Source: Chloroflexota bacterium
GTDB lineage: Bacteria > Chloroflexota > Chloroflexia > Chloroflexales > Herpetosiphonaceae
Assembly (NCBI GenBank): GCA_020161265.1
Contig: JAIUOC010000012.1
Coordinates: 124,001-188,000, forward strand
Reading direction: 5' to 3'
Length of the DNA: 64,000 bases
Each line of letters starts with the position of its first letter. Positions within the stretch are counted from its first letter, which is position 1. Below, piece after piece: positions 1 through 64,000 of this stretch. The notes beneath the pieces are model-generated. The model did no database searches. It had not been told where the DNA came from and was given only the letters and a program-made list of their open reading frames with translations. The translations under genes and the position numbers were made by a program.

Positions 1-1
1 G

Positions 2-325
2 CAAATTGTGGTGGCCTTAACTGCCCAACAAGCTGAGCTTTTGGAATATACAAAAGCTAAAACTGGTAGTAAACTAAATATAGTCGTGCGGCGTGCTGAT
101 GATCAAGATGATCAAATTGCAACAACTGGGGTTACCATGGATCTGTTGATGCGCTTGTATGGCGTACCACAAGTCTATGCTCAACCCAACATGATTGTGA
201 AACTGTTGGATGCTCCTGCACCACCACAGCCACCACAACAACCAGCGGTTGTAATTCCATTCCCATTACCCAACGCACCACAACAACAACCATTGCCAAC
301 AGCAGTGCCAACTCAAACGCCTTAA
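2..325 (+). CDS. cpaB: CpaB/RcpC-like pilus assembly protein, C-terminal part
   Basis: The reading frame is open to the left edge, so this is only the C-terminal 107 codons of a longer gene. The first visible residues (VVALTAQQAELLEYTK) match the end of the SAF/CpaB periplasmic domain of Flp/Tad pilus assembly proteins, where a ValThrXxxXxxGlnAla stretch precedes a helix and a short strand. The last 40 residues are a Pro/Gln-rich low-complexity tail. The stop is 19 bases before cpaE and the gene heads the tad operon visible here. CpaB is a periplasmic or envelope component that helps stabilise the pilus machinery. The identification rests on context plus this short homologous stretch. Confidence 0.75.
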   Translation, partial: QIVVALTAQQAELLEYTKAKTGSKLNIVVRRADDQDDQIATTGVTMDLLMRLYGVPQVYAQPNMIVKLLDAPAPPQPPQQPAVVIPFPLPNAPQQQPLPTAVPTQTP

Positions 326-344
326 TACAACCAAGGAGAATTGC

Positions 345-1598
345 ATGGCTGAGTCCGATAAAATTCGCGTACTAATTGTTGACGATATTGCAGATACTCG
401 TGATAACCTCGAGAAACTCTTGTTTTTTGAGAAGGATATGCAAGTTGTCGGCAAAGCAGCAACGGGGCGCGAGGCCGTGACGCAGGCCAAGCAAATTCAA
501 CCCGATGTTGTGTTGATGGACATTAACATGCCCGATATGGATGGCATTGCAGCAACTGAGGCGATCATGGCGCAGGTGCCGAATACGCAAGTCATTATGA
601 TGAGCGTCCAAGGCGAAACCGATTACCTGCGCCGTGCAATGTTGGCTGGTGCTCGTCAGTTTCTCACCAAGCCCGTTGGTGGCGATGAACTCGCCAGCAG
701 CATCCGCGAAGTCTATCGTTTGCAGCAAACCCAACGACGCTTTGTGGTAGCAGCTCAACAGGTTGAAGAAACTGATCAATCAACTGGCCAAATTATTGCT
801 GTCTATAGCCCCAAAGGCGGTACTGGCAAGAGTGCAATTGCCTCGAATTTAGCAGTTGCCTTAAAATTATTGCCTGGTAATCGTAAAGTTTGTTTGGTCG
901 ATGCTAGCTTGTTGTTTGGCGATATCGCGGTGATGTTCAACATCAATAGCTCCAAAACGATCAATGATCTCACCTCGCGAATTGATGATCTTGATAAGGA
1001 ATTATTGAATGATGTGATGACCACCCACGCCTCACAAATCAAGGTGTTGCTGGCCCCAGCCAACCCGCAAATGGGTGAACTGGTGACGGCTGATCATGTG
1101 CGAACAGTGCTTGATGCTCTGCGGCGTGAGTATGATTATGTGGTAGTTGATACCCAATCATCGTTCCAAGATCAAACCATGGCCGTGCTTGATGCCGCCC
1201 ATCGGATTGTCTTGCTGATGACGATGGAACTCTCATCGATTAAGAATATTCGCCAGTTTCTGGAAGTGGCCGAGTTGCTTGGCTACAACGATGAAAAACT
1301 GGTGTTGGTCTTGAACAAAGCTGATGCTAAATTTGGCATTCGGGTCGATCAAGTCGAGGCCAATATTCAACATAAGGTTGCGGCCCAAATTGGCAATGCC
1401 CCATTTGAAATGGTCAATGCGATTAATCGTGGCGTACCTTTGATTATCGATCAGCCGCGCCATCAAATCTCAATCGATGTGGCCAACTTGGCCTATCTGA
1501 TTTCAGGAACTACCCGCACCAGCCGCGAAGGCGCACGCCCACAGCAACCCAAAAAAGAAGAACCGAAGGGTCTCTTCGCTCGATTGACCAAACGTTAG
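345..1598 (+). CDS. cpaE: CpaE/TadZ: receiver domain fused to MinD/ParA-like ATPase
   Basis: 417 residues. Residues 6-125 are a response-regulator receiver with a complete acid pocket (D13, D14), phospho-acceptor D59 in VVLMDINMP, S87 and K109. Residues 150-395 are a MinD/ParA-type ATPase with a deviant Walker A, KGGTGKS, at 157-163. Proteins of this architecture (CpaE/TadZ) place the Tad pilus apparatus at a cell site. Many CpaE homologues have a degenerate receiver, but this one retains all phosphorylation residues, so control by a histidine kinase is possible. The start has AAGGAG 7 bases upstream. It lies between cpaB and cpaF in one operon. Confidence 0.93.
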   Translation: MAESDKIRVLIVDDIADTRDNLEKLLFFEKDMQVVGKAATGREAVTQAKQIQPDVVLMDINMPDMDGIAATEAIMAQVPNTQVIMMSVQGETDYLRRAMLAGARQFLTKPVGGDELASSIREVYRLQQTQRRFVVAAQQVEETDQSTGQIIAVYSPKGGTGKSAIASNLAVALKLLPGNRKVCLVDASLLFGDIAVMFNINSSKTINDLTSRIDDLDKELLNDVMTTHASQIKVLLAPANPQMGELVTADHVRTVLDALRREYDYVVVDTQSSFQDQTMAVLDAAHRIVLLMTMELSSIKNIRQFLEVAELLGYNDEKLVLVLNKADAKFGIRVDQVEANIQHKVAAQIGNAPFEMVNAINRGVPLIIDQPRHQISIDVANLAYLISGTTRTSREGARPQQPKKEEPKGLFARLTKR

Positions 1599-1616
1599 AC
1601 GCATGGAGGGTGGCTT

Positions 1617-3020
1617 ATGTCGCTCCTAAAGCGTATTGCAGGAAATACGTCCCCATCCTCGGCTTCCGAATCAACAGCAGCAGCACAACCAAGTGCTGCT
1701 GCCACACGCCCTGATGGAGCTATTCCGCGCTCTGCTGCAGTTTCTTCCCAAGATCGCCTACTTGATGTGCGACATCGTGTCCAGCGTCGTTTGACCGAAG
1801 AAGTTCGCGATGTCAATAGCACCAATGAAACCAAAATCCGCCAAACGGTCGAAGATCTTTTGAGCGCCGTGCTCGACAGCGAAAATATCGTGTTAAGTCG
1901 GGTCGAACGCCAACAATTAGTCGAATCGTTGATGTCGGATATCGTTGGGCTTGGGCCGCTTGATTCGCTCCTCAAAGACGATAGCATTTCGGAAATCATG
2001 GTCAATGGGCCAAACAAGATCTACATTGAACAACGAGGCAAGCTGACGCTTTCAGGCACGACCTTCATCGACGATGAACACGCGATGCGGGTGTTGTATC
2101 GGATTGTGGCTCCACTTGGCCGACGGGTCGATGAAAGTTCGCCCATGGTCGATGCCCGTCTCAAAGATGGCTCGCGGGTGAACGCCGTTATTCGGCCTAT
2201 TTCCTTGATTGGCCCAGTTATCACAATTCGTAAATTCTCCAAGAAGCCACTTGGCCCCGAAGATTTGGTTCGATTTGGCGCAATTAGCCGCGAAATGATG
2301 GATTTTCTTTCAGCAAGTGTTCGCGCTCGGATCAATGTGGTGGTGTCTGGTGGTACTGGTTCCGGCAAAACGACCTTGTTGAACGTACTTTCATCATTTA
2401 TCCCTGAAGATGAGCGTTTGATTACGGTTGAAAACGCTGCCGAACTGCAACTTCAGCAGGATCACGTGATTTCGCTCGAATCGCGGACTGCCAATATCGA
2501 AGGCAAGGGCGAAATTTCAATCAACGATTTGATTATCAACTGTCTGCGGATGCGGCCTGAGCGAATCATCGTTGGTGAATGTCGTGGTGGCGAAACGTTG
2601 GCTATGTTGCAAGCAATGAATACTGGTCACGAAGGTTCGATGACCACACTCCACGCCAATACACCGCGTGACGCAATTGCGCGGATCGAAACTATGTGTT
2701 TGATGTCAGGGATGGATTTGCCGCTCAAGGCTATTCGTGAACAAGTCGCCTCGGCCATCGAATTGATTGTGCAACAAGCACGGCTCAAAGATGGTTCACG
2801 GCGGGTTATGGCCATTTCAGAAGTCACTGGGATGGAAGGCGATCTTGTGGTTCTCCAGGATATTTTTGTCTTTGAACAAACAGGCCTCGATGAACGTGGT
2901 AAGATTGTGGGGTCACTCCGCCCAACTGGGGTTCGACCACGCTTCCTTGATCGTTTTGAAGCCTTGAATATTTACCTGCCACCGAACGTCTTTGGCAATA
3001 GTTCAGAGCGCTTTTACTAA
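1617..3020 (+). CDS. cpaF: CpaF/TadA secretion ATPase
   Basis: 467 residues. The first 75 are variable and Ala/Ser-rich. An N-terminal helical domain follows, and residues 225-400 form the type II/IV secretion ATPase core: Walker A GGTGSGKT (245-252), Walker B region MRPERIIVGECRGGE (about 311-325) and the His box TTLHANTPRDA. The enzyme hydrolyses ATP in the cytoplasm to drive Flp pilus polymerisation through TadB/TadC. GGAGG lies 8 bases before the ATG. Genes on both sides are in the same direction with short gaps, typical of a tad operon. Confidence 0.96.
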   Translation: MSLLKRIAGNTSPSSASESTAAAQPSAAATRPDGAIPRSAAVSSQDRLLDVRHRVQRRLTEEVRDVNSTNETKIRQTVEDLLSAVLDSENIVLSRVERQQLVESLMSDIVGLGPLDSLLKDDSISEIMVNGPNKIYIEQRGKLTLSGTTFIDDEHAMRVLYRIVAPLGRRVDESSPMVDARLKDGSRVNAVIRPISLIGPVITIRKFSKKPLGPEDLVRFGAISREMMDFLSASVRARINVVVSGGTGSGKTTLLNVLSSFIPEDERLITVENAAELQLQQDHVISLESRTANIEGKGEISINDLIINCLRMRPERIIVGECRGGETLAMLQAMNTGHEGSMTTLHANTPRDAIARIETMCLMSGMDLPLKAIREQVASAIELIVQQARLKDGSRRVMAISEVTGMEGDLVVLQDIFVFEQTGLDERGKIVGSLRPTGVRPRFLDRFEALNIYLPPNVFGNSSERFY

Positions 3021-3051
3021 CGGCTTTACTCGCTAGAAAGGAACTAGTGCC

Positions 3052-4041
3052 ATGGAAAATTTACCACCATGGACAATTCCCTTGATCATTGCCTTAGCGC
3101 TCTTTGGCGCTGGAGCAGTGATCTTTCGCAAATTGAGGGAAACTAAGTCCAATTCGGTTGATGGCCGCCTCGCGACCTTTGCCGAACGTAGCCGCAACCA
3201 AACCGAAAGTGCCGAACGTGGCATGAGTGCTTTGGCCAGTCGGGTTGATTCAATGGTCAACCGCGGCCAAAAAGGCTCAGATTTGGCCCGCGATCTTGCC
3301 CAAGCTGACCTTAAACTTACCGTAACCGAATTTATTATGATGAAATTTGGTTCGGTGATTTTGTTTGCCTTGTTTGGGGTGTTCCTTGGCCGAGCCAACT
3401 TCTTGGCCGTTGTGGCCTGTGGGGTGGTTGGGGCAATTATCGGCTTTATCGTGCCCGATAAAGTTGTGAGCTTTAAGCAAGGTTCACGCTTGAAGGCATT
3501 TAATAACCAATTAGGCGATACGGTTGGTTTGTTGGCTAACTCGCTACGCTCTGGCTATAGTTTATTACAATCGATGGATTTGGTATCACGCGAAGCACCA
3601 CCACCGATTTCAGTCGAGTTTCGGCGCGTGGTTCAAGAGGTTGGTTTGGGGCTTTCGCTTGAAGATGGCATGAATAATCTGTTGCGGCGCGTACCAAGCG
3701 ATGACCTCGATTTGATGGTTTCGGCGATTAATATTCAGGCTGAAGTTGGTGGTAACTTGGCCGAGATTCTTGATACGATTGCCCATACCATTCGGGAACG
3801 GGTACGGATCAAAGGTCAAATTCGGGTGCTTACCTCACAAGCTCGCTATTCGGGTTATGTGGTTACGCTCCTGCCAATTGCGATTGCGATAATTATTACT
3901 ATGCTCAACCCTGAGTATATGGCTCCGCTGATGAGCTTTGGGCTGCCCCCAGAGAATTGGTGCTGTATGCCAGTCTGTAGCGCAATGATGATGATTGCGG
4001 GCTTCTTCGCAATCAAGAGCATTGTTAATATTGAAGTCTAA
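3052..4041 (+). CDS. tadB: TadB, type II secretion system F-domain inner-membrane protein
   Basis: 329 residues. A membrane anchor at about residues 6-22, a charged cytoplasmic stretch, paired hydrophobic helices around 100-145, the T2SSF domain (about 155-285, with LRSGYSLLQSMD and AEVGGNLAEILD) and two C-terminal membrane helices match TadB. TadB and TadC form the inner-membrane platform on which the CpaF ATPase acts. GAAAGGAAC precedes the ATG. The C-terminal membrane region contains an uncommon NWCCMPVC cysteine cluster. It is followed 12 bases later by tadC. Confidence 0.93.
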   Translation: MENLPPWTIPLIIALALFGAGAVIFRKLRETKSNSVDGRLATFAERSRNQTESAERGMSALASRVDSMVNRGQKGSDLARDLAQADLKLTVTEFIMMKFGSVILFALFGVFLGRANFLAVVACGVVGAIIGFIVPDKVVSFKQGSRLKAFNNQLGDTVGLLANSLRSGYSLLQSMDLVSREAPPPISVEFRRVVQEVGLGLSLEDGMNNLLRRVPSDDLDLMVSAINIQAEVGGNLAEILDTIAHTIRERVRIKGQIRVLTSQARYSGYVVTLLPIAIAIIITMLNPEYMAPLMSFGLPPENWCCMPVCSAMMMIAGFFAIKSIVNIEV

Positions 4042-4053
4042 AGGGAGCTTGCT

Positions 4054-4959
4054 ATGCCCTTACTGATAGGATTAGTTATCCTGGTTATTGTCTTTGGAAT
4101 TGGGTTTATGGTGCTTAACCAGCGCCGTCAAACTGATACGGTCTCTAATCGGCTGGCCCAATTTACCGAACGCTCCATGAACCTTGAGGATCTGGAGTTG
4201 CAGTTACCGTTTATGCAACGGGTTGTCACGCCAATTCTCAACAATGTGTTTGTGAAGCTTGGTCAATCAGCTAAAGGTAACGATAAACTGCGCACCAATT
4301 TAATGCTTGCTGGTAATCCTGGTAATTTAACCCCTACCATGTTTACTGGGATGCGGATTTTTATCGCGCTTGCCCTATTTGGTGTGATCTTCTTGGTCTG
4401 TATGTTGGCCAAGGTTGAAACCGCTAGCATGCTGCAATGGTCGGGGATCGGCGGGGCATTAGGTTTCTTATTGCCAGCTATGTGGCTTGGTCGCCAAATT
4501 AAGAAGCGCCAAAAAGTGATTCTTAAAGCCTTGCCCGATGCGCTCGATTTGCTCTCGATCAGTGTTACCGCAGGTTTGGGCTTTGATGCTGCCTTACAAC
4601 GGGTGGCTGAAAAGTGGGATAACGAGTTGTGCCGTGAGTTCCGACGGGCACTCTCCGATATTCGCTTGGGTACGCAACGCCACGAGGCTTTTCGTGCCAT
4701 GACCGTGCGAACTGGGGTTGAAGACTTAACCTCGTTTGTTTCGGCTGTGATTCAGGCCGACCAACTTGGGGTGAGTATGGGTAAAATGCTCAAAATTCAA
4801 TCCGACCAATTGCGTTTGCGCCGCCGCCAACGTGCTGAAGAAGAAGCCCAAAAAGCACCAATCAAGATGCTTTTCCCATTGGTGTTCTTGATCTTCCCTT
4901 CGATGTTTGTGGTTATCTTGGGGCCAGCCGTGCCACGCTTGCTTGGTGGCGGTCTCTAG
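4054..4959 (+). CDS. tadC: TadC, type II secretion system F-domain inner-membrane protein
   Basis: 301 residues. One N-terminal membrane helix (3-20), a helical pair at 105-150, a T2SSF domain (about 165-265, including LPDALDLLSISVTAGLGFD) and a C-terminal hydrophobic helix before LLGGGL. This is the second platform protein of the Tad pilus machine, paralogous to TadB. AGGGAGC lies just upstream of the ATG. Its TAG stop shares one base with the GTG start of the next gene, so the two are probably translationally coupled. Confidence 0.93.
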   Translation: MPLLIGLVILVIVFGIGFMVLNQRRQTDTVSNRLAQFTERSMNLEDLELQLPFMQRVVTPILNNVFVKLGQSAKGNDKLRTNLMLAGNPGNLTPTMFTGMRIFIALALFGVIFLVCMLAKVETASMLQWSGIGGALGFLLPAMWLGRQIKKRQKVILKALPDALDLLSISVTAGLGFDAALQRVAEKWDNELCREFRRALSDIRLGTQRHEAFRAMTVRTGVEDLTSFVSAVIQADQLGVSMGKMLKIQSDQLRLRRRQRAEEEAQKAPIKMLFPLVFLIFPSMFVVILGPAVPRLLGGGL

Positions 4960-5321
4960 TGTCGCAACACGCTATTCGTAATCTAACGCGCAATAGCAAC
5001 TTGGTTGAATATGCTGAGTTTGCTAATAGCTTTTTGAGTCGTGGCATGGGCCTGATGGGGCGTAAGCATTTGCCTGCCAATACGGGCTTAATTCTTTATC
5101 CCAATAATAATATTCATATGTTCTTTATGCGCTTTGCGATCGATGTGATCTTTGTTGATCGGCAGCATCAGGTAGTGGGGCTGCGCGAGAACTTTAAGCC
5201 CTGGCGGCCATTTGCTGGCGCAGCCAAAGCCCGTTACACCCTCGAATTGCCAGTTGGGGTTATTCAACAATCCCAAACCCAACTCGGCGATCAATTAGCA
5301 GTTGTTCCTGCTATTTTCTAA
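4959..5321 (+). CDS. DUF192 family protein
   Basis: 120 residues starting at a GTG that overlaps the tadC stop by one base. The DUF192 signature is clear: RGMGLMGR near residue 30, then LILYPNNNIHMFFMRFAIDV and VGLRENFKPW. The family is widespread, small and of unknown biochemical role; many members are exported, but this one has no signal peptide. The overlap makes it the last gene of the tad operon. Many Chloroflexota carry such a gene next to tad genes, but I cannot say whether it helps pilus formation. Confidence 0.85.
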   Translation: MSQHAIRNLTRNSNLVEYAEFANSFLSRGMGLMGRKHLPANTGLILYPNNNIHMFFMRFAIDVIFVDRQHQVVGLRENFKPWRPFAGAAKARYTLELPVGVIQQSQTQLGDQLAVVPAIF

Positions 5322-5325
5322 AGCG

Positions 5326-5359
5326 TAGCCCTAGCAAAACCCCAATCTTGCTAGGGCTA
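5326..5359. terminator. Bidirectional hairpin between convergent genes
   Basis: Perfect 12-base-pair stem (TAGCCCTAGCAA / TTGCTAGGGCTA) with a 10-base loop between the DUF192 and ppx stop codons. Its right arm includes the ppx stop codon. U-runs are weak on both strands, so termination efficiency is uncertain. Confidence 0.7.
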
Positions 5360-6865
5360 TTCAATCACCATTTCAACCCCATAGACTTTGCGAAATAGGT
5401 TGGTCTTGCGATTGGCATCCCAAATTTCAATCGAAGCGTCGCCAACCGCCTGTACCTTCACCCGCACCTGATTTTTCTCAATTTTGCACACGACACTTTG
5501 CACAACTTGGCTCTTGGAGCGTTCTAGATATTCAGCGATACGCAACAAGGCACTTAATTTGCCTACCCGCTCAAGATCGCCTTCAGCCAAAACTCCACCT
5601 AAGCCGGCATCGGTCACGCCGCCTTTGCGATGATGGCGAGTGAGCAAGGCGACCATGGCCATTTCACGGTGGGTATAGCCATTCAGCATTGAGTTGAGAA
5701 TCAAATATAAGCCATGTTTATGATGATCGTAGAAATTGACTGCTACCCCAATGTCATGCACCACCGTCGCAGCTTCGAGTAATTCGCGTTCCCACGCCCC
5801 ATAGCCATGCAAACTTTGCAGTTGATCAAACAAGGCGAGGCTTAATTCGCGCACTTTGGCAACATGCACCACGTTGTAGCCATAGATTCGTGCCAAATTC
5901 TCGACCGAAAACTGGCGGACATCGCCGAGCAAGGGCGGTTGTGAGCCACGCAGAAATTGCTCGTAGAAGATGCCATCACGCAAACCATGGCCGCAAATCC
6001 ACAAACTATCAGCTCCACAACGTTGCATCAATGCTCGAATTAACAGTACGCCAGCCGTAATGACATCAGCGCGATCATTGTTAAGGCCATCAAGCTGCTC
6101 GCGCTCATTGCGATTGAGTTTGCTGAGGCGAGTAGCCCATTCATCGACCCGTTGCAACGACATCGTGTAGCCATGCACAATATCAAGTGGATAGCGCTGG
6201 GCACGTTGTTCGAGTTTGGCCAGGTTGCGCACCGTGCCACCAACCCCAATTAACGGCAATTTGCTGCCTTGCGGTCGAAACCAGTCTAGTTCGGCTAACG
6301 CTTCATCTAAATGACGATCGAGGGCTTTGAGTTCGGCTTTGCTGGGGGTTTCGCTGCGCAAAATTTGCTCGGTGAGCCGCACAGTGCCAAGTGGCAATGA
6401 TGTTGTATGCGCCAAGCCACGGCCTCGAACTAAGGCTAATTCGACGCTGCCACCGCCAATATCAAACATAAAACCATTGCTAACCCCAAGCGTATTAATC
6501 ACCCCAAGGTAGCTGTAGTAGGCTTCTTCATCGCCGCTGAGCACGCGTAAATCGAGGCCAGTTTCTTCTTTGACTTGGGCCAAAAAGCTGGCTTGATTGG
6601 CGGCATCGCGCACGGCGCTGGTGGCCACAGCCACAACTTCGTTGACCCCTAAGGCACGGCAAAAATTGCTAAACATGCGCAAGGTTTCAATTGCCATGGC
6701 CATCGGCTCAGCTTGCAACTGATTATCAGCGCCGACATTATGCGCCAAACGCACATTTTCTTTAACTTCTTCGACTAGTTTGAAGGAGTGATAGGGCTGG
6801 TATTGCACCACAATCATGCGGGCGGTGTTTGAGCCAAGGTCAATAATTCCAACGTGTTGGGTCAT
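5357..6865 (-). CDS. Ppx/GppA exopolyphosphatase family with C-terminal HD domain
   Basis: 502 residues from the ATG at 6865, chosen over the longer frame because GAGGAG lies 6 bases upstream and the protein then begins MTQHVGIIDLGSNTAR, the first phosphate-binding motif of the ASKHA fold. DIGGGSVELAL and GVGGTVRNLAKLE are the other nucleotide and phosphate loops. The C-terminal third (about 320-500) has the HD-type motif VVHDIGVAVNFYDHHKHG. Family members hydrolyse polyphosphate or pppGpp; sequence alone does not separate the two. The L,D-transpeptidase gene lies upstream on the same strand. Confidence 0.92.
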   Translation of the reverse strand: MTQHVGIIDLGSNTARMIVVQYQPYHSFKLVEEVKENVRLAHNVGADNQLQAEPMAMAIETLRMFSNFCRALGVNEVVAVATSAVRDAANQASFLAQVKEETGLDLRVLSGDEEAYYSYLGVINTLGVSNGFMFDIGGGSVELALVRGRGLAHTTSLPLGTVRLTEQILRSETPSKAELKALDRHLDEALAELDWFRPQGSKLPLIGVGGTVRNLAKLEQRAQRYPLDIVHGYTMSLQRVDEWATRLSKLNRNEREQLDGLNNDRADVITAGVLLIRALMQRCGADSLWICGHGLRDGIFYEQFLRGSQPPLLGDVRQFSVENLARIYGYNVVHVAKVRELSLALFDQLQSLHGYGAWERELLEAATVVHDIGVAVNFYDHHKHGLYLILNSMLNGYTHREMAMVALLTRHHRKGGVTDAGLGGVLAEGDLERVGKLSALLRIAEYLERSKSQVVQSVVCKIEKNQVRVKVQAVGDASIEIWDANRKTNLFRKVYGVEMVIE

Positions 6866-6912
6866 AGCATTCTCCTCAACAACGTGTAGCAGGCCGCCCG
6901 CCAGGATAAATT

Positions 6913-8025
6913 TTAGTAATAGACTTGGACGGTTGTGCCGACACCAGCCCAATTGTAGAGCCATGCGGCAGCATCAAGTGGTAAGTTGACGCAGCCATGG
7001 CTAATCCGCGTGCCACTACCAAATAAGTTGTGCCAGTAGGTTCCATGCAGCGCAACACTGCCATTGAAATACATGGCATGGGGTACATTTGGCACAACCC
7101 AGGTCTCGCCACCAAGTGAGCCACGCATGGTTTGCAAGGGCACTTTGGCATAAATTTCATAGCTGCCAGTTGGGGTATTGAAGCCATCTTTTCCAGTAGC
7201 AACCGGCGCATCAAACACGACTGTGCCATTTTCGTAGGCATACAGCCATTGCTTGCTAATATCAACTTCGATGCGTTTGCCTACATTGGGATTGGCTGGT
7301 TTGGGCGTGGCAGTTGGCACAGGTTGGCTGGTTGGTTGGGCAGGTGCGGCGGTTGGCGGTACTTGGGTTGGCTCGGCAACTGGTTGCGGGGCAGCAGTTT
7401 GCACCGGAGCCGGGGCAACTGGATCAAATTCAAATAAATAGGGCTGCTCGTAGCTCATGCCTTCAACTAAGCCACGGGCGGCAGCAACCTCTTGTCCCAG
7501 CGGCGCTAGCTCAATCTCTTCAGCTGTGCCCGCCAACAAAGGATGCTCGATCATCAAGGCGCGTTCGAAATATTGCACTTTGAAACGACCAGTTGGCCGT
7601 GCTTCGAATTGAGCTGAGCTAATTGGCAAACCAAAAATTGCTACACCACCATTGGTTTCCCAAAATGTGCGGAAACTGCCAGTTAGATCGTAGTTAGCGC
7701 CTTCGGGGCGTAAACTTGCGGCGGCTAAACGTGGTTGTGGGCCAAAATCGCGCCATTCGGTGCGTTCGCGGCCAACCAAGCCCAAGCCAACGCTATCAGT
7801 TTGCGGATCATACTCGAAGCGAGCGTTTTCAAAATATTGCACAACGAGTGTATCTTGCTCTAGGGGATCGGTAATTGGTTGACCAAAAATCAACTCGCCG
7901 CCATTAGTTTGCCAAAACGAAGCAAACCCATAGGTATCGGTGAGCGCAGGGGTCACTGCTTGGGAGGTGCGAAAAGCCCAAAAACATAAACCAAGAACCA
8001 GAGTCAACCAGATGATCCGCCGCAT
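6913..8025 (-). CDS. Secreted L,D-transpeptidase (YkuD) with two FW..NGG..IFG modules
   Basis: 370 residues from the ATG at 8025, which has GGAGAA upstream and starts a clean signal peptide (MRRIIWLTLVLGLCFWAF, cut near SQA). The mature part has two modules of the form FxxFWxxNGGxxIFGxPI ... VQYFExA at about 33-75 and 117-160. A Pro/Ala/Thr-rich linker (200-246) follows, then the YkuD catalytic domain with His327, His343 and catalytic Cys345 in SHGCVNLP. YkuD enzymes form 3-3 crosslinks or attach proteins in peptidoglycan. The modules recur in the Ser/Thr kinase at 57802-59658 and may bind the cell wall (inference). Confidence 0.93.
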   Translation of the reverse strand: MRRIIWLTLVLGLCFWAFRTSQAVTPALTDTYGFASFWQTNGGELIFGQPITDPLEQDTLVVQYFENARFEYDPQTDSVGLGLVGRERTEWRDFGPQPRLAAASLRPEGANYDLTGSFRTFWETNGGVAIFGLPISSAQFEARPTGRFKVQYFERALMIEHPLLAGTAEEIELAPLGQEVAAARGLVEGMSYEQPYLFEFDPVAPAPVQTAAPQPVAEPTQVPPTAAPAQPTSQPVPTATPKPANPNVGKRIEVDISKQWLYAYENGTVVFDAPVATGKDGFNTPTGSYEIYAKVPLQTMRGSLGGETWVVPNVPHAMYFNGSVALHGTYWHNLFGSGTRISHGCVNLPLDAAAWLYNWAGVGTTVQVYY

Positions 8026-8130
8026 AGCTGTATTCTCCGACTGATACCTGAGGTTAGAAGCAAGGTGCGGCTTCATCGTAGCAGTGCAATGAGCCGCTGT
8101 CAATTCAGATTGGTGGGAAAGCTGAGGTGT

Positions 8131-8655
8131 TTACTCAGGCACAATATCGGCTAGCGAGGTTACGGTGATCGTGCCGCCAGCAATATCAATTGAGCGAACG
8201 ACCGTGCGCACCATCGGCACTAAAATATCGGCTTGGCCTAATTTGCGAACGACTAATACATCATTTGCGCCAGTTTCAATAATTTCAACTGCTCGCCCAA
8301 TGTCTTCGCCAGCCTCAGTTTGCACTTGTAAGCCAACCAAATCGTGCAAGAAATATTCATCATTGGCCAAGGGCGCTGCATCGCTGCGATGAATATAGGC
8401 TTCAAGGCCTTGCATCGCTTCGGCAGCATCGCGGGTATCAACTTCGTTCAGCCGCAACAAATACAGGCTGCCTTTGTGTTGGTGCAGGCGGCCAATCGTG
8501 TAAGGCTTGGAAAGATCGCCCACAAACAATTGTTTAAGTTTTTGAATATGTTCAGGGTGCGATGAGATCATTGAAATCTTCAACTCGCCGCGCACGCCAA
8601 ACGCCGCTGAAATGCGGCCAACTAACAAGAAATCATCTGGATTTGGAGCTGTCAC
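8131..8655 (-). CDS. rimM: RimM, 16S rRNA processing protein
   Basis: 174 residues. N-terminal RimM beta-barrel ([18 protein letters not shown]) and C-terminal PRC-barrel ([12 protein letters not shown] ... DVLVVRK ... [13 protein letters not shown]). It assists maturation of the 30S head domain and binds S19. It starts with a GTG that overlaps the khpA stop (GTGA), so translation is coupled. Last gene of the ffh-rpsP-khpA-rimM set; trmD, which often follows, is absent here. Confidence 0.95.
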
Positions 8656-8879
8656 GAATTAACCTCTAGGTGGACCCGTTTGTTTTGGCGAGCGCCAACG
8701 ATGCCCAATACATCGCGAATGGCTTTGACCACACGCCCATTGCGCCCGATGACCTTCCCAGCTTCGCTTTGGGGAATGCGCAGATCGAGGGTAATGCTGT
8801 GGTGACCAGTGCGTTTGCTAATTTTAATTTCGTCGGTGTCGATCAGGCCTTCGACGATATACTTCAATAAATCTTCCAT
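8652..8879 (-). CDS. khpA: KhpA, KH-domain RNA-binding protein
   Basis: 75 residues from the ATG at 8879, chosen because it gives the usual KhpA length and has AAGGAT upstream. [14 protein letters not shown] is the conserved N-terminus and [16 protein letters not shown] contains the GxxG RNA-binding loop. In other bacteria KhpA pairs with KhpB (Jag/EloR) as a global RNA chaperone. Position between rpsP and rimM is a widely conserved arrangement. Confidence 0.94.
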
Positions 8880-8940
8880 AGCTGCATCCTTGGGCAATCG
8901 GCGGGTGCGAGGCAAGTGGCCTCACACCCGCTTCGCGAGC

Positions 8941-9516
8941 TTACTCGGCGCTTTTTTGACCAGGAGCGCGGAAGCCAGCGGCTTCGGCACTTTCCACGGT
9001 GTCGAACCACAATTCAGCCACAGTTGAATTGTAGTAGCGGCTACCAGGAACGTGGTACAACATTGAGTTTTGGTTGCCTTTGATGGCGTAGCCTTCGGGG
9101 GCGCTACCATCGGCCAATGGGCGCACGCTACCAGCAAATTCGCCAGCTTCGGCTTCGGCCTTGACTGGAGCTGCAACGGCTACTGGAGCAACTGCTGCTT
9201 TGCTGACAGCTTTCTTGGCCTTCTTGACTGGAGCTTCAACCTTGGCTGGAGCTTCGCCAATCAATTTGCCTTCAGCATCAACCACGCCCAAGTTTTTCAA
9301 CAAGCGCACTACGGTATCTGATGGTTGTGCACCAACGCTCAGCCAATAGCGAGCGCGATCTTCCTTGATAAACACAACTTTTGGTTGTGCTTGAGGATTG
9401 TAGTGGCCAATCGTTTCGATAAACTTGCCATCGCGTGGTGCATGTGAATCTGCAATAACAACACGATAAGCGGGCTTGTGCTTCATGCCCATCCGGCGCA
9501 GACGAATACGAACCAT
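8941..9516 (-). CDS. rpsP: 30S ribosomal protein S16 with long C-terminal extension
   Basis: 191 residues, about twice the usual S16 length. Residues 1-85 are canonical S16 ([32 protein letters not shown]). Residues 90-130 are an Ala/Lys/Val-rich linker. Residues 132-188 form a separate compact domain with [32 protein letters not shown] and [17 protein letters not shown] recall similar tails on some actinobacterial ribosomal proteins; its role is unknown to me. GGAGGAAA lies before the ATG. A repeat block separates it from ffh. Confidence 0.95.
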
Positions 9517-9543
9517 TCGAGTGTTTCCTCCAAAAGTGGCGAG

Positions 9544-9627
9544 TGGCTATAGGCTCAAGGCTATAGGCTATCCACTAAGCAATAATTAATTAGGTGCTAT
9601 AGCCTACGCACTGTAGCCTATAGCCTC
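9544..9627. repeat. Heptad repeat block (GGCTATA units, inverted pair)
   Basis: Degenerate 7-base units GGCTATA read rightward at 9544-9571 and their complement (TATAGCC) at 9597-9625, separated by an AT-rich spacer. The two arms could fold into a long hairpin. It lies inside the transcribed gap between ffh and rpsP. Confidence 0.8.
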
Positions 9628-9630
9628 GGT

Positions 9631-10980
9631 TTATTTGAACATGCGCATCAGGTCGCGCGGGTTTTGGCCGCCCTTGCTGAAGCGCTTCATCATCCGTTGC
9701 ATTTCGCGGAACTGCTTAACCAATGCATTGACATCTTCGATGCGTGTGCCACTACCGACTGAGATCCGGCGCTTGCGGCTGGGATCTTTGAGTAAGTCGG
9801 GGTTACGGCGCTCTTTGATCGTCATCGATTGAATAATTGCTTCGATCCGTTTCATTTCGCGATCATCAAGGGCATCATCAAGCTCTTTCATTTGGCGAAT
9901 TTGCTTGCCTAGCCCAGGAATCATGCCCAAGATTTGTTGTAATGGGCCAAGTTTACGCATTGAGTTCATTGCGCCTAGGAAATCTTCAAAGTCGAAGGTG
10001 CCTTTGCGCATCTTCTTTTGCATTTTCTTGGCTTCATCTTTATCGTAAACTTGCTCGGCTCGCTCGATCAAGGTCATCACATCGCCCATGCCCAAAATCC
10101 GTTGGGCTAGACGATCGGGGTGGAATGGTTCGATGGCATCGGTTTTTTCGCCCGTTCCAAGGAACTTAATTGGCACTCCAGTGACTTCGCGCATCGAGAG
10201 CGCCGCCCCACCACGGGCATCGCCGTCGATTTTGGTCATAATCAAGCCAGTTAATGGCACTTTGCTATGGAAAGCCTCGGCCACTTTGACTGATTCTTGA
10301 CCGATCATGGCATCGACGACCAACATAATTTCGGTTGGGCCAATGCGTTCGACGACTTGTTGTAATTCGGTCATCAAGCGTTCGTCGATTTGCAAGCGTC
10401 CGGCAGTATCGACGATCACAAAGTTGTTGCCATTGATTCGCGCTTGCCGCAAAGCGTGCTCAGCGATATCAGGCGGAGCAACCTCAGTGCCTTCGCTATA
10501 AACCGGAATATTTAATTGCTTGCCGAGCGTTTCCAACTGCTTGATCGCGGCGGGTCGGTAGATGTCGGCGGCAACCAACAATGGCGTTTTGCCTTTTTTG
10601 CGCATATATAGCGCCAACTTGGCAGCCATGGTTGTTTTACCAGCACCTTGTAACCCGACCAACATCACAATCGTCGGTTGCTCGCGGTTTTTCGATTCGT
10701 TGATCGGCACATTGGCATCACCAAGCAAGTGCACCAACTCGTCATGAACGATTTTGATCACTTGTTGACCAGGAGTCAAACTCTTGGTGACTTCTTCGCC
10801 AATCGCTTGTTCGCGCACCCGCGCCACAAAATCTTTGACGACTTTGAAGTTAACGTCTGCTTCCAACAAGGCCAAACGCACTTCGCGCAAGCCCGCATCA
10901 ACATCAGATTCAGTTAGGCGGCCTTTGCTGCCCAACCGGTTGAAAACATCGGTTAAGCGGTCGGATAGATTCTCAAACAT
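9631..10980 (-). CDS. ffh: Signal recognition particle protein Ffh
   Basis: 449 residues from the second of two adjacent ATGs, which gives a 6-base gap to GAGG and the usual N-terminus MFENLSDRLTDVF. N domain, then the G domain with GLQGAGKTT (G1), DIYRPAA (G2), VDTAGR (G3), TKIDGDARGG (G4/closing loop), and the methionine-rich M domain with GMIPGLGKQIRQM and SMTIKERRNPDLL. GTPase that with 4.5S RNA targets nascent membrane proteins. First gene of the operon with rpsP, khpA and rimM; its leader contains an attenuator-like hairpin. Confidence 0.97.
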   Translation of the reverse strand: MFENLSDRLTDVFNRLGSKGRLTESDVDAGLREVRLALLEADVNFKVVKDFVARVREQAIGEEVTKSLTPGQQVIKIVHDELVHLLGDANVPINESKNREQPTIVMLVGLQGAGKTTMAAKLALYMRKKGKTPLLVAADIYRPAAIKQLETLGKQLNIPVYSEGTEVAPPDIAEHALRQARINGNNFVIVDTAGRLQIDERLMTELQQVVERIGPTEIMLVVDAMIGQESVKVAEAFHSKVPLTGLIMTKIDGDARGGAALSMREVTGVPIKFLGTGEKTDAIEPFHPDRLAQRILGMGDVMTLIERAEQVYDKDEAKKMQKKMRKGTFDFEDFLGAMNSMRKLGPLQQILGMIPGLGKQIRQMKELDDALDDREMKRIEAIIQSMTIKERRNPDLLKDPSRKRRISVGSGTRIEDVNALVKQFREMQRMMKRFSKGGQNPRDLMRMFK

Positions 10981-11000
10981 CATACACCTCACCGCAACAG

Positions 11001-11051
11001 AAAAAACTGGCAGAAACTTGGCACGCCCTAGCGTGGAGAGTTTCCTGTCAG
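11001..11051 (-). promoter_or_regulatory. Terminator-like hairpin in the ffh leader (possible attenuator)
   Basis: Read on the minus strand, CTG.CA.GAAACT and CACGC pair with GCGTG, AGTTTC, TG and CAG: about 16 base pairs in four blocks with small internal loops, followed at once by TTTTTT. It sits between the predicted promoter (start near 11056) and the ffh ribosome binding site. No alternative anti-terminator fold was worked out. Confidence 0.6.
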
Positions 11052-11062
11052 CATTTTGTCGC

Positions 11063-11091
11063 ATTGTAGTTGATTACACACGGCCTGTCAA
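11063..11091 (-). promoter_or_regulatory. Sigma-70-type promoter for ffh operon
   Basis: TTGACA (11091-11086) and TACAAT (11068-11063) on the minus strand with a 17-base spacer, a perfect -35 and a 5/6 -10. Predicted start is near 11056, giving a leader of about 75 bases. Confidence 0.75.
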
Positions 11092-11203
11092 ACTGCCTTC
11101 TTTGGGGGTATTTTTCAACTCGCTGGCTCTAGTGTAGCACACAAAAAGCCTATTAGCGTGTATCATAGCGGCGTTTACTACGATTTGTCGCAAGGAGTTC
11201 GCG

Positions 11204-11623
11204 ATGAAAAGCGCACAACTGAGTGCTATCGGCTGGACGCTATTACGAGTCGTTGTCGGCATGGTCTTCGTGATCCATGGATGGTCGAAAGTTACAATGA
11301 TTGGCGGGGTGGCTGCCACCTTTGGCAATGAGTATCAGTTACCAATTCCGGCGGTCTTGGCGTGGTTGGTCGCGACTGTCGAATTTTTGGGTGGTTTGGC
11401 ATTAACTGTGGGAGTTTATAGCCGTTGGGCCGCGCTTTTACTGGGCTGCGTAATGTTGGGCGCAATCAAAGTTCATTGGGGCAGCTTCTTTTATTATGCC
11501 AATGGCATGGAATACGATCTGGTTTTGCTGACCGTTTGTATGGTCATTTGTTTGAACGGTGGTGGCCCTTACTCGGTTGATGAGCAGATCTTAAATAAAC
11601 CACCAGCCAAAAAACCAGCCTAA
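11204..11623 (+). CDS. DoxX family membrane protein
   Basis: 139 residues. Four hydrophobic helices and the DoxX pattern LLRVVVGMVFVIHGWSK, followed by P-ALAWLVATVEFLGGLAL. AAGGAG lies 8 bases before the ATG. DoxX proteins are four-helix integral membrane proteins associated with quinol/sulfur redox or redox stress in some species; the substrate here cannot be told. Transcribed divergently from ffh. Confidence 0.88.
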   Translation: MKSAQLSAIGWTLLRVVVGMVFVIHGWSKVTMIGGVAATFGNEYQLPIPAVLAWLVATVEFLGGLALTVGVYSRWAALLLGCVMLGAIKVHWGSFFYYANGMEYDLVLLTVCMVICLNGGGPYSVDEQILNKPPAKKPA

Positions 11624-11701
11624 ACCCTTGCATTCCAACCAGCAATCAAAGATAATAGCACATCTGAACTAGCGGTTGGCACATTGTAGGAGCGTTGAAC
11701 A

Positions 11702-12280
11702 ATGCCTGATGGTAAAACTCATGATATGTTGACGGTCTTTACGGGCATTGTGGGCATTCCGATTATTTGGCGGATTGTGCCAAATAGCGATTTATTGGGT
11801 GCGTTTGTTTGGGCCGGAAGCCATATTGTTTCGGGTATGGCCTTCTCGCCCGATTTGGATTTGGCTTCCGAACCCTATAATCGTTGGGGGCCGTTGCGCT
11901 TTATTTGGTGGCCGTATCGTGAGCTTGTGCCGCATCGGGCTGGGATTTCGCATAGCCTTGTATTTGGCCCATTATTTCGGCTTGGCTACTTTTTGGTGAT
12001 GGTCTGGCTCTCGTTTTATTTGGGTATGACCTTAATCAATAGCTTCACGCCGGTTGATACTGCCACGATTAGCGCCGCCTTTATTGCCGATCTCAAGGCC
12101 TTATGGTATAGCGATCGCCAACTCATCGTTTATGCATTAGTGGGTTTTGTCACTGGCGGAGCCGTGCATTCAATTGCCGATTGGCTGATTGAAGGCCGCG
12201 AGCCATATCATAAATCGCTGTTGATGCCTTGGCGCAAACGTCGCCGCAAGCGCCGCCGTGACGACGATTGGGGCTGGTAA
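11702..12280 (+). CDS. DUF2227-like putative metal-binding membrane protein
   Basis: 192 residues. N-terminal PDGKTHDMLT, then ASHIVSGMAFSPDLDL and PHRAGISHSLVFGPLFRLGYF, with conserved His and Asp spaced as in the DUF2227 'uncharacterised metal-binding' family, related in pattern to membrane phospholipase/LexA-binding-type hydrolases. Several hydrophobic stretches and a very basic C-terminus (RKRRRKRRRDDD). Function unknown. It ends one base from the oppositely oriented gene at 12282. Confidence 0.75.
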   Translation: MPDGKTHDMLTVFTGIVGIPIIWRIVPNSDLLGAFVWAGSHIVSGMAFSPDLDLASEPYNRWGPLRFIWWPYRELVPHRAGISHSLVFGPLFRLGYFLVMVWLSFYLGMTLINSFTPVDTATISAAFIADLKALWYSDRQLIVYALVGFVTGGAVHSIADWLIEGREPYHKSLLMPWRKRRRKRRRDDDWGW

Positions 12281-12281
12281 T

Positions 12282-13169
12282 TTAGCCCAACCATGTGCCA
12301 ACTTGGCCATCACCACGACTGCCCAGCAAGAGTTCGGGTGGAACCGGACGCTGCTGCCAAAAGCGATTCCAATTGGCAATCGCATTCATTTTATATGCCC
12401 CAATGCCTGCAAATATAATTATGGCTGGAATGATAATAAATTGACTCCAGACAATCGAAATATAGCCTAATCCAAAGGCAAAGGCATACGAAAGCCCTTG
12501 AATTGAAGCAATTGGCAATTCGCCAATCATAACCGCCATAATCACAATAAATGAGAGAATAAAGCCCAATCCGCCCATCAGAATTGTGGCAAAACGCCCA
12601 AGGGTATAGCTAGCTCGAAACCATGCATCAAGCATCGAAATTTGTTTGCCCGGCTTCGGTGGAGTTGGCAAGAGGCCAATTTTGCTACGCTCGATCGAAA
12701 AGAGCGTATTCGTGCCGCGTGGTACAACTGGAACCCAAGCCATGGTTGGCGGCGAGTCGGTCAAGGCTAGCAACAACGGCGAACCCATAATATTCAGCCC
12801 AACATTATTAACAGGTTGGGTAAAATTGTGAGGCAACACAGGCCAACCGACAAATGGCACCGCCAATAGTAATTGTTCGGGTACTTCAACGGTTTGAAAA
12901 TCTTTTTCGCGGATTGCTTTGAGTGCGCCACTGACTGGGCGACGTAATTGCGGCTGTCCTGTTGGCCCCCAGGCGATCATCCATGGGCCTAAGGTGCGAT
13001 AGCCATGAACTTTCAGCCATTGCTCCGCTGCCGCCATAACTGGCCCAACGTAGCCAGTTGGCAAGGGCGCAATTAATTCTTGGTGGGCTGGCAATACATG
13101 CAACTGCAAGGCCATCGCCTCGGGCAATTGTTGGGCTATTAACTGTTCGATAGGAAAATCATTGCTCAC
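12282..13169 (-). CDS. Hypothetical membrane protein, paralogue of its upstream neighbour
   Basis: 295 residues from a GTG with GGAGAAA upstream. A soluble N-terminal half (about 1-175) is followed by two hydrophobic helix pairs (about 200-275) and a short C-terminal tail containing WNRFWQQRPVPPELLL. The neighbour encoded just upstream has WNRFWATTPTPPLLII in the same place and a similar overall layout, so the two are tandem duplicates. The two genes overlap by 11 bases. I do not recognise the family. Confidence 0.8.
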   Translation of the reverse strand: MSNDFPIEQLIAQQLPEAMALQLHVLPAHQELIAPLPTGYVGPVMAAAEQWLKVHGYRTLGPWMIAWGPTGQPQLRRPVSGALKAIREKDFQTVEVPEQLLLAVPFVGWPVLPHNFTQPVNNVGLNIMGSPLLLALTDSPPTMAWVPVVPRGTNTLFSIERSKIGLLPTPPKPGKQISMLDAWFRASYTLGRFATILMGGLGFILSFIVIMAVMIGELPIASIQGLSYAFAFGLGYISIVWSQFIIIPAIIIFAGIGAYKMNAIANWNRFWQQRPVPPELLLGSRGDGQVGTWLG

Positions 13170-13983
13170 GCTGTTTCTCCGACTCTAGCTCAATGATCAA
13201 AAGAGGTGGTGTTGGGGTCGTTGCCCAAAAACGGTTCCATGCCTGAATTGCACTGCCACGTTGTCGCCAAATCACCACTCCCAATAGCATACTGCCAATC
13301 ATACCAAACCAGCGCAGGGCTGTGAAGATCTCAAAGCTCTTGAACAGCAGAATTTGAGGTTCGGCTCCCAGCCACCATTGAAGCATCGCCCACGGCATGC
13401 TGAGCAAGAGAATAATGATCATCGCAGCCAGTTGTAAACGCAAAAATGGCGGCCAGGTATGCTGCCATTGATCACGCCAGGTTAATCGTTGCCCAAGCTC
13501 TGGCACTGGGCGTTGCCAGCCAAGTTTGCGCACCCACCACGTATGGCGTGGCCACAAAGCCCGTGCTCCCAACGGCAAAACTGGAATATAGGCTTGCACG
13601 CGTGGCTCAACCCCAACCAATGGCAAAACTGGAATCAACGGCGCGGCTAGTGGCTCTAGCCCTTGCTCATACAGTTGATCGTAAATTCCTGCCAGGTTGT
13701 AGCGCTGTTGAGCATCAATTGCTAAACTGACTTCAGCCACCAACCGAGCTTCGATTTGATGCACCCGATATTCTGGCCCTAACTTGGGATCAAACACATG
13801 GGCGATTGGCTGATAGAGCACGCGCTGAGCATAGGAGTCCCATGTTTGCAAGGCTGGACCAAGCGCCGTGTAGCCTTGTAAACGCAACGCCTGGCGCATT
13901 TGGTCGGCTTGTTCAAGCACATGTTGTAGCTCAACCCGCCGCAAAACGCTATCGTGTTGTTCCAATAAAAACAATCGCAGCAT
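13159..13983 (-). CDS. Hypothetical membrane protein, paralogue of its downstream neighbour
   Basis: 274 residues from the ATG at 13983; a TTG three codons earlier is an alternative. N-terminal half is soluble and rich in Leu/Gln (EQADQMRQALRLQGYTALGPALQTWDS is the longest helix-like part, residues 25-50). Two hydrophobic segments at about 185-205 and 225-245, then WNRFWATTPTPPLLII. The phrase GY-TLGP-(I/L)-W occurs in both paralogues (GYRTLGPWMIAW in the partner). Probably co-expressed membrane partners; function unknown. Confidence 0.8.
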   Translation of the reverse strand: MLRLFLLEQHDSVLRRVELQHVLEQADQMRQALRLQGYTALGPALQTWDSYAQRVLYQPIAHVFDPKLGPEYRVHQIEARLVAEVSLAIDAQQRYNLAGIYDQLYEQGLEPLAAPLIPVLPLVGVEPRVQAYIPVLPLGARALWPRHTWWVRKLGWQRPVPELGQRLTWRDQWQHTWPPFLRLQLAAMIIILLLSMPWAMLQWWLGAEPQILLFKSFEIFTALRWFGMIGSMLLGVVIWRQRGSAIQAWNRFWATTPTPPLLIIELESEKQREQ

Positions 13984-14095
13984 AACGCTCAATTTCTTGG
14001 CCTAAAAGATGAATAGTTTGCTAGCTGTAGTATAGCAACGATAGGCCGACTGCTGATCAATTTACTTAAATTCAGCATATTTGTGCTAAAAATAT

Positions 14096-14124
14096 TCGAC
14101 ATTATGGCTATTTCGCGGTATAAT
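14096..14124 (+). promoter_or_regulatory. Predicted gyrA promoter
   Basis: TCGACA (14096-14101), 17-base spacer, TATAAT (14119-14124): 5/6 and 6/6 matches to the sigma-70 consensus, 51 bases before the gyrA ATG. Confidence 0.75.
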
Positions 14125-14174
14125 AGAGGAAGCTTAACTTTAGGGATTTAGCGCTTACGCAAGGGATAAAATTC

Positions 14175-16658
14175 ATGGAAATAGGGATTGTCAAGCCTGT
14201 TGCGATTGTTGACGAGATGCGTACCGCCTATCTCGATTATGCAATGAGTGTGATTGTATCGCGGGCCTTACCTGATGCTCGCGATGGTCTCAAACCTGTG
14301 CAGCGGCGGATTTTATATGCAATGTTCCGCGAAGGGCTATTGCACAACGTGCGCTATTCCAAATGCGCTGGTGTTGTCGGCGAAGTGCTCAAGAAGTATC
14401 ACCCTCACGGCGATGCTTCGGTTTATGATGCCCTCGTTCGCCTCGCCCAACCATGGAATATGCGCTATCCGCTCGTCGATGGCCAAGGGAATTTTGGCAG
14501 TGTTGACGGCGACGCAGCGGCGGCCTATCGATACACTGAAGCGCGGCTCAAAGAAATTGCCGAGGAATTGTTGCGCGATATCGACCGCGATACGGTGAAT
14601 TTCGGCCCCAACTTCGATGGCGGCTATCAAGAGCCATTGGTGTTGCCAGCCCGTTTGCCCAACTTGCTGCTCAACGGCTCAGCCGGGATTGCGGTTGGTA
14701 TGGCCACCAACATTCCGCCGCATAACCTTGGTGAGCTGTGCGATGGCATCGGCTACTTGGTTGATAATCCTGATGCGACCGTTGAAGATTTGATCAAGTT
14801 TATCCCTGGCCCCGACTTCCCAACGGGCGGCTCGATTCTGGGTACTGAAGGGATTATTAGCGCGTATTCGAGTGGCCGTGGCCGGATTTTGATTCGCGCT
14901 AAAGCCCACATCGAAGAAGCTGCTCGTGGTGCGTTCCATATCGTCGTGACCGAATTGCCCTATCAAGTTAACAAAGCCCGTTTGATCGAACGGATTGCCG
15001 AGTTAGTCAAAGATAAACGGATCGAAGGGATTCGCGATGTGCGCGATGAATCTGACCGTTCGGGGATTCGCATGGTGATTATTTTGAAGCAAGATGCTCA
15101 GCCCAAGAAAGTGCTGAATCATCTGTTCAAATACACCAGTATGCAAACCACCTTTGGCGCAAATATGTTGGCCTTGGTTGAAGATGGCAAGCAACCACGC
15201 ACGCTTTCGCTCAAAAAAGCCTTGCAAGAATATATCGAGCATCGCCAAATTGTCATTCGGCGGCGTACCGAGCATGATCTGGCCAAAGCCAAAGCCCGGG
15301 CGCATATTCTCGAAGGCTTGAAAATTGCCCTCGATCAGCTTGATGAAGTGATTGCCACGATTCGCGCTAGCCGCACCGCTGAAACTGCTCGCAGCAACTT
15401 GATGAAAAACTTCAAGCTCAGCGAATTGCAATCACAAGCGATTTTGGAAATGCAATTGCGGCGCTTGGCCGGCCTCGAACGCAAAAAAATCGAGGATGAA
15501 TATAAAGAAGTCTTGGGGACAATTGCCGACCTTGAAGATATTTTGTCCAAGCCTGAACGGGTTTTCAAAATTATCAAGGACGATGTGGCTGAACTCAAAG
15601 AAAAATATGGTGATGTTCGGCGCTCACGGATTATTGCCGATGCCACTGGCGATATCAGCACCGAAGATCTGATTCCCGACATGAATGTGTTGGTGACGGT
15701 GACTGATCGTGGCTACATCAAGAAATTGCCTGGCGATACCTATCGCGTGCAAAATCGCGGTGGGCGTGGGATTAAGGGCATGACCACCAAAGAAGATGAT
15801 GTGGTGGCACATCTCTTGATGTGTAACACCCTGAACGATCTTTTGTTCTTTACCAACCGTGGCAAAGTCTATCAACTCAAAGTTCATGAAGTTCCCGATG
15901 CGAGCCGTACCGCCAAAGGTCTGCCGCTGGTCAACCTGATCTCGCTCGAACCAGGCGAATTGGTCACATCATTGATCGCCGTGCCCGATTTCGACGATGG
16001 CGAATATTTGGTGATGACCACGGTCAAAGGCCGAATCAAGCGTACCAAGTTGAGCGAATATAGCTCAGTGCGCTCGAATGGCTTGATCGCGATTGGGCTT
16101 GATACTGGCGACGAACTGCGCTGGGTCAAAACCAGCAATGGCGACGAAGATATTTTGATGACCACCCAACATGGCCAAACCATCCGCTTCAGTCAAGCCG
16201 AAGTGCGTCCGATGGGTCGGCCAGCTAGTGGTGTAATTGGCATCAAAATGTCAGCCAAAGATCAAGTGGTCGGCATGGATTTGGTGCGGCCAGATTCACA
16301 ACTGCTCGTGATTACCTCCCACGGCATGGGTAAGCGCACCGACCTCGAAGACTATCCAGTCAAGGGTCGGGCAACCCAAGGCGTGATTACCATGCGGCTC
16401 AAGCCAGGCGATGAAATTGCCGCTGCATTGGTGTTGACTGATAGCGACATTGTGACCACAATTACCCGCAATGGGGTCGTGATGCGTACTCGTGCCGACA
16501 AGATTTCTAAGTATGGGCGAACAACTCAAGGCGTAACCGTCATCAATCTTGATAAGAAAGATTTGGTCGCAGCAGTTTCGGCTGAACCCCCAGTCGATGA
16601 CAAGAGCGACGATTCGGATGCCAATGATAGCCCCGGCACGGTAACCCTGACAGCTTAA
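14175..16658 (+). CDS. gyrA: DNA gyrase subunit A
   Basis: 827 residues. N-terminal breakage-reunion domain with [20 protein letters not shown], catalytic Tyr120 in AYRYTEARL, and the quinolone-determining region [17 protein letters not shown] (residues 77-92), followed by six C-terminal beta-pinwheel repeats and an acidic tail rich in Asp/Ser. The GyrA box appears as [10 protein letters not shown] near residue 530. Introduces negative supercoils with GyrB. The position equivalent to E. coli Ser83 is Ala81 with Ser82 next to it, as in mycobacteria. gyrB is not adjacent. Confidence 0.97.
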
Positions 16659-16680
16659 GCTTTTTAAGCAAATTAATGCT

Positions 16681-16717
16681 AAAAACCCGTTGCATACCCG
16701 ATATGCAACGGGTTTTT
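16681..16717 (+). terminator. Intrinsic terminator of gyrA
   Basis: 16-base-pair perfect stem AAAAACCCGTTGCATA / TATGCAACGGGTTTTT around a 5-base loop; the right arm itself ends in T5. It starts 22 bases after the gyrA stop. Confidence 0.95.
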
Positions 16718-17006
16718 AGCGGTTAAACTAAGTTTACCTATATACCTATATCCGCTCTTTTTTAGGCAAAATTAATCTAGCTATTCATGGAAACTGTGAT
16801 ATAATCGGGGAGACATAACATAACAACAGCAATTTTCTACCTCAAAATCCCATCCAACTACCACTACCACCGTCCGCTGTCGGCTGATCTATTGACCCAG
16901 AAAGCGAAGGAACGGAAGATACACCAACAGGCCGTGGTGCCTGTAAACCGCCAAGATAGCGGGGTCTCTTTTCCGCGCAGTCAAAGAGGATTGCAAGGAG
17001 GCGAGC
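16718..17006 (+). other. Intergenic region before the winged-helix gene
   Basis: 289 bases without a supported gene. It contains TATAAT at 16800-16805 with no convincing -35, and a GC-richer tract around 16920-16975 with short inverted repeats (CCGTGGTGCC, CCGCC..GCGG). It may be a structured leader, but I recognise no known riboswitch. Confidence 0.4.
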
Positions 17007-17384
17007 ATGATCTCTTCAAGCGTGTATATGTTGCTTGAGCAAGCGATCGATACTCCCGAAAAACTGCATTGTGTCATGCTATTTGCACAACGAACAGTTA
17101 ATCAAGGCACTGCTACTCACATCGCTCGCCAGCTAGGGCGCGATATATGGAGTATTGAGCGAGCACTCAAAGAACTCAGTGAGGCAGGCATTCTTTCCAT
17201 CGCCGGTGAAGGCAAATCGTCGTGTTACGATTATCAACCGCGTTCGTATGTGGTTAATGCGTTGGAATTGTTAGTTCAAACCTACAACGACCCCATTTTG
17301 CGCAGTGAAATCTGCGATTATGTGCGCGAGTTAGCTAGCTACGCGCCGTATCGCGCCCACTTCCACACCGTTTTGGCAATCTAA
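17007..17384 (+). CDS. Small winged-helix DNA-binding protein
   Basis: 125 residues. Residues 20-75 read as a winged helix-turn-helix: VMLFAQRTVNQGTATHIAR, then LGRDIWSIERALKELSEAG as the recognition helix and ILSIAGEGKSSCYDY as the wing. The C-terminal 50 residues are helical. AGGAGGCGAGC precedes the ATG, a very strong ribosome binding site. It lies 155 bases upstream of hutH in the same direction and could regulate it (context only). Exact family not recognised. Confidence 0.75.
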   Translation: MISSSVYMLLEQAIDTPEKLHCVMLFAQRTVNQGTATHIARQLGRDIWSIERALKELSEAGILSIAGEGKSSCYDYQPRSYVVNALELLVQTYNDPILRSEICDYVRELASYAPYRAHFHTVLAI

Positions 17385-17539
17385 AACCTGCGCCTACTCA
17401 GAATCTCCCGAGAGGAGAGAGTGGCGCAAGGGCTGCAATCGTTCTAGCCCAACCATAATTAAATCCATCGCAAGCCCCACCATTTGCTGGCGGCTGGTAT
17501 ACTAGCGCCGAAAGCGAATTAAGCTAGCGAGGTAGCATT

Positions 17540-19126
17540 GTGGAATGTTTAGTGCTCAATGGCGAGCAGTTAACAGTTGATGGTTTGGTGGCTGCCGCTC
17601 GTAATCCGGCAATTAAGGTCGAATTAGCACCCGAAGCAATTGAACGAATGCACTATTCTCGCGCTGCCGTCGAGCGGTTTGTGGCCGAGGGTCGCGTGGT
17701 CTATGGCATTACCACGGGCTTTGGCCATTTTCAAAATCGCACAATCGATCGCGACCATGTGCGCGAGTTGCAACGCAATATTATTATGAGCCACGCAACT
17801 GGTACAGGCACGCCGCTGCGCCGCGACCAAGTACGCGCTATGTTAATCGTGCGAGTCAATACCTTGGCTAAAGGCTTTTCGGGAATTCGCCCGCTGGTTG
17901 CGCAAGCCTTGCTTGATCTGCTCAACGCCGATATTTTGCCAATTATTCCTTGTCAAGGCTCACTTGGAGCCAGCGGCGATTTGGCACCTTTGGCCCATGC
18001 CTGCTTGATTTTGCTTGGCTTGGGTGAGGCGGTTGCTCCAGGTCAATCGCCAATCCATGGCCAACGGATGAGCGGAGCCGAAGTCTTAGCCTACTTGCAG
18101 CAAGAACCTTTGGTTTTAGAGGCTAAAGAAGGCTTAGCATTAACCAATGGCACGGCGTTGTTGAGTGGCTTAGCTGCCTTGGCAATCTACGATGCCGAGC
18201 AACTTTGCCGTAGTGCCGAAACTATTGCCGCCTTGTCGATGGAAGCTTTGGCGGCTTTGCCAGCAGCCTTCGATCAACGGTTGCATGCAATTCGTCCGCA
18301 TCCACGTCAAATGGATAGTGCGCGGAGCATTCGTCAATTGTTGCAAGGTAGTAGCTTTGTTTACCCCAGCCAAGCCGCTGATCCAGCGATGTATGGGCCA
18401 CATAAAGTCCAAGATGCCTACTCGTTGCGCTGTGTGCCGCAAGTCCATGGGGCAATTCGCGATGCTGCTTGTTATGGGCGTTGGGCTACCGAGATTGAAC
18501 TCAACAGCGCCACCGATAACCCCTTGATTGTACCTGTTGATCCTGAGCAACCCCATGGCGAGTATGAGGCAATTTCGGGTGGTAATTTTCATGGCGAGCC
18601 ATTGGCTTTAGCGATGGATTTTCTGAAAGTGGCGTTGAGCGAATTGGGCAATATTAGCGAACGCCGCACCGCCCGTTTGGTTGACGCAGGCCTAAATGGC
18701 AATTTATTAGCCCCGTTTTTAACTGAGCAAGGTGGCCTGCACTCAGGTATGATGCTAATTCAATATACTGCGGTGGCCTTGGCGAGCGAAAATAAGGTGC
18801 TTGTGCATCCCGCCGCTGCTGATACGATTCCTACCTCGGGCAATCAAGAAGATCATGTCAGTATGGGGCCAACTGCCGCCCGTCAGGCAGCCGAGATGCT
18901 CGATAATGTGGTGGGTATTTTGGCCTGCGAAGCCTTATGCGCCGCCCAAGCGATCGATTTACGTTGGCGCAAACACGAGCATTTGCAACTTGGTCAAGGC
19001 ACTGCGCCCGCCCACCAAGCAATTCGCCAAGTTGTGCCATTTTTGGCTGAAGATACCGTGATGTACCCGCATATCGAAGGCCTGAAACAGGTGATTCAAT
19101 CAGGCAAATTGGCCTTAGCCGAATGA
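17540..19126 (+). CDS. hutH: Histidine ammonia-lyase
   Basis: 528 residues from a GTG with GAGGTAG upstream. YGITTGFGHF (55-64) is the conserved catalytic-Tyr loop. The MIO prosthetic group forms from Ala144-Ser145-Gly146 in GSLGASGDLAPLAH. LTNGT and the EIELNSATDNPLI segment complete the active site. The enzyme converts histidine to urocanate and ammonia in the cytoplasm, the first step of histidine use. No hutU, hutI or hutG is adjacent. An aromatic-substrate relative (PAL/TAL) is less likely because His-type residues are retained and the length is that of HutH. Confidence 0.93.
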   Translation: MECLVLNGEQLTVDGLVAAARNPAIKVELAPEAIERMHYSRAAVERFVAEGRVVYGITTGFGHFQNRTIDRDHVRELQRNIIMSHATGTGTPLRRDQVRAMLIVRVNTLAKGFSGIRPLVAQALLDLLNADILPIIPCQGSLGASGDLAPLAHACLILLGLGEAVAPGQSPIHGQRMSGAEVLAYLQQEPLVLEAKEGLALTNGTALLSGLAALAIYDAEQLCRSAETIAALSMEALAALPAAFDQRLHAIRPHPRQMDSARSIRQLLQGSSFVYPSQAADPAMYGPHKVQDAYSLRCVPQVHGAIRDAACYGRWATEIELNSATDNPLIVPVDPEQPHGEYEAISGGNFHGEPLALAMDFLKVALSELGNISERRTARLVDAGLNGNLLAPFLTEQGGLHSGMMLIQYTAVALASENKVLVHPAAADTIPTSGNQEDHVSMGPTAARQAAEMLDNVVGILACEALCAAQAIDLRWRKHEHLQLGQGTAPAHQAIRQVVPFLAEDTVMYPHIEGLKQVIQSGKLALAE

Positions 19127-19137
19127 TTTGATAGGTA

Positions 19138-19264
19138 AGTTTAACCACGAAGATGAACTGGCTATCAGCTATCAGGTTTTGGCTATCTGAAGATCTTTTG
19201 AAACAGCAAAAGATCCCATCGCCTTCAGCCAATAGACCATAGCCTAATCACTTCGTGGTTCAAT
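19138..19264. repeat. Inverted ACCACGAAG / CTTCGTGGT element with heptads inside
   Basis: AACCACGAAG at the left (about 19141) and CTTCGTGGTT at the right (about 19253) form the ends. Between them are GGCTATC and related 7-base units in both orientations. Immediately right (19300-19340) are CATCCCT/CATCCTT heptads. The gap 19127-19432 holds no gene. Confidence 0.75.
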
Positions 19265-19432
19265 TTTAAGATTTCTGCCTTCTGCCGTTTGATTTTTGAC
19301 CTTAACCTCATCCCTCATCCTTCATAATTCATCCTTCGCACTACGCGCTTCTTGCCCAAACCACAAAATTCATTGATAATACGGACTAGTAACGCGACCT
19401 AGAGTAGTTGCAGCGATGAAAGGATGACGGCG

Positions 19433-20080
19433 ATGAGCCAAAACCGCTTTCGTCCCTATGACCGTCCAGATGACGAAACCAGCCCAACCGCCCCTACCCG
19501 TCGGATCGACCAAGCCGAGTTACGCAAAGATGATCAGTCGTGGCAAGGTATGGTCAACAATGATTGGCGCTCGGATCGCCGCCGCGTCAATACCAGCCGT
19601 ACTAGTCCAATCGATACCTTTAATACCCAAGGGGTTGCCTCTTGGCTCAGTAAAGGTGGCTATCGCTATGTTGTAATTGCCACAGTTGTGGTGATTGTAC
19701 TGATCATTTTCATCTTGTATTCCAATCGCCCTGGTCAAACTGATGATCCCAATGGCAATAATACAGGATTGAATCTACCCAACCAACCAACTGCTGAAAT
19801 TATCGTTGGGCCATCCCCCACTCCAGAGGGCTTGATTCCCACCGATAATACCCAAATCCCCAGCGAAGGCCCAATTTTTGCGGTAACTGGTACTGGCAGC
19901 GATGGCTTGTTCTTGCGTGATCAGCCAGGCGGCAATATCGTTAAAACCATGCCCGAAGGAACCCAGCTAACCAAACTGAGCGAGCAAGATATCAATGGAA
20001 TTCTGTGGTATCAGGTTCGCGAGGTCGAGACGCAGATTGAGGGGTGGTGTTCAGCTCAATTTTTGGTGCCAGCTCAATAA
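19433..20080 (+). CDS. Membrane-anchored SH3-domain protein
   Basis: 215 residues. The ATG at 19433 is preferred over that at 19424 because AAAGGA lies 8 bases upstream of it and overlaps the earlier one. Residues 1-70 are polar and cytoplasmic, about 71-91 form one membrane helix (VVIATVVVIVLIIFILY), about 95-145 a Pro/Asn/Thr-rich linker, and 148-215 a bacterial SH3 domain (GLFLRDQPGGNIVKTMPEG, WYQVREVETQIEGWC). Such domains bind cell-wall peptides, so the protein probably faces peptidoglycan. No partner is evident. Confidence 0.85.
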   Translation: MSQNRFRPYDRPDDETSPTAPTRRIDQAELRKDDQSWQGMVNNDWRSDRRRVNTSRTSPIDTFNTQGVASWLSKGGYRYVVIATVVVIVLIIFILYSNRPGQTDDPNGNNTGLNLPNQPTAEIIVGPSPTPEGLIPTDNTQIPSEGPIFAVTGTGSDGLFLRDQPGGNIVKTMPEGTQLTKLSEQDINGILWYQVREVETQIEGWCSAQFLVPAQ

Positions 20081-20098
20081 ATTTGGTGCTAAAAACAC

Positions 20099-20139
20099 GA
20101 ACGGCACGAGGCAATTGATTCTTGCAACTCGTGCCGTTC
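20099..20139 (-). terminator. Hairpin terminator, best oriented for mgtE
   Basis: 12-base-pair perfect stem GAACGGCACGAG / CTCGTGCCGTTC. On the minus strand the stem is followed by TGTTTTTAGC, giving a T-run for the mgtE transcript; the plus-strand side lacks one. May act for both convergent genes. Confidence 0.8.
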
Positions 20140-20179
20140 TACTGGTCTGGCGGGTCGTTATCGTTAGACATACATGCTC

Positions 20180-21538
20180 CTAGATTAAATAACGAATCAA
20201 GATTGTGGCTAAACCAAGTAGGCAGCTATAGCCAGTTACATCGGTTACGGTAGTTACAATCACACCGGAAGCCAAAGCTGGATCAACCCGAAAGAGCTTG
20301 AGCGTCAGCGGTACGACGGTTCCGGCAATTGCCGCCGATACTAAATTCAGCAACATCGCACAGCCTGCAACCACCCCCAACATTGGTTTACCTTGCCATA
20401 ACCAGCCCAACAAACCAATGGCACTGCCAAATGCTACCCCGTTGATTGCTCCAATGCCGACTTCGCGACCTAAGGCGCGAAAGCCTTGGCCAGTCGCCAC
20501 CTCGCCCAAGGCAATCGAACGCACAATCAAGGTCAAGGTTTGAATGCCCGCGTTGCCACCCATTCCAGCAATAATTGGCATAAATGGCACTAATGCCGTT
20601 ACTTTTTCGACTGTGCCATCAAATTGGCTCACAACCCAGGCTGCCAAAATTGCTGTGGGCAAATTGATAAATAGCCAAAATAAACGCCGCCGCGATGAAC
20701 GAAATAATGAATCTTCAACATCTTCATCTTGCGGTAAGTTGGCTAAACGATACATATCCTCGGTGGCTTCTTCCTCGATTACGTCGATAATATCATCGGC
20801 AGTGACTGCCCCAACAATCCGCCGTTGCGCATCAACCACTGGCAAGGCCAACAAGTCGTAACGCGCCAACAAACGCGCACATTCTTCTTGGTCGGTTTCA
20901 ACGCTGGCGGTAATGACGTTGCGATCCATAATCTCGCTAAGCAAGGTTTGGGCTGGAGCCATTACCAACGAGCGTAAACTGACCACCCCAACCAAGCCAT
21001 CATTGGCATCGACCACATATAAATAGTAGACCGATTCGTCTTCTGGCTGCAAACCGCGCAATAAATCGATCGCTTGCTGGGCGCTTAATCGATCACGCAA
21101 GGTCACAACATGCGAGGTCATCAAGCCACCAGCGCTCTCCTCGTCGTGTTCCATCAATTGGCGTACATCGTCGGAATCTTCGGGGTCCATGGCAGCAAGC
21201 GTGGCGGCAATTTGCGCTGGCTCAAGCTCGACCAACACATCAGCCGCATCGTCTGGCTCCATCTGCTCAAGCAAATCGGAGAGTTGATCGCTGGTGAGGG
21301 TTTCGGCTAGCTCTACTTGCGAATCGGTATCAAGCTCGATTAAAACATCTGCGCCATGTTCGAGGTTGAGGCGAGCAAACACCTCATACAGTTCATCAGA
21401 TTCGAGTTCATCGAGGATGGCAGCAGCGTCAGCTGGATGCAGGCTGGCTACTAATTGGGTTGCTTGGTCAATCGAACCAGCATCGAGCGCAGCCCGCACG
21501 TCGTCTAAGGCTGGCCGAATATCGAGGATTTTGGTCAT
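20180..21538 (-). CDS. mgtE: MgtE-type magnesium transporter
   Basis: 452 residues from the ATG at 21538, which has GGAGGTG 5 bases upstream. N-terminal helical domain with repeated LLEQMEPDDAADVLVEL-type pairs (1-125), two CBS domains (about 130-255; MTSHVVTLRDRLSAQQAID, MDRNVITASVETDQEECA), a plug helix and five membrane helices (about 280-452) with PFMPIIAGMGGNAGIQTL, the conserved pore segment. Mg2+ channel gated by cytoplasmic Mg2+ binding. The leader carries an 18-base palindrome but no recognisable M-box. Confidence 0.95.
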   Translation of the reverse strand: MTKILDIRPALDDVRAALDAGSIDQATQLVASLHPADAAAILDELESDELYEVFARLNLEHGADVLIELDTDSQVELAETLTSDQLSDLLEQMEPDDAADVLVELEPAQIAATLAAMDPEDSDDVRQLMEHDEESAGGLMTSHVVTLRDRLSAQQAIDLLRGLQPEDESVYYLYVVDANDGLVGVVSLRSLVMAPAQTLLSEIMDRNVITASVETDQEECARLLARYDLLALPVVDAQRRIVGAVTADDIIDVIEEEATEDMYRLANLPQDEDVEDSLFRSSRRRLFWLFINLPTAILAAWVVSQFDGTVEKVTALVPFMPIIAGMGGNAGIQTLTLIVRSIALGEVATGQGFRALGREVGIGAINGVAFGSAIGLLGWLWQGKPMLGVVAGCAMLLNLVSAAIAGTVVPLTLKLFRVDPALASGVIVTTVTDVTGYSCLLGLATILIRYLI

Positions 21539-21567
21539 CGGACACCTCCATGTGGCAAACACACAAC

Positions 21568-21585
21568 GAGCGGGAATTCCCGCTC
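21568..21585 (-). promoter_or_regulatory. 18-base perfect palindrome in the mgtE leader
   Basis: GAGCGGGAATTCCCGCTC, perfectly self-complementary, 30 bases before the mgtE start codon and within the predicted leader. Could be a protein-binding site on DNA or a tight RNA stem. Confidence 0.6.
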
Positions 21586-21665
21586 ACTGGTCTAGCCAAT
21601 CAGAGGTAATTCCGCTTGCTCTGTGTCATCTTTGGTTGTAGAACCATCTATACTCATACCTCGGC

Positions 21666-21693
21666 AGTATACCATGGGTTGATTACCTTCCAA
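21666..21693 (-). promoter_or_regulatory. Predicted mgtE promoter
   Basis: On the minus strand TTGGAA (21693-21688), 16-base spacer, TATACT (21671-21666). Implies a leader of about 120 bases. The stretch from here to 21986 shows no gene. Confidence 0.6.
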
Positions 21694-21986
21694 GTCTTGC
21701 TTGGCTTAGCCAGCATGCACCCCAGATGGGTTATGACTTTGGTACTGTCTTAAGCACGCGGATGTACTACGTGACATAGTGTACAATAGGCCATAGTAAT
21801 TAAAACAATTAAATAATAGTTGTCATGATTGCTGTCAAAACTGGATTAAAGCCGATGTTCAAGCCCGAACCAGTGGCATGAAGTCTGCTTTAGCGAGTTC
21901 TGTTGGTCCAACCAAGCACAATCTGCGCTTGCGTGGTAGGCTACAATACAGCCATGAGAAGGGGCATGCCCGCTGCTGGAATAGCA

Positions 21987-22016
21987 TAGACAAGCCGAAA
22001 ATCAACCTGTTATAAT
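21987..22016 (+). promoter_or_regulatory. Predicted promoter for the GGDEF gene
   Basis: TAGACA (21987-21992), 18-base spacer, TATAAT (22011-22016). Start is expected near 22023, which argues against the in-frame GTG at 22028 and for a start further in. Confidence 0.7.
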
Positions 22017-22063
22017 AGGCCATAACGGTGTTTACTAATCGCACAAAACGACCTGGACGCGAC

Positions 22064-24217
22064 ATGACCAAGCGACGATCCGTGCTACGGATCTCCTCGC
22101 GGCAACGAACTCACTTTCAAGCCAATCCTTGGCGAATTCGACGCATGATCACCGAGTTGCATGCGCTACACGAGATTCGCCACGCGATTAACCAAGCCTT
22201 GGAATTGGATACGGTGCTTGAGGAGATTTATAGTCAAACATCGCGATTAATGGATACCCGCCAATTTTACTTGGCGTTATACTCGCCTGAACAAGAATTG
22301 ATCGAGTTTGCCTTGGCGGTTGAAAATGGCCAGCGCGTCTCTTGGCCCGCTCGCCCCTATGCCAATGGCTTAACCGAATGGATTTTGCAACATCGCCGCC
22401 CCCTGCGGATCAATGCCCATAACCTTGATCCTGCGGTTGCACCGATTATCGTTGGGCAGCCTGTCCAATCATTTTTAGGGGTTCCAATTGTGCTTGGTGA
22501 GCAGGTTCTTGGGGTTATGAGTGTTCAATCGGTCGAACGAACCGAGGCCTATTCTGCCCACGATGAACAAATTTTGACCATGATCGCCGATCAGGCCGCT
22601 GTCGCGATTGCCCATGCCAAGCGCTTTGCCGCCGTTGATCAACAGTTGCAAGCCCGCGTCGCCCAACTTGAAACCCTCGAAGCAACCATCCGCGATTTAA
22701 ATGAAACCCTCGATGTTGATACGATTCTTAATCGTTTACTTGACCGTATCCAGCCGATTATGCATGCTGATGCTGGGATGGTGTGTTTGCTTGATGCCGA
22801 ACAGCAACGCTTGTTTATCCGCGCAATTCAGGGCTATCCAGCTGAAGTTCGGCGTTTCCAATTTGAGGGCTGGCCAATTGATCGTGGCATCGCGGGCTTA
22901 GTTGCTCGTACCGGCCAACCTGATTGGACTGCTGATATTCGTAATTCGAGTTACTATGTTAATTCGCGACCAACCACATTGAGCCAAATGACTGTGCCAA
23001 TTGTACATAGTGGCAAAGTTCTCGGCGTAATGATTCTCGAAAGTGATCGAGTTGGCACATTTAATGATGATACGACGCGCTTTGTAAGCCAAATTGCTGA
23101 TCATGCAGCGCTTTCAATTCATAATGCGCATATTCATCAGCAAGCAGTTGAACAACAAGCATTGTTGGCTCAACGTTCACAGCAACTCAATGAAGTGCTA
23201 CGGATCAGCCAAGCATTAAGCGCCAACCTTAATTTAAATGATCTGCTGCCAGAAATTGTTCGAGCGATTCAAGCAAGTTTGGGTTTCAATATTGCCTTGC
23301 TAAGTTTAGTTGATCAAGAACGCCCAACCTTTATGCGCCGCCGTGCGGTGGTTGGTGTGCCTGATGAACGTTGGTTTGAATTACGTGATCAATTAGTGCC
23401 AATTGAATGGTATCGCAGCGTGATGCGTGAAGAATTTCGGATTAGCCGCTCGTATTATATTCCACATAGCCATACCAGCTATACTGCCATTTGGGGCAAT
23501 AATAGTGATACATATCGGCCTGATTTAGGTGAGCGTCACCCACATGAATGGCATCAAGATGATGCCTTATTCGTGCCATTGTACGATTCTGATAATAATT
23601 TAATTAGTATTCTGTCGGTCGATGATCCTCGCGATCGGCGGAAACCATCGTTTGAATCGGTGCAGGTACTAGAAATTTTTGCCACTCAAGCAGCAATCGC
23701 AATTGAAAACGCCCATTTATATACAATTACCCAACAATTAGCCATTACCGATGGCTTAACTGGCTTGTTCAATCAACGCCATTTTATGACGATGCTTGAT
23801 CGTGAAGTGGCTTTGGCCTATCGCTACAATTACCCATTATCATTATTAGCGTTGGATATTGATTATTTCAAGCAATATAATGATAACTATGGCCACTTAG
23901 TTGGCAATGTGCTGCTGCGCGATTTTGCCCGGCTCATTTGCGAAAATGTGCGCGATGTTGATATTGTTTCGCGCAACGGTGGCGAAGAATTTACGATCAT
24001 TTTGCCCAAAACTGATCAAGCAGGTGCAGTGTTGTTAGCCGAACGGCTGCGAATTCGCACTGCCGAACATCTTTTTGGCCAAGGCCATATTACGGTTAGC
24101 GTCGGCGTTGCCACCCTCAACAACAATTGGGATGCCCACACATTACACGATCAAGCTGATCAAGCGCTGTATCGCGCCAAAAATTCTGGGCGTAATCTGG
24201 TTATCAGCGTCCCATAA
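22064..24217 (+). CDS. GAF-domain diguanylate cyclase
   Basis: 717 residues from the ATG at 22064 (12 codons into the longest frame). Three GAF-like sensor domains at about 30-190, 195-365 and 375-550, then a GGDEF domain (about 560-717) with the active-site form GGEEF and an intact RxxD inhibitory site (RDVD) exactly five residues before it. Makes cyclic di-GMP from GTP in the cytoplasm; product feedback inhibition is expected. No membrane helix, so signals are cytoplasmic. The start codon is uncertain because no good ribosome binding site is visible. Confidence 0.93.
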   Translation: MTKRRSVLRISSRQRTHFQANPWRIRRMITELHALHEIRHAINQALELDTVLEEIYSQTSRLMDTRQFYLALYSPEQELIEFALAVENGQRVSWPARPYANGLTEWILQHRRPLRINAHNLDPAVAPIIVGQPVQSFLGVPIVLGEQVLGVMSVQSVERTEAYSAHDEQILTMIADQAAVAIAHAKRFAAVDQQLQARVAQLETLEATIRDLNETLDVDTILNRLLDRIQPIMHADAGMVCLLDAEQQRLFIRAIQGYPAEVRRFQFEGWPIDRGIAGLVARTGQPDWTADIRNSSYYVNSRPTTLSQMTVPIVHSGKVLGVMILESDRVGTFNDDTTRFVSQIADHAALSIHNAHIHQQAVEQQALLAQRSQQLNEVLRISQALSANLNLNDLLPEIVRAIQASLGFNIALLSLVDQERPTFMRRRAVVGVPDERWFELRDQLVPIEWYRSVMREEFRISRSYYIPHSHTSYTAIWGNNSDTYRPDLGERHPHEWHQDDALFVPLYDSDNNLISILSVDDPRDRRKPSFESVQVLEIFATQAAIAIENAHLYTITQQLAITDGLTGLFNQRHFMTMLDREVALAYRYNYPLSLLALDIDYFKQYNDNYGHLVGNVLLRDFARLICENVRDVDIVSRNGGEEFTIILPKTDQAGAVLLAERLRIRTAEHLFGQGHITVSVGVATLNNNWDAHTLHDQADQALYRAKNSGRNLVISVP

Positions 24218-24277
24218 TCGTCAGGTTTTTTGTGGTCGTGCTAGAATGGCAAGAGCAACACAACCAAGGAGTGTACT

Positions 24278-25039
24278 ATGCCATCAACTTTGCCGATTAT
24301 TGGGATACCGTGCGCAACCTATGCCCGACCACATCCCTATCCTCTCGCTCATGGCAATAACGAAACCTATATTCGGGCAGTTGAAGTTGCAGGTGGCGTG
24401 CCGCTCTTAATTCCTTTGGTGCAGCACGAGTCCACGCTGTTAGCGGCATTTCAGGCTGTCGATGGGTTGTTATTCGCTGGCGGGGTTGATCTCGACCCAG
24501 CTTATTATAGCGAGGAGCCGCATCCGGCGCTTGGCTCGGTCAACCGCGAACAAGATCGGGTTGAGATGCAGCTGTTGGCTTGGGCCAAGCAATTTCATAA
24601 GCCAGTTTTTGCCATCTGCCGTGGGTTTCAGTTGTTAAATGTGGCCTATGGCGGCACGCTCTATCAAGATTTACCCTCGCAGTATCAGCCAAATCTCAAC
24701 CACGATGAATCGTTTACCCGCCAACAACGCGATTTACCGGCCCACGGATTACGTCTCGCCAATGATTCCAAATTGGCTGAATTGCTGGGCACAACACCCT
24801 TTGCCGTCAACACCATGCATCATCAAGGGGTCAAAGATCTGGGGAATGAGCTACAGGCAGTCGGTTGGTCGGATGATGGCCTGATCGAAGCGGTCGAAGA
24901 TCCGCAGCGGCCATGGGTTGTGGGCGTGCAGTGTCACCCCGAAGAAATGGTGCGCGGCGAGGATTTACGCTGGCAGGCGATTTTCAAGGCCTTTGTTGAA
25001 GCTGCCAAAGTATGTCGCAACGAGGCGATTCAGGCATGA
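24278..25039 (+). CDS. Gamma-glutamyl hydrolase-like class I amidotransferase (PuuD-like)
   Basis: 253 residues; AAGGAG 8 bases before the ATG. Class I glutamine amidotransferase fold with nucleophile Cys114 in AICRGFQLLN and His220/Glu222 in VQCHPEE. GGVDLDPAYY near residue 69 is typical of gamma-glutamyl-GABA hydrolase (PuuD) relatives. Probably hydrolyses a gamma-glutamyl amide. It overlaps murI by the ATGA quartet, so it is co-translated with a glutamate-metabolising enzyme. Confidence 0.88.
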   Translation: MPSTLPIIGIPCATYARPHPYPLAHGNNETYIRAVEVAGGVPLLIPLVQHESTLLAAFQAVDGLLFAGGVDLDPAYYSEEPHPALGSVNREQDRVEMQLLAWAKQFHKPVFAICRGFQLLNVAYGGTLYQDLPSQYQPNLNHDESFTRQQRDLPAHGLRLANDSKLAELLGTTPFAVNTMHHQGVKDLGNELQAVGWSDDGLIEAVEDPQRPWVVGVQCHPEEMVRGEDLRWQAIFKAFVEAAKVCRNEAIQA

Positions 25040-25800
25040 AAGACCAACCAATTGGCATGTTCGATTCGGGGGTTGGTGGCTTATCGACCTTACGTGATCT
25101 GCGGGCGCTCTTGCCGCACGAAAATATTATCTACTACGCCGATACTGGTAATTGTCCGTATGGTGGGCGTTCGCACGAAGAAATTGTGGCTTTATCTGAA
25201 CGCATCACCCATCTTTTGCTCGAACGCGGGGTTAAATTGATTGTCGTAGCCTGCAACACTGCGACGCTGCATGCCGTTGATTATTTGCGCGAACATTTCA
25301 GCCTTAGTTTTGTGGGGATGGAGCCAGGCATCAAGCCTGCGATTGCCCAAACCAAAACTGATGTGGTTGGTGTGATGGCGACCCAAGCCACCGTTGCAGG
25401 TGAACGATTTCAGCGCTTGATTGCCCGTTATGCAGGCGATGTCCAGGTTGTGCCGCAAGCATGCCCAGGTTTGGTCGAATTAATCGAGGCGGGCGAGTTG
25501 CAAAGTGAAACAACCCGCGATGCTGTGGCCCGTTATGTTGCACCATTGCTCAAGGCAGGTGCTGATACGATTGTGTTGGGCTGCACCCATTATCCATTTT
25601 TGCGCCCGTTGATTGCCGATGTTGCTGGGCCAAACGTCGCCTTGCTCGATACTGGTGCGGCGGTCGCTCGCCAAACCCAACGCTTGCTGGCAGCAGCCAA
25701 TTTGCTCAACCTACAAACATCGCAAGGCAGCATCGAATGGCTCACCAGTGGCGATCCTGCCCATTTTGCTAAAATTCGGCAATGTTTAGAAATCGAGTAA
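25036..25800 (+). CDS. murI: Glutamate racemase
   Basis: 254 residues from the ATG that overlaps the preceding stop (ATGA). Both catalytic cysteines are present: Cys73 in VACNTATLHA and Cys183 in LGCTHYPFL. FDSGVGGLSTL (9-19) binds the substrate. Supplies D-glutamate for peptidoglycan. Four bases separate its stop from the first VWA gene, so that gene may be in the same transcript. Confidence 0.96.
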   Translation: MKDQPIGMFDSGVGGLSTLRDLRALLPHENIIYYADTGNCPYGGRSHEEIVALSERITHLLLERGVKLIVVACNTATLHAVDYLREHFSLSFVGMEPGIKPAIAQTKTDVVGVMATQATVAGERFQRLIARYAGDVQVVPQACPGLVELIEAGELQSETTRDAVARYVAPLLKAGADTIVLGCTHYPFLRPLIADVAGPNVALLDTGAAVARQTQRLLAAANLLNLQTSQGSIEWLTSGDPAHFAKIRQCLEIE

Positions 25801-25804
25801 GCCT

Positions 25805-27172
25805 ATGACGAGCTTAGATCTCAGGCTCACCCTTTCACGCAGCAGCGTGCCCGCAAACACTGGCGAACAAGTTTTGTATGTTTTAGCTGAGGTTGTTGGC
25901 CAAGGCAAAACCAACCAGCGTGCGCCGGTGCATTGTGTGTTGTTGGTCGATTGTTCGCCTTCGATGCGTGTGCCAATTGCTGATGCGGCCTTGTTTCGCG
26001 AATTAATGCGCCGTGGTGCTGCCCACGAGGTCATGCTCGATGGCGTGCCAGTCTGGAAAATTCGCGATGATTTAATGGATGAGGTGCGGCGACGTGCTCA
26101 AAGCCCAAGTCGTTGGCTGGGGCAGGCCGTGCGCGGCGCAGCTGAGCGCCTAAATGCCGATGATCAACTTTCGATCATTGGTTTTGCTGAAAAAGCTCAT
26201 GCGGTGCTCAAAGCCAAATCGCCAACCGATGTGGTGCGCTTGGAAGGCTCAGTTGCCATCCTTGAACGCGGCGATCTTGGCCGCAGCACGCGGCTGGCTC
26301 CAGGCTTGCGCAGCACGATCGATCTGCTTGATAGCATGCCTAGCACTGGTTTTTCGCAACGGATCGTTGTGCTAACCGATGGCTTTGTTGAAGATGAACA
26401 ACAAGCCTTTGCCTATGCTCGCCATCTGGCCGCCCGTTCAATTCCGGTCTCGACGATTGGCTTGGGGGTTGAGTTTCAAGAGCAATTGCTGATGAGCTTT
26501 GCTGATCAGAGCGGTGGTCAATCCAGCTTTATCACCGACCCTAGCGACTTGCCCAATTTGCTTGATGTGGAGTTTGGCAAGGCCCATGCGATTATCGCTC
26601 AAAAAGCGCGGCTCGATTTGCGGCTTGCTCATGATGTGCAAATCAAACGAATTTTACGCATCAGGCCAGCCTTGGGCGAAGTGCCAACCCCTGAATTTGA
26701 GGCTGGTTCGGGCAGTTTAAGCTTAGGCTCAATCGAACAACGGGCCAAAGCCGCGTGGTTGCTCGAACTGCGTATCCCTGATCATGTACCAAATATTTAT
26801 CGTTTGTTGCGGCTTTCGTTGCAAGCTGACGATCCCCAAGGCCAAAGTTTGGAGCCAATTAACCGCGATGTGGTGGTCGAATATCATCCGAACGCTGATC
26901 AGGCGCTCAACCCAGAGCTTGTAGCGATTTTGGAACGGGTGACGGCATGGCGCTTGCAAAACAAAGCGCTGGAGCAAGCTGCTCAGGGCGATCAAGCTGG
27001 GGCAACTCGCCAATTGCAGGCCGCAGTCACGCGCTTGGTCGATTTGGGCGAGCATGAATTGGCCAAACAAACTGCTGCTGCCAACCAAACATTGCAAGAA
27101 ACTGGCCAAATTAACCCTGAGCAAACCAAAACTTTGCGCTATGCAACCAGAAGATTGACAGAAGAACGATAA
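25805..27172 (+). CDS. VWA-domain protein 1
   Basis: 455 residues, no signal peptide. The VWA domain (about 40-260) has the MIDAS motif DCSPS (DxSxS) with an insertion of some 50 residues after it (an Arg-rich segment with VWKIRDDLMDEVRRRA), then ILRSTID, and VVLTDGFVEDE. A beta-rich region follows, then a helical C-terminus (about 385-455) ending in LRYATRRLTEER that recurs in both other VWA proteins of the cluster. Probably an intracellular metal-dependent scaffold. Starts 4 bases after murI with a weak ribosome binding site. Confidence 0.88.
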   Translation: MTSLDLRLTLSRSSVPANTGEQVLYVLAEVVGQGKTNQRAPVHCVLLVDCSPSMRVPIADAALFRELMRRGAAHEVMLDGVPVWKIRDDLMDEVRRRAQSPSRWLGQAVRGAAERLNADDQLSIIGFAEKAHAVLKAKSPTDVVRLEGSVAILERGDLGRSTRLAPGLRSTIDLLDSMPSTGFSQRIVVLTDGFVEDEQQAFAYARHLAARSIPVSTIGLGVEFQEQLLMSFADQSGGQSSFITDPSDLPNLLDVEFGKAHAIIAQKARLDLRLAHDVQIKRILRIRPALGEVPTPEFEAGSGSLSLGSIEQRAKAAWLLELRIPDHVPNIYRLLRLSLQADDPQGQSLEPINRDVVVEYHPNADQALNPELVAILERVTAWRLQNKALEQAAQGDQAGATRQLQAAVTRLVDLGEHELAKQTAAANQTLQETGQINPEQTKTLRYATRRLTEER

Positions 27173-27252
27173 TCAGAAACATTCAAGTCATGTTATTCGT
27201 CCAAGAACAAGGAATTTTTTGTTGTTCTAGACCTATTCAGAGGAGTTGACCT

Positions 27253-28899
27253 GTGTCTGAGCCGACTCAACCGATGACTGGTGGAACCCAACCTCTCAAC
27301 CCCGTCAACCAGCCAGAGGAACACGAACCCTTTGCGATTGGCACTGTGTTGAAGGATATTTATCGGGTAACCGCCTTGCTGACCGATACTCCAACCTTGC
27401 GCGTCTATCGCGTGGCGCTGTTGGAGCCATGGGATCATTGTGCTCGTTGTGGCGCAGCCTTACAAGCGAGCGATCAGTTTTGCGAAGAGTGCGGGGCGCA
27501 GGTCGAAGAACAAACTGCTCTGTTACAAGAAACTCCGGCGGCGCAGCCAGTTGGCGCAGCGTTGCTTGATGATTTACCCGATGACCCCGCCCGCGCGGCC
27601 TTGCCTACCGTGCGTGAGGTTTTTGTGGGCGAAGATTCGCGTTTTGCGGTGTTGCCCGATGGCACGAGCTTGGTGCGATTCGACACCTTGCTGAGCGAAC
27701 CAAATACGTTTGTTGATCAAACTGATGCTGTCGATATTGGGATTCAAGTTGCCCGCGCTTTGGCTTATTTGCATCGCAATGGCTTGGCCCTCGGTCAATT
27801 GACCTTGGCTGATTTGGCTTTGACCAACAAGCGCGAAATTAAACTGGCCGATGCTGGGGCGATTCGCCGCTCGTTGGGCAAAGAAGATCAGCTTGATGAT
27901 GTTGAACAATTGGGTTTAGTGCTTGAAAAAATGGCTGGGATTCAGCGCCAAACCCGCCGCCTTGATGATGCGAATAATCCTTCGCCGCTCGATAGTGCAT
28001 TTGCCACAATTTTGAGCGATCTCCGCGCCAAGCGCATCAACGATGCTAGCATTTTAGCGCAAACCCTCGAAACCCTGCTGGCCGAACAGGCTACGCCGAT
28101 CAGTTTGCGAGTACGGACTGGCTATGCTACCGATGTTGGCATGATTCGCGATCACAACGAAGATAGCGTGCTGACCTGGGATTTACGCTTGAACTGGGAT
28201 GCCAAGCCAGTCAACGTTGGCCTATACGTGGTAGCTGACGGCATGGGTGGTCACGAAGGTGGCGAGGTCGCCAGTGGTTTGGCGATCACGACTACTGCCC
28301 AAACCCTCGTGCCAATGTTGCTTGATCCAGAATTACATGCTGGGCCAGTTTCGAGCAAGCACCTCGCCGAATTGGTCAAGCAAGCAGCATTTCAGGCCAA
28401 TCAAGCGGTTTACGAAGAAAGTGTGCGCCGCAAAAACGATATGGGTACAACGTTGACTATGGCAGTGGTTATCGGCGATCGGGCGATTGTAGGCAATGTT
28501 GGTGATAGCCGTACTTATCTTTATCGCGATGGCAAATTGCAACGCATCAGCAAAGATCATTCGTTAGTCCAGCGCCTAATCGATATTGGCCAACTTGATC
28601 CTGATGATATTTACACCCACCCCCAACGCAACGCGATTCTTAAATCGCTTGGCGATAGCGGCGACCCTGGCACCGACACGTTCGAGGTGCAATTGCAGCC
28701 TAACGATGCGCTATTTCTCTGCTCTGACGGCATGTGGGAAATGGTGCGCGACCCCAAAATGGCGACACTTTTCGCTGAACATGCCAACCCCGCCGATCTC
28801 TGCGATGCCTTGATTGAGGCTGGTAATGCTGGCGGCGGCGAAGATAACATCAGCGTGGTGGTGGTGCGTTTTGATGCCCTTCCAACAGTTGAACACTAA
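27253..28899 (+). CDS. Zinc ribbon / pseudokinase / PP2C phosphatase fusion
   Basis: 548 residues from a GTG with AGGAG 7 bases upstream. Residues 30-60 look like a kinase N-lobe (LKDIYRVTALL), interrupted by a four-Cys ribbon (C63, C66, C77, C80). Residues 120-275 resemble a kinase C-lobe (ALAYLHRNGLALGQLTLADL, IKLADAGAIRRS) but HRD is LGQ and DFG is DAG, so it is a pseudokinase. Residues 285-545 are PP2C with all metal motifs: HNEDS, ADGMGGHEGGE, VGDSRTYLY and EDNISVVVV. Ser/Thr phosphatase that may be gated by the pseudokinase. Lies inside a VWA gene cluster. Confidence 0.9.
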   Translation: MSEPTQPMTGGTQPLNPVNQPEEHEPFAIGTVLKDIYRVTALLTDTPTLRVYRVALLEPWDHCARCGAALQASDQFCEECGAQVEEQTALLQETPAAQPVGAALLDDLPDDPARAALPTVREVFVGEDSRFAVLPDGTSLVRFDTLLSEPNTFVDQTDAVDIGIQVARALAYLHRNGLALGQLTLADLALTNKREIKLADAGAIRRSLGKEDQLDDVEQLGLVLEKMAGIQRQTRRLDDANNPSPLDSAFATILSDLRAKRINDASILAQTLETLLAEQATPISLRVRTGYATDVGMIRDHNEDSVLTWDLRLNWDAKPVNVGLYVVADGMGGHEGGEVASGLAITTTAQTLVPMLLDPELHAGPVSSKHLAELVKQAAFQANQAVYEESVRRKNDMGTTLTMAVVIGDRAIVGNVGDSRTYLYRDGKLQRISKDHSLVQRLIDIGQLDPDDIYTHPQRNAILKSLGDSGDPGTDTFEVQLQPNDALFLCSDGMWEMVRDPKMATLFAEHANPADLCDALIEAGNAGGGEDNISVVVVRFDALPTVEH

Positions 28900-28911
28900 G
28901 AGGATGGAATA

Positions 28912-30159
28912 ATGACTGAACCTGTAGCACTTTCAGCAGTTTGGAGCCGCGAACCCTTGCCAAGCGGCACCAGCCAAGTTAATTATGTCTTGATTCAGGC
29001 CAAACCACATCATGTGCCGACTGTTCAAGCGGCTCCAGCACTCAACTTTTGTTTGGTGCTTGATCGCTCTGGCTCGATGGCTGGCGATAAAATTCAACAT
29101 TTGCGCGAAGCTGTGCGCGAAATTGTGGCCAATTTACGCCCAATCGATGCAGTAAGCATTGTGTTGTTCGATGATACCTTGGAAGTTTTAGTGCCAGCCC
29201 GTTTGGCCGACGATCTCCCAGCCTTGCAAAATGCGATCGAATCAATCGGCGAGCAAGGTGGCACGGCCATGTCGTTGGGCTTGCAAGCAGGCCTTGCCGA
29301 ATTGCAAAAATTCCAGGCCGCCGATCGAGTTGGCCGCGTGCTGCTCTTGACCGACGGCCAAACCTGGGGCGATGAAGATACCTGCCGCGATTTAGCCAAA
29401 CAAATTGGCGATTTAGGCGTTTCGATCACAGCACTGGGCTTGGGCACTGAATGGAACGAAGCCTTGCTCGATGATTTGGCTACAGCATCCAACGGCGAAT
29501 CGGATTATATTGCCGACCCTAGCCAAATTAGCAAATATTTTCAACAAACTTTGCAAAGCGCCCAAACTACCACCGTGGTTAATGCCCGTTTGCTGTTGCG
29601 TTTGTTGCCTGGAGTTACGCCACGGGCAGTTTATCGCGTTCAGCCAACAATTGCCAATCTTGGCTACAAGCCGATTGGCGAGCGCGAAGTCACGGTTAGC
29701 ATTGGCGAAATTGCTGGCGATGGCGCAAGTGTTTTGGTCGATGTGATGCTGCCAGAGCGTGAAGCAGGCACATTCCGCATCGCCCAAGCCGAATTGCAAT
29801 ACGATGCGCCAGTGCTTGGCATCAAAGAAGGCAAAATTAAAATCGATATTCCTTTGAGCTTTAATATCGATCCCAAGGCCAGCGTGGTTAATCCACCAAT
29901 TATGAACACAGTCGAAAAAGTGACCGCCTTCAAATTGCAAACTCGCGCACTTTCTGAGGCCGAGGCGGGCAATATTGGCAGTGCAACCCAAAAATTACGT
30001 GCTGCTGCCACCCGTTTGCTCGATTTAGGCGAAACCGAGTTGGCCCAAACCATGGAACAAAGTGCCCAACAACTTGAGGCTGGTGGTCAAATTGCAGCCG
30101 CTGATCAAAAAGCCCTGCGCTACGCCACCCGCAAACTTACCCAAAAACTCGAAGAGTAA
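28912..30159 (+). CDS. VWA-domain protein 2
   Basis: 415 residues, cytoplasmic. VWA domain at about 40-225 with a perfect MIDAS (LDRSGSMAGDK) and LLLTDGQTWGDE; then a beta-rich region and the helical C-terminus (about 345-415) with ATRLLDLGETELA and ALRYATRKLTQKL shared across the cluster. Starts 12 bases after the PP2C stop with an AGAGGATGG Shine-Dalgarno, so the two are co-translated. Confidence 0.9.
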   Translation: MTEPVALSAVWSREPLPSGTSQVNYVLIQAKPHHVPTVQAAPALNFCLVLDRSGSMAGDKIQHLREAVREIVANLRPIDAVSIVLFDDTLEVLVPARLADDLPALQNAIESIGEQGGTAMSLGLQAGLAELQKFQAADRVGRVLLLTDGQTWGDEDTCRDLAKQIGDLGVSITALGLGTEWNEALLDDLATASNGESDYIADPSQISKYFQQTLQSAQTTTVVNARLLLRLLPGVTPRAVYRVQPTIANLGYKPIGEREVTVSIGEIAGDGASVLVDVMLPEREAGTFRIAQAELQYDAPVLGIKEGKIKIDIPLSFNIDPKASVVNPPIMNTVEKVTAFKLQTRALSEAEAGNIGSATQKLRAAATRLLDLGETELAQTMEQSAQQLEAGGQIAAADQKALRYATRKLTQKLEE

Positions 30160-30162
30160 TTG

Positions 30163-30240
30163 TAAAACATAGAGCATAGAACATAGAACATAATGCTTAT
30201 TAATCTATGTTCTATGCTCTATGTTCTATGTTCTCTATTA
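30163..30240. repeat. Heptad repeat block (TATGTTC / TATGCTC units, inverted pair)
   Basis: Left arm AACATAGAGCATAGAACATA and right arm TATGTTCTATGCTCTATG are near-perfect complements made of 7-base units. Lies between the second and third VWA genes and could form a long hairpin in their shared transcript. Confidence 0.85.
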
Positions 30241-30252
30241 AGGAGATCACCA

Positions 30253-31518
30253 ATGGCAGGTGAAGTTCAATTAACTGGTACGTTGGCTCGTCCGGCGTTG
30301 CCAGCCTTGCAAACCCAGCAGGTGGTTTATTTGCTGCTGGATATTACGGCAACACCAGCGGTTGCTCACGTTCAAATGCCAGTTAATGTGAGCTTCGTGC
30401 TCGATCATAGTGGCTCGATGAAGGGCGACAAAATGCGTTGTGTGCGCGAAGCAACTCAACGCGCTTTGGGCTTGATGGGGCCGCAAGATATTGTCTCGGT
30501 GGTGATTTTCGACCATCGCCGCGAAACGATCATCAGTGCTCAGCCTGTGCGCAATGTTGCTGCGCTGCAATCTGAGGTTGGCAAAATTAAAGATGCAGGC
30601 GGTACAAAAATCGCCCCCGCGCTGGAAGCCGCCTTGAATGAAATTCGCCGTAGCCAAAATGCCAACACGATTAGCCGAATTATTTTGCTGACCGACGGCC
30701 AAACCGAGGGCGAACGTGATTGTTTGCGCTTGGCCGAAGAAATTGGCAAAGCTAGCGTGCCATTGACGGCACTGGGCGTTGGTGACGACTGGAACGAAGA
30801 TCTGTTGATCGAAATGGCTAATCGTTCAGGTGGCGTTGCCGAATATTTCAGCAATCCCAACGATATTGCCTCGTTCTTCCAAGGTGCGGTGCAGCAAGCC
30901 CAATCGGCGGTGGTGCAAAACTCAGCCTTGACCTTGCGCTTTGTGCAGGGCGTTGAACCACGCGCCCTGTGGCAAGTAACTCCATTAATTCAGCAATTGC
31001 CCTATCGCCCAATTAGTGATCGGGCGGTTGGCGTGAGCCTTGGCGATATTTCCAAAGACGAACATCGGATGGTGCTGATCGAAATGCTGGTCGATCCCAA
31101 GCAGGCTGGTCAATATCGGCTGGGCCAAATCGAGGTCAACTACGATATTCCTCAATTGCAGGTGGTTGGCGAAAAAGCTCGCTACGATGTAATGTTGAAT
31201 TTTGTGGCTGATCCGGCTCAGGCAACCGGAGTTGTGCCCCAAGTGATGAATATTGTTGAAAAGGTCAGTGCCCACAAGCTGCAAACTCGCGCCTTAGAAG
31301 ATTTGGCCGAGGGCAATATTGGTGCGGCAACCCAAAAGCTTCAAGGTGCTGTGACCCGCTTGCTCAACCAAGGCGAAACCGAGCTAGCCCAAACCATGCA
31401 ACAAGAGATCGAAAATCTGCAAACCAATGGTCAGATGACCTCTGCTGGCCAAAAAACCATCAAATTTGGCACACGCAAAACCGTGCGGCTCAGCGATTTG
31501 GATCTACCAAAAAGTTAG
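30253..31518 (+). CDS. VWA-domain protein 3
   Basis: 421 residues from the ATG at 30253, chosen because AGGAG lies 7 bases upstream and the earlier in-frame codons are repeat sequence. VWA domain (about 40-225) with perfect MIDAS LDHSGSMKGDK and LLTDGQTEGE. Closest to protein 2 over its whole length (SVPLTALGVGDDWNEDLL versus SVSITALGLGTEWNEALL), so these two arose by tandem duplication. Shares the C-terminal helical module ATQKLQGAVTRLLNQGE. Confidence 0.9.
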   Translation: MAGEVQLTGTLARPALPALQTQQVVYLLLDITATPAVAHVQMPVNVSFVLDHSGSMKGDKMRCVREATQRALGLMGPQDIVSVVIFDHRRETIISAQPVRNVAALQSEVGKIKDAGGTKIAPALEAALNEIRRSQNANTISRIILLTDGQTEGERDCLRLAEEIGKASVPLTALGVGDDWNEDLLIEMANRSGGVAEYFSNPNDIASFFQGAVQQAQSAVVQNSALTLRFVQGVEPRALWQVTPLIQQLPYRPISDRAVGVSLGDISKDEHRMVLIEMLVDPKQAGQYRLGQIEVNYDIPQLQVVGEKARYDVMLNFVADPAQATGVVPQVMNIVEKVSAHKLQTRALEDLAEGNIGAATQKLQGAVTRLLNQGETELAQTMQQEIENLQTNGQMTSAGQKTIKFGTRKTVRLSDLDLPKS

Positions 31519-31522
31519 CAAC

Positions 31523-31590
31523 CGCTAAGAACACCAAGAGCACGAAGAATCAATGTCAAAGATTTCTTCGTGCTCTTCGTGGTTTCAGCT
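31523..31590. repeat. Nonamer repeat pair (CACGAAGAG / CTCTTCGTG)
   Basis: AACACCAAGAGCACGAAGAA and TTCTTCGTGCTCTTCGTGGT face each other over a 15-base spacer, forming a long imperfect hairpin between two convergent genes. Probably also serves as a terminator. Same unit as at 34.6, 42.2 and 59.8 kb. Confidence 0.85.
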
Positions 31591-32362
31591 ACGCCATCGC
31601 TTTGCGGCGTTGCGTTGGCAAGCTACGAATGAGCGCCAGCCCAATCAACAGGGCAATCGCAACTGCCGCAACAATTGCCGCATTCATCACTAATGGAAAA
31701 GCTGCTTGTTTAACTGCAATGCCGATGAAGGCCCACAACAGCACGCCATTGTAGGCAATATCGCGTTGGCGTAAGGTAATAAAGGCCGCCAAACAAACCC
31801 CAATTACCAACAAAATCACTGTCCAAACTGAATCGCTGAGCGGGCCGCCGCGCCAACCAGCATCGTAGAGCGCAATTGTAGCGTTGGCGATGGTTGCCAC
31901 CGTAGCCCAACCCAAGTAAATGGAAAACGGCGTATGAATTAGCCAACGATCAGCGGTGCTAGCTTCAGCACGAACGCTGCTCAACTGGCGATAAATCATA
32001 ATCAGCGAAACCAACAAACCAACGATTAACACGATTGTGAGTGGGAATTGCAAATAGTGCCAAGCGAAAATCCAAGCGCTATTGAAGCCACATGAGGCCA
32101 CAAACCACCAGCCAATTTTGGCAACCGCTGGATTATTGGCCTGCTTAGGCAATGCTTGATAAACCGCGAAGGCGCTAAGGCCCAAATAAATCAAGCCCCA
32201 AATACTGAAAACATAGCCCGCTGGCACGAAACGCACTGGAAACGAATCGGAGATCGTGCCAGTATCAAGCCCGTTAATCGGCAAAATATTGGCTAAGGCA
32301 TTGACTACAATCGTCGCGATAATCGCCGCCACATTGGCAAAGCGCAAAACCTTGCTGTTCAT
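31589..32362 (-). CDS. TspO/MBR-related tryptophan-rich membrane protein
   Basis: 257 residues, almost entirely hydrophobic with about seven to eight membrane helices. VPAGYVFSIWGLIYLGL and FNSAWIFAWHYLQFPL match the WPY/W-rich signatures of the TspO-like family, but the protein is longer than the 160-residue, five-helix TspO. Long relatives are known in many bacteria without a defined role; TspO proper binds tetrapyrroles and cholesterol-like ligands. AAGGAGTC lies before the ATG. Confidence 0.8.
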   Translation of the reverse strand: MNSKVLRFANVAAIIATIVVNALANILPINGLDTGTISDSFPVRFVPAGYVFSIWGLIYLGLSAFAVYQALPKQANNPAVAKIGWWFVASCGFNSAWIFAWHYLQFPLTIVLIVGLLVSLIMIYRQLSSVRAEASTADRWLIHTPFSIYLGWATVATIANATIALYDAGWRGGPLSDSVWTVILLVIGVCLAAFITLRQRDIAYNGVLLWAFIGIAVKQAAFPLVMNAAIVAAVAIALLIGLALIRSLPTQRRKAMA

Positions 32363-32437
32363 CAGAGACTCCTTATTTGACTGAAATTCTGCTTGCTCTG
32401 ATTGGTTTAACGCAAAGATCGGGCCAATGGATGGATA

Positions 32438-32466
32438 TTGGCATCCCCCGCCGAGTGGAGTATAAT
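32438..32466 (+). promoter_or_regulatory. Promoter giving a possibly leaderless AccE-like mRNA
   Basis: TTGGCA (32438-32443), 17-base spacer, TATAAT (32461-32466). The expected start, about 7 bases after the -10, falls on the A of the ATG at 32473, and no ribosome binding site precedes that ATG. Confidence 0.7.
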
Positions 32467-32472
32467 AGCGCT

Positions 32473-32730
32473 ATGAATATGATTGTGACAAGCGCAACAA
32501 TGCCTAGCGATGCAGAACTAGCGGCACTCAGTGCGGCAGTTGTCAGTGTGTTGGCCGAGGTTGTAGCCGAGCCAGCGATCACGGTCGCGCCCAATACCTG
32601 GCAAGCCTCAGCCAAGCTTTCACGCCAAGGGCTGCGGCCAGCCCGCACTGGTGTCCGGCCACGCTGGGCCACCATCGAACGTTTACGCCGACGAGCAGCT
32701 GGCGGCTTTTACGGCATTACGGGACTCTAA
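32473..32730 (+). CDS. Small acyl-CoA carboxylase epsilon-subunit-like protein
   Basis: 85 residues. The N-terminal half SDAELAALSAAVVSVLAEV, followed by a conserved Trp (NTWQASAKL) and a basic Arg/Pro tract, resembles the AccE epsilon subunit of actinobacterial acyl-CoA carboxylases (pattern PTxEELAALVAVL ... W). It lies 61 bases upstream of a biotin carboxylase-BCCP gene, the expected partner. Similarity is short, so the call is tentative. The C-terminus (RWATIERLRRRAAGGFYGITGL, residues about 64-85) is unlike classical AccE. Confidence 0.55.
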   Translation: MNMIVTSATMPSDAELAALSAAVVSVLAEVVAEPAITVAPNTWQASAKLSRQGLRPARTGVRPRWATIERLRRRAAGGFYGITGL

Positions 32731-32791
32731 TTTCGCATACGGCAATGATTAACGTAAGACTTGCCATAGCACAACGGAGTTGCAACGGCAT

Positions 32792-34555
32792 ATGAGTTTC
32801 GATACAGTGCTGATCGCCAACCGTGGCGAGATTGCCCTGCGCGTGATGCGGGCATGCAAGGAATTAGGTTTACGCACCGTCGCCGTCTACTCAGAAGCGG
32901 ATCGCGATTCGCTCCACGTCCGTTATGCCGACGATGCTTTTTTGATCGGTCCCCCTCCAGCAGTCCAAAGTTATTTGCAAACTGAAACAATCCTCGATGT
33001 TGCGCGGCGCAGTGGCGCTGGCGCGATTCACCCTGGCTACGGCTTCCTCTCGGAAAATACCGATTTTGTGCGCACTTGTGATGCGGCGGGCATTGCCTTT
33101 ATTGGGCCAACCGCTGATGCCATGGATTTGATGGGTGGTAAAATTCACGCTCGTCAAGTGGCTTTACGTGCTCATGTTCCGCTGGTTCCAGGCACAACCG
33201 AGGCGGTTGAAAGTGTCGCCGAAGCCCTCGAACTTGGCGAACAATATGGCTACCCCATTGCGATCAAGGCCAGTGCCGGCGGCGGTGGCCGTGGTTTGAA
33301 GGTGGCCTACCAGCCTGAAGAAGTTGAATTTGCCTTCGAAAGCGCTCGTCGCGAGGCCGAAGCGGCTTTCAAAAACGGCGAATTGTTTGTTGAAAAATAT
33401 GTGCTCGATCCACGCCACATTGAAATTCAGATTCTCGCTGATCAATATGGCAATGTGGTGTATTTGGGCGAGCGTGATTGTTCGGTGCAGCGTCGCCACC
33501 AAAAATTGATTGAAGAAACTCCATCGCCAGCAGTTTCGCCTGAATTGCGCCGCACCATGGGCGAATGTGCTTTGCGGTTATGCCGCGAAACGAGTTATGT
33601 TGGCGCTGGCACTTTAGAGTTTTTGCTAGCTCCCGATGGTCAATTCTATTTTCTCGAAATGAACACGCGGATTCAAGTTGAGCATACTGTGACCGAAATG
33701 GTTACGGGCATCGATTTGGTGCAAGCCCAACTACGCATCGCCCAAGGCGAAAAGCTTTGGTTCACCCAAGAGGAAATTCAGCTCCGCGGCCATGCAATTC
33801 AATGCCGAATCAATGCTGAGGATGCAGCGGCAGGTTTTCGCCCAGCGCTTGGCACGATCAGCGCTTACAACGAACCCAAAGGCTATGGTGTGCGGGTCGA
33901 TGCTGGGGTTGAGCAAGGCACAACCATCCCACCATACTACGATTCAATGCTAGCCAAATTGGTGACTTGGGGCGCAACCCGGGGCGAAGCCTTGCAGCGC
34001 ATGCGCCGCGCACTCAACGATTACACGATCGAAGGCATTACCACGGTGATTCCTTTCCATAAATTGGCTTTGGCTGAGCCAGCCTTTGAGCATGGTGATG
34101 TGACGGTGAGCTTTATTCCACGCTATTTGGAAGCAAAACTTAAGCAATTACCAAGCGCCACACCGAGCACTGCCGAGCCAGCCGCCGAGCAACCTAGCCG
34201 CGAATTAATGGTCGAAGTTAATGGGCGACGCTTTGCCGTGCGGGTTGCTGGCGAAGGCTTGAATGCGCCAATTGCTGGCAACAAAGCGGCTGCGCCAACT
34301 CGTCGCACTGCCAACAAAAAGCGCGAAGTTGCGACAGATCCCAATGCGGTGATTTGCCCAATTCAAGGTACAATTGTGGCGATTAAAACCAGTGTTGGCG
34401 CGGCAGTTGAGGCTGGCCAAGTGGTGTTTGTCGTCGAAGCAATGAAGATGGAGAACGAAATCGCAACGCCACGGGCTGGTACAATTGCTACAATCAATGC
34501 CGAGGTTGGCAAAAGCATCGAGGCTGGCAGCGTGCTAGCAACGCTCGAAGCATAG
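32792..34555 (+). CDS. Acyl-CoA carboxylase alpha subunit (biotin carboxylase + BCCP)
   Basis: 587 residues from the ATG at 32792. Biotin carboxylase ATP-grasp (1-445) with LIANRGEIALRVMRA, the glycine loop KASAGGGGRGLK and EMNTRIQVEHTVTE. A linker of about 60 residues leads to a C-terminal biotinyl domain with Lys552 in EAMKMENEI. Carboxylates biotin with bicarbonate and ATP, then passes CO2 to a carboxyltransferase subunit (not in the window) acting on acetyl- or propionyl-CoA. In Chloroflexota this feeds fatty-acid or propionate pathways. The single-chain alpha form fits a partner epsilon subunit upstream. Confidence 0.95.
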   Translation: MSFDTVLIANRGEIALRVMRACKELGLRTVAVYSEADRDSLHVRYADDAFLIGPPPAVQSYLQTETILDVARRSGAGAIHPGYGFLSENTDFVRTCDAAGIAFIGPTADAMDLMGGKIHARQVALRAHVPLVPGTTEAVESVAEALELGEQYGYPIAIKASAGGGGRGLKVAYQPEEVEFAFESARREAEAAFKNGELFVEKYVLDPRHIEIQILADQYGNVVYLGERDCSVQRRHQKLIEETPSPAVSPELRRTMGECALRLCRETSYVGAGTLEFLLAPDGQFYFLEMNTRIQVEHTVTEMVTGIDLVQAQLRIAQGEKLWFTQEEIQLRGHAIQCRINAEDAAAGFRPALGTISAYNEPKGYGVRVDAGVEQGTTIPPYYDSMLAKLVTWGATRGEALQRMRRALNDYTIEGITTVIPFHKLALAEPAFEHGDVTVSFIPRYLEAKLKQLPSATPSTAEPAAEQPSRELMVEVNGRRFAVRVAGEGLNAPIAGNKAAAPTRRTANKKREVATDPNAVICPIQGTIVAIKTSVGAAVEAGQVVFVVEAMKMENEIATPRAGTIATINAEVGKSIEAGSVLATLEA

Positions 34556-34698
34556 CAACGATAACCGCGAAGAGCGCGAAGGACACGAATAGGGATCAGG
34601 AGTCGGGGGTTAGGGATCGGGAGATTGAACCCAGATAATCTAATGTGATCAACTGGGTTCTCAAAAACATTCGTGCTCTTCGTGTCCTTCGTGGTTAA
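34556..34698. repeat. Nonamer inverted pair enclosing GGGATCG heptads
   Basis: Left arm CGCGAAGAGCGCGAAGGACA and right arm CTCTTCGTGTCCTTCGTGGT are built of 9-base units; between them are GGGATCA/GGAGTCG/GGGATCG 7-base units and a short hairpin (GAACCCAG / CTGGGTTC). Fills most of the gap before mdh. Confidence 0.85.
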
Positions 34699-34764
34699 AT
34701 GAAAATGTTAAGGCGCAAGCGTGAGAGATGGGTCGTAGACGCATCTCCGACACTTGAATCGTAA

Positions 34765-35736
<972 letters not shown>

Positions 35737-35757
35737 TTGATCGTTTGGTTGCAAGCA

Positions 35758-35790
35758 GCGCTGTGGTTTTTTGCCACAGCGCCCTTTTTT
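35758..35790 (+). terminator. Intrinsic terminator of mdh
   Basis: 9-base-pair stem GCGCTGTGG / CCACAGCGC, 7-base loop, then CCTTTTTT. It ends only 5 bases before the next ATG. Confidence 0.93.
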
Positions 35791-35795
35791 AAACA

Positions 35796-36248
35796 ATGAC
35801 ACTTGAAACTGCCCAAAATGCGCGTTTGCGTGGCGATTATGCGAGCGCTATGCAGATATTGAACCAACTGCTCGCCGCCGACCAATCCAATCTGGCAGCG
35901 CTGGTTGAGCGTGGCCGCGTATATGCCGAATTGAATGATCGTGAGCAGGCCCAAGCGCATTTTGACCAAGTTTCGTTTGCCGACCCCGAAGGCGAGCTTG
36001 GTGATGTAGCACGAGTTGAATTACTGCGTTTGCTGGCTCCGCCAAAAATCTTGTTTCCCCCTCACCGCAGCCAACCTTCCGAACCCAAAACCCCGCCCAA
36101 CCCTTGGGCTTTGCGCTTAGTACTGGTTTTAGTGTTAATCAGCCTAATTTGCTCAATCGCTGGCATCGGCCTGACCCGCAAGAACGTGCAGCAGCGCTTT
36201 ATTCAGGTCACGCCAACCGTTGGGGAAAGTATAAAGTATGAAGTATGA
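35796..36248 (+). CDS. TPR-like membrane-anchored protein with repeat-derived C-terminus
   Basis: 150 residues. Residues 1-70 resemble a tetratricopeptide pair (RLRGDYASAMQILNQLLA, NLAALVERGRVYAEL). A Pro-rich linker leads to one membrane helix (about 107-125) and a short outer tail. The last seven residues and the stop lie inside a heptad array (AAGTATA/AAGTATG units), so the original C-terminus has been replaced or cut. No ribosome binding site is visible, and the mdh terminator sits just before the ATG, so expression is doubtful. Confidence 0.6.
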   Translation: MTLETAQNARLRGDYASAMQILNQLLAADQSNLAALVERGRVYAELNDREQAQAHFDQVSFADPEGELGDVARVELLRLLAPPKILFPPHRSQPSEPKTPPNPWALRLVLVLVLISLICSIAGIGLTRKNVQQRFIQVTPTVGESIKYEV

Positions 36249-36498
36249 GGGAAGATCAAAAGTCAGAAGTCAAAAGTCAAAAAGACGAGGCTTTAACGCA
36301 GAGCGAATGAGAGTCTATTGGCTGAAGGCTATAGGCTACAGGTTTTAATGTTTCCAAGTTATCGCCGATACCCCAAAGCCAATAACCATTTTTTAGCCAC
36401 GAATTGCACGAATTACACGAATCATATTCCGATAGCGAAAAGCCTTCAGCCAATAGCCATCTTTCCCTATGTTCTATGCTCTATGCTCTATGCTCTTA
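36226..36498. repeat. Compound heptad array (several unit families)
   Basis: In order: AAGTATA/AAGTATG units (36226-36249), AAGTCAA/AAGTCAG units (36257-36285), TTAACGCAGAG, GGCTATA units (36325-36345), GCCAATA units, and TATGCTC units (36468-36494). At least five families are packed in 270 bases without a gene. Confidence 0.85.
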
Positions 36499-36499
36499 C

Positions 36500-37075
36500 T
36501 CAGGGTAAATCACGATTAGCCAGCACCAGCACTTGCTCAGTCAAATCGGCAAGCCGTGAGTCGATGGTTTCGGGGCGAATCGCTAGGTCGTCGCGCAAGT
36601 AGTTAATTTGCTCGTTGAGGCCTTGGATGGCAGCGCGAACTTCATCGCTCACTAAGGGGAAGGCTGCATCTAAATCAGCTTGGGCCAAATCGAGTTGCGC
36701 TTCAACATTACTGGTTTGCAAATCGTGGTGGGCGATCCGCGCATTTTGAATGCGGATGGTGGCCCGCAACAAGTGCAAACTGCCAACCGTAAACTCCAAA
36801 TCGCGGCGCAGCGTCACCAACTCCAACGAAATCGTATCTTCGGGGAAGACGATAACCGTGGGTGTGGCTGGTAGCGGGGTCGGCGCAGGTGCGGGCAGCA
36901 CTTCGGTGGCAGCAGCCTTGAGCACAGTTGGAGTAACTACTTGGATGATGGTTTGGGTGGGTGGGTCAGGTTGGAGGGCCAAAGCCAACAAGCCGCCCAA
37001 AAAGGCGGCCAGCAATAAAGGCAACGTCGCCCGCAGCACAGCGACCAGTTGTTGCTGAGAGGGGCGACGTAGCAT
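36500..37075 (-). CDS. Single-pass membrane protein with coiled coil
   Basis: 191 residues from the ATG at 37075; a GTG one codon earlier abuts the upstream stop codon. One membrane helix at about 14-34, a Pro/Ala/Thr-rich linker (35-72), then a long helical region (80-185) with heptad Leu/Ile spacing (LVTLRRDLEFTVGSLHLL, VEAQLDLAQADLDAAF), likely a coiled coil outside the cytoplasm. Directly follows the ANTAR regulator gene with no gap, so they are co-transcribed. I recognise no family. Confidence 0.75.
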   Translation of the reverse strand: MLRRPSQQQLVAVLRATLPLLLAAFLGGLLALALQPDPPTQTIIQVVTPTVLKAAATEVLPAPAPTPLPATPTVIVFPEDTISLELVTLRRDLEFTVGSLHLLRATIRIQNARIAHHDLQTSNVEAQLDLAQADLDAAFPLVSDEVRAAIQGLNEQINYLRDDLAIRPETIDSRLADLTEQVLVLANRDLP

Positions 37076-37078
37076 CAC

Positions 37079-37666
37079 TTACTTTTGTTGCTCCATCTGG
37101 TTGGCCAACAGCAAGGCCGAGGCAACTTCGCGCATCGACTTGCGGGTATTCATGCTCAACTGCTGAATCTTGCGGAAGGCTTCCGATTCCTTCAGCCCTT
37201 GAGAATCCATTAACATACCCTTGGCGCGTTCGATAATCTTGCGAGTTTCGAGCGTTTCCTTCAGGTCGCCGACTTGTTGTTCGAGGGTCAGGAACTCTTC
37301 AAAACGGGCGCGGGCAATTTCGAGTGCTGGCATCAAATCGCTATCGCGAAAGGGCTTGCTGAGATACCCCACAACACCAGCGTCGCGGGCGCGCTCGACC
37401 AACTCTTTGTCGCTGTGGGCGGTCAAGAGCAAGACCGGGGCAATTTTCTCTTCAGTCAGCACTTTGGCTGCCTGGATACCATCCAGTTTGGGCATTTTGA
37501 TGTCCATCACCACTACGTCGGGGCGTAGTTCGCGGGCAAGGTTGATAACGCTCACGCCATCACCAGCTTCCCCAACGACAAGATAGCCGAGGCCAACTAA
37601 CGTTTCACGCAGATTCATGCGAATCAGCGATTCGTCATCGGCGATGACAATGCGTGTCTGTGGCAT
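37079..37666 (-). CDS. Response regulator with ANTAR RNA-binding output
   Basis: 195 residues. Receiver (1-120) with acid residues DDE (11-13), phospho-acceptor Asp in VVVMDIKMPKLDG, and Lys in YLSKPF. ANTAR domain (about 130-190: ERAKGMLMDSQGLKESEAF). Proteins of this type (NasT/AmiR-like) antiterminate transcription by binding paired RNA hairpins when phosphorylated. GGAGGAAACC precedes the ATG. No histidine kinase and no clear ANTAR target leader is adjacent. Confidence 0.94.
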   Translation of the reverse strand: MPQTRIVIADDESLIRMNLRETLVGLGYLVVGEAGDGVSVINLARELRPDVVVMDIKMPKLDGIQAAKVLTEEKIAPVLLLTAHSDKELVERARDAGVVGYLSKPFRDSDLMPALEIARARFEEFLTLEQQVGDLKETLETRKIIERAKGMLMDSQGLKESEAFRKIQQLSMNTRKSMREVASALLLANQMEQQK

Positions 37667-37792
37667 ACGGTTTCCTCCGGGTGCTTAATCGGTCATCGTA
37701 GCTTCGATGAATGTACGCAAGTATAGCATGCTGCGGTATTCAGGGCAAGCAACCATAATGAGTAAATTGGCCTATCTAATGGGCTAAAATGT

Positions 37793-37821
37793 TCCACAGC
37801 GCTTAATCCTTATGGTATAAT
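37793..37821 (+). promoter_or_regulatory. Predicted promoter for the HU gene
   Basis: TATAAT at 37816-37821; the hexamer 17 bases upstream is TCCACA (4/6). Leader of about 37 bases with AAGGAG at its end. Confidence 0.6.
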
Positions 37822-37864
37822 CGACGGTAATGATTGTAGCTTCGCTAGGATTAAGGAGCGTGCA

Positions 37865-38152
37865 ATGCAAAAAATCGAGTTCATTGCTGAGGTCGCTGAA
37901 CGCACCGGCATTTCTAAAAAAGAGGCACGCCGCGTTGTCGATGCTATGTTGGATGTGGTCAGCGAGCGCTTGCAAGCTGGCGAAAAAGTGGTCTTGACTG
38001 GGTTTGGTACCTTTGAAGTCCGCGAGCGCCAAGCTCGCCAAGGGGTCAACCCCAAAACCCGCGAACGTATGACAATCGAAGCTACCAAAACCCCTGGCTT
38101 TTCGGCCAGTAATAGCTTGAAACTGCTGGTTCGCCAAGGCAAGCCTGAGTAG
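37865..38152 (+). CDS. hup: HU-family DNA-binding protein
   Basis: 95 residues. Complete HU/IHF fold: helical N-terminus [40 protein letters not shown] with the DNA-arm, and the C-terminal helix [12 protein letters not shown]. The arm has [14 protein letters not shown], typical of HU. Bends and compacts DNA. AAGGAG precedes the ATG and a terminator follows. Confidence 0.96.
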
Positions 38153-38178
38153 CACGCGTCGTAGCAGATGTTGCTTTG

Positions 38179-38210
38179 AGCGACCGCCAATTGCTTGCGG
38201 TCGCTTTCTT
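38179..38210 (+). terminator. Terminator of the HU gene
   Basis: 9-base-pair stem AGCGACCGC / GCGGTCGCT followed by TTCTT. Starts 27 bases after the HU stop. Confidence 0.85.
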
Positions 38211-38268
38211 GTGTTATAACCCTAGGGTGATAATGTTTTCACGATTCTTTAGTCGAAAGGGGTCTCAC

Positions 38269-38748
38269 GTGGCCGCAAAACAATGGAAGTCAGCGCCAGC
38301 GATGTCGATTGACACCACCAAGCACTATGTCGTCACCATGGAAACAACCAAAGGCACCATCAAAATTGAGTTGTATCCTGAGTATGCACCCAAAACGGTC
38401 AATAACTTTGTGTTCTTGATCAACGAAGGGTTTTATGATGGCATCGTCTTCCACCGCGTGATCTCAAACTTTATGATTCAAGGTGGCGATCCAACTGGTA
38501 CGGGCACCGGTGGCCCAGGCTATCGCTTCGAAGATGAATTCAAGGGCAATCCACTCAAGCACGAAACCTGTGTGCTTTCGATGGCTAACGCCGGAGCCAA
38601 TACCAACGGCTCACAATTCTTCATCACCCATAGCCCACAACCCCACCTCGATGGCCGCCATACCGTATTTGGCAAAGTCACCGAGGGCCAAGATGTGGTC
38701 AATGCAATTCGCCAAGGCGATAGCATGACCAAAGTAACCGTCAGCTAA
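38269..38748 (+). CDS. Cyclophilin-type peptidyl-prolyl isomerase
   Basis: 159 residues from the GTG at 38269, preferred because AAAGGGG lies 6 bases upstream; an ATG at 38233 is an alternative. Cyclophilin signatures: [35 protein letters not shown] (catalytic Arg), [11 protein letters not shown] and [12 protein letters not shown]. No signal peptide, so cytoplasmic. Speeds proline isomerisation during folding. Confidence 0.95.
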
Positions 38749-38764
38749 ATAAGGTTAAACATCT

Positions 38765-38799
38765 ATTACCCCCAGAGATCAAAAGTTACTGGGGGTAAT
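38765..38799 (+). terminator. Hairpin after the cyclophilin gene
   Basis: 11-base-pair perfect stem ATTACCCCCAG / CTGGGGGTAAT with a 13-base loop, 17 bases after the stop. The T-run after it is weak. Confidence 0.75.
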
Positions 38800-38860
38800 G
38801 GATTTAAGGTAATTTTTGGGGAACAAATTCAAGATTTAATATTTTAATTTTGTTTGCATT

Positions 38861-38997
38861 AGGCTCTGTCTGATAATTCAGGATGCCTGCATGGATGGGG
38901 CAAGGGTACGAACCAATCGTTGAATCATGACCAGATGGACAAATCCGCGCTCGTTCAGCGCCAGTTTCTCAAACCGTGTGGCCACTGAACGACACTC
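38861..38997 (-). mobile_element. Remnant of an IS5-type transposase with its terminal end
   Basis: On the minus strand, codons 38997-38878 encode 39 residues (CRSVATRFEKLALNERG, then FVHLVMIQRLVRTLAPSMQAS) that look like the end of an IS5-superfamily DDE transposase, followed 8 bases after the stop by an end-like sequence (CAGACAGAGCCT). A stop codon directly before Glu-Cys and no homologous frame beyond show that the rest of the element is gone. Confidence 0.7.
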
Positions 38998-39086
38998 TTA
39001 AAGTAAAGCCTGAATTAACCATGAAACCAAAGAACCTAGCAATCGCTGTTGATTGGTTAGACATAGAACATGTGCCCAGCAAACAA

Positions 39087-39121
39087 AACCACCATGAAAT
39101 CTGCTGACACTCATGATGGTT
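39087..39121 (-). terminator. Terminator of the STAS-domain gene
   Basis: On the minus strand AACCATCATGA pairs with TCATGGTGGTT (10 of 11) over a 13-base loop, followed by TTGTTTG. Lies 36 bases after the stop. Confidence 0.8.
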
Positions 39122-39156
39122 CCTAGAAATTTGGCAAATGAGAATATCCCAACGTA

Positions 39157-40263
39157 CTAATAAAGTGATTTTAGGGCAATCGTCACTCCATCTTGCAAGC
39201 TGGCAACAGTGGTTACAGTGCTAAAATCAATCCCCAAACTCACCAAAGTTTGGGCAACATCAGGCCGAATTCCGGCGATAATTGTTCGAACCCCCAGCAA
39301 ACGCGCCGCTGCCGTGGCTTGGATTAAGCGCCGCCCAAGCTCGGTATCAATTGTTGGAACCCCTGTTACATCTAAAATGGCAATTTTGGCGCGATGCTGG
39401 CTAATTCCATTCAGCAAAGTTTCTTCAATGCCCTCGCTGGAGTTGGCTAATTGCTCGCCAATTAATGGCATTACTACAGTTTGTTTAAGCACCGGAATAA
39501 CGGGCAAGCTTAGTTGGCGCAATTGGTCGCGCAAAGCCGCCTGAGCGGCTTGTTCGGCTTGAATTTGGCTATCGCGCTGGCTAATTTCGGCCAGGCTTTG
39601 GCTTAATTGAGCATTCAGTTGCTCACGTTGCAGCGCCAATTCACGCTCGTTGGCTAATTGCTGAGCCAACTTGGCCTCAGTTTTGGCTACTACGGCAAAC
39701 GCCCGTTTGGCCCGCCCAACCAATAAATGCACGGTTGTGGCAATAATTCCTAGCACAAGCAATTGGCAGAAAAAATTAATCAATAAGGCCGATTTAGGCA
39801 CTAAAAATCTAATTGGAATAAGCCCAGTCAACTCGCCGCCAATAATAATCGAAAGAATAATTGATGATGCAACACAAATAACGGTGGTTGCTCGTGAGGT
39901 ATTTAATACAATTGTGGCAATTAATGGCGGAACTTGAAACAAAACCCAGACCGAGCCATCAACTTCGCCAATAATTGGCCCAGTTAACGAAAGCATCAAA
40001 GTAATTGAGGCTAGATTAATATAAATCAGCCATTCGACATAGCGCGAACGCCGCAAGGCAAACGTAACAGCCAACATTGTGCCAACAATCGCACAAATGC
40101 TCAAGCCAATTTGTACTTGTTGGCCGTTGCCAGCAACCAGCAAAATCAGCATAACGGCCAACAACGCTAAACCTTCAACCAAACTAAACAACTTAATCCG
40201 TTGCTCATTCGAGGTTTGCAGCATATCTTCAATCTGACGGGGCGGGGCGGTGGTTTCTGCCAT
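39157..40263 (-). CDS. Membrane protein with C-terminal STAS domain (RsbR-like)
   Basis: 368 residues from the ATG at 40263, with GAGG 6 bases upstream. About six membrane helices (30-195), a coiled-coil linker (about 200-250, Gln/Glu-rich), then a STAS domain (about 258-365): IPVLKQTVVMPLIGE, KIAILDVTGVPTIDTELGRRLI. The Thr in DVTGV is the site phosphorylated in RsbR/RsbS proteins. Suggests a membrane sensor feeding a partner-switching stress pathway; no RsbT or RsbW is nearby. Confidence 0.88.
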   Translation of the reverse strand: MAETTAPPRQIEDMLQTSNEQRIKLFSLVEGLALLAVMLILLVAGNGQQVQIGLSICAIVGTMLAVTFALRRSRYVEWLIYINLASITLMLSLTGPIIGEVDGSVWVLFQVPPLIATIVLNTSRATTVICVASSIILSIIIGGELTGLIPIRFLVPKSALLINFFCQLLVLGIIATTVHLLVGRAKRAFAVVAKTEAKLAQQLANERELALQREQLNAQLSQSLAEISQRDSQIQAEQAAQAALRDQLRQLSLPVIPVLKQTVVMPLIGEQLANSSEGIEETLLNGISQHRAKIAILDVTGVPTIDTELGRRLIQATAAARLLGVRTIIAGIRPDVAQTLVSLGIDFSTVTTVASLQDGVTIALKSLY

Positions 40264-40379
40264 AAATTGCCTCGGGTGCAAGATGTTGTTGCTGCATCCT
40301 ACCATTATTTAGCCAATTTGTGGATTGACAACACCACTAGACTAGGGGGGATTTTTCCACTATCAACAAGGAGCTAACT

Positions 40380-42137
40380 ATGCGCCGCTTATTTGGGCTA
40401 TGTTGTTTATGTTGCTTGCTAGCTGGAAGTTGGTCAAGCCGCTCAAGCGTTGGCCGGACAAATCAACTCTTTCCTCCCGCTGAGTTACCGCAAGGCGTGG
40501 CTGTGGGCGATGTAACTGCTAGCAGCGCGGTGCTTTGGGCACGTTCCGCCAGCCTTGGCTCGGTTAGCTTTGAATATAGTCTCAACGCCAATTTTAATCC
40601 AGTGGCTGGCTCGGCCACAGTTAGCATCACCGACACGATGCAACCAGCCAAAACCAGCATTAGCAATTTACAACCTGCTACTAGTTATTTTTATCGTGCT
40701 ACAACGCTCAGTAATGCATCATTTGCTGGTAAATTTCGCACTGCCCCCGCCAACGGAACCTATAGCAATTTACGCTTTGGTGCAAGCGGCGATCAACAAG
40801 GGGCACTCGCGCCGTTTCCAGCTTTAGCTAACGCCGATCAGCGCGAACTTGATCTGTTTATTCATCTTGGCGATTCAATTTATGCTGATATTGGTTCGCC
40901 TGTGTTGGGCACAACCGCCAAAACTTTAGCCGAATTTCGCTTGAAACAGACCGAAAGTTATAGCACGCGGCTGAATTTGAACACGCTGGCCGATTTACGC
41001 GCGACCACCGCATGGCTAGCGACAACTGATGATCATGAAGTTGCAAATGATCACGCTGGTGGAGCTTCGCCGAGCAGTGATCCACGCTTTTTGCCCACCA
41101 ATGCCAGCTACATCAACGATACTGATTATTTTGAGGCAGGCTATCAAGCTTTCGTCGAATATAACCCAGTTAATGCGCTGTTTTATGGCGCGACTGGCGA
41201 TCCACGGACTGCCAATGAGCGCAAACTCTACCGCTACCAACCTTATGGTAATACGGCGGCCTTTTTTGTACTCGATGGCCGTTCATTTCGCGACCAAAAA
41301 CTTGCCGCGCCCAACAACACGCCCTCAGAAATTGTGGCCTTCTTGACCGCCGTATTTAGCCCAACCCGCACCTTGCTTGGTCAAGCCCAACTCAGCCAAC
41401 TCGAAACCGACCTTCTGGCAGCCCATAAAGCCAATATAACTTGGAAATTTGTGATCGTGCCTGAGCCAATTCAAAACCTTGGCACGGCAGCGGCCAACGA
41501 TCGCTTTGAGGGCTATGCCGCCGAACGCAGCCGCATTTTGAGCTTTATCAATGATCATGCAATTGAAAACGTGGTGTTTATTGCCGCCGATATTCATGGT
41601 ACGGTTGTCAATAATTTAAGCTACCAAACCGCCGCAGGCCAGCCGCAAATCCCCACCAGTGCCTGGGAAATTTCGGTTGGTTCGGTCGCCACGACCTCGC
41701 CATTTGGCATGCGAGTAGCATCAGGAGCCTTATCAACCGGAATTATTACCCCAACCACGTACAATAATTATTTACAACTACCCAATAATCAACAGGATGC
41801 AGCGGCGGAAGGTTGGCTCAACACCGTATTAAATGTGTTTGGCTACACGCCCGTGGGCTTGCAGGATGCACCGTTTGCTGAACGCACCACGCTCTTGCAA
41901 GGACGCTATTTTGCTGGTCACTATTTTGGCTGGACTGAATTTGAAATTAGCCAGCCCGACCAAACCTTGCGAGTCTCGACCTATGGCATCGATACCTATG
42001 GAACCAGCGATATTGCCAACAATCCAGGCGATGTGGTGAGCCGTGTGCCAGTGATCGTGCAGCAATTCGAGGTTGATCCCGTCGTCAGCATCTCGCCAAC
42101 GCTGATACTCAATTATTTGCCAGCAGTAACGAAGTAA
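40380..42137 (+). CDS. PhoD-like phosphatase/phosphodiesterase, secreted
   Basis: 585 residues. Signal peptide RRLFGLCCLCCLLAG (a lipobox-like LLAGSW without Cys after it). An N-terminal Ig/fibronectin-like domain (GVAVGDVTASSAVLWARS) is followed by the PhoD metallophosphatase domain (about 120-470): FIHLGDSIYADIG, TTDDHEVANDHAG, FVIVPEPIQNLG and FIAADIHGTVVNN supply the metal ligands. Hydrolyses phosphate esters outside the cell, probably for phosphate scavenging. AAGGAGC precedes the ATG. Confidence 0.9.
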   Translation: MRRLFGLCCLCCLLAGSWSSRSSVGRTNQLFPPAELPQGVAVGDVTASSAVLWARSASLGSVSFEYSLNANFNPVAGSATVSITDTMQPAKTSISNLQPATSYFYRATTLSNASFAGKFRTAPANGTYSNLRFGASGDQQGALAPFPALANADQRELDLFIHLGDSIYADIGSPVLGTTAKTLAEFRLKQTESYSTRLNLNTLADLRATTAWLATTDDHEVANDHAGGASPSSDPRFLPTNASYINDTDYFEAGYQAFVEYNPVNALFYGATGDPRTANERKLYRYQPYGNTAAFFVLDGRSFRDQKLAAPNNTPSEIVAFLTAVFSPTRTLLGQAQLSQLETDLLAAHKANITWKFVIVPEPIQNLGTAAANDRFEGYAAERSRILSFINDHAIENVVFIAADIHGTVVNNLSYQTAAGQPQIPTSAWEISVGSVATTSPFGMRVASGALSTGIITPTTYNNYLQLPNNQQDAAAEGWLNTVLNVFGYTPVGLQDAPFAERTTLLQGRYFAGHYFGWTEFEISQPDQTLRVSTYGIDTYGTSDIANNPGDVVSRVPVIVQQFEVDPVVSISPTLILNYLPAVTK

Positions 42138-42149
42138 CGAGATAACAGG

Positions 42150-42345
42150 GACGAGGGCAACGAAACCGCGAATGCCGCGAAGAACACAAATACTTAGCTG
42201 GGTTGGAATCCTGAATATCCCAGATATTTCAGCGTACCAATCAACCACAACTTAGTGTTTCTTCGCGGCATTCGCGGTTAACTATTCGTACTCTTCGCGG
42301 CCTTCACGGTTAACTATTCGTGCTCTTCGTGTCCTTCGTAGATCA
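42150..42345. repeat. Nonamer array in inverted pair with a triplicated right arm
   Basis: AACCGCGAATGCCGCGAAGA at the left and, at the right, three successive 30-base stretches each ending in GGTTAACTATTCG (GCGGCATTCGCGGTTAAC, GCGGCCTTCACGGTTAAC, then GTGTCCTTCGT). Duplication of the arm is evident. It fills the gap between convergent genes. Confidence 0.85.
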
Positions 42346-42349
42346 AAAA

Positions 42350-45300
42350 CTATTTAATGGTCATTGGCAGATACACATCGTGAATGCCGACGGTGAATGT
42401 GCCCATCACATCTGGCCCTTGTACCCCGCCATGATCATCGGTGGCATACAACTCGATGTTATAGCGACGACCAGCGGCGCTAGCCTTGAAGCGCACTGTA
42501 AAATTCACTTGCATGCTAAAGCCTGTTGGCCCACTGCCAGCAAAGTTGCTATCCGCCAAATCGAGAATAGCGCTATCGCTCTCCAACGGATCGCTGCTGC
42601 CAGCCGTGGCATAACCAAGCACATCGCCATTAGCATCGAGCAGGCTAAATGTGCCCGAAACGCCTTCGGTAAAGCGTGCCCACAAAGCCACGCCATCGCT
42701 ATCAACCAAGCGCAAATCGAGGTGCTCGATAATTCGCCATGGATCGGTGGTATGCGTCCAGCTTACATTGAAGGTTGTTTGTAAATCGACATCAGTGCCG
42801 CCAATGTTGGGCGTGATGCTGCTCAAGCCAACGATCCCGACCGAAACGCCCAAGGTTACGCTGTTGGAATCGCCGCCGCCTGGCGTGGGGTTGCGCACCA
42901 AAACCGAGTATGTACCTTGGCTGGTGGTTGCGGCCATACTAAATTCTAGCCGATTGCTGTTAATGAAGGTTGTCGTACGCTCAACCCCAGCGACCACGAC
43001 CTTGGAATTGGCCACAAAGCCCGTGCCATTGACCGTAATCCGCACTGCTGGCGGTGGTGGGAAACCAATCGGCTGGCGAATAAAGCGATTTGGCGTGATG
43101 TTGCTAATTGTTGGCACTGGATTGCCAGGCACAATCACCTGCGTTGTAACGCTACGGCTATTGTTGCTTGGAAAGGCCTCATTCGCAGGCGACGAAGCTG
43201 TGCCCGTGCTACTAATTGTGCCAACTTGGCTGGGCGTAGCATTAATTGTGATATTGGCGCTAGCATTGGCCGCCAGCGTACCCAAATTACAACGCAAGGT
43301 CGTGGAATTGGGGAAACTACATGAGCCTTGTGAGGTTGTAACCTGACCAAAAACCAATGTATTAGCAAAAGTTTGTTCGTACACGACGCTGCTGGCGCTG
43401 ATCGTGCCCAAATTGCTGACGGTGGCTTTATAGCTCATAGGATTGCCAATCGTCACTGGATCAGGCGATTCGCCCAGTTTGAGGCTCAGATCAACCTCGG
43501 GTTGTCGCCATTCAGCAAAGCGATGCGACACTTTATCGCCAGCCCGATCAAAACGCCCGCCAACATACAAATTATCGCCATTGACAGCTAAGGCTCCAAC
43601 TTCGCTATTTTGCAGGTTGCCAGCCGCAACCCCACTACCTAGCGCATTCCAAGTTGTGCCATTCCAACGCGCCACATGATTGACCGTCAAGCCATCCATG
43701 CGGCTGAACAAACCACCAGCATACAAATCGTCACCGCGCACAGCGAGACTAGTAACGTAGCCATCGGTGCCAGTGCCAAGCGCCGTCCATGCCAAACTAC
43801 TGTGGTTAAGCAGGGCAATCGCGCGGGTGTTGGCAACCCCACCAGCACTAGTAAACCGCCCACCTACAGCGATGGTCGTGCTGTTGACATCGGTTAAAGC
43901 TAGTACCTCATCATCAGTACCAGTGCCAATTGCTTGCCAGGTTGTGCCGTTCCAGCGGGCGATATTGCTGGCAGGCACAACACCAGCGTTGGCAAACAAA
44001 CCGCCAGCATAGAGTTGGTTCGATTTGAACAACAAACTATTGACAGGGCCATCAGTGCCAGCGCCGACAGCTTGCCATGAACCGCCACTTAAACGGGCAA
44101 TCCGATTGGCGGGTACACCATCAACTAGCGTAAATTCGCCGCCGATGTAAATATCGCTGCCGCTGACCGCAACCGCATTGACCCGACCATTGATACTGGT
44201 TGCGAGGGCAGTCCAGGTTGTGCCATTCCAACTAGCTACGCCTGCGGCATCAATCCCGCCAGCCTTGGTAAACTCACCCACGACAATCAAATCAGTGTTG
44301 CGCAACGCAAGATCTCGCACATCATCGTTGACTCCACTATCACTGGAGCCAGTCAACGGTGACCAAACTCGATCGACAGGATCAAAGCGAGCGATATTAT
44401 TGAGCAAGCGATTGCTGCCTAGATCAAAGCGCCCAGCAGCAATAATTTCGCCAGAACGTGGTTGAATGGCAAAAACTTTGGCGTTGGAGCCTTCGAGGCC
44501 ACCAGCCAAGGGGAAAAAGCGATCAATCGCGCCAGGCAAGAAGCCCTGTTGTGGCACAACCATACCCACAAAATTCAATTCCATGCCATGGGCTGTGCCA
44601 AACGCCCCAGCAATAAAGAAGGTATCGCTGCCGCTACCCAAGCGTTCAGCGCGTAAAATTGCCCCGTTTGTGCCAAATGCGTTGGTGGCATTCGGTACAG
44701 GCGACCAGATATTACCATCCCAACGGGCGATGTTGGGCGAGAAAACGCTATTGCCGTTGGGGTTGATGCCGCTGCCAAAATTGCCCATCACATAGGTAAA
44801 ATTGGCGTTCTCGACAATCCCACGTACATCGCCAGTCACCCCACGCCCAGCCATGGCGGCCCAAGTATTAGCGCCAGTCCAAACTGCTGCACCACCAACG
44901 TTGGTAACAGTGCCAGCATTGCTAAAACTCCCACCAACGACCACCATATTTGTGCCACGGAAATCAATAAAACGCACAGCACCGTTGACTCCATTGCTGC
45001 TGCCAGTGCCAAGGCTCTGCCAAGCCGAGCCTGTCCAGATCGCTACGTTGTTAGCAGTGCTGCCACCAGCCGAGCTAAACGTGCCACCAGCCACAAGTTG
45101 GTTGACATTGGCCGGATTGATGGCTAAATCGAGCACTTGGGGAGTTGTACCACCGCTGATCCCGCTGCTTAATGCCGACCATGTGCCATTGCTGAATTTA
45201 GCGATGCGATTGGCGCTCACCCCATCAATTGAGCTAAACGTTCCACCAACGTACACCACATCGCTGCCAGCGACCTGTTGCACCAAAACCGCAGTAACAG

Positions 45301-45754
45301 CTCCATTGACGTTGGTTGCCAAGGCCGACCATTGACCTGTGCCAGAATTCCAACGAGCAATGCCATCGGCGACAATCCCACCAGCACTGCTGAATGAGCC
45401 AACCACATAGACCGAACCGCCAGTTGAGGCATCGAGATCATCAACTGGGCCGTTAACGCCACTGCCCATTGTATTCCAATGATCGCCATCCCAAAAAGCC
45501 ACCCGATTAGCACTGATGCCAGCGATCCGATCGAACAAACCACCAACAAATAAATCGCCCGATTGCGAACTGATGGCGCGAATCGTGTTATTTGCCCCAG
45601 CGATCAAGCCGGTATTATTCCAAAATTGATCATCGGCAACAGCCTGTACTTCTTCAGGAGCGACAAAAACCTGAGGTTGCGCTTGCGCGGCGGGGAGATT
45701 AAAACGAACGATAAGTGCGGCGAGCAAAGTGAGTTGAAGCACCAACCGTGGCAT
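42350..45754 (-). CDS. Large secreted repeat protein (propeller-like), DUF11 and IPT/TIG domains
   Basis: 1134 residues; AAGGAGG precedes the ATG. Signal peptide 1-25 (ends AAQAQ). Residues about 45-790 hold some fifteen repeats of the form NxIARWNGxxWxALGTGTDGxV.AL.V.G..LYAGGxFxxAGG, expected to build beta-propellers. About 790-895 is a DUF11/CARDB-like Ig domain (SYKATVSNLGTISA), about 905-990 an IPT/TIG-like domain (ITVNGTGFVANSKVVV), and the C-terminus (1000-1134) a further beta domain. No membrane anchor or sorting signal. Probably a cell-surface or matrix protein. Confidence 0.88.
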   Translation of the reverse strand: MPRLVLQLTLLAALIVRFNLPAAQAQPQVFVAPEEVQAVADDQFWNNTGLIAGANNTIRAISSQSGDLFVGGLFDRIAGISANRVAFWDGDHWNTMGSGVNGPVDDLDASTGGSVYVVGSFSSAGGIVADGIARWNSGTGQWSALATNVNGAVTAVLVQQVAGSDVVYVGGTFSSIDGVSANRIAKFSNGTWSALSSGISGGTTPQVLDLAINPANVNQLVAGGTFSSAGGSTANNVAIWTGSAWQSLGTGSSNGVNGAVRFIDFRGTNMVVVGGSFSNAGTVTNVGGAAVWTGANTWAAMAGRGVTGDVRGIVENANFTYVMGNFGSGINPNGNSVFSPNIARWDGNIWSPVPNATNAFGTNGAILRAERLGSGSDTFFIAGAFGTAHGMELNFVGMVVPQQGFLPGAIDRFFPLAGGLEGSNAKVFAIQPRSGEIIAAGRFDLGSNRLLNNIARFDPVDRVWSPLTGSSDSGVNDDVRDLALRNTDLIVVGEFTKAGGIDAAGVASWNGTTWTALATSINGRVNAVAVSGSDIYIGGEFTLVDGVPANRIARLSGGSWQAVGAGTDGPVNSLLFKSNQLYAGGLFANAGVVPASNIARWNGTTWQAIGTGTDDEVLALTDVNSTTIAVGGRFTSAGGVANTRAIALLNHSSLAWTALGTGTDGYVTSLAVRGDDLYAGGLFSRMDGLTVNHVARWNGTTWNALGSGVAAGNLQNSEVGALAVNGDNLYVGGRFDRAGDKVSHRFAEWRQPEVDLSLKLGESPDPVTIGNPMSYKATVSNLGTISASSVVYEQTFANTLVFGQVTTSQGSCSFPNSTTLRCNLGTLAANASANITINATPSQVGTISSTGTASSPANEAFPSNNSRSVTTQVIVPGNPVPTISNITPNRFIRQPIGFPPPPAVRITVNGTGFVANSKVVVAGVERTTTFINSNRLEFSMAATTSQGTYSVLVRNPTPGGGDSNSVTLGVSVGIVGLSSITPNIGGTDVDLQTTFNVSWTHTTDPWRIIEHLDLRLVDSDGVALWARFTEGVSGTFSLLDANGDVLGYATAGSSDPLESDSAILDLADSNFAGSGPTGFSMQVNFTVRFKASAAGRRYNIELYATDDHGGVQGPDVMGTFTVGIHDVYLPMTIK

Positions 45755-45974
45755 GGAACCCTCCTTAGCGACACATACTACGCTAAGCAGGATATTGATT
45801 AACTATCACGCAACTATCACGTTGGTATCACGCCATAACTCGCAATTACTAAACTATTGTGACAAATTGCGATCCAGAAGGTGAAAATCAAACATCAACC
45901 CCCGATCAATCAAGTATTAATCCTTTACTCTAAATGGATATGGTAGGATGAGCGCTCTAGCGTGAGGAATAGCA

Positions 45975-46793
45975 ATGCGATTGTTGTATAAATATGGCCT
46001 CGTAGCCTTGATCGCTTGGAGTATAACCAGTTGTTCTCAATCTGATATTCAAGAAGTAATCAAGCCAAGTGCTACCAGCACCCCGATTATCGCGCCCGAC
46101 ACCGCCGCGCCAGCCACAAGCGAGAATCAGTGGCAAAATTTAGAGCCAGGCTTGGAGTTTCGCGAAATTGGCTATGATATTACCAATGTGCAGATTTTAC
46201 GGGTTGATCCAGCTCATTTTCGCTTGCGAGTTGGCTACGATGTGGCCAGCCCAGGCCGAGTGAGCGAATGGGCCGCCGCGCTCAAACCAGTGGCCGTCAT
46301 CAATGGTGGTTATTTTGATCCGCAAGGCCGAGCAACCGCGCTGACAATTTTTGATGGGGTCGTCAATGGTACATCCTACGATGGCTTTGGCGGGATGTTG
46401 GCAGTCGATAGTGCAGATACATGGTCGCTACGTTCGTTGCGCGAACAACCATATGATAGTAGCGAAGTGTTAAATCAAGCCCTGCAATCGGCTCCGATGT
46501 TGGTGGTGCATGGTGCAGCGATCGAGCAGCCCAACGACGATGGTGATCGAGCACGGCGTAGCGTGATTGCGCTTGATCAAACTGGGCGTTTGTTGATCAT
46601 TGTGTGCAGTTGGCCCAGTTTTACCCTGACTGAGCTAAGTCAATGGTTGGTCAAGCAAGATTTGGCAATTGATGCAGCCTTGAACCTCGATGGTGGCTCC
46701 TCAACAGGTTTAGTTGTTGAGAGCGAAAGCCGTGCATTTAAGCTTGATTCGCTGGTACGCGTGCCCCAAGTGCTGCTGGTTGAACGGCGTTAA
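45975..46793 (+). CDS. Phosphodiester glycosidase (NAGPA-like) lipoprotein
   Basis: 272 residues. Signal peptide with lipobox-like WSITSC (Cys20). The NAGPA domain (about 65-270) has VAVINGGYFDPQGR, APMLVVHG and AALNLDGGSSTGLVV, matching phosphodiester glycosidases that uncap GlcNAc-1-phosphodiesters. Likely acts on the outside of the membrane on phosphoglycans. AGGAATAG precedes the ATG. Confidence 0.88.
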   Translation: MRLLYKYGLVALIAWSITSCSQSDIQEVIKPSATSTPIIAPDTAAPATSENQWQNLEPGLEFREIGYDITNVQILRVDPAHFRLRVGYDVASPGRVSEWAAALKPVAVINGGYFDPQGRATALTIFDGVVNGTSYDGFGGMLAVDSADTWSLRSLREQPYDSSEVLNQALQSAPMLVVHGAAIEQPNDDGDRARRSVIALDQTGRLLIIVCSWPSFTLTELSQWLVKQDLAIDAALNLDGGSSTGLVVESESRAFKLDSLVRVPQVLLVERR

Positions 46794-46832
46794 TGCCCTA
46801 ATCCCTTTCGCCTTTCAAAGTTTAAGCGCGGT

Positions 46833-46878
46833 GATGGCGCACCTGTTCTGCTTGTACAGATTCAGCAGGTGCGCCATC
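46833..46878. other. Long perfect hairpin after the glycosidase gene
   Basis: 13-base-pair perfect stem GATGGCGCACCTG / CAGGTGCGCCATC around 20 bases that contain a smaller CTG/CAG stem. Starts 40 bases after the stop. No T-run on either side, so not a typical terminator. Confidence 0.6.
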
Positions 46879-46914
46879 CATTCAGAAGGCGATACAGAAG
46901 GGTTATGGAAACAT

Positions 46915-46992
46915 TTACCCTTGCGTGAAAAACAATACCGCGACCACAATCAAAAACAACAACACCCAAGCCCCAGCATAGATCGCAGTGAA
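46915..46992 (-). pseudogene. C-terminal piece of a small membrane-protein gene at the element edge
   Basis: On the minus strand a 25-codon frame reads TAIYAGAWVLLFLIVVAVLF then FTQG and stop: a textbook membrane helix. The frame runs to the right end of the TnpB element, where a TAG stops it. Best read as the 3' end of a small gene cut by insertion. A GTG inside could start a 16-residue product, but without a good ribosome binding site. Confidence 0.45.
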
Positions 46993-48260
46993 CTACCACG
47001 CCCACGAGGGGCGTGGCTTCTGCCTTCAACGACAGCTACCAGCGTTTCGCTGGATTTACACCATCTCCAGCAGCGTTTTGGCTTTCCGTTGTCCCAACGG
47101 CAAGCAGGCGTAGCCCTTCATGCAAAATATTGATTGCGGCGTTGACATCGCGATCATGAGTCGTGCCACAGGTGGGGCATGTGCACACGCGATCCGCCAA
47201 CATCAACGCGGTTTTGGTCTGGCATCGGTGGCAAGTTTTCGATGAGGCGTAGAACCGCCCAACCTTAATCACCCGCCGTCCGTGCCATTCTGCCTTATCT
47301 ATCAACATCTGCATGAAGGTACTGAGGGCGGCATCGCTGAATGATTTAGCCAGCTTGGTTTTCACAAGGCCTTTAATATTCAGGTCTTCGATGCACACCA
47401 CGTCGAATCGTTGAACCATCCCCAACGCATGCTTATGGAGCCAATCGGTGCGTTGGTTACTAATTTTTTGATGGACTTTGGCAACGCGCTTACGTGCTTT
47501 TAAGCGATTCTTACTGCCCTTTTGGGTACGAGAGAGTTTCCGCTGAGCATGCGCTAGTTTTTTCTGGCTGCGGCGGTAGAACTTCGGTGGTGCAGTTTTT
47601 TCACCCGTTGACAGCGTGGTGAAGGATTCAAGCCCTCCATCAATGCCCACAGGTCGATCAGCCGTTGGTTGAACATCAGGGCGGTCAATGTGGCAAACAA
47701 ATACCACCCACCATGCGCCGGTGGCATCCTGTTTGATCGTTGCGCCCTTCGCTGTTCCCATGAGCGGACGATGAATGATCGCCTGCATCAGCCCGATTTT
47801 TGGCACGCTGATGGTGCGTTCATTAACCACAACCACGCCTTGTGGAAAGCGGAGGCTGTGCGGCGTGATTTTGCGTGCTTTGAAATGCGGATACTTGGCG
47901 CGTTTGGCGAAAAAATTGGTAAAGGCCGTTTCTAAATCCATCAGCGCTTGTTGCAACGGTTGCGAATGGCAATTACGCAAAAAGGCCGTTTTGGGCTGAC
48001 GTTTCAGGTCAACCAGCATCGCTGCAAGCCGTTGATAGTTCAGTCGTTGACCCGTTGCTTGGTACTGGGTTTGTTTGCAGTGCAACGCCCAATTCCAGAC
48101 AAAGCGCCGACAGCCTGCCCACTGCACCAAGGTGTTTTGTTGGTCAGCGGTAGGATACAGGCGATATTTGTAACAACGGGTCACCGTTCGCATGATCAAG
48201 CTTCCTTTTGATGAGCGATGTACATAGCGATAGTTTGGGCGGAAACTGTTCCCGCCGAAC
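46988..48260 (-). mobile_element. Stand-alone TnpB (IS1341-type, IS200/IS605 family) element
   Basis: tnpB with no tnpA. The right end has the typical hairpin CCACGCCC-ACGAG-GGGCGTGG (46996-47016) followed on the minus strand by TAGTTCAC. The left side has a GGCGG..CCGCC hairpin (48238-48256). Exact ends are estimates. The guide (omega/re) RNA is expected to cover the end of tnpB and the right-end hairpin, 47016-47200. Confidence 0.75.
47036..48193 (-). CDS. tnpB: TnpB RNA-guided nuclease / OrfB transposase-family protein
   Basis: 385 residues from the ATG at 48193, with AAGGAAG 7 bases upstream. N-terminal MRTVTRCYKYRLYPT is typical. The RuvC triad is complete: Asp185 in GIDGG, Glu269 in CIEDLNIKGL and Asp in DRDVNAAINIL (about 347-349). 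A zinc finger has CHRC and CPTC. In characterised relatives TnpB cuts DNA beside a short target-adjacent motif using an RNA made from the element's right end. Length and motifs suggest an active protein, but it has no TnpA partner here. Confidence 0.93.
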   Translation of the reverse strand: MRTVTRCYKYRLYPTADQQNTLVQWAGCRRFVWNWALHCKQTQYQATGQRLNYQRLAAMLVDLKRQPKTAFLRNCHSQPLQQALMDLETAFTNFFAKRAKYPHFKARKITPHSLRFPQGVVVVNERTISVPKIGLMQAIIHRPLMGTAKGATIKQDATGAWWVVFVCHIDRPDVQPTADRPVGIDGGLESFTTLSTGEKTAPPKFYRRSQKKLAHAQRKLSRTQKGSKNRLKARKRVAKVHQKISNQRTDWLHKHALGMVQRFDVVCIEDLNIKGLVKTKLAKSFSDAALSTFMQMLIDKAEWHGRRVIKVGRFYASSKTCHRCQTKTALMLADRVCTCPTCGTTHDRDVNAAINILHEGLRLLAVGTTESQNAAGDGVNPAKRW

Positions 48261-48359
48261 CATCACCTAGCGGGTTCCCGACACCCATCTGTCCAAAGCC
48301 CACTACCCCAAAAATGGCGACGCTTGAGCGTTGGGAACGTGCGAAACCCATCTACAGCA

Positions 48360-48491
48360 AGAATGCTTTTCAGTTAAGTAGCTTTCGCCTTCGCTAGAGG
48401 AACTGGCATAGCTGATCAATTTGCCGTTCAGCTACAAGGCAACGTCTTTGGTAATACGGTCGTAGCGGATTGCTTTGCTGTACGTAGTCAT
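48360..48491 (-). pseudogene. Broken small gene with in-frame stop
   Basis: On the minus strand an ATG at 48491, with AAAGGAACC upstream, starts MTTYSKAIRYDRITKDVAL then TAG (48432-48434). The same frame continues past the stop as LNGKLISYASSSSEGES, a natural continuation with one sense codon (such as Tyr TAC/TAT) changed to TAG, then degenerates. I recall comparable short Chloroflexota proteins with IRYDRxTxDxALYLDGE. It lies between a consensus promoter and the TnpB element. Confidence 0.55.
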
Positions 48492-48553
48492 GGCCTTGGT
48501 TCCTTTCAGTATGTGGTGTCGCAGCAGCAACACCATCAATTAGCTATATAATA

Positions 48554-48583
48554 ATTATAGCATATCCCAATGTACAATGTCAA
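48554..48583 (-). promoter_or_regulatory. Perfect-consensus promoter reading toward the broken gene and tnpB
   Basis: On the minus strand TTGACA (48583-48578), 18-base spacer, TATAAT (48559-48554): both hexamers perfect. The strongest promoter by sequence in this window. Confidence 0.8.
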
Positions 48584-48590
48584 CTAGCTA

Positions 48591-48619
48591 TTGCGAAAAT
48601 ATAGTATATTCGCTATCAT
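48591..48619 (+). promoter_or_regulatory. xre promoter with embedded operator palindrome
   Basis: TTGCGA (48591-48596), 17-base spacer, TATCAT (48614-48619). The spacer contains the imperfect palindrome GCGAAAATATAGTATATTCGC (48593-48613; one mismatch per arm), in the right place for self-repression by the XRE protein and 10 bases from the divergent promoter. Confidence 0.7.
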
Positions 48620-48647
48620 TCTCTCAACTTAGATAGGAGTTAACAGA

Positions 48648-48869
48648 ATGGCACGATGGCGCCTACGGGAAATCGCGGAGCCAGAACGATGGACTGCCCG
48701 AAAACTCGCTATAGCGACAGGGTTGGCTTATAACACGGTTTGGGGTATCTGGACTGGCAAGAGCAAACGCGCCGATCTGGAAACCCTGTCAACACTGGCA
48801 GCAGCACTGAAAGTTCATCCACGAGACCTGATCGGGAATGGCGAGGATACTGGGGAGACGGAAGAATGA
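48648..48869 (+). CDS. XRE/Cro-family repressor
   Basis: 73 residues, essentially one helix-turn-helix domain: WTARKLAIATGLAYNTVWGI with the recognition helix at about 28-37, then TLSTLAAALKVHPRDLIG. AGGAG lies 8 bases before the ATG. Divergent from the broken gene at 48491, with an operator between. Likely a small phage- or module-type regulator that represses its own and the divergent promoter. Confidence 0.88.
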   Translation: MARWRLREIAEPERWTARKLAIATGLAYNTVWGIWTGKSKRADLETLSTLAAALKVHPRDLIGNGEDTGETEE

Positions 48870-48872
48870 TAT

Positions 48873-49009
48873 GCCCTCGCACCGCTGCTACGGTCGAGGG
48901 CGTGGCTCCACCGAACCAAGGAAGGCATAGCGACGGCTAGTATAGCCGATAATGGCCGTTGTTTTTGACTGCATGAGATATACTATGTTCCACGCAGTCA
49001 AAACAACCG
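48873..49009. other. Two strong hairpins after the XRE gene
   Basis: First: GCCCTCG-c-ACCG / CGGT-CGAGGGC (48873-48901). Second: GTTGTTTTTGACTGC / GCAGTCAAAACAAC (48958-49007; one bulged T) with a 21-base loop. No T-run. There is no gene between 48870 and 49040. Confidence 0.6.
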
Positions 49010-49040
49010 AACCACGTTTGATTGCTATTTCTCTCTTTAA

Positions 49041-49313
49041 CTACTCTTCGTCAGAACTGGCACGCATGCATCCCACGCGGGGAACCCACCACGTGGGTCT
49101 TGGGGCGGGGTGTTCTGCGGCGTTCCGTATAAATTGGCTGACGCTGGCCCCAGTTTTGCCGTTGTATTGCAATTTGCACTGCGGGCATTTGACCAAATTA
49201 ACCATTTTTGGGCCAACGATGCCGCCCCACCAACTCATCGTTACTTTGTTGGGTAGTGGGTTTTGGCAACGTGGGCATGGCACATATGGCGAGCTTGGCG
49301 GCACCTGATACAT
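49041..49313 (-). CDS. Small zinc-ribbon protein
   Basis: 90 residues. CPRC and CPQC pairs with WWGGIVGPKMVNLVKC and YNGKTG between and after them match a widespread zinc-ribbon sequence usually followed by a membrane helix; here the C-terminus (about 60-90) is instead polar and Pro/Arg-rich, so the usual tail is missing or out of frame. ATG at 49313 is preferred for spacing to GAGGAG; the ATG at 49316 overlaps the upstream stop. Co-translated with the GNAT gene. Function unknown. Confidence 0.7.
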   Translation of the reverse strand: MYQVPPSSPYVPCPRCQNPLPNKVTMSWWGGIVGPKMVNLVKCPQCKLQYNGKTGASVSQFIRNAAEHPAPRPTWWVPRVGCMRASSDEE

Positions 49314-49315
49314 CA

Positions 49316-50170
49316 TCACTCCTCAAAACGATATTGATCAACATCGCATAATGGCCGAAAGCCAATCGCTTGATAGATCTTATTCGAGGTTGGGTTACTT
49401 AAATCGGTAAAGAGCATACAAAAACCAAAGCCTTGGTTCAACAGCTGTTGGCTTAATGCGGCCACTGCATTGCTAGCGTAACCCTTACCCCGAAATTGGC
49501 GTGGGGTAGAAACTGCGCCAATACAGATGCCATTCACCGTTGGGCGACTGGAGCCAAGCGAGGAAACCGGCTTACCATCAACTTGCCAATACCAAGCGCT
49601 GCCCGTAGCAATTTGGCGCTCGGCCACTGCCCGACTATCCCAAGCAGGCTCGTTGGGTACGGCTTCGGCATGAAACGCCGCCAGCCACTCAGCCAACCAT
49701 TCAACATCGGCATTGGTAGCCTGTTTGAGCGACCCAGCAACCGGGGTTGGTGGAATAACTTCGGTCAACGTATAAACACGTTCATGCATACTCAACAGAG
49801 GTTGTCTACCAGTTTTAGCTTGCCAAGCCTTGCAGAAAGCAGTAGTCGTTGCAGTCGCACTAAATACCCCATTAGGGGCAATGTTCTGACTAAGCAAGTA
49901 ATCGGCTAAGGCTTCAGTGGCTTGGTCGGCTAAACTAGCATCACGCAAGGCCGAAATCGTCAGTGCATTCGGCGAGGTCATGACTGATACCCCAACCACG
50001 CCTTGCTCATCGCGAATTGCGGCGAAAAATGGCGGATTGGCAGGGAGCCAACCATTTTGAATACGCATACTCAGACCAAGCGGCAGATTATTCTCCGCTT
50101 CGTGCTGCAACAGAAATTCACGATGCTCATGGATAAACGTATCAACTGAAGAATATTGTTCGACACGCAT
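49316..50170 (-). CDS. GNAT-family N-acetyltransferase
   Basis: 284 residues. The C-terminal half is a GNAT domain: ICIGAVSTPRQFRGKGYASNAVAALSQ contains the acetyl-CoA loop (RxxGxA as RGKGYA), followed by LFTDLSNPTSNKIYQAIGF. The N-terminal half (1-140) is a degenerate second GNAT-like unit. Acceptor unknown. The ribosome binding site is GAGGG. Translationally coupled to the zinc-ribbon gene. Confidence 0.88.
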   Translation of the reverse strand: MRVEQYSSVDTFIHEHREFLLQHEAENNLPLGLSMRIQNGWLPANPPFFAAIRDEQGVVGVSVMTSPNALTISALRDASLADQATEALADYLLSQNIAPNGVFSATATTTAFCKAWQAKTGRQPLLSMHERVYTLTEVIPPTPVAGSLKQATNADVEWLAEWLAAFHAEAVPNEPAWDSRAVAERQIATGSAWYWQVDGKPVSSLGSSRPTVNGICIGAVSTPRQFRGKGYASNAVAALSQQLLNQGFGFCMLFTDLSNPTSNKIYQAIGFRPLCDVDQYRFEE

Positions 50171-50251
50171 ACATCACCCTCACTAAGCTAGCTGTATGCT
50201 GAGTGAGGATAGCGCAAACCAACATCAAAACCATCGTGCTTAAGCAGCAAT

Positions 50252-51196
50252 TTAAGCGGCCAACAAGAGATTTGCAGGCTCGCTGGCTACCGTTAAATCA
50301 AGCCGCAGCCAATCGATTGTGCCTTGCATCCAAGCCCGCAGATTTTCGATATAGTCGCTGACCACCAGTTCGAATTCGCCGTAGTGCGGGCGTTCGGCCA
50401 CAATCCGCTCAAAGGCTGCCACTTCGCCATAGCACATTTGCTCAACCCGCTCGATCGCCCGACTCCAAGTGCAATGCTCTCGCTGCTTGACCAACACAGC
50501 AATATTTTGTGGCTCTGCAATGGTTAGATCACGCTCTAATGAAGCAATATCATGCATCCAACACACCACATTGTTGGTGATTTCGCCCAAACTTTGAAAG
50601 GTTGGATCTTGCTTGACCGAGGGTGGCAATAATTCAGCCTGAGCAAAATCGACAAAATCGAGCGAACTCGTCGCTGCACCGATGCGTTGGTGTAATTCAA
50701 CCGCTAGTTGGTTGTTGATGGTCGGTTGGTAGGCATTGCAATACACATCGTAAACCCAATCGTGCAGATAGGTGCTCAGCATTTGGCCAAAGCGCTCACG
50801 CCATTGGTTCGATGTCAAGCCAGCCATGCGTTGGCTCCAATCGGCAAACATCACCACCAACGGTTTTTGGGGATACAACGGGGTCGCTCCATTAAAAACA
50901 TTAATCAGATCATTGGCAAGGCTCGCGACCAACTCGGGCTGCCCAGCCAACGAACGAAACCATTGATCTTGAAAAAACAGCCAGCCACCCCAATCGAGAA
51001 TCAAACGCAAACGCTCACTACAGGCATGTGGGTAAACCCGCGCCAACAGTTGTGGTAGATGCAAACGCTGATAAAAGCCCCATTGATGTTTGGAGCTATG
51101 AGGCAATTGGCTCAACCATTGGCTATGTTCAGCATACACTGCTGCTAGGTGAGGGTTGAGTTTCGATGTAAAAGGTAATTGAATATTCACAAACAC
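50252..51196 (-). CDS. Divergent class I terpene-synthase-like protein
   Basis: 314 residues from the second GTG after GGAGGT (start at 51196). Pattern along the chain fits bacterial class I terpene cyclases: LPFTSKLNPH, then VYPHACSERLRLILDWGGWLFF, W..RF..ML..YL, a later NSE-like helix and a C-terminal Y.ENLRAWMQGTIDWL. The metal motifs are altered: DDxxD is DQWFR (77-81), NSE is HDIASLERD (215-223), and the terminal Arg-Tyr is absent. So it is either an unusual cyclase or a non-catalytic relative. No prenyl-diphosphate gene is adjacent. Confidence 0.72.
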   Translation of the reverse strand: MFVNIQLPFTSKLNPHLAAVYAEHSQWLSQLPHSSKHQWGFYQRLHLPQLLARVYPHACSERLRLILDWGGWLFFQDQWFRSLAGQPELVASLANDLINVFNGATPLYPQKPLVVMFADWSQRMAGLTSNQWRERFGQMLSTYLHDWVYDVYCNAYQPTINNQLAVELHQRIGAATSSLDFVDFAQAELLPPSVKQDPTFQSLGEITNNVVCWMHDIASLERDLTIAEPQNIAVLVKQREHCTWSRAIERVEQMCYGEVAAFERIVAERPHYGEFELVVSDYIENLRAWMQGTIDWLRLDLTVASEPANLLLAA

Positions 51197-51324
51197 CACT
51201 TCACCTCCGCGAGTGATCAAAAAAACATTAAAATTATTATGCTGAAATTTCTTACTATTAACTATAGTGCGTTATTCCTAACCCAACCCCATGACATTCG
51301 GCAGGCCGGAGTGTGAGTATTGGC

Positions 51325-51535
51325 TAGGTTTAGAACATAGAGCAAAGAACATAGAACATATGGATAAGGCTATAGGCTATGGGCTAGCGGAACATTTTTC
51401 GTGAAATTCGGGCAATTCGTGGCTAAAAAAGAGATTTTAGCTTTAAGGACGATAATTCAACAATCCTATAAACCAAAGCCTAGCATCTATAGCCTTATCT
51501 ATGTCCTTCGTGGTTTCATGCTTCGTGGATCAATC
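51325..51535. repeat. Mixed heptad/nonamer block
   Basis: AGAACATAGAGC units (51330-51360), GGCTATA units (51367-51390), AATTCGGGC/AATTCGTGG nonamers (51405-51425), then TATAGCC (51490-51500) and CCTTCGTGG (51506-51530). The left part of the gap (51197-51324) is AT-rich with no gene. Confidence 0.8.
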
Positions 51536-51588
51536 ACTGCTAAATGGTACAATCGCCAGTAGTTTAGCGCCATTGCTTGGAGGATGAC

Positions 51589-52251
51589 ATGCGCTTTTGG
51601 CCATTATGGCTTATCTTGATAATCAGTGGTTTGGTTAGTTGTGGAGCTACTGCGCCAGCGTTGCCACCGATCGCCGCTAACCAACCAAATCAAATTTTGT
51701 TGCTCAACGAGCTGGATGGCGTAGGAGCTAATAGCACAATCACTGTGCTTGCTCCGGCGTTATTGAGCCAAGCCAAGCCTATTTTAGCCTCAGCGATTGA
51801 ATTGGACGATCAGCCAATTGCCTACCAACCAACCTTGGCAATTCCCGCCCAAACCCTCGCAATAACCAATAGCTATGGCGTTTTGCGGGTAAATGGTGTG
51901 CTTAAAAGTAGCACCGAATTCGAGCCAATCACCGTCAAAGTGGTTGAACCAACCATCATGAGCCTTGGCGAGCTTAACCAAAACTTGGCAGTTTACAATA
52001 ATCAAGTCTTGCGGCTCAATGGTACGTTGTTGCTCAAAGATCAAGCAGCCTTGTTGGTTGAAGAAGTTGGCAGCGGTGGCGTGCCGACCGCTAATGCCGC
52101 CCAAATTACGGTCGAGCAAATTCCCAGCCAATCGCCGCTTGTGCAACAACTGCCCAATCAACAAGGCAACATTCGTTATGGCCAAATCACGCTGGTTGGC
52201 ATGTTGCGCGGCAAAAGCTTGCATGTGTTTTGGGTGGAAGCCCAGCCCTGA
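51589..52251 (+). CDS. Hypothetical lipoprotein
   Basis: 220 residues from the ATG at 51589 with GGAGG 5 bases upstream. Signal peptide with lipobox LVSC (Cys18). Mature part is beta-rich, Leu/Gln/Asn-rich, with two similar segments (VLRVNGVL and VLRLNGTL) that suggest an OB-fold-like unit. No recognised catalytic residues. A terminator follows. Confidence 0.75.
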   Translation: MRFWPLWLILIISGLVSCGATAPALPPIAANQPNQILLLNELDGVGANSTITVLAPALLSQAKPILASAIELDDQPIAYQPTLAIPAQTLAITNSYGVLRVNGVLKSSTEFEPITVKVVEPTIMSLGELNQNLAVYNNQVLRLNGTLLLKDQAALLVEEVGSGGVPTANAAQITVEQIPSQSPLVQQLPNQQGNIRYGQITLVGMLRGKSLHVFWVEAQP

Positions 52252-52272
52252 GCTAGAAAAAGGCATGATTTT

Positions 52273-52307
52273 AGCTCGTTTGCAGGCCAGCAAAACGGGC
52301 TTTTTTT
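52273..52307 (+). terminator. Terminator of the lipoprotein gene
   Basis: AGCTCGTTTGC pairs with GCAAAACGGGCT (one G-T pair and one bulge), followed by TTTTTTT. Confidence 0.85.
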
Positions 52308-52366
52308 AATGTGCTGAATGTGCTACGCTCGATGTTAAAAACTGTGTTCAGGCTGCGAGGCGATGC

Positions 52367-52921
52367 ATGAAAGATTCCAAGTCGATGCCACTGATGCCGA
52401 CTGCAAGCACACCCCGATCAACCGCTAGTTTCTTACAGGAACTGGTGAATGAGCCTGTGCCCAGCAGCCCGATTGTTAACCTGCCCCGCCGTACAGCGCC
52501 AATGGGAATGTACGAACGTTGGTTGAGCACCTTGGCCTATCTGAGCATTATCGGCTTGGCAATTTTGATTTGGTGGATTGGGGCACAGTTTACCTTGGCA
52601 TTTTTGGCTGGGCTAGGCTTGAATTTGGCGTTGCTTGGCACGGCTCAATGGTTTATCCCAATCGTCATTACAGCAATCGAAGTGGCCTGTTGGCCGCGCC
52701 GCGCGATCAATCAACATGTATTGGCGGTGTTTGCCTTGGTTGGTGGCTTGGATTTAATTACCAGTGTGATTGGTTGTATGCGCTGGCTTAGCAACCAACA
52801 ATTGCCACTCTCAACCGCCTGGCTCTGGATTTTAAGCCTCGCAATTGCCGCTTTATGTGCCTTCTGGCCCGAACGGCTAGCACGAGCAGCAGTTGGCGAA
52901 TTAAGTCGTTTGTGGCGGTAG
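52367..52921 (+). CDS. Hypothetical four-helix membrane protein
   Basis: 184 residues. Soluble N-terminus (1-45) rich in Ser/Thr/Pro, then four hydrophobic helices at about 52-70, 76-96, 115-140 and 148-165. GAGG precedes the ATG. No family recognised. It is the nearest gene to the FtsK-like ATPase but separated by a 520-base gap. Confidence 0.7.
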   Translation: MKDSKSMPLMPTASTPRSTASFLQELVNEPVPSSPIVNLPRRTAPMGMYERWLSTLAYLSIIGLAILIWWIGAQFTLAFLAGLGLNLALLGTAQWFIPIVITAIEVACWPRRAINQHVLAVFALVGGLDLITSVIGCMRWLSNQQLPLSTAWLWILSLAIAALCAFWPERLARAAVGELSRLWR

Positions 52922-53441
52922 TTGAGGCTGGTAGCTATCGGAAATTTTCAAATTATGGGTGAGTGGGTTAGCTCAAGAGTAGATCGTTATCACGTTCCGA
53001 ATCAACTATCCTATGGTTCATCGATGGATGCATGATGACCTCTGATTGCGCTTGAGGGGGTTCAGGGGGATTAAAGCCCCCTGCGTTTCCCGCCTTGAGG
53101 CGGGACGGAAGGGTGGTGATCACCCAAAGCCTATTGCCATCGTGGCCTTCAGCATATTGGGGAGGGCTGGCAACCCAGTAACGTCTACGAAGGGTGGTGA
53201 TCACCCAAAAGCTATTGTCATCAGCCTATGATTAAAAACCACAAATACCCATGCTAGAAAGCGCTGGGTATTTGCGATTTTGTTCGAGACCAGACCAGGA
53301 AAACTATCGGAGGCTGCGTTGATTGTTGGCGTGTCGGTTCAGCAATCAACATGAGTATAATAGCACAAAAGTTCTATTTTGACAAGTAGTTTATGCATAA
53401 TCATGGAGCCAATGTTTGAGGTTGCATCTGGATAAAGGTGG
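52922..53441. repeat. Gap with hairpins and a direct repeat
   Basis: No gene. CAGGGGG / CCCCCTG hairpin (53063-53083), CCCGCC / GGCGGG hairpin (53089-53104), a 34-base direct repeat at 53108-53141 and 53189-53222 (about 31 of 34 identical, containing GGGTGGTGATCACCC), and a CAAATACCCA / TGGGTATTTG hairpin (53242-53274) with T5 on the minus-strand side. A possible small non-coding element or decayed insertion. Confidence 0.7.
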
Positions 53442-54857
53442 TTGGGTTTGGACGCTGAAGCACTACAAATTGGGGCATTGATTTTGGCTATGGCTTTGGT
53501 GGCCTTGATGTTTCGTCAGCGCTTTGGCCGCGATTGGCGCGAATTTCGGCTGTGGCAAGCCCAACAACGGGCGATTCAACCTGAGCCAACCAGCATCAGC
53601 CCATTTAAGCCCTTGGCGACCAGCCTCGATCCACGTACCTTGCCCGAAGCTGGCACGGCCCTGCTCAATCCGCCGCACGATCTACGAGTGTTGGCCCACG
53701 AATTGCGCCAAACCAATAAACGCTTTGTGCTGGCTTTAGGCTGGCGTAGTGTTCAGGGCGTGGTTTCGTTGGTGCATGGCTCGTTGATCGACGATTTTAC
53801 CCATGTGCAAGTCAGCGGAGCAACTGGTTCGGGCAAAGATGGCTGGGTGCGTACCGCATTGCTCTATCTATGTCTCACCAATCCTGCTGAGCGCTTGCAA
53901 TTGGCTTTGGTCGATGGCAAAGCAGGTTTGTCGTGGCTGGGCTGGCGCGAAAAAGCCCACGTTGGTTTATTTGCCGAAGCTGAGCATGAATTAGCTCCCG
54001 CCTTGACATGGTTGACTGAACAGCGATTGCAGCGCCAAAAATTGCTCAAAGCCGCCGAATGCGAGCGCTGGGAAGAATATCAAGGCCACGATCTGCCGTT
54101 GTTGGTCGTGTTTATCAGTGAATTGACCTTACTCGAACAAGCGATCGGAGCCAAACAACTTGAGCAATGGCTCAATAGCGAGTTGACCAGTGGTCGTGCC
54201 GCAGGCATTCGCTACATTATTGCGACCCAAACATTTAGCAATTTGAGCACGCGTTTTCGTTCGCAAATTAGCTTAGCAGTCGCTGGCTATCAGCCGCGTG
54301 ATGATGCCGATGAGCCAAATACCACCCTGCCAACTAAGGCCTTCCCCAGTAGTGCCTTGCCACCGTCGCGTTTGCCTAGTCCACCCGCAGGCGCTGGCGT
54401 ATTTAGCTGTGTTCAAGGCCGCAATGCCGTCACGGTGCGCACGAGCTTTATCGATAAAACCCAGCGCCAACAATTGCTGAGCCTCTTGCCCGACCGCCAA
54501 CAAGCCTTGCCAACCCTCGAAGCTGCACCAACCAAAGCAGCTAGTTTGCCGATTGCCACCGACCAACCCTTGATTGCGCTCGCCCAAACCCCCAGCCAAA
54601 GCTACAATCGCTATGATTTGGCCCAACTTTTGTTGCAATACCTCAATCGCCCTGAACAATTGCTTGATGCTGAGCTTTTTCGCAATGCTTGCGGCATTGA
54701 ATACAAACGTTTGCGTAGTTATGCTGGCGTGGCTCGCTTGTTTTGGGGCAAAGATGCTGCCCCCAATAAAAGCCGCCTGATCAAGCAAGCCCTCGAACGC
54801 CAAGCCACCCCCAATGAACAAGAAATGTTGGCCAATTTGCTGGGTACAGTTGCCTAG
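53442..54857 (+). CDS. FtsK/SpoIIIE-like ATPase with altered Walker motifs
   Basis: 471 residues from a TTG (a TTG two codons later is equally possible). One N-terminal membrane helix (8-23). The ATPase core (about 95-330) has Walker A GATGSGKD (126-133) with Asp instead of Ser/Thr, Walker B LLVVFISEL (220-228) with Ser in place of Asp, and the expected sensor IIATQT (259-264). A Pro/Ser linker (about 295-310), then a C-terminal helical, winged-helix-like region (about 380-471). DNA translocase fold; activity is doubtful or unusual. No conjugation or division genes are adjacent. Confidence 0.8.
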   Translation: MGLDAEALQIGALILAMALVALMFRQRFGRDWREFRLWQAQQRAIQPEPTSISPFKPLATSLDPRTLPEAGTALLNPPHDLRVLAHELRQTNKRFVLALGWRSVQGVVSLVHGSLIDDFTHVQVSGATGSGKDGWVRTALLYLCLTNPAERLQLALVDGKAGLSWLGWREKAHVGLFAEAEHELAPALTWLTEQRLQRQKLLKAAECERWEEYQGHDLPLLVVFISELTLLEQAIGAKQLEQWLNSELTSGRAAGIRYIIATQTFSNLSTRFRSQISLAVAGYQPRDDADEPNTTLPTKAFPSSALPPSRLPSPPAGAGVFSCVQGRNAVTVRTSFIDKTQRQQLLSLLPDRQQALPTLEAAPTKAASLPIATDQPLIALAQTPSQSYNRYDLAQLLLQYLNRPEQLLDAELFRNACGIEYKRLRSYAGVARLFWGKDAAPNKSRLIKQALERQATPNEQEMLANLLGTVA

Positions 54858-54993
54858 AACTCAATTGTGTGCTAAAAAGGTTGTTAAATCTTTCACAAAG
54901 AGAAATTAAATCAACACGCAGCAATCAACTCAAACGCGGTACACTTTCTGCAATGAATTGATAAGCGAACCACGATCAGTTGAGGAATGAGCG

Positions 54994-55422
54994 ATGCAAA
55001 CTCTGCAAGCAGGCACTATCGTACCGAATTTCACCCTTCAAACCGCAATGGGCGAACGATTTAGCCGCAGCGATCTCCGTGGCAAAGCAGCCCTCGTCAT
55101 TGTGTTTTTGCCCGCCTACGATGGCTTAAATCCAACCTATTTGGCTAATCTCAGCACTGCCGTTCAGCGCTGGTCGCATGAACAAAAAGCTGTGGTTATT
55201 TCAGCCGAGGCCTTGCCGCCAACCGAAGGCTTAATCGTGCTGCGTGACCCAGAAGCCAAGGTCATTACCCAATTTTTGGGCGAAGGCAAGGGCGGTTGGT
55301 TTATCACCGATCGCTATGGCGAGTTGTATGCCCAAGGTCAAGCGCTCTCAACTGCTGATTTGCCCAAGCCCATGAGCCTTAGTGAATGGCTCGAATACGT
55401 CAATATGCGCTGTAGTGGCTAA
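54994..55422 (+). CDS. Redoxin-fold protein lacking the peroxidatic cysteine
   Basis: 142 residues. Starts like AhpC/TSA peroxiredoxins (LQAGTIVPNFTLQTAMGERF, then SDLRGKAALVIVFLPAYDGLNP), but the T-x-x-C position is PTYL with no cysteine. The only Cys (140) is three residues from the end. LRDPEAKVITQFL and GWFITDRYGELYA complete the fold. Probably not a peroxidase; may bind or sense. GAGGAATG lies before the ATG. Confidence 0.8.
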   Translation: MQTLQAGTIVPNFTLQTAMGERFSRSDLRGKAALVIVFLPAYDGLNPTYLANLSTAVQRWSHEQKAVVISAEALPPTEGLIVLRDPEAKVITQFLGEGKGGWFITDRYGELYAQGQALSTADLPKPMSLSEWLEYVNMRCSG

Positions 55423-55423
55423 G

Positions 55424-55515
55424 TTAAAGGCAGAAGTCAAAGGGCAAAAGGCAAAAACTACCAAAGAAATATATTCCTATTGCCAAAATCCCATAGCCAA
55501 TAGCCACTTATAGAA
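55424..55515. repeat. AAGTCAA / AAAGGCA heptads and GCCAATAG units
   Basis: GGCAGAAGTCAAAGGGCAAA and similar 7-base units (55430-55460), then ATAGCCAATAGCC (55490-55505), after the redoxin gene. No gene. Confidence 0.75.
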
Positions 55516-55589
55516 CTGAGATGAATATGGTTTATCCAACCGCTTCCAGCGATTAAGGCTGCTCCAGCTTTAATCGCTGGTTTGTTTTA

Positions 55590-55685
55590 GTTGGGGATCG
55601 GCAACTGGGGATTGGGGGTCAGATAGCTTAATTCCAATAGTTTCAAAATGCTGATCCCTGACCCCTAACCTCTGATCGCTCAATT
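55590..55685. repeat. GGGGATC heptads with inverted GATCCCT copies
   Basis: GGGGATCGGCAACTGGGGAT and GATCCCTGACCCCTAACCTC are built of 7-base units and face each other across 30 bases. Ends 11 bases before the CHRD-gene promoter. Confidence 0.8.
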
Positions 55686-55696
55686 AATTTTGGGTA

Positions 55697-55725
55697 TTGA
55701 CACACAGTGTGTCATTTGCGATAAT
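55697..55725 (+). promoter_or_regulatory. Promoter with a palindromic operator for the CHRD gene
   Basis: TTGACA (55697-55702), 17-base spacer, GATAAT (55720-55725). TGACACACAGTGTGTCA (55698-55714), a perfect 8+1+8 palindrome, overlaps the -35 and spacer, so a repressor bound there would block polymerase. Confidence 0.8.
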
Positions 55726-55780
55726 AGCAGTCATGCGGCGCAGGATTGAATCAAAAAAACAAACATATAGGAGTGTGTTT

Positions 55781-56548
55781 ATGATCAAGCAAGCGATGGT
55801 TCGTGGAATTGCAGGATTGACCTTGATTGGATTATTAGCAGCGTGTCAATCGGCGGAATCGACCCAACCAAGTGCAACGACGGCTCCAGCAGCGGCTCAC
55901 ACCCAAATGGCCCATACCAGCAACACCACCGCCAGTCAGCCAGCCAACAATCCAGCCCTTGATACGGCGCTTGATCCCAGCCGTGGGCAAGAAATTGGCT
56001 ATGTGTATGAAGCATTTTTAAGCCCACACCAAGAGCCAGGCGAAGAGGAAGATGCTCCAGCGCTTACGCCTAATGAGCTACTTTCAAGCGCTCCATCGCA
56101 GCCCCGCGCCAATCGCACTTCACGTGGCCACGGTTTCTTGCGAATTACCAAAGATCTCAGCAAGGCCTATGTTGATGTTAAACTCGAAAACGTCAAACCC
56201 GAAGATGTGGTGATGTTTCATATTCACTGTGGCAAGCCCGATATCCTTGGCCCAATCTTGATCGACTTCGCCTTCTCGGGCAATATTCAAGAAAATTTGG
56301 CTGATGGGACGTTCTCGGTCGAGCTAACCAACACCGATATCGAAAAGGAAAGCGAAGCTGGTTCGGGCTTATTGGGCTTATTCACGGCTGGTTGTCCAAT
56401 TGTGCCAGGCTTGCCCGACGAAGTTCAAACCATTTCAGGCATGCAGCACATTGCTGAACAAAGTGAGCTTTACTTCAATTTGCACACCAAAGGCCAAACC
56501 TTCTATGGTGATATTCGCGGCAAATTGCAACCAGTCAAAAATCCCTAA
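55781..56548 (+). CDS. CHRD-domain lipoprotein
   Basis: 255 residues from the ATG at 55781, with AGGAG 9 bases upstream. Signal peptide with lipobox LLAAC (Cys22), a Thr/Ala/Gln linker (25-60), then a CHRD domain (about 70-235): HGFLRITKDLSKAYVDVKL, VVMFHIHCGKPDILGPI with the HIHxG core, and a C-terminal strand FYGDIRGKL. CHRD domains occur in chordin and in many bacterial secreted proteins; their bacterial role is unknown. Under a repressible promoter. Confidence 0.9.
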   Translation: MIKQAMVRGIAGLTLIGLLAACQSAESTQPSATTAPAAAHTQMAHTSNTTASQPANNPALDTALDPSRGQEIGYVYEAFLSPHQEPGEEEDAPALTPNELLSSAPSQPRANRTSRGHGFLRITKDLSKAYVDVKLENVKPEDVVMFHIHCGKPDILGPILIDFAFSGNIQENLADGTFSVELTNTDIEKESEAGSGLLGLFTAGCPIVPGLPDEVQTISGMQHIAEQSELYFNLHTKGQTFYGDIRGKLQPVKNP

Positions 56549-56558
56549 ATTGGCCGAA

Positions 56559-56594
56559 GCAACGCTCCCTGCTCATATCTGGGCAGGGAGTTGC
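56559..56594 (+). terminator. Terminator of the CHRD gene
   Basis: GCAAC.GCTCCCTGC pairs with GCAGGGAG.TTGC around a 10-base loop; a short ATTT follows. Confidence 0.8.
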
Positions 56595-56664
56595 ATTTAA
56601 CAAATCAACCCCAAATGCGATATGCTACAATGCCTAAGCTAGTTTTGGCGAGAAATAGGGCTGT

Positions 56665-57780
56665 ATGCAGATTGCAATTGATGCTAGTCGTTTGGCGGTT
56701 GGGCAGCGCACTGGCACCGAATCATATACAACTGAATTAGTGCGAGCGCTGGCTCAAACTGACCGTACCAACCACTATTGTTTATATGTGAATCAACTCC
56801 CCGCAGCGTTGCCCCCACTAGGCCGCAATTGGCGGATCAAGCCGATTCCTGCGCCGCGTTTATGGACGCACTTGCGGCTTGGCCCAACCTGGCAGCTCGA
56901 TCGGCCAGATGTGGCGTTTGTGCCAGCCCATGTCTTGCCAAGTTTGCCGCCACGTCGCAGCGTTGTGACGATTCACGATTTGGGCTACGAGCACCATCCT
57001 GAATCGCACCCCGCTCGCCAACGGCTGTATTTGCGCTACTCAACCTTATGGAGCGCTCGTATGGCCAGCCAGATTATTGCGATCTCCGAAGCCACCAAGC
57101 GCGATCTTTTGCACTACACAGGCATTGCCGCCGAAAAAATTAGCGTGATCTACCACGGCGTGCACGAGCGTTTTTATCCTCATTCAAGTGAGCAAACCAA
57201 AGCAACTGCTGCCAAATATGGCTTACACGGCGAGTATTTATTATTTATCAGCACAATTCAGCCACGCAAAAATTTGGTACGCTTGATCGAAGCCTATGCC
57301 CAAGCCCGCCAACGCTGCCCTGATTTGCCGATTTTGGCCTTGGGCGGCAAAACTGGCTGGCTAACCGAACAAATTACCCAACAAGCTCAACAGTTAGGAA
57401 TCAGCGATCATGTGGCCTTTTTAGGCTATGTAGCCGATGAAGATTTACCAACGCTGCTCAGTGGTGCGACAATCTATCTGTTGCCATCGCTCTACGAAGG
57501 CTTTGGCATGACCGTTTTGGAAGCGATGGCCAGCGGCGTTGCAGTGATTACCAGCAATGTCAGCAGCCTGCCTGAGGTTGCTGGCGATGCAGCCTTGTTG
57601 GTCGAGCCGACCCAAACCGCTGCAATTGCCGCAGCGATTGTTGAGCTTTGGCAAAACTCACAGCAACGCCACGATTTCGCTCAACGCGGCCTAGCATGGG
57701 CCAAACAATGGACATGGCAGCGCTGTGCTGAACAAACTTTAGCAGTTCTAACAACGGTTGGGCATCATGGCTCATTCTAA
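56665..57780 (+). CDS. GT4-family glycosyltransferase
   Basis: 371 residues. GT-B fold: N-terminal RLAVGQRTGTESYTTELVRAL (acceptor side), FVPAHVLPSLPPRRSVVTIHDLGYEH, and in the C-terminal half FISTIQPRKNLVRLIEAY and the ExxxxxxxE donor motif EGFGMTVLEAMASG. Transfers a sugar from a nucleotide donor to a lipid or glycan. The start has AGGG upstream. The next gene begins 21 bases after the stop. Confidence 0.92.
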   Translation: MQIAIDASRLAVGQRTGTESYTTELVRALAQTDRTNHYCLYVNQLPAALPPLGRNWRIKPIPAPRLWTHLRLGPTWQLDRPDVAFVPAHVLPSLPPRRSVVTIHDLGYEHHPESHPARQRLYLRYSTLWSARMASQIIAISEATKRDLLHYTGIAAEKISVIYHGVHERFYPHSSEQTKATAAKYGLHGEYLLFISTIQPRKNLVRLIEAYAQARQRCPDLPILALGGKTGWLTEQITQQAQQLGISDHVAFLGYVADEDLPTLLSGATIYLLPSLYEGFGMTVLEAMASGVAVITSNVSSLPEVAGDAALLVEPTQTAAIAAAIVELWQNSQQRHDFAQRGLAWAKQWTWQRCAEQTLAVLTTVGHHGSF

Positions 57781-57801
57781 ACAACGGTGGGTGGAGGAAG
57801 C

Positions 57802-59658
57802 ATGCGCATCGAAGATTTAATCGGCAAGCAACTTGGGCGCTATAAGATTAACCGCATTCTTGGGCGCGGCGGTATGGCCGCAGTATTCGAGGCCGAGGAT
57901 ACAATTTTGCGTCGATTGGTGGCGCTCAAGGTGTTGTATGCCCAATATGTGGCCGATGCCAACCTGGTTGAGCGGTTTCGGCGTGAAGCAATTTTGGCGG
58001 CTCGCTTGGAGCATGCGCATATCGTGCCAATTTATGATGTTGGCGAATCCGATGGCGTGGTCTATATCGCCATGAAGCTGCTAACTGGGCAGTCGTTGCA
58101 AGATAGTTTATTAATTGATAGCACGTTGTCGCCAGAACGAGTTGGCGAAATTGTGCGGCAAGTTGCTAGTGCCTTAGATTATGCCCATGGTCGCGGGGTG
58201 GTGCATCGCGATATCAAGCCAGGCAACGTGATGCTCGATGCTGATAATCAAGTTGTTTTGACTGATTTTGGAATTGCCAAATCGCTTGATGCCCCCGGCC
58301 TTACTACCACTGGCGTGATGGTTGGCACGCCCGATTATATGGCTCCTGAGCAGATCGATAGCAAAATTGGCCCAGTTGATGCGCGAGCTGATATCTACGC
58401 GCTGGCAGTGATGGCCTATCGCATGTTGACTGGGGCACGACCATTCGATGGCTCGACAACTGATATTCTGCTGGCGCATCTTTCGCGTGTGCCCGAAGCG
58501 GCCTCGTTGCGCAACCCGCATGTGCCGCCATCGATTGATGCAGTGCTCAGCGCGGCGCTAGCCAAAAATCCTGCTGATCGGACTAAATCGGCAGGCTTAT
58601 TTGCCCGCGCTTTGAATGAAGCAATTGGTTCGCCAACTGGGATCGCCGCAACTCCGCCACCTGGAGCCAAGCAAGCAGTGGTGATTCCGAGTGTGGCCGC
58701 TGAGCAAATTGTGGCCAAAGCTCAAGGGGCGACCCAAACATCAGCTATCACTCGCCGTAAACGCCCTTCAACATGGCCAATTCTCTTGTTAATTGGCTCG
58801 ATTATTACCGGCGTGCTGATGTTTGTCACTGATACCGTTTTGGATAATCGCCAAGAGGCCAAACAGACCCTTGCAACTGAGGCTGCCGAACGCGGTCAGT
58901 ATCAAACCCAAGTTGCCCAAATTGGGGTAACGCAAACCGCTTTAGCCGCTCAAATCGACCAAACAGCAACAGCAACCATGCCTGTTCGCAGCACCGCCAC
59001 GCTTGAAGCGAGCGTCCCTAGCCCTACAGCTGAGGCTGCACAACCAAGCCAAGCTGCTCAAACAACCGCTCGACCCGTTGCAACCCAAGGAGTTCCAGTA
59101 GCATCAAGCCCTACAATTGCCCCAACCAATAATCCGCCAACCCCAACCGTGGCAACTCCAACGGTTTTGGCGGCCTGTATTGGACCATTGCAAGGTGGTT
59201 TTGGCACGCTTTGGCGCACAAATCCCAACATTGCTGAAGCGTTGGGCTGCCCAAGTAATGGCGAGGCCGCCAGTACTGCCTCAATTCAATATTTTGATGG
59301 CGGGATGATGTATTGGGTTGGCAATAGTGATCAAATTTATGTTTACTATGGCGCGGCGGCTAGCGGCTCGTGGCAAAGTTTTGCCAACCCCAACGATCCC
59401 TCATATGATGAACCGCGCGAAACCGCGCCTGCTGGCAAATTGGAGCCAATTCGTGGTTTTGGCACGCTCTGGCATACGATTAGTGCCATTCGCTCAGCAT
59501 TAAGTTGGGCCAATAGCCCCGAATACCCAATTACTGGCGTGGTGCAATATTTTCCCAATGGCATGATGGTGTTCTCGCCAGCCCTCGAAGGTCGTCCCGA
59601 CCGCATTTGGGTGATGACTAATGATGGCGGCTGGACGCGCTATACCGATCCAAATTAA
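57802..59658 (+). CDS. Transmembrane Ser/Thr protein kinase with outer FGTLW modules
   Basis: 618 residues from the ATG at 57802 with GGAGGAAG upstream. Kinase domain (about 13-275): LGRGGMAAVFEAED, Lys43, HRDIKPGNV (135-143), DFG (155-157), GTPDYMAPEQ. One membrane helix at 325-343. The outer part has a Thr/Pro/Ala-rich stalk (about 350-460) and two modules (about 466-520 and 535-618) with FGTLWRTNPNIAEALGCP, VQYFPNGMM and RIWV. The same module family occurs in the L,D-transpeptidase at 6.9 kb. Likely senses an envelope signal. Confidence 0.93.
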   Translation: MRIEDLIGKQLGRYKINRILGRGGMAAVFEAEDTILRRLVALKVLYAQYVADANLVERFRREAILAARLEHAHIVPIYDVGESDGVVYIAMKLLTGQSLQDSLLIDSTLSPERVGEIVRQVASALDYAHGRGVVHRDIKPGNVMLDADNQVVLTDFGIAKSLDAPGLTTTGVMVGTPDYMAPEQIDSKIGPVDARADIYALAVMAYRMLTGARPFDGSTTDILLAHLSRVPEAASLRNPHVPPSIDAVLSAALAKNPADRTKSAGLFARALNEAIGSPTGIAATPPPGAKQAVVIPSVAAEQIVAKAQGATQTSAITRRKRPSTWPILLLIGSIITGVLMFVTDTVLDNRQEAKQTLATEAAERGQYQTQVAQIGVTQTALAAQIDQTATATMPVRSTATLEASVPSPTAEAAQPSQAAQTTARPVATQGVPVASSPTIAPTNNPPTPTVATPTVLAACIGPLQGGFGTLWRTNPNIAEALGCPSNGEAASTASIQYFDGGMMYWVGNSDQIYVYYGAAASGSWQSFANPNDPSYDEPRETAPAGKLEPIRGFGTLWHTISAIRSALSWANSPEYPITGVVQYFPNGMMVFSPALEGRPDRIWVMTNDGGWTRYTDPN

Positions 59659-59659
59659 C

Positions 59660-59855
59660 CTCAAAAGGCAGAAGTCAAAAATCAAAAGAGCATGAAGTAA
59701 AAAAGTAGCGGTGCAGATAGAGAATGCTTATTGAACCCACAAAGGACACGAAGAGCACAAAGGTTTAATTTGTCGTTCTAAAGCATTTCGACGCAATTCA
59801 GGCATTCAGGCAATCCAATATTAGCGGCTTTCGTGTTCTTCGCGGTTTCAATATT
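59660..59855. repeat. AAGTCAA heptads and nonamer inverted pair
   Basis: GGCAGAAGTCAAAAATCAAAA (59667-59686) then CACAAAGGACACGAAGAG (59738-59757) facing TTCGTGTTCTTCGCGG (59829-59845). No gene in the 266-base gap. Confidence 0.8.
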
Positions 59856-59876
59856 TCTAGTTGCTTAGCATAACAA

Positions 59877-59910
59877 AATCCCCATGCTGCTCGGAAACAG
59901 CATGGGGATT
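59877..59910 (-). terminator. Terminator of acnA
   Basis: 13-base-pair perfect stem AATCCCCATGCTG / CAGCATGGGGATT; minus-strand side continues TTGTTA. Starts 14 bases after the acnA stop. Confidence 0.85.
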
Positions 59911-59924
59911 GTTAGTTTTAGCAA

Positions 59925-62642
59925 TTAGGCAGTTTTGGCCAATTGGCGCAGTACAGTGTGGAGAATCCCACCGTTCTTGTAGTATTCAACTTCAACTGGG
60001 GTGTCGATCCGCACGACAGCTTGGAAACTGAGTTCGCTGCCATCGGGGCGCACTGCCCGCACGGTCAATTCTGAGCGAGCTTGTAAATCGTCGTTGATAC
60101 CTTCGACTGAGAAGCTTTCGTCGCCCTTCAAGCCAAGGCTAGCCGCCGATTCGCCAGCGCGATATTGCAATGGCAACACGCCCATCCCGACCAAGTTCGA
60201 GCGGTGAATCCGTTCGTAACTTTCGGCGATAACGACTTTTACGCCTAAGAGATAGGTGCCTTTGGCTGCCCAGTCGCGTGAGCTACCAGTGCCATATTCC
60301 TTGCCAGCCAAAATCACCAACGGCGTGCCACTGGCTTGATAGGCCATCGAGGCATCGTAGATCGATTGTTGTTCGCCGGTTGGGAAGTAGAGCGTATAGC
60401 CGCCTTCAACTCCATTCAACAACAAGTTTTTCAGGCGGATGTTGGCAAATGTGCCACGCATCATCACTTCGTGGTTGCCACGACGTGCACCATACGAGTT
60501 GAAATCTTGGGGATTAACGCCGTTATCGATTAGATACTTGGCGGCTGGGCTATTTTTGGCGATTGAACCTGCTGGCGAGATGTGATCGGTGGTTACCGAA
60601 TCGCCCAACAAGGCCAAAACCCGTGCGCCCTTGATATCGCCGATTGGCGCTGGCTCAGGTTGCAAATCTTGGAAGAATGGCGGGTGTTGGATATAGGTCG
60701 AGTCGTTGTTCCAAGCATAGATGTTGCCAGTTGGCGCTTGCACGCGCTTCCAAGCATCACTGCCAGCAAACACATTGCCATATTGTTGGGTAAACATTTC
60801 CGGCTTGATCGCTTTGCGCACGGTTTCTTGAATTTCGCTTTGGCTTGGCCAAATATCGCGCAAGTAAACCGGATTGCCTTCTTTATCGTTGCCCAATGGC
60901 TCGGTAGCCAAATCGAGATTGATTGTACCAGCCAAGGCATAGGCGACAACCAATGGTGGTGAGGCCAAGTAGGCAGCCTTAACCAATGGATTGATTCGGC
61001 CTTCGAAGTTGCGGTTACCGCTCAACACAGCGGCGGCAACCAATTCGCCTTCTTGCACGGCGGCGGCGACTGGCTCAGGCAGTGGCCCGCTATTGCCGAT
61101 ACAGGTGGTACAGCCATAGCCAACGATGTGGAAGCCCAACGCTTCGAGTGGCTCGATCAATTCGGCTTGTTCGAGGTAGCTGGAAACGACCCGTGAGCCT
61201 GGTGCCAAACTGGTTTTGACGTAAGGAGCCACAGTCAAGCCTTTTTCGACAGCTTTTTTGGCCAACAAGCCTGCACCCAACATGACCGATGGGTTTGAGG
61301 TGTTGGTACAGCTGGTGATCGAAGCAATCACGACTGCACCATGACCAATCGTGGCCGAGTGACCGTTATTTTGCACGGTGGCGGTGTTTTCGGCTTTCTC
61401 AGTTGACAAGGCAAAACCACGCTCAGCAATTGGAGCGGTCAACGATTTTTGGAACGATGCTTTGGTGCTGGGCAATTCAACCCGATCTTGCGGGCGTTTG
61501 GGGCCAGCAACGCTTGGCACAATCGTCGAAAGATCTAAATGCACAGTGTCGGTGTATTCAGCTTCGGGCGAGTTGGCATCGAGGAACAGGCCTTGGGCTT
61601 TGCTGTAAGCTTCGACCAAATCGGCCAATTCATCCGAGCGGCCAGTGCTGCGCAAGAAGTGAATGGTTTCTTGATCGACAGGGAAGAAGCCCATGGTTGC
61701 GCCATATTCGGGAGCCATGTTGGCAATCGTTGCGCGATCTGAGAGCGCCATATTAGCCACGCCTGGGCCATAGAATTCGACAAACTTGCCGACCACGCCT
61801 TTTTTGCGCAGCAATTCGGTGACGGTCAAGGCTAAGTCGGTGGCGGTAGCGCCTTCAGGCAATTGGCCAGTTACTTTGAAGCCAATAACTTCAGGCAAGA
61901 GCATGTAGATTGGCTGACCAAGCATCACGGCTTCGGCTTCGATCCCGCCAACACCCCAGCCAACCACGCCAAGGCCGTTGATCATGGTGGTGTGCGAGTC
62001 AGTCCCAACCAACGAATCGGGCAGGGCTACCAATTCGCCTTCTTCAGTGAATACTTGAACAACTTTTGCCAAATATTCAAGGTTGACTTGGTGCACAATC
62101 CCGGTTTCGGGTGGCACGACGCTGAAGTTATCGAAGGCTTGCTGGCCCCATTTCAAAAACTCATAGCGTTCGGCGTTGCGTTCAAATTCGCGCTCGGCAT
62201 TGAAGAACAAAGCCATTTTTGAGCCGAATTGATCGATTTGCACCGAGTGGTCGATCACCAAATCGACCGGAACCAATGGGTTAATTCGTTGGGGATCGCC
62301 ACCTTGCTGAGCCATTGCAGCCCGCATTGCAGCCAAGTCAACTACTGCCGGAACACCCGTGAAGTCTTGCAAAATTACGCGGGCTGGCTTAAACGGAACT
62401 TCGATTTTTTCGGGGTTAGCGGCATTCCAACGCGCCATATTCTCAACATCTTGTTTGGTTACGGCAAAACCATCGTTGTTGCGCAGCATAGCTTCCAACA
62501 ACACCTTAATTGAGAACGGCAATTTGGAGACGGCGGCAATTCCATCTTCTTCGAGTTTGTTGAGCCGATAGTAAACCAACGACCGATCACCGACGGTCAA
62601 CGTGGCTTTGGCCCCAAAATCATCTTGGCGTTTGTGCGTCAT
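59925..62642 (-). CDS. acnA: Aconitate hydratase (AcnA type)
   Basis: 905 residues from the ATG at 62642, with AGAGG 6 bases upstream. Fe-S ligands are in [13 protein letters not shown] (one Cys) and [14 protein letters not shown] (two). [20 protein letters not shown] and the C-terminal swivel domain [29 protein letters not shown] are intact. Interconverts citrate and isocitrate in the TCA cycle; AcnA/IRP1-type length and order. The 5' region has a stem-like pair covering the ribosome binding site. Confidence 0.96.
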
Positions 62643-62648
62643 CGCAAC

Positions 62649-62766
62649 CTCTCTAGGCACTAATGGGTCATCCCAAGCATCAGGACATGCTGGGTCTAGA
62701 ACAATTGCTTGTTTCTAGTTCTAGCTCTTATGGTACTCGCCGCCTGCCGTTCCTGCAACTAGAGAG
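62649..62766 (-). promoter_or_regulatory. Leader of acnA with possible ribosome-binding-site occlusion
   Basis: CTCTCTAG (minus strand, 62766-62759) can pair with CTAGAGAG (62656-62649), which contains the acnA ribosome binding site. Between them are two local hairpins (CTAGAACTAG-like and CCCAGCAT / ATGCTTGGG). No known riboswitch recognised. Confidence 0.4.
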
Positions 62767-62849
62767 ACCCTTGGCTTAACATAGGCTTTATCTATGCTTA
62801 ATCGTCGTTGTAATAGATATTTCTTTGAGCATTGCTCCACGAGGTATGT

Positions 62850-63025
62850 AGCTATTGGCTATCGGCTATCGGTTTAGGGGATTATTCAGTTTACCAACCA
62901 CATCTCCGATAGTCCAGAGCCATCAGCCTATAGCCAAAAATCTCTGTGCCTCTGCGTTAAATTTAATCCTGACTTCTACCCGACCCGATACTTTCATCCC
63001 TCATCCCTCATCCTTCATATTAAAA
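62850..63025. repeat. GGCTATC heptads, CTCTGTGCC nonamers and CATCCCT heptads
   Basis: TATTGGCTATCGGCTATCGG (62851-62870), its inverted partner around 62905-62935, CTCTGTGCCTCTGCGTT (62943-62959), and CATCCCTCATCCCTCATCCT (62995-63014). Fills the divergent gap between acnA and priA. Confidence 0.8.
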
Positions 63026-63092
63026 ATAAGCTAGCAAGCATGTGCTATGATGAAGCTGCGCTGTTTTGTGTGAAGGAAATGCATTCGCCGTT

Positions 63093-64000
63093 ATGTATGC
63101 CCACGTTGCGCTCAATGCCTATTTGCCCGATAACCCCGATGCGATTTTGACCTATGCCGTACCGCCGCATCTTCGGCCTTTGAGCGTAGGTGCATTGGTG
63201 TGGGTTCCACTTGGGCCACGTCGCGTGCAGGGCGTGGTTTTAGAATTTAGCACTCAACGACCCCAAGGTTTTGTGGTGCGCGATATTTTAGAACATGCCG
63301 ACCCCGAAGCGATCGCTGCCCCAGCCCAATTGGCCTTGGCGCAGTGGTTTAGCCAAACTCAGGCCGTGCGGCTGTGGGATGCTGTGCAATTGACCATGCC
63401 ACCAGGTGTAAAGCAAGAAATTGAGCGCACTTGGCGGCCAACTGAGCATGGCCAGAAGATCGAACTTGGCACGCTTGACGAGCGCGAACGGGCGATTTTG
63501 TTTCATTTACGACGGGTTGGCGAGCAAAGCGAGCGTCAGCTGCGCGTTGATTTACGTGGCTCAGACGCTGATCTGCGGCGTAGTTATACCGAATTGCATG
63601 AACGTGGCTTGATTGCCTTGGGTAGTTTGGTTTCACGACCTGCGGCCAAACCCAAACGTGAATGGAGTGCCCAGCCAACCAGCGCCAATCCAGCCGAAGC
63701 CTTGGCTGAGTTGAGCAAAGCGCCACGCTTGGCCGCAATTTTTCAGGCGATTTTAGAACAAGCAGTGGATGGCGAGCCAGTGCTGTTGCCTGAGTTGCGT
63801 GATGTTGGCGCAACCTTGAACCATTTGCGTAGTTTGGCCTTGCGCAATTTGATTCAGCTTGAGCAAATTGAGGTGCGCCGCGACCCGCTGCTGGGGCGCA
63901 TCCCACCCTTGGAGTTTCCGCCCGAGCTGACGCTTGAGCAAGAACGTGGTTGGCGGCAAATTGTTGCGGCCCAAGATACAGCAAGTCGAACTGGCAAGGC
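63093..64000 (+). CDS. priA: Primosomal protein N' (PriA), N-terminal part
   Basis: The frame is open to the right edge; about 302 codons are visible. MYAHVALNAYLPDNPDAILT, VWVPLGPRRVQGVV and ALAQWFSQTQAVRLWDAVQ are the 3'-DNA-binding domain of PriA. A winged-helix-like region (about 130-190) and the linker before the helicase follow; the ends-out Walker A lies beyond the window. PriA restarts stalled replication forks. AAGGAA is about 14 bases upstream, so initiation may be weak. Confidence 0.9.
   Translation, partial: MYAHVALNAYLPDNPDAILTYAVPPHLRPLSVGALVWVPLGPRRVQGVVLEFSTQRPQGFVVRDILEHADPEAIAAPAQLALAQWFSQTQAVRLWDAVQLTMPPGVKQEIERTWRPTEHGQKIELGTLDERERAILFHLRRVGEQSERQLRVDLRGSDADLRRSYTELHERGLIALGSLVSRPAAKPKREWSAQPTSANPAEALAELSKAPRLAAIFQAILEQAVDGEPVLLPELRDVGATLNHLRSLALRNLIQLEQIEVRRDPLLGRIPPLEFPPELTLEQERGWRQIVAAQDTASRTGK

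Follow-up and report, generated by a model that had tools for sequence, protein, structure and literature searches.

The four-gene cluster at positions 25805-31518 of the window (the whole 64,000-nucleotide stretch of the Herpetosiphonaceae genome that was analyzed) encodes three VWA proteins and a PP2C-type phosphatase. It probably provides the phosphatase and the scaffolds, one half of a cassette for reversible Ser/Thr phosphorylation that is conserved in Chloroflexota and would work like ArnA-ArnB, a motility switch of archaea. Gene content and order, predicted domain architecture, sequence conservation, the division of the cassette over two loci, and the active or inactive state of the catalytic motifs were all derived computationally.

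According to the open reading frame list, all four genes are on the + strand and follow one another head to tail, in the order VWA1 (25805-27172; 455 aa), zinc-ribbon/pseudokinase/PP2C protein (27253-28899; 548 aa), VWA2 (28912-30159; 415 aa), and VWA3 (30253-31518; 421 aa). The start of VWA3 is most likely at 30253 and not at 30193 as listed, because a Shine-Dalgarno-like AAGGAGA is found just upstream of the ATG at 30253, the homologues align from the Met encoded there, and the 20 extra codons from 30193 run through a heptamer repeat. VWA2 is 100% identical to a protein of H. aurantiacus DSM 785. The VWA1-PP2C-VWA2-VWA3 order, for which the initial annotation suggested a synteny check, is the same in all six Herpetosiphonaceae loci. 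A gene that reads as glutamate racemase (murI; 25012-25800) ends 5 bp upstream of VWA1 and adjoins the cluster in the same six loci and not elsewhere; downstream of VWA3, there is a convergent gene that reads as TspO-like. The spacer between VWA2 and VWA3 contains the heptamer AACATAG as an inverted pair (30166-30234), and exact copies of CATAGAACATAGAACATAG are found at 29 places in the genome, with 0 for the reversed-pattern control. The spacer varies in length among close strains: it measures 93 bp here and 80 to 89 bp in two other loci (L010 and L011), and a GC-rich palindrome inserted in L009 and L012 brings it to 230 and 220 bp, respectively. Elsewhere in the window (42260-42337), a 32-bp unit is tandemly repeated in 2.4 copies.

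Pfam searches identify a VWA domain in all three VWA proteins, each with a complete MIDAS motif (DCSPS in VWA1, DRSGS in VWA2, and DHSGS in VWA3), just as the initial annotation had it. A TerF-like Pfam match stays below the cutoff. The MIDAS residues, D51, S53, S55, T118, and D148 in VWA2 numbering, show no variation among 36 aligned family members or among 40 nonredundant members drawn from Chloroflexota, cyanobacteria, and Deinococcota. The proteins align over their full length, with 28 to 30% identity to VWA1, and have in common an ATxxLxxAxTRLxxxGE motif and an [AG]TR[KR] tail, which bears out the proposal that they end in one shared C-terminal module. Within Herpetosiphonaceae, neither of the two findings named in advance as damaging to the initial reading, a variable gene order or unrelated C-terminal modules, was made. 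In VWA1, which combines its MIDAS with a beta-sandwich and the C-terminal module, an insertion of ~45 residues follows the MIDAS loop. The VWA1 clade is seen in Herpetosiphonaceae only, and its position in the phylogenetic tree is unsafe (long-branch warning). VWA2 groups with the cassette VWA proteins of Chloroflexales (support, 99/99), and VWA3, which also has both the C-terminal module and the tail, belongs to a clade whose examined Chloroflexaceae members are solitary. In one genome (G166, locus L140), a VWA3-type gene adjoins a divergent kinase-FHA fusion; therefore, some genomes may provide VWA3 with a kinase of its own.

The tail motif is found at T448-R-R-L451 in VWA1 (27146-27157, + strand), T406-R-K-L409 in VWA2 (30127-30138, + strand), and T407-R-K-T410 in VWA3 (31471-31482, + strand), as located by alignment. 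In the C-terminal module of the 36 family members, T359, T367, and R407 (VWA2 numbering) are invariant, and T406 is nearly so; among the 40 nonredundant members, position 406 holds Thr in 78% and Ser in 10%, position 407 Arg in 88%, and position 409 Leu in 75%. Of 130 distinct members, 112 have a TRx[LTIV] pattern within their last 45 residues, compared to a mean of 9.9 and a maximum of 19 in 300 rounds of shuffling, a comparison that ignores kinship. When the last 75 residues are searched, the pattern is found in 83 of the 84 members with an FHA gene no more than 4 genes away, the sole exception being a broken gene (L062). Distant VWA relatives outside the cassette (L142, L143, and L145) also lack the tail motif. 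Two of these (L142 and L145), located on Deinococcus and Cyanobacterium plasmids, are preceded by a MerR regulator and have no kinase, PP2C, or FHA gene alongside. The tail Thr might serve as a docking site for an FHA domain, which makes T406 of VWA2 a candidate phospho-threonine site; it lies where the last helix ends and could also be conserved for structural reasons.

In its AlphaFold model (mean pLDDT, 92.2; pTM, 0.88), VWA2 folds into two beta strands followed by the VWA domain, the remainder of the beta-sandwich, and a C-terminal four-helix bundle (residues 328 to 407; 29893-30132, + strand) with helices at residues 328 to 351, 355 to 371, 375 to 389, and 396 to 407. The latter takes the place of the regulatory helical bundle of ArnB, whose VWA domain likewise splits a beta-sandwich (PMC12852372), and VWA2 is accordingly predicted to have the three-part ArnB architecture. 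In VIA-align comparisons, the best structural match to the model, and one that covers its full length, is 4FX5, a VWA protein from Catenulispora acidiphila (Z of 38.1; 394 aa aligned). ArnB (8S05) gives a Z of 33.2 with an rmsd of 4.2 over 371 aligned residues (residues 3 to 412), and ArnE (5A8J) gives a Z of 27.6; next come ITIH proteins (Z of 24.9) and lone VWA domains, with all others at Z of ≤25. Foldseek additionally matches the model to Sec23/24, a likeness also noted by the authors of the ArnB structure (PMC12852372). In phmmer searches, residues 38 to 413 of VWA2 match ArnB with an E value of 1.6e-13. In the profile alignment with ArnB, the sequence gives little signal (8 bits) for the C-terminal part, where the link between the two proteins comes from the predicted fold and not from the sequence. 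The Pfam domain ArnB_C (PF18677) has no match in the genome at an E value of ≤1, with a Sulfolobus control matched, and VWA2 is for this reason described as being built like ArnB and not as its ortholog.

The ArnB phosphopeptides RMELIETTRR and ISESIETTRR have been detected (PMC6509490), and the T353A/T354A replacement weakens FHA binding when phosphorylation has been brief (PMC12852372). This site reads TTRRI and is similar to the ATRRL tail seen here, although the two are not aligned column to column. In a weak alignment, the invariant T359 of VWA2 corresponds to the Thr in the SEAT sequence of ArnB, which by count is T322, a later phosphosite (PMC12852372).

In the second protein of the cluster, Pfam recognizes a PP2C domain, a zinc ribbon, and, weakly, a kinase domain. 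The PP2C domain (residues 287 to 540; 28111-28872, + strand) retains the metal-binding motifs RDHNED, DGMGG, SDG, and GGEDN, and its fold matches tPphA with a Z of 34.5. Profile-profile comparison relates the preceding region (residues ~37 to 240; 27361-27972, + strand) to kinases with a probability of 96.5% and an E value of 8.7e-10, in agreement with the earlier description of a PP2C fused to a pseudokinase and zinc ribbon. A fold search with the model of the whole protein gave a list filled by the PP2C domain, with no kinase among the matches listed. The zinc ribbon, C63-x2-C66 ... C77-x2-C80 (27439-27492, + strand), lies inside the N-lobe region of the pseudokinase, and its four Cys residues are invariant in 34 homologues. 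It replaces the region of the beta3 Lys; the activation segment is deleted, and the Asp equivalent to that of HRD is lost in 34 of 39 homologues. By its motifs, the pseudokinase is dead across its family and not in Herpetosiphon alone. The second-best NCBIfam match is the serine/threonine phosphatase NF011149 (PRK14559), which covers the region just before the PP2C domain and the domain itself (residues 210 to 546) with a score of 127, far below the curated cutoff of 374.

The VWA family is found in 113 of 301 sampled Chloroflexota genomes at an E value of ≤1e-30. Within five genes of the VWA gene, 59 Chloroflexota loci, which were hand-chosen from the match list (some for coverage of families or paralogues), are a nonrandom set, and include some incomplete contigs, contain a kinase in 48 cases, a PP2C in 52, an FHA gene in 51, and all three in 43. 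The plain cassette encodes a Ser/Thr kinase, a PP2C, a VWA protein, and a protein of about 165 to 250 aa that, in most Chloroflexota cassettes, carries a zinc ribbon followed by an FHA domain, the same domain order as in ArnA. Around the VWA2 orthologue of many Chloroflexaceae and Roseiflexaceae, there are genes for a PP2C, a zinc-ribbon/pseudokinase/PP2C protein, a zinc-ribbon kinase, the VWA protein, and a zinc-ribbon-FHA protein, often with a divergent FHA-ABC exporter. The kinase is in place in about 20 of these Chloroflexaceae and Roseiflexaceae loci and absent in others; approximately half of the VWA2 loci of Chloroflexales have no kinase between PP2C and VWA, and four genomes with kinase-free loci (G301, G302, G303, and G305) contain no close relative of the cassette kinase at an E value of ≤1e-70. 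Similar sets are encoded on Gloeothece and Nostoc plasmids (VWA-FHA-PP2C-kinase) and on a D. radiodurans plasmid (VWA-kinase-FHA-PP2C). The catalytic-loop motif is kept in 74 of 75 cassette kinases, the exception reading IHQDVKPAN, and the phosphate-binding motifs of the FHA domain are conserved as well (GR in 96 of 96, S[RK]xH in 93 of 96). An active-looking kinase stands side by side with the pseudokinase-PP2C protein in relatives, which argues that the pseudokinase is not a cassette kinase in decay. The initial annotation was right to describe an inactive kinase region fused to the phosphatase, which is, however, no degraded form of the cassette's own kinase.

Herpetosiphonaceae have this cassette split over two loci, with the phosphatase and VWA half at the window locus in 6 of 6 genomes. 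Another contig of the same genome (C3; locus L090) encodes an FHA-ABC protein, a short PP2C, a kinase, and a zinc-ribbon-FHA protein and has no VWA gene. Of 34 kinase matches, this kinase is the best, sharing 58% identity with the kinase of Chloroflexales cassettes, and the zinc-ribbon-FHA protein is 50% identical to its Chloroflexales counterpart. A half of this type is also found in three further Herpetosiphonaceae (L197, L198, and L199), that is, in four of four examined, and the two halves add up to the Chloroflexaceae cassette, with VWA1 and VWA3 in addition. The kinase and FHA reader that seem to be missing from the window therefore lie elsewhere in the genome, and, by the argument from synteny, they would act on the window VWA proteins. 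Contig C8 (locus L091) carries a second, unsplit cassette, which consists of a kinase with a PQQ-like propeller, a PP2C, a VWA protein that groups in the tree with those of kinase-PP2C-VWA-FHA cassettes, and a zinc-ribbon-FHA protein of 172 aa. The statement that the unit has no kinase of its own therefore holds for the window locus and fails for the cell, and the view of it as a whole phosphatase-plus-scaffold unit overlooked the FHA partner.

Two kinds of neighboring genes deserve mention. At the C3 locus (L090:2394-5030) and a number of Chloroflexales loci, an FHA-FHA-ABC exporter with a zinc ribbon is divergent from the short PP2C; this protein, reminiscent of mycobacterial Rv1747, is a possible output of the cassette. 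The genes on either side of the C8 cassette are of the RodA/FtsW and RodZ-like types (L091:2618-3757 and 9841-10812), an arrangement that recalls the actinobacterial pknAB-pstP-rodA-fha locus. A rodA gene is found beside the cassette in two loci only (L091 and L137), and murI is limited to Herpetosiphonaceae, so neither is counted as evidence of the output.

By analogy with ArnA-ArnB, the active-looking Hanks-type kinase, encoded in Herpetosiphon at the second locus, would phosphorylate the VWA proteins on threonines of their C-terminal bundle or tail; the zinc-ribbon-FHA protein from the same locus would read the phospho-threonine and dock, and the PP2C encoded beside the VWA proteins would reverse the modification. 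All four kinds of proteins would thus act on one another. The dead kinase domain with its inserted zinc ribbon is probably a targeting or sensing module of the phosphatase. As Herpetosiphonaceae carry three VWA paralogues beside it, one eraser may serve several scaffolds. Among the closest known systems is that of Sulfolobus acidocaldarius, with the kinases ArnC and ArnD and the phosphatase PP2A, where, as predicted for VWA2, the VWA domain of ArnB lies inside a beta-sandwich followed by a helical bundle on which the kinase and phosphatase act (PMC6509490, PMC12852372). Its partner ArnA has a zinc finger and then FHA, as does the cassette FHA protein, encoded for the window VWA proteins at the separate locus, and the TTRRI phosphosite region of ArnB resembles the TRRL tail. 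In contrast to ArnA-ArnB, the cassette is bacterial, uses a PP2C fused to a dead kinase domain instead of PP2A, has no detectable ArnB_C domain, includes extra VWA paralogues, and is split; a role in the archaellum is not expected in a bacterium. ArnB-like proteins outside ArnAB are mostly not involved in phosphorylation-dependent processes, according to the authors of the ArnAB structure (PMC12852372).

The TerY-P triad of the Ter literature comprises a VWA protein, a PP2C, and a kinase in one neighborhood. The initial annotation saw the cluster as a variant of it, a unit of the Ter stress-response network whose kinase had moved into the phosphatase and become inactive. The same three types of domains are indeed involved, and neighboring genes for a zinc-ribbon kinase, a PP2C, and a stand-alone VWA protein are known in related systems (PMC7159879), so a kinship in kind holds. 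We nevertheless consider this reading unlikely and reject membership in TerY-P: TerD is not found in the genome (controls matched), the sole kinase region at the window locus is dead by its motifs, the VWA protein is predicted to have three domains as in ArnB rather than a lone VWA, relatives encode an active-looking kinase alongside the pseudokinase-PP2C, and the recurrent fourth partner is an FHA protein. A co-chaperone of the MoxR-vWA sort, in which the MIDAS would drive work with an AAA+ protein, is far less probable still. The VWA domains have a complete MIDAS, and multicellular bacteria often have systems of this sort (PMC7159879), but no gene among the window neighbors reads as an AAA+ partner, and the recurrent partners are the kinase, PP2C, and FHA proteins.

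The Herpetosiphon cluster might instead be an independent phosphatase-scaffold unit, untied from the kinase/FHA locus, with its VWA proteins binding other ligands, such as cell wall partners, through the MIDAS. It does contain three VWA proteins with no kinase or FHA gene alongside; kinase-free loci recur in other genomes (L034, L048, L122, and part of the Chloroflexaceae), and the murI gene is adjacent in all six Herpetosiphonaceae. This is rather unlikely, given that conservation persists in the tail motif, in the threonines of the bundle, and in the PP2C motifs, that the complementary half is kept in all Herpetosiphonaceae examined, and that the murI linkage is confined to this family. The type VI secretion system (T6SS) has a comparable set, PpkA-PppA-Fha, in which a kinase, a PP2C-type phosphatase, and an FHA protein are arranged around threonine phosphorylation (PMC5995506), and PpkA of P. 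aeruginosa also has a VWA domain (PMC1262709). The cassette shares the kinase, PP2C-type phosphatase, and FHA domains with it, whereas its VWA is a separate ArnB-like protein; the T6SS pathway was rejected, as the VipA family is not found in the genome. A role in antiphage defense was rejected as well, PADLOC having given generic kinase and PP2C matches only.

The half-cassette reading fits among known kinds of systems, namely, archaeal ArnAB, kinase-PP2C-VWA neighborhoods (PMC7159879), and PpkA-PppA-Fha (PMC5995506); a literature search, thin on subscription papers, found no published bacterial kinase/PP2C/VWA/FHA cassette. More tentatively, a bacterial version of the ArnA-ArnB switch, encoded together with a kinase and PP2Cs of its own, might occur widely in Chloroflexota and also in cyanobacteria and Deinococcus, with the T-R-x-L tail as the FHA docking site; in Herpetosiphon, one phosphatase guided by a dead kinase would then serve three competing VWA scaffolds, with the writer and reader at another locus.

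The neighbors of the pseudokinase-PP2C protein can now be seen in most genomes, and a cluster that looks "kinase-free" can turn out to be one part of a system divided over two loci. The cassette also offers a defined Thr and a defined reader for testing. ArnB-like structures are known from across life, including ArnB itself, Sec23/24, 4FX5, and YfbK, and the conserved set of VWA, kinase, PP2C, and zinc-ribbon-FHA proteins suggests an old phospho-switch with a wide distribution among bacteria.
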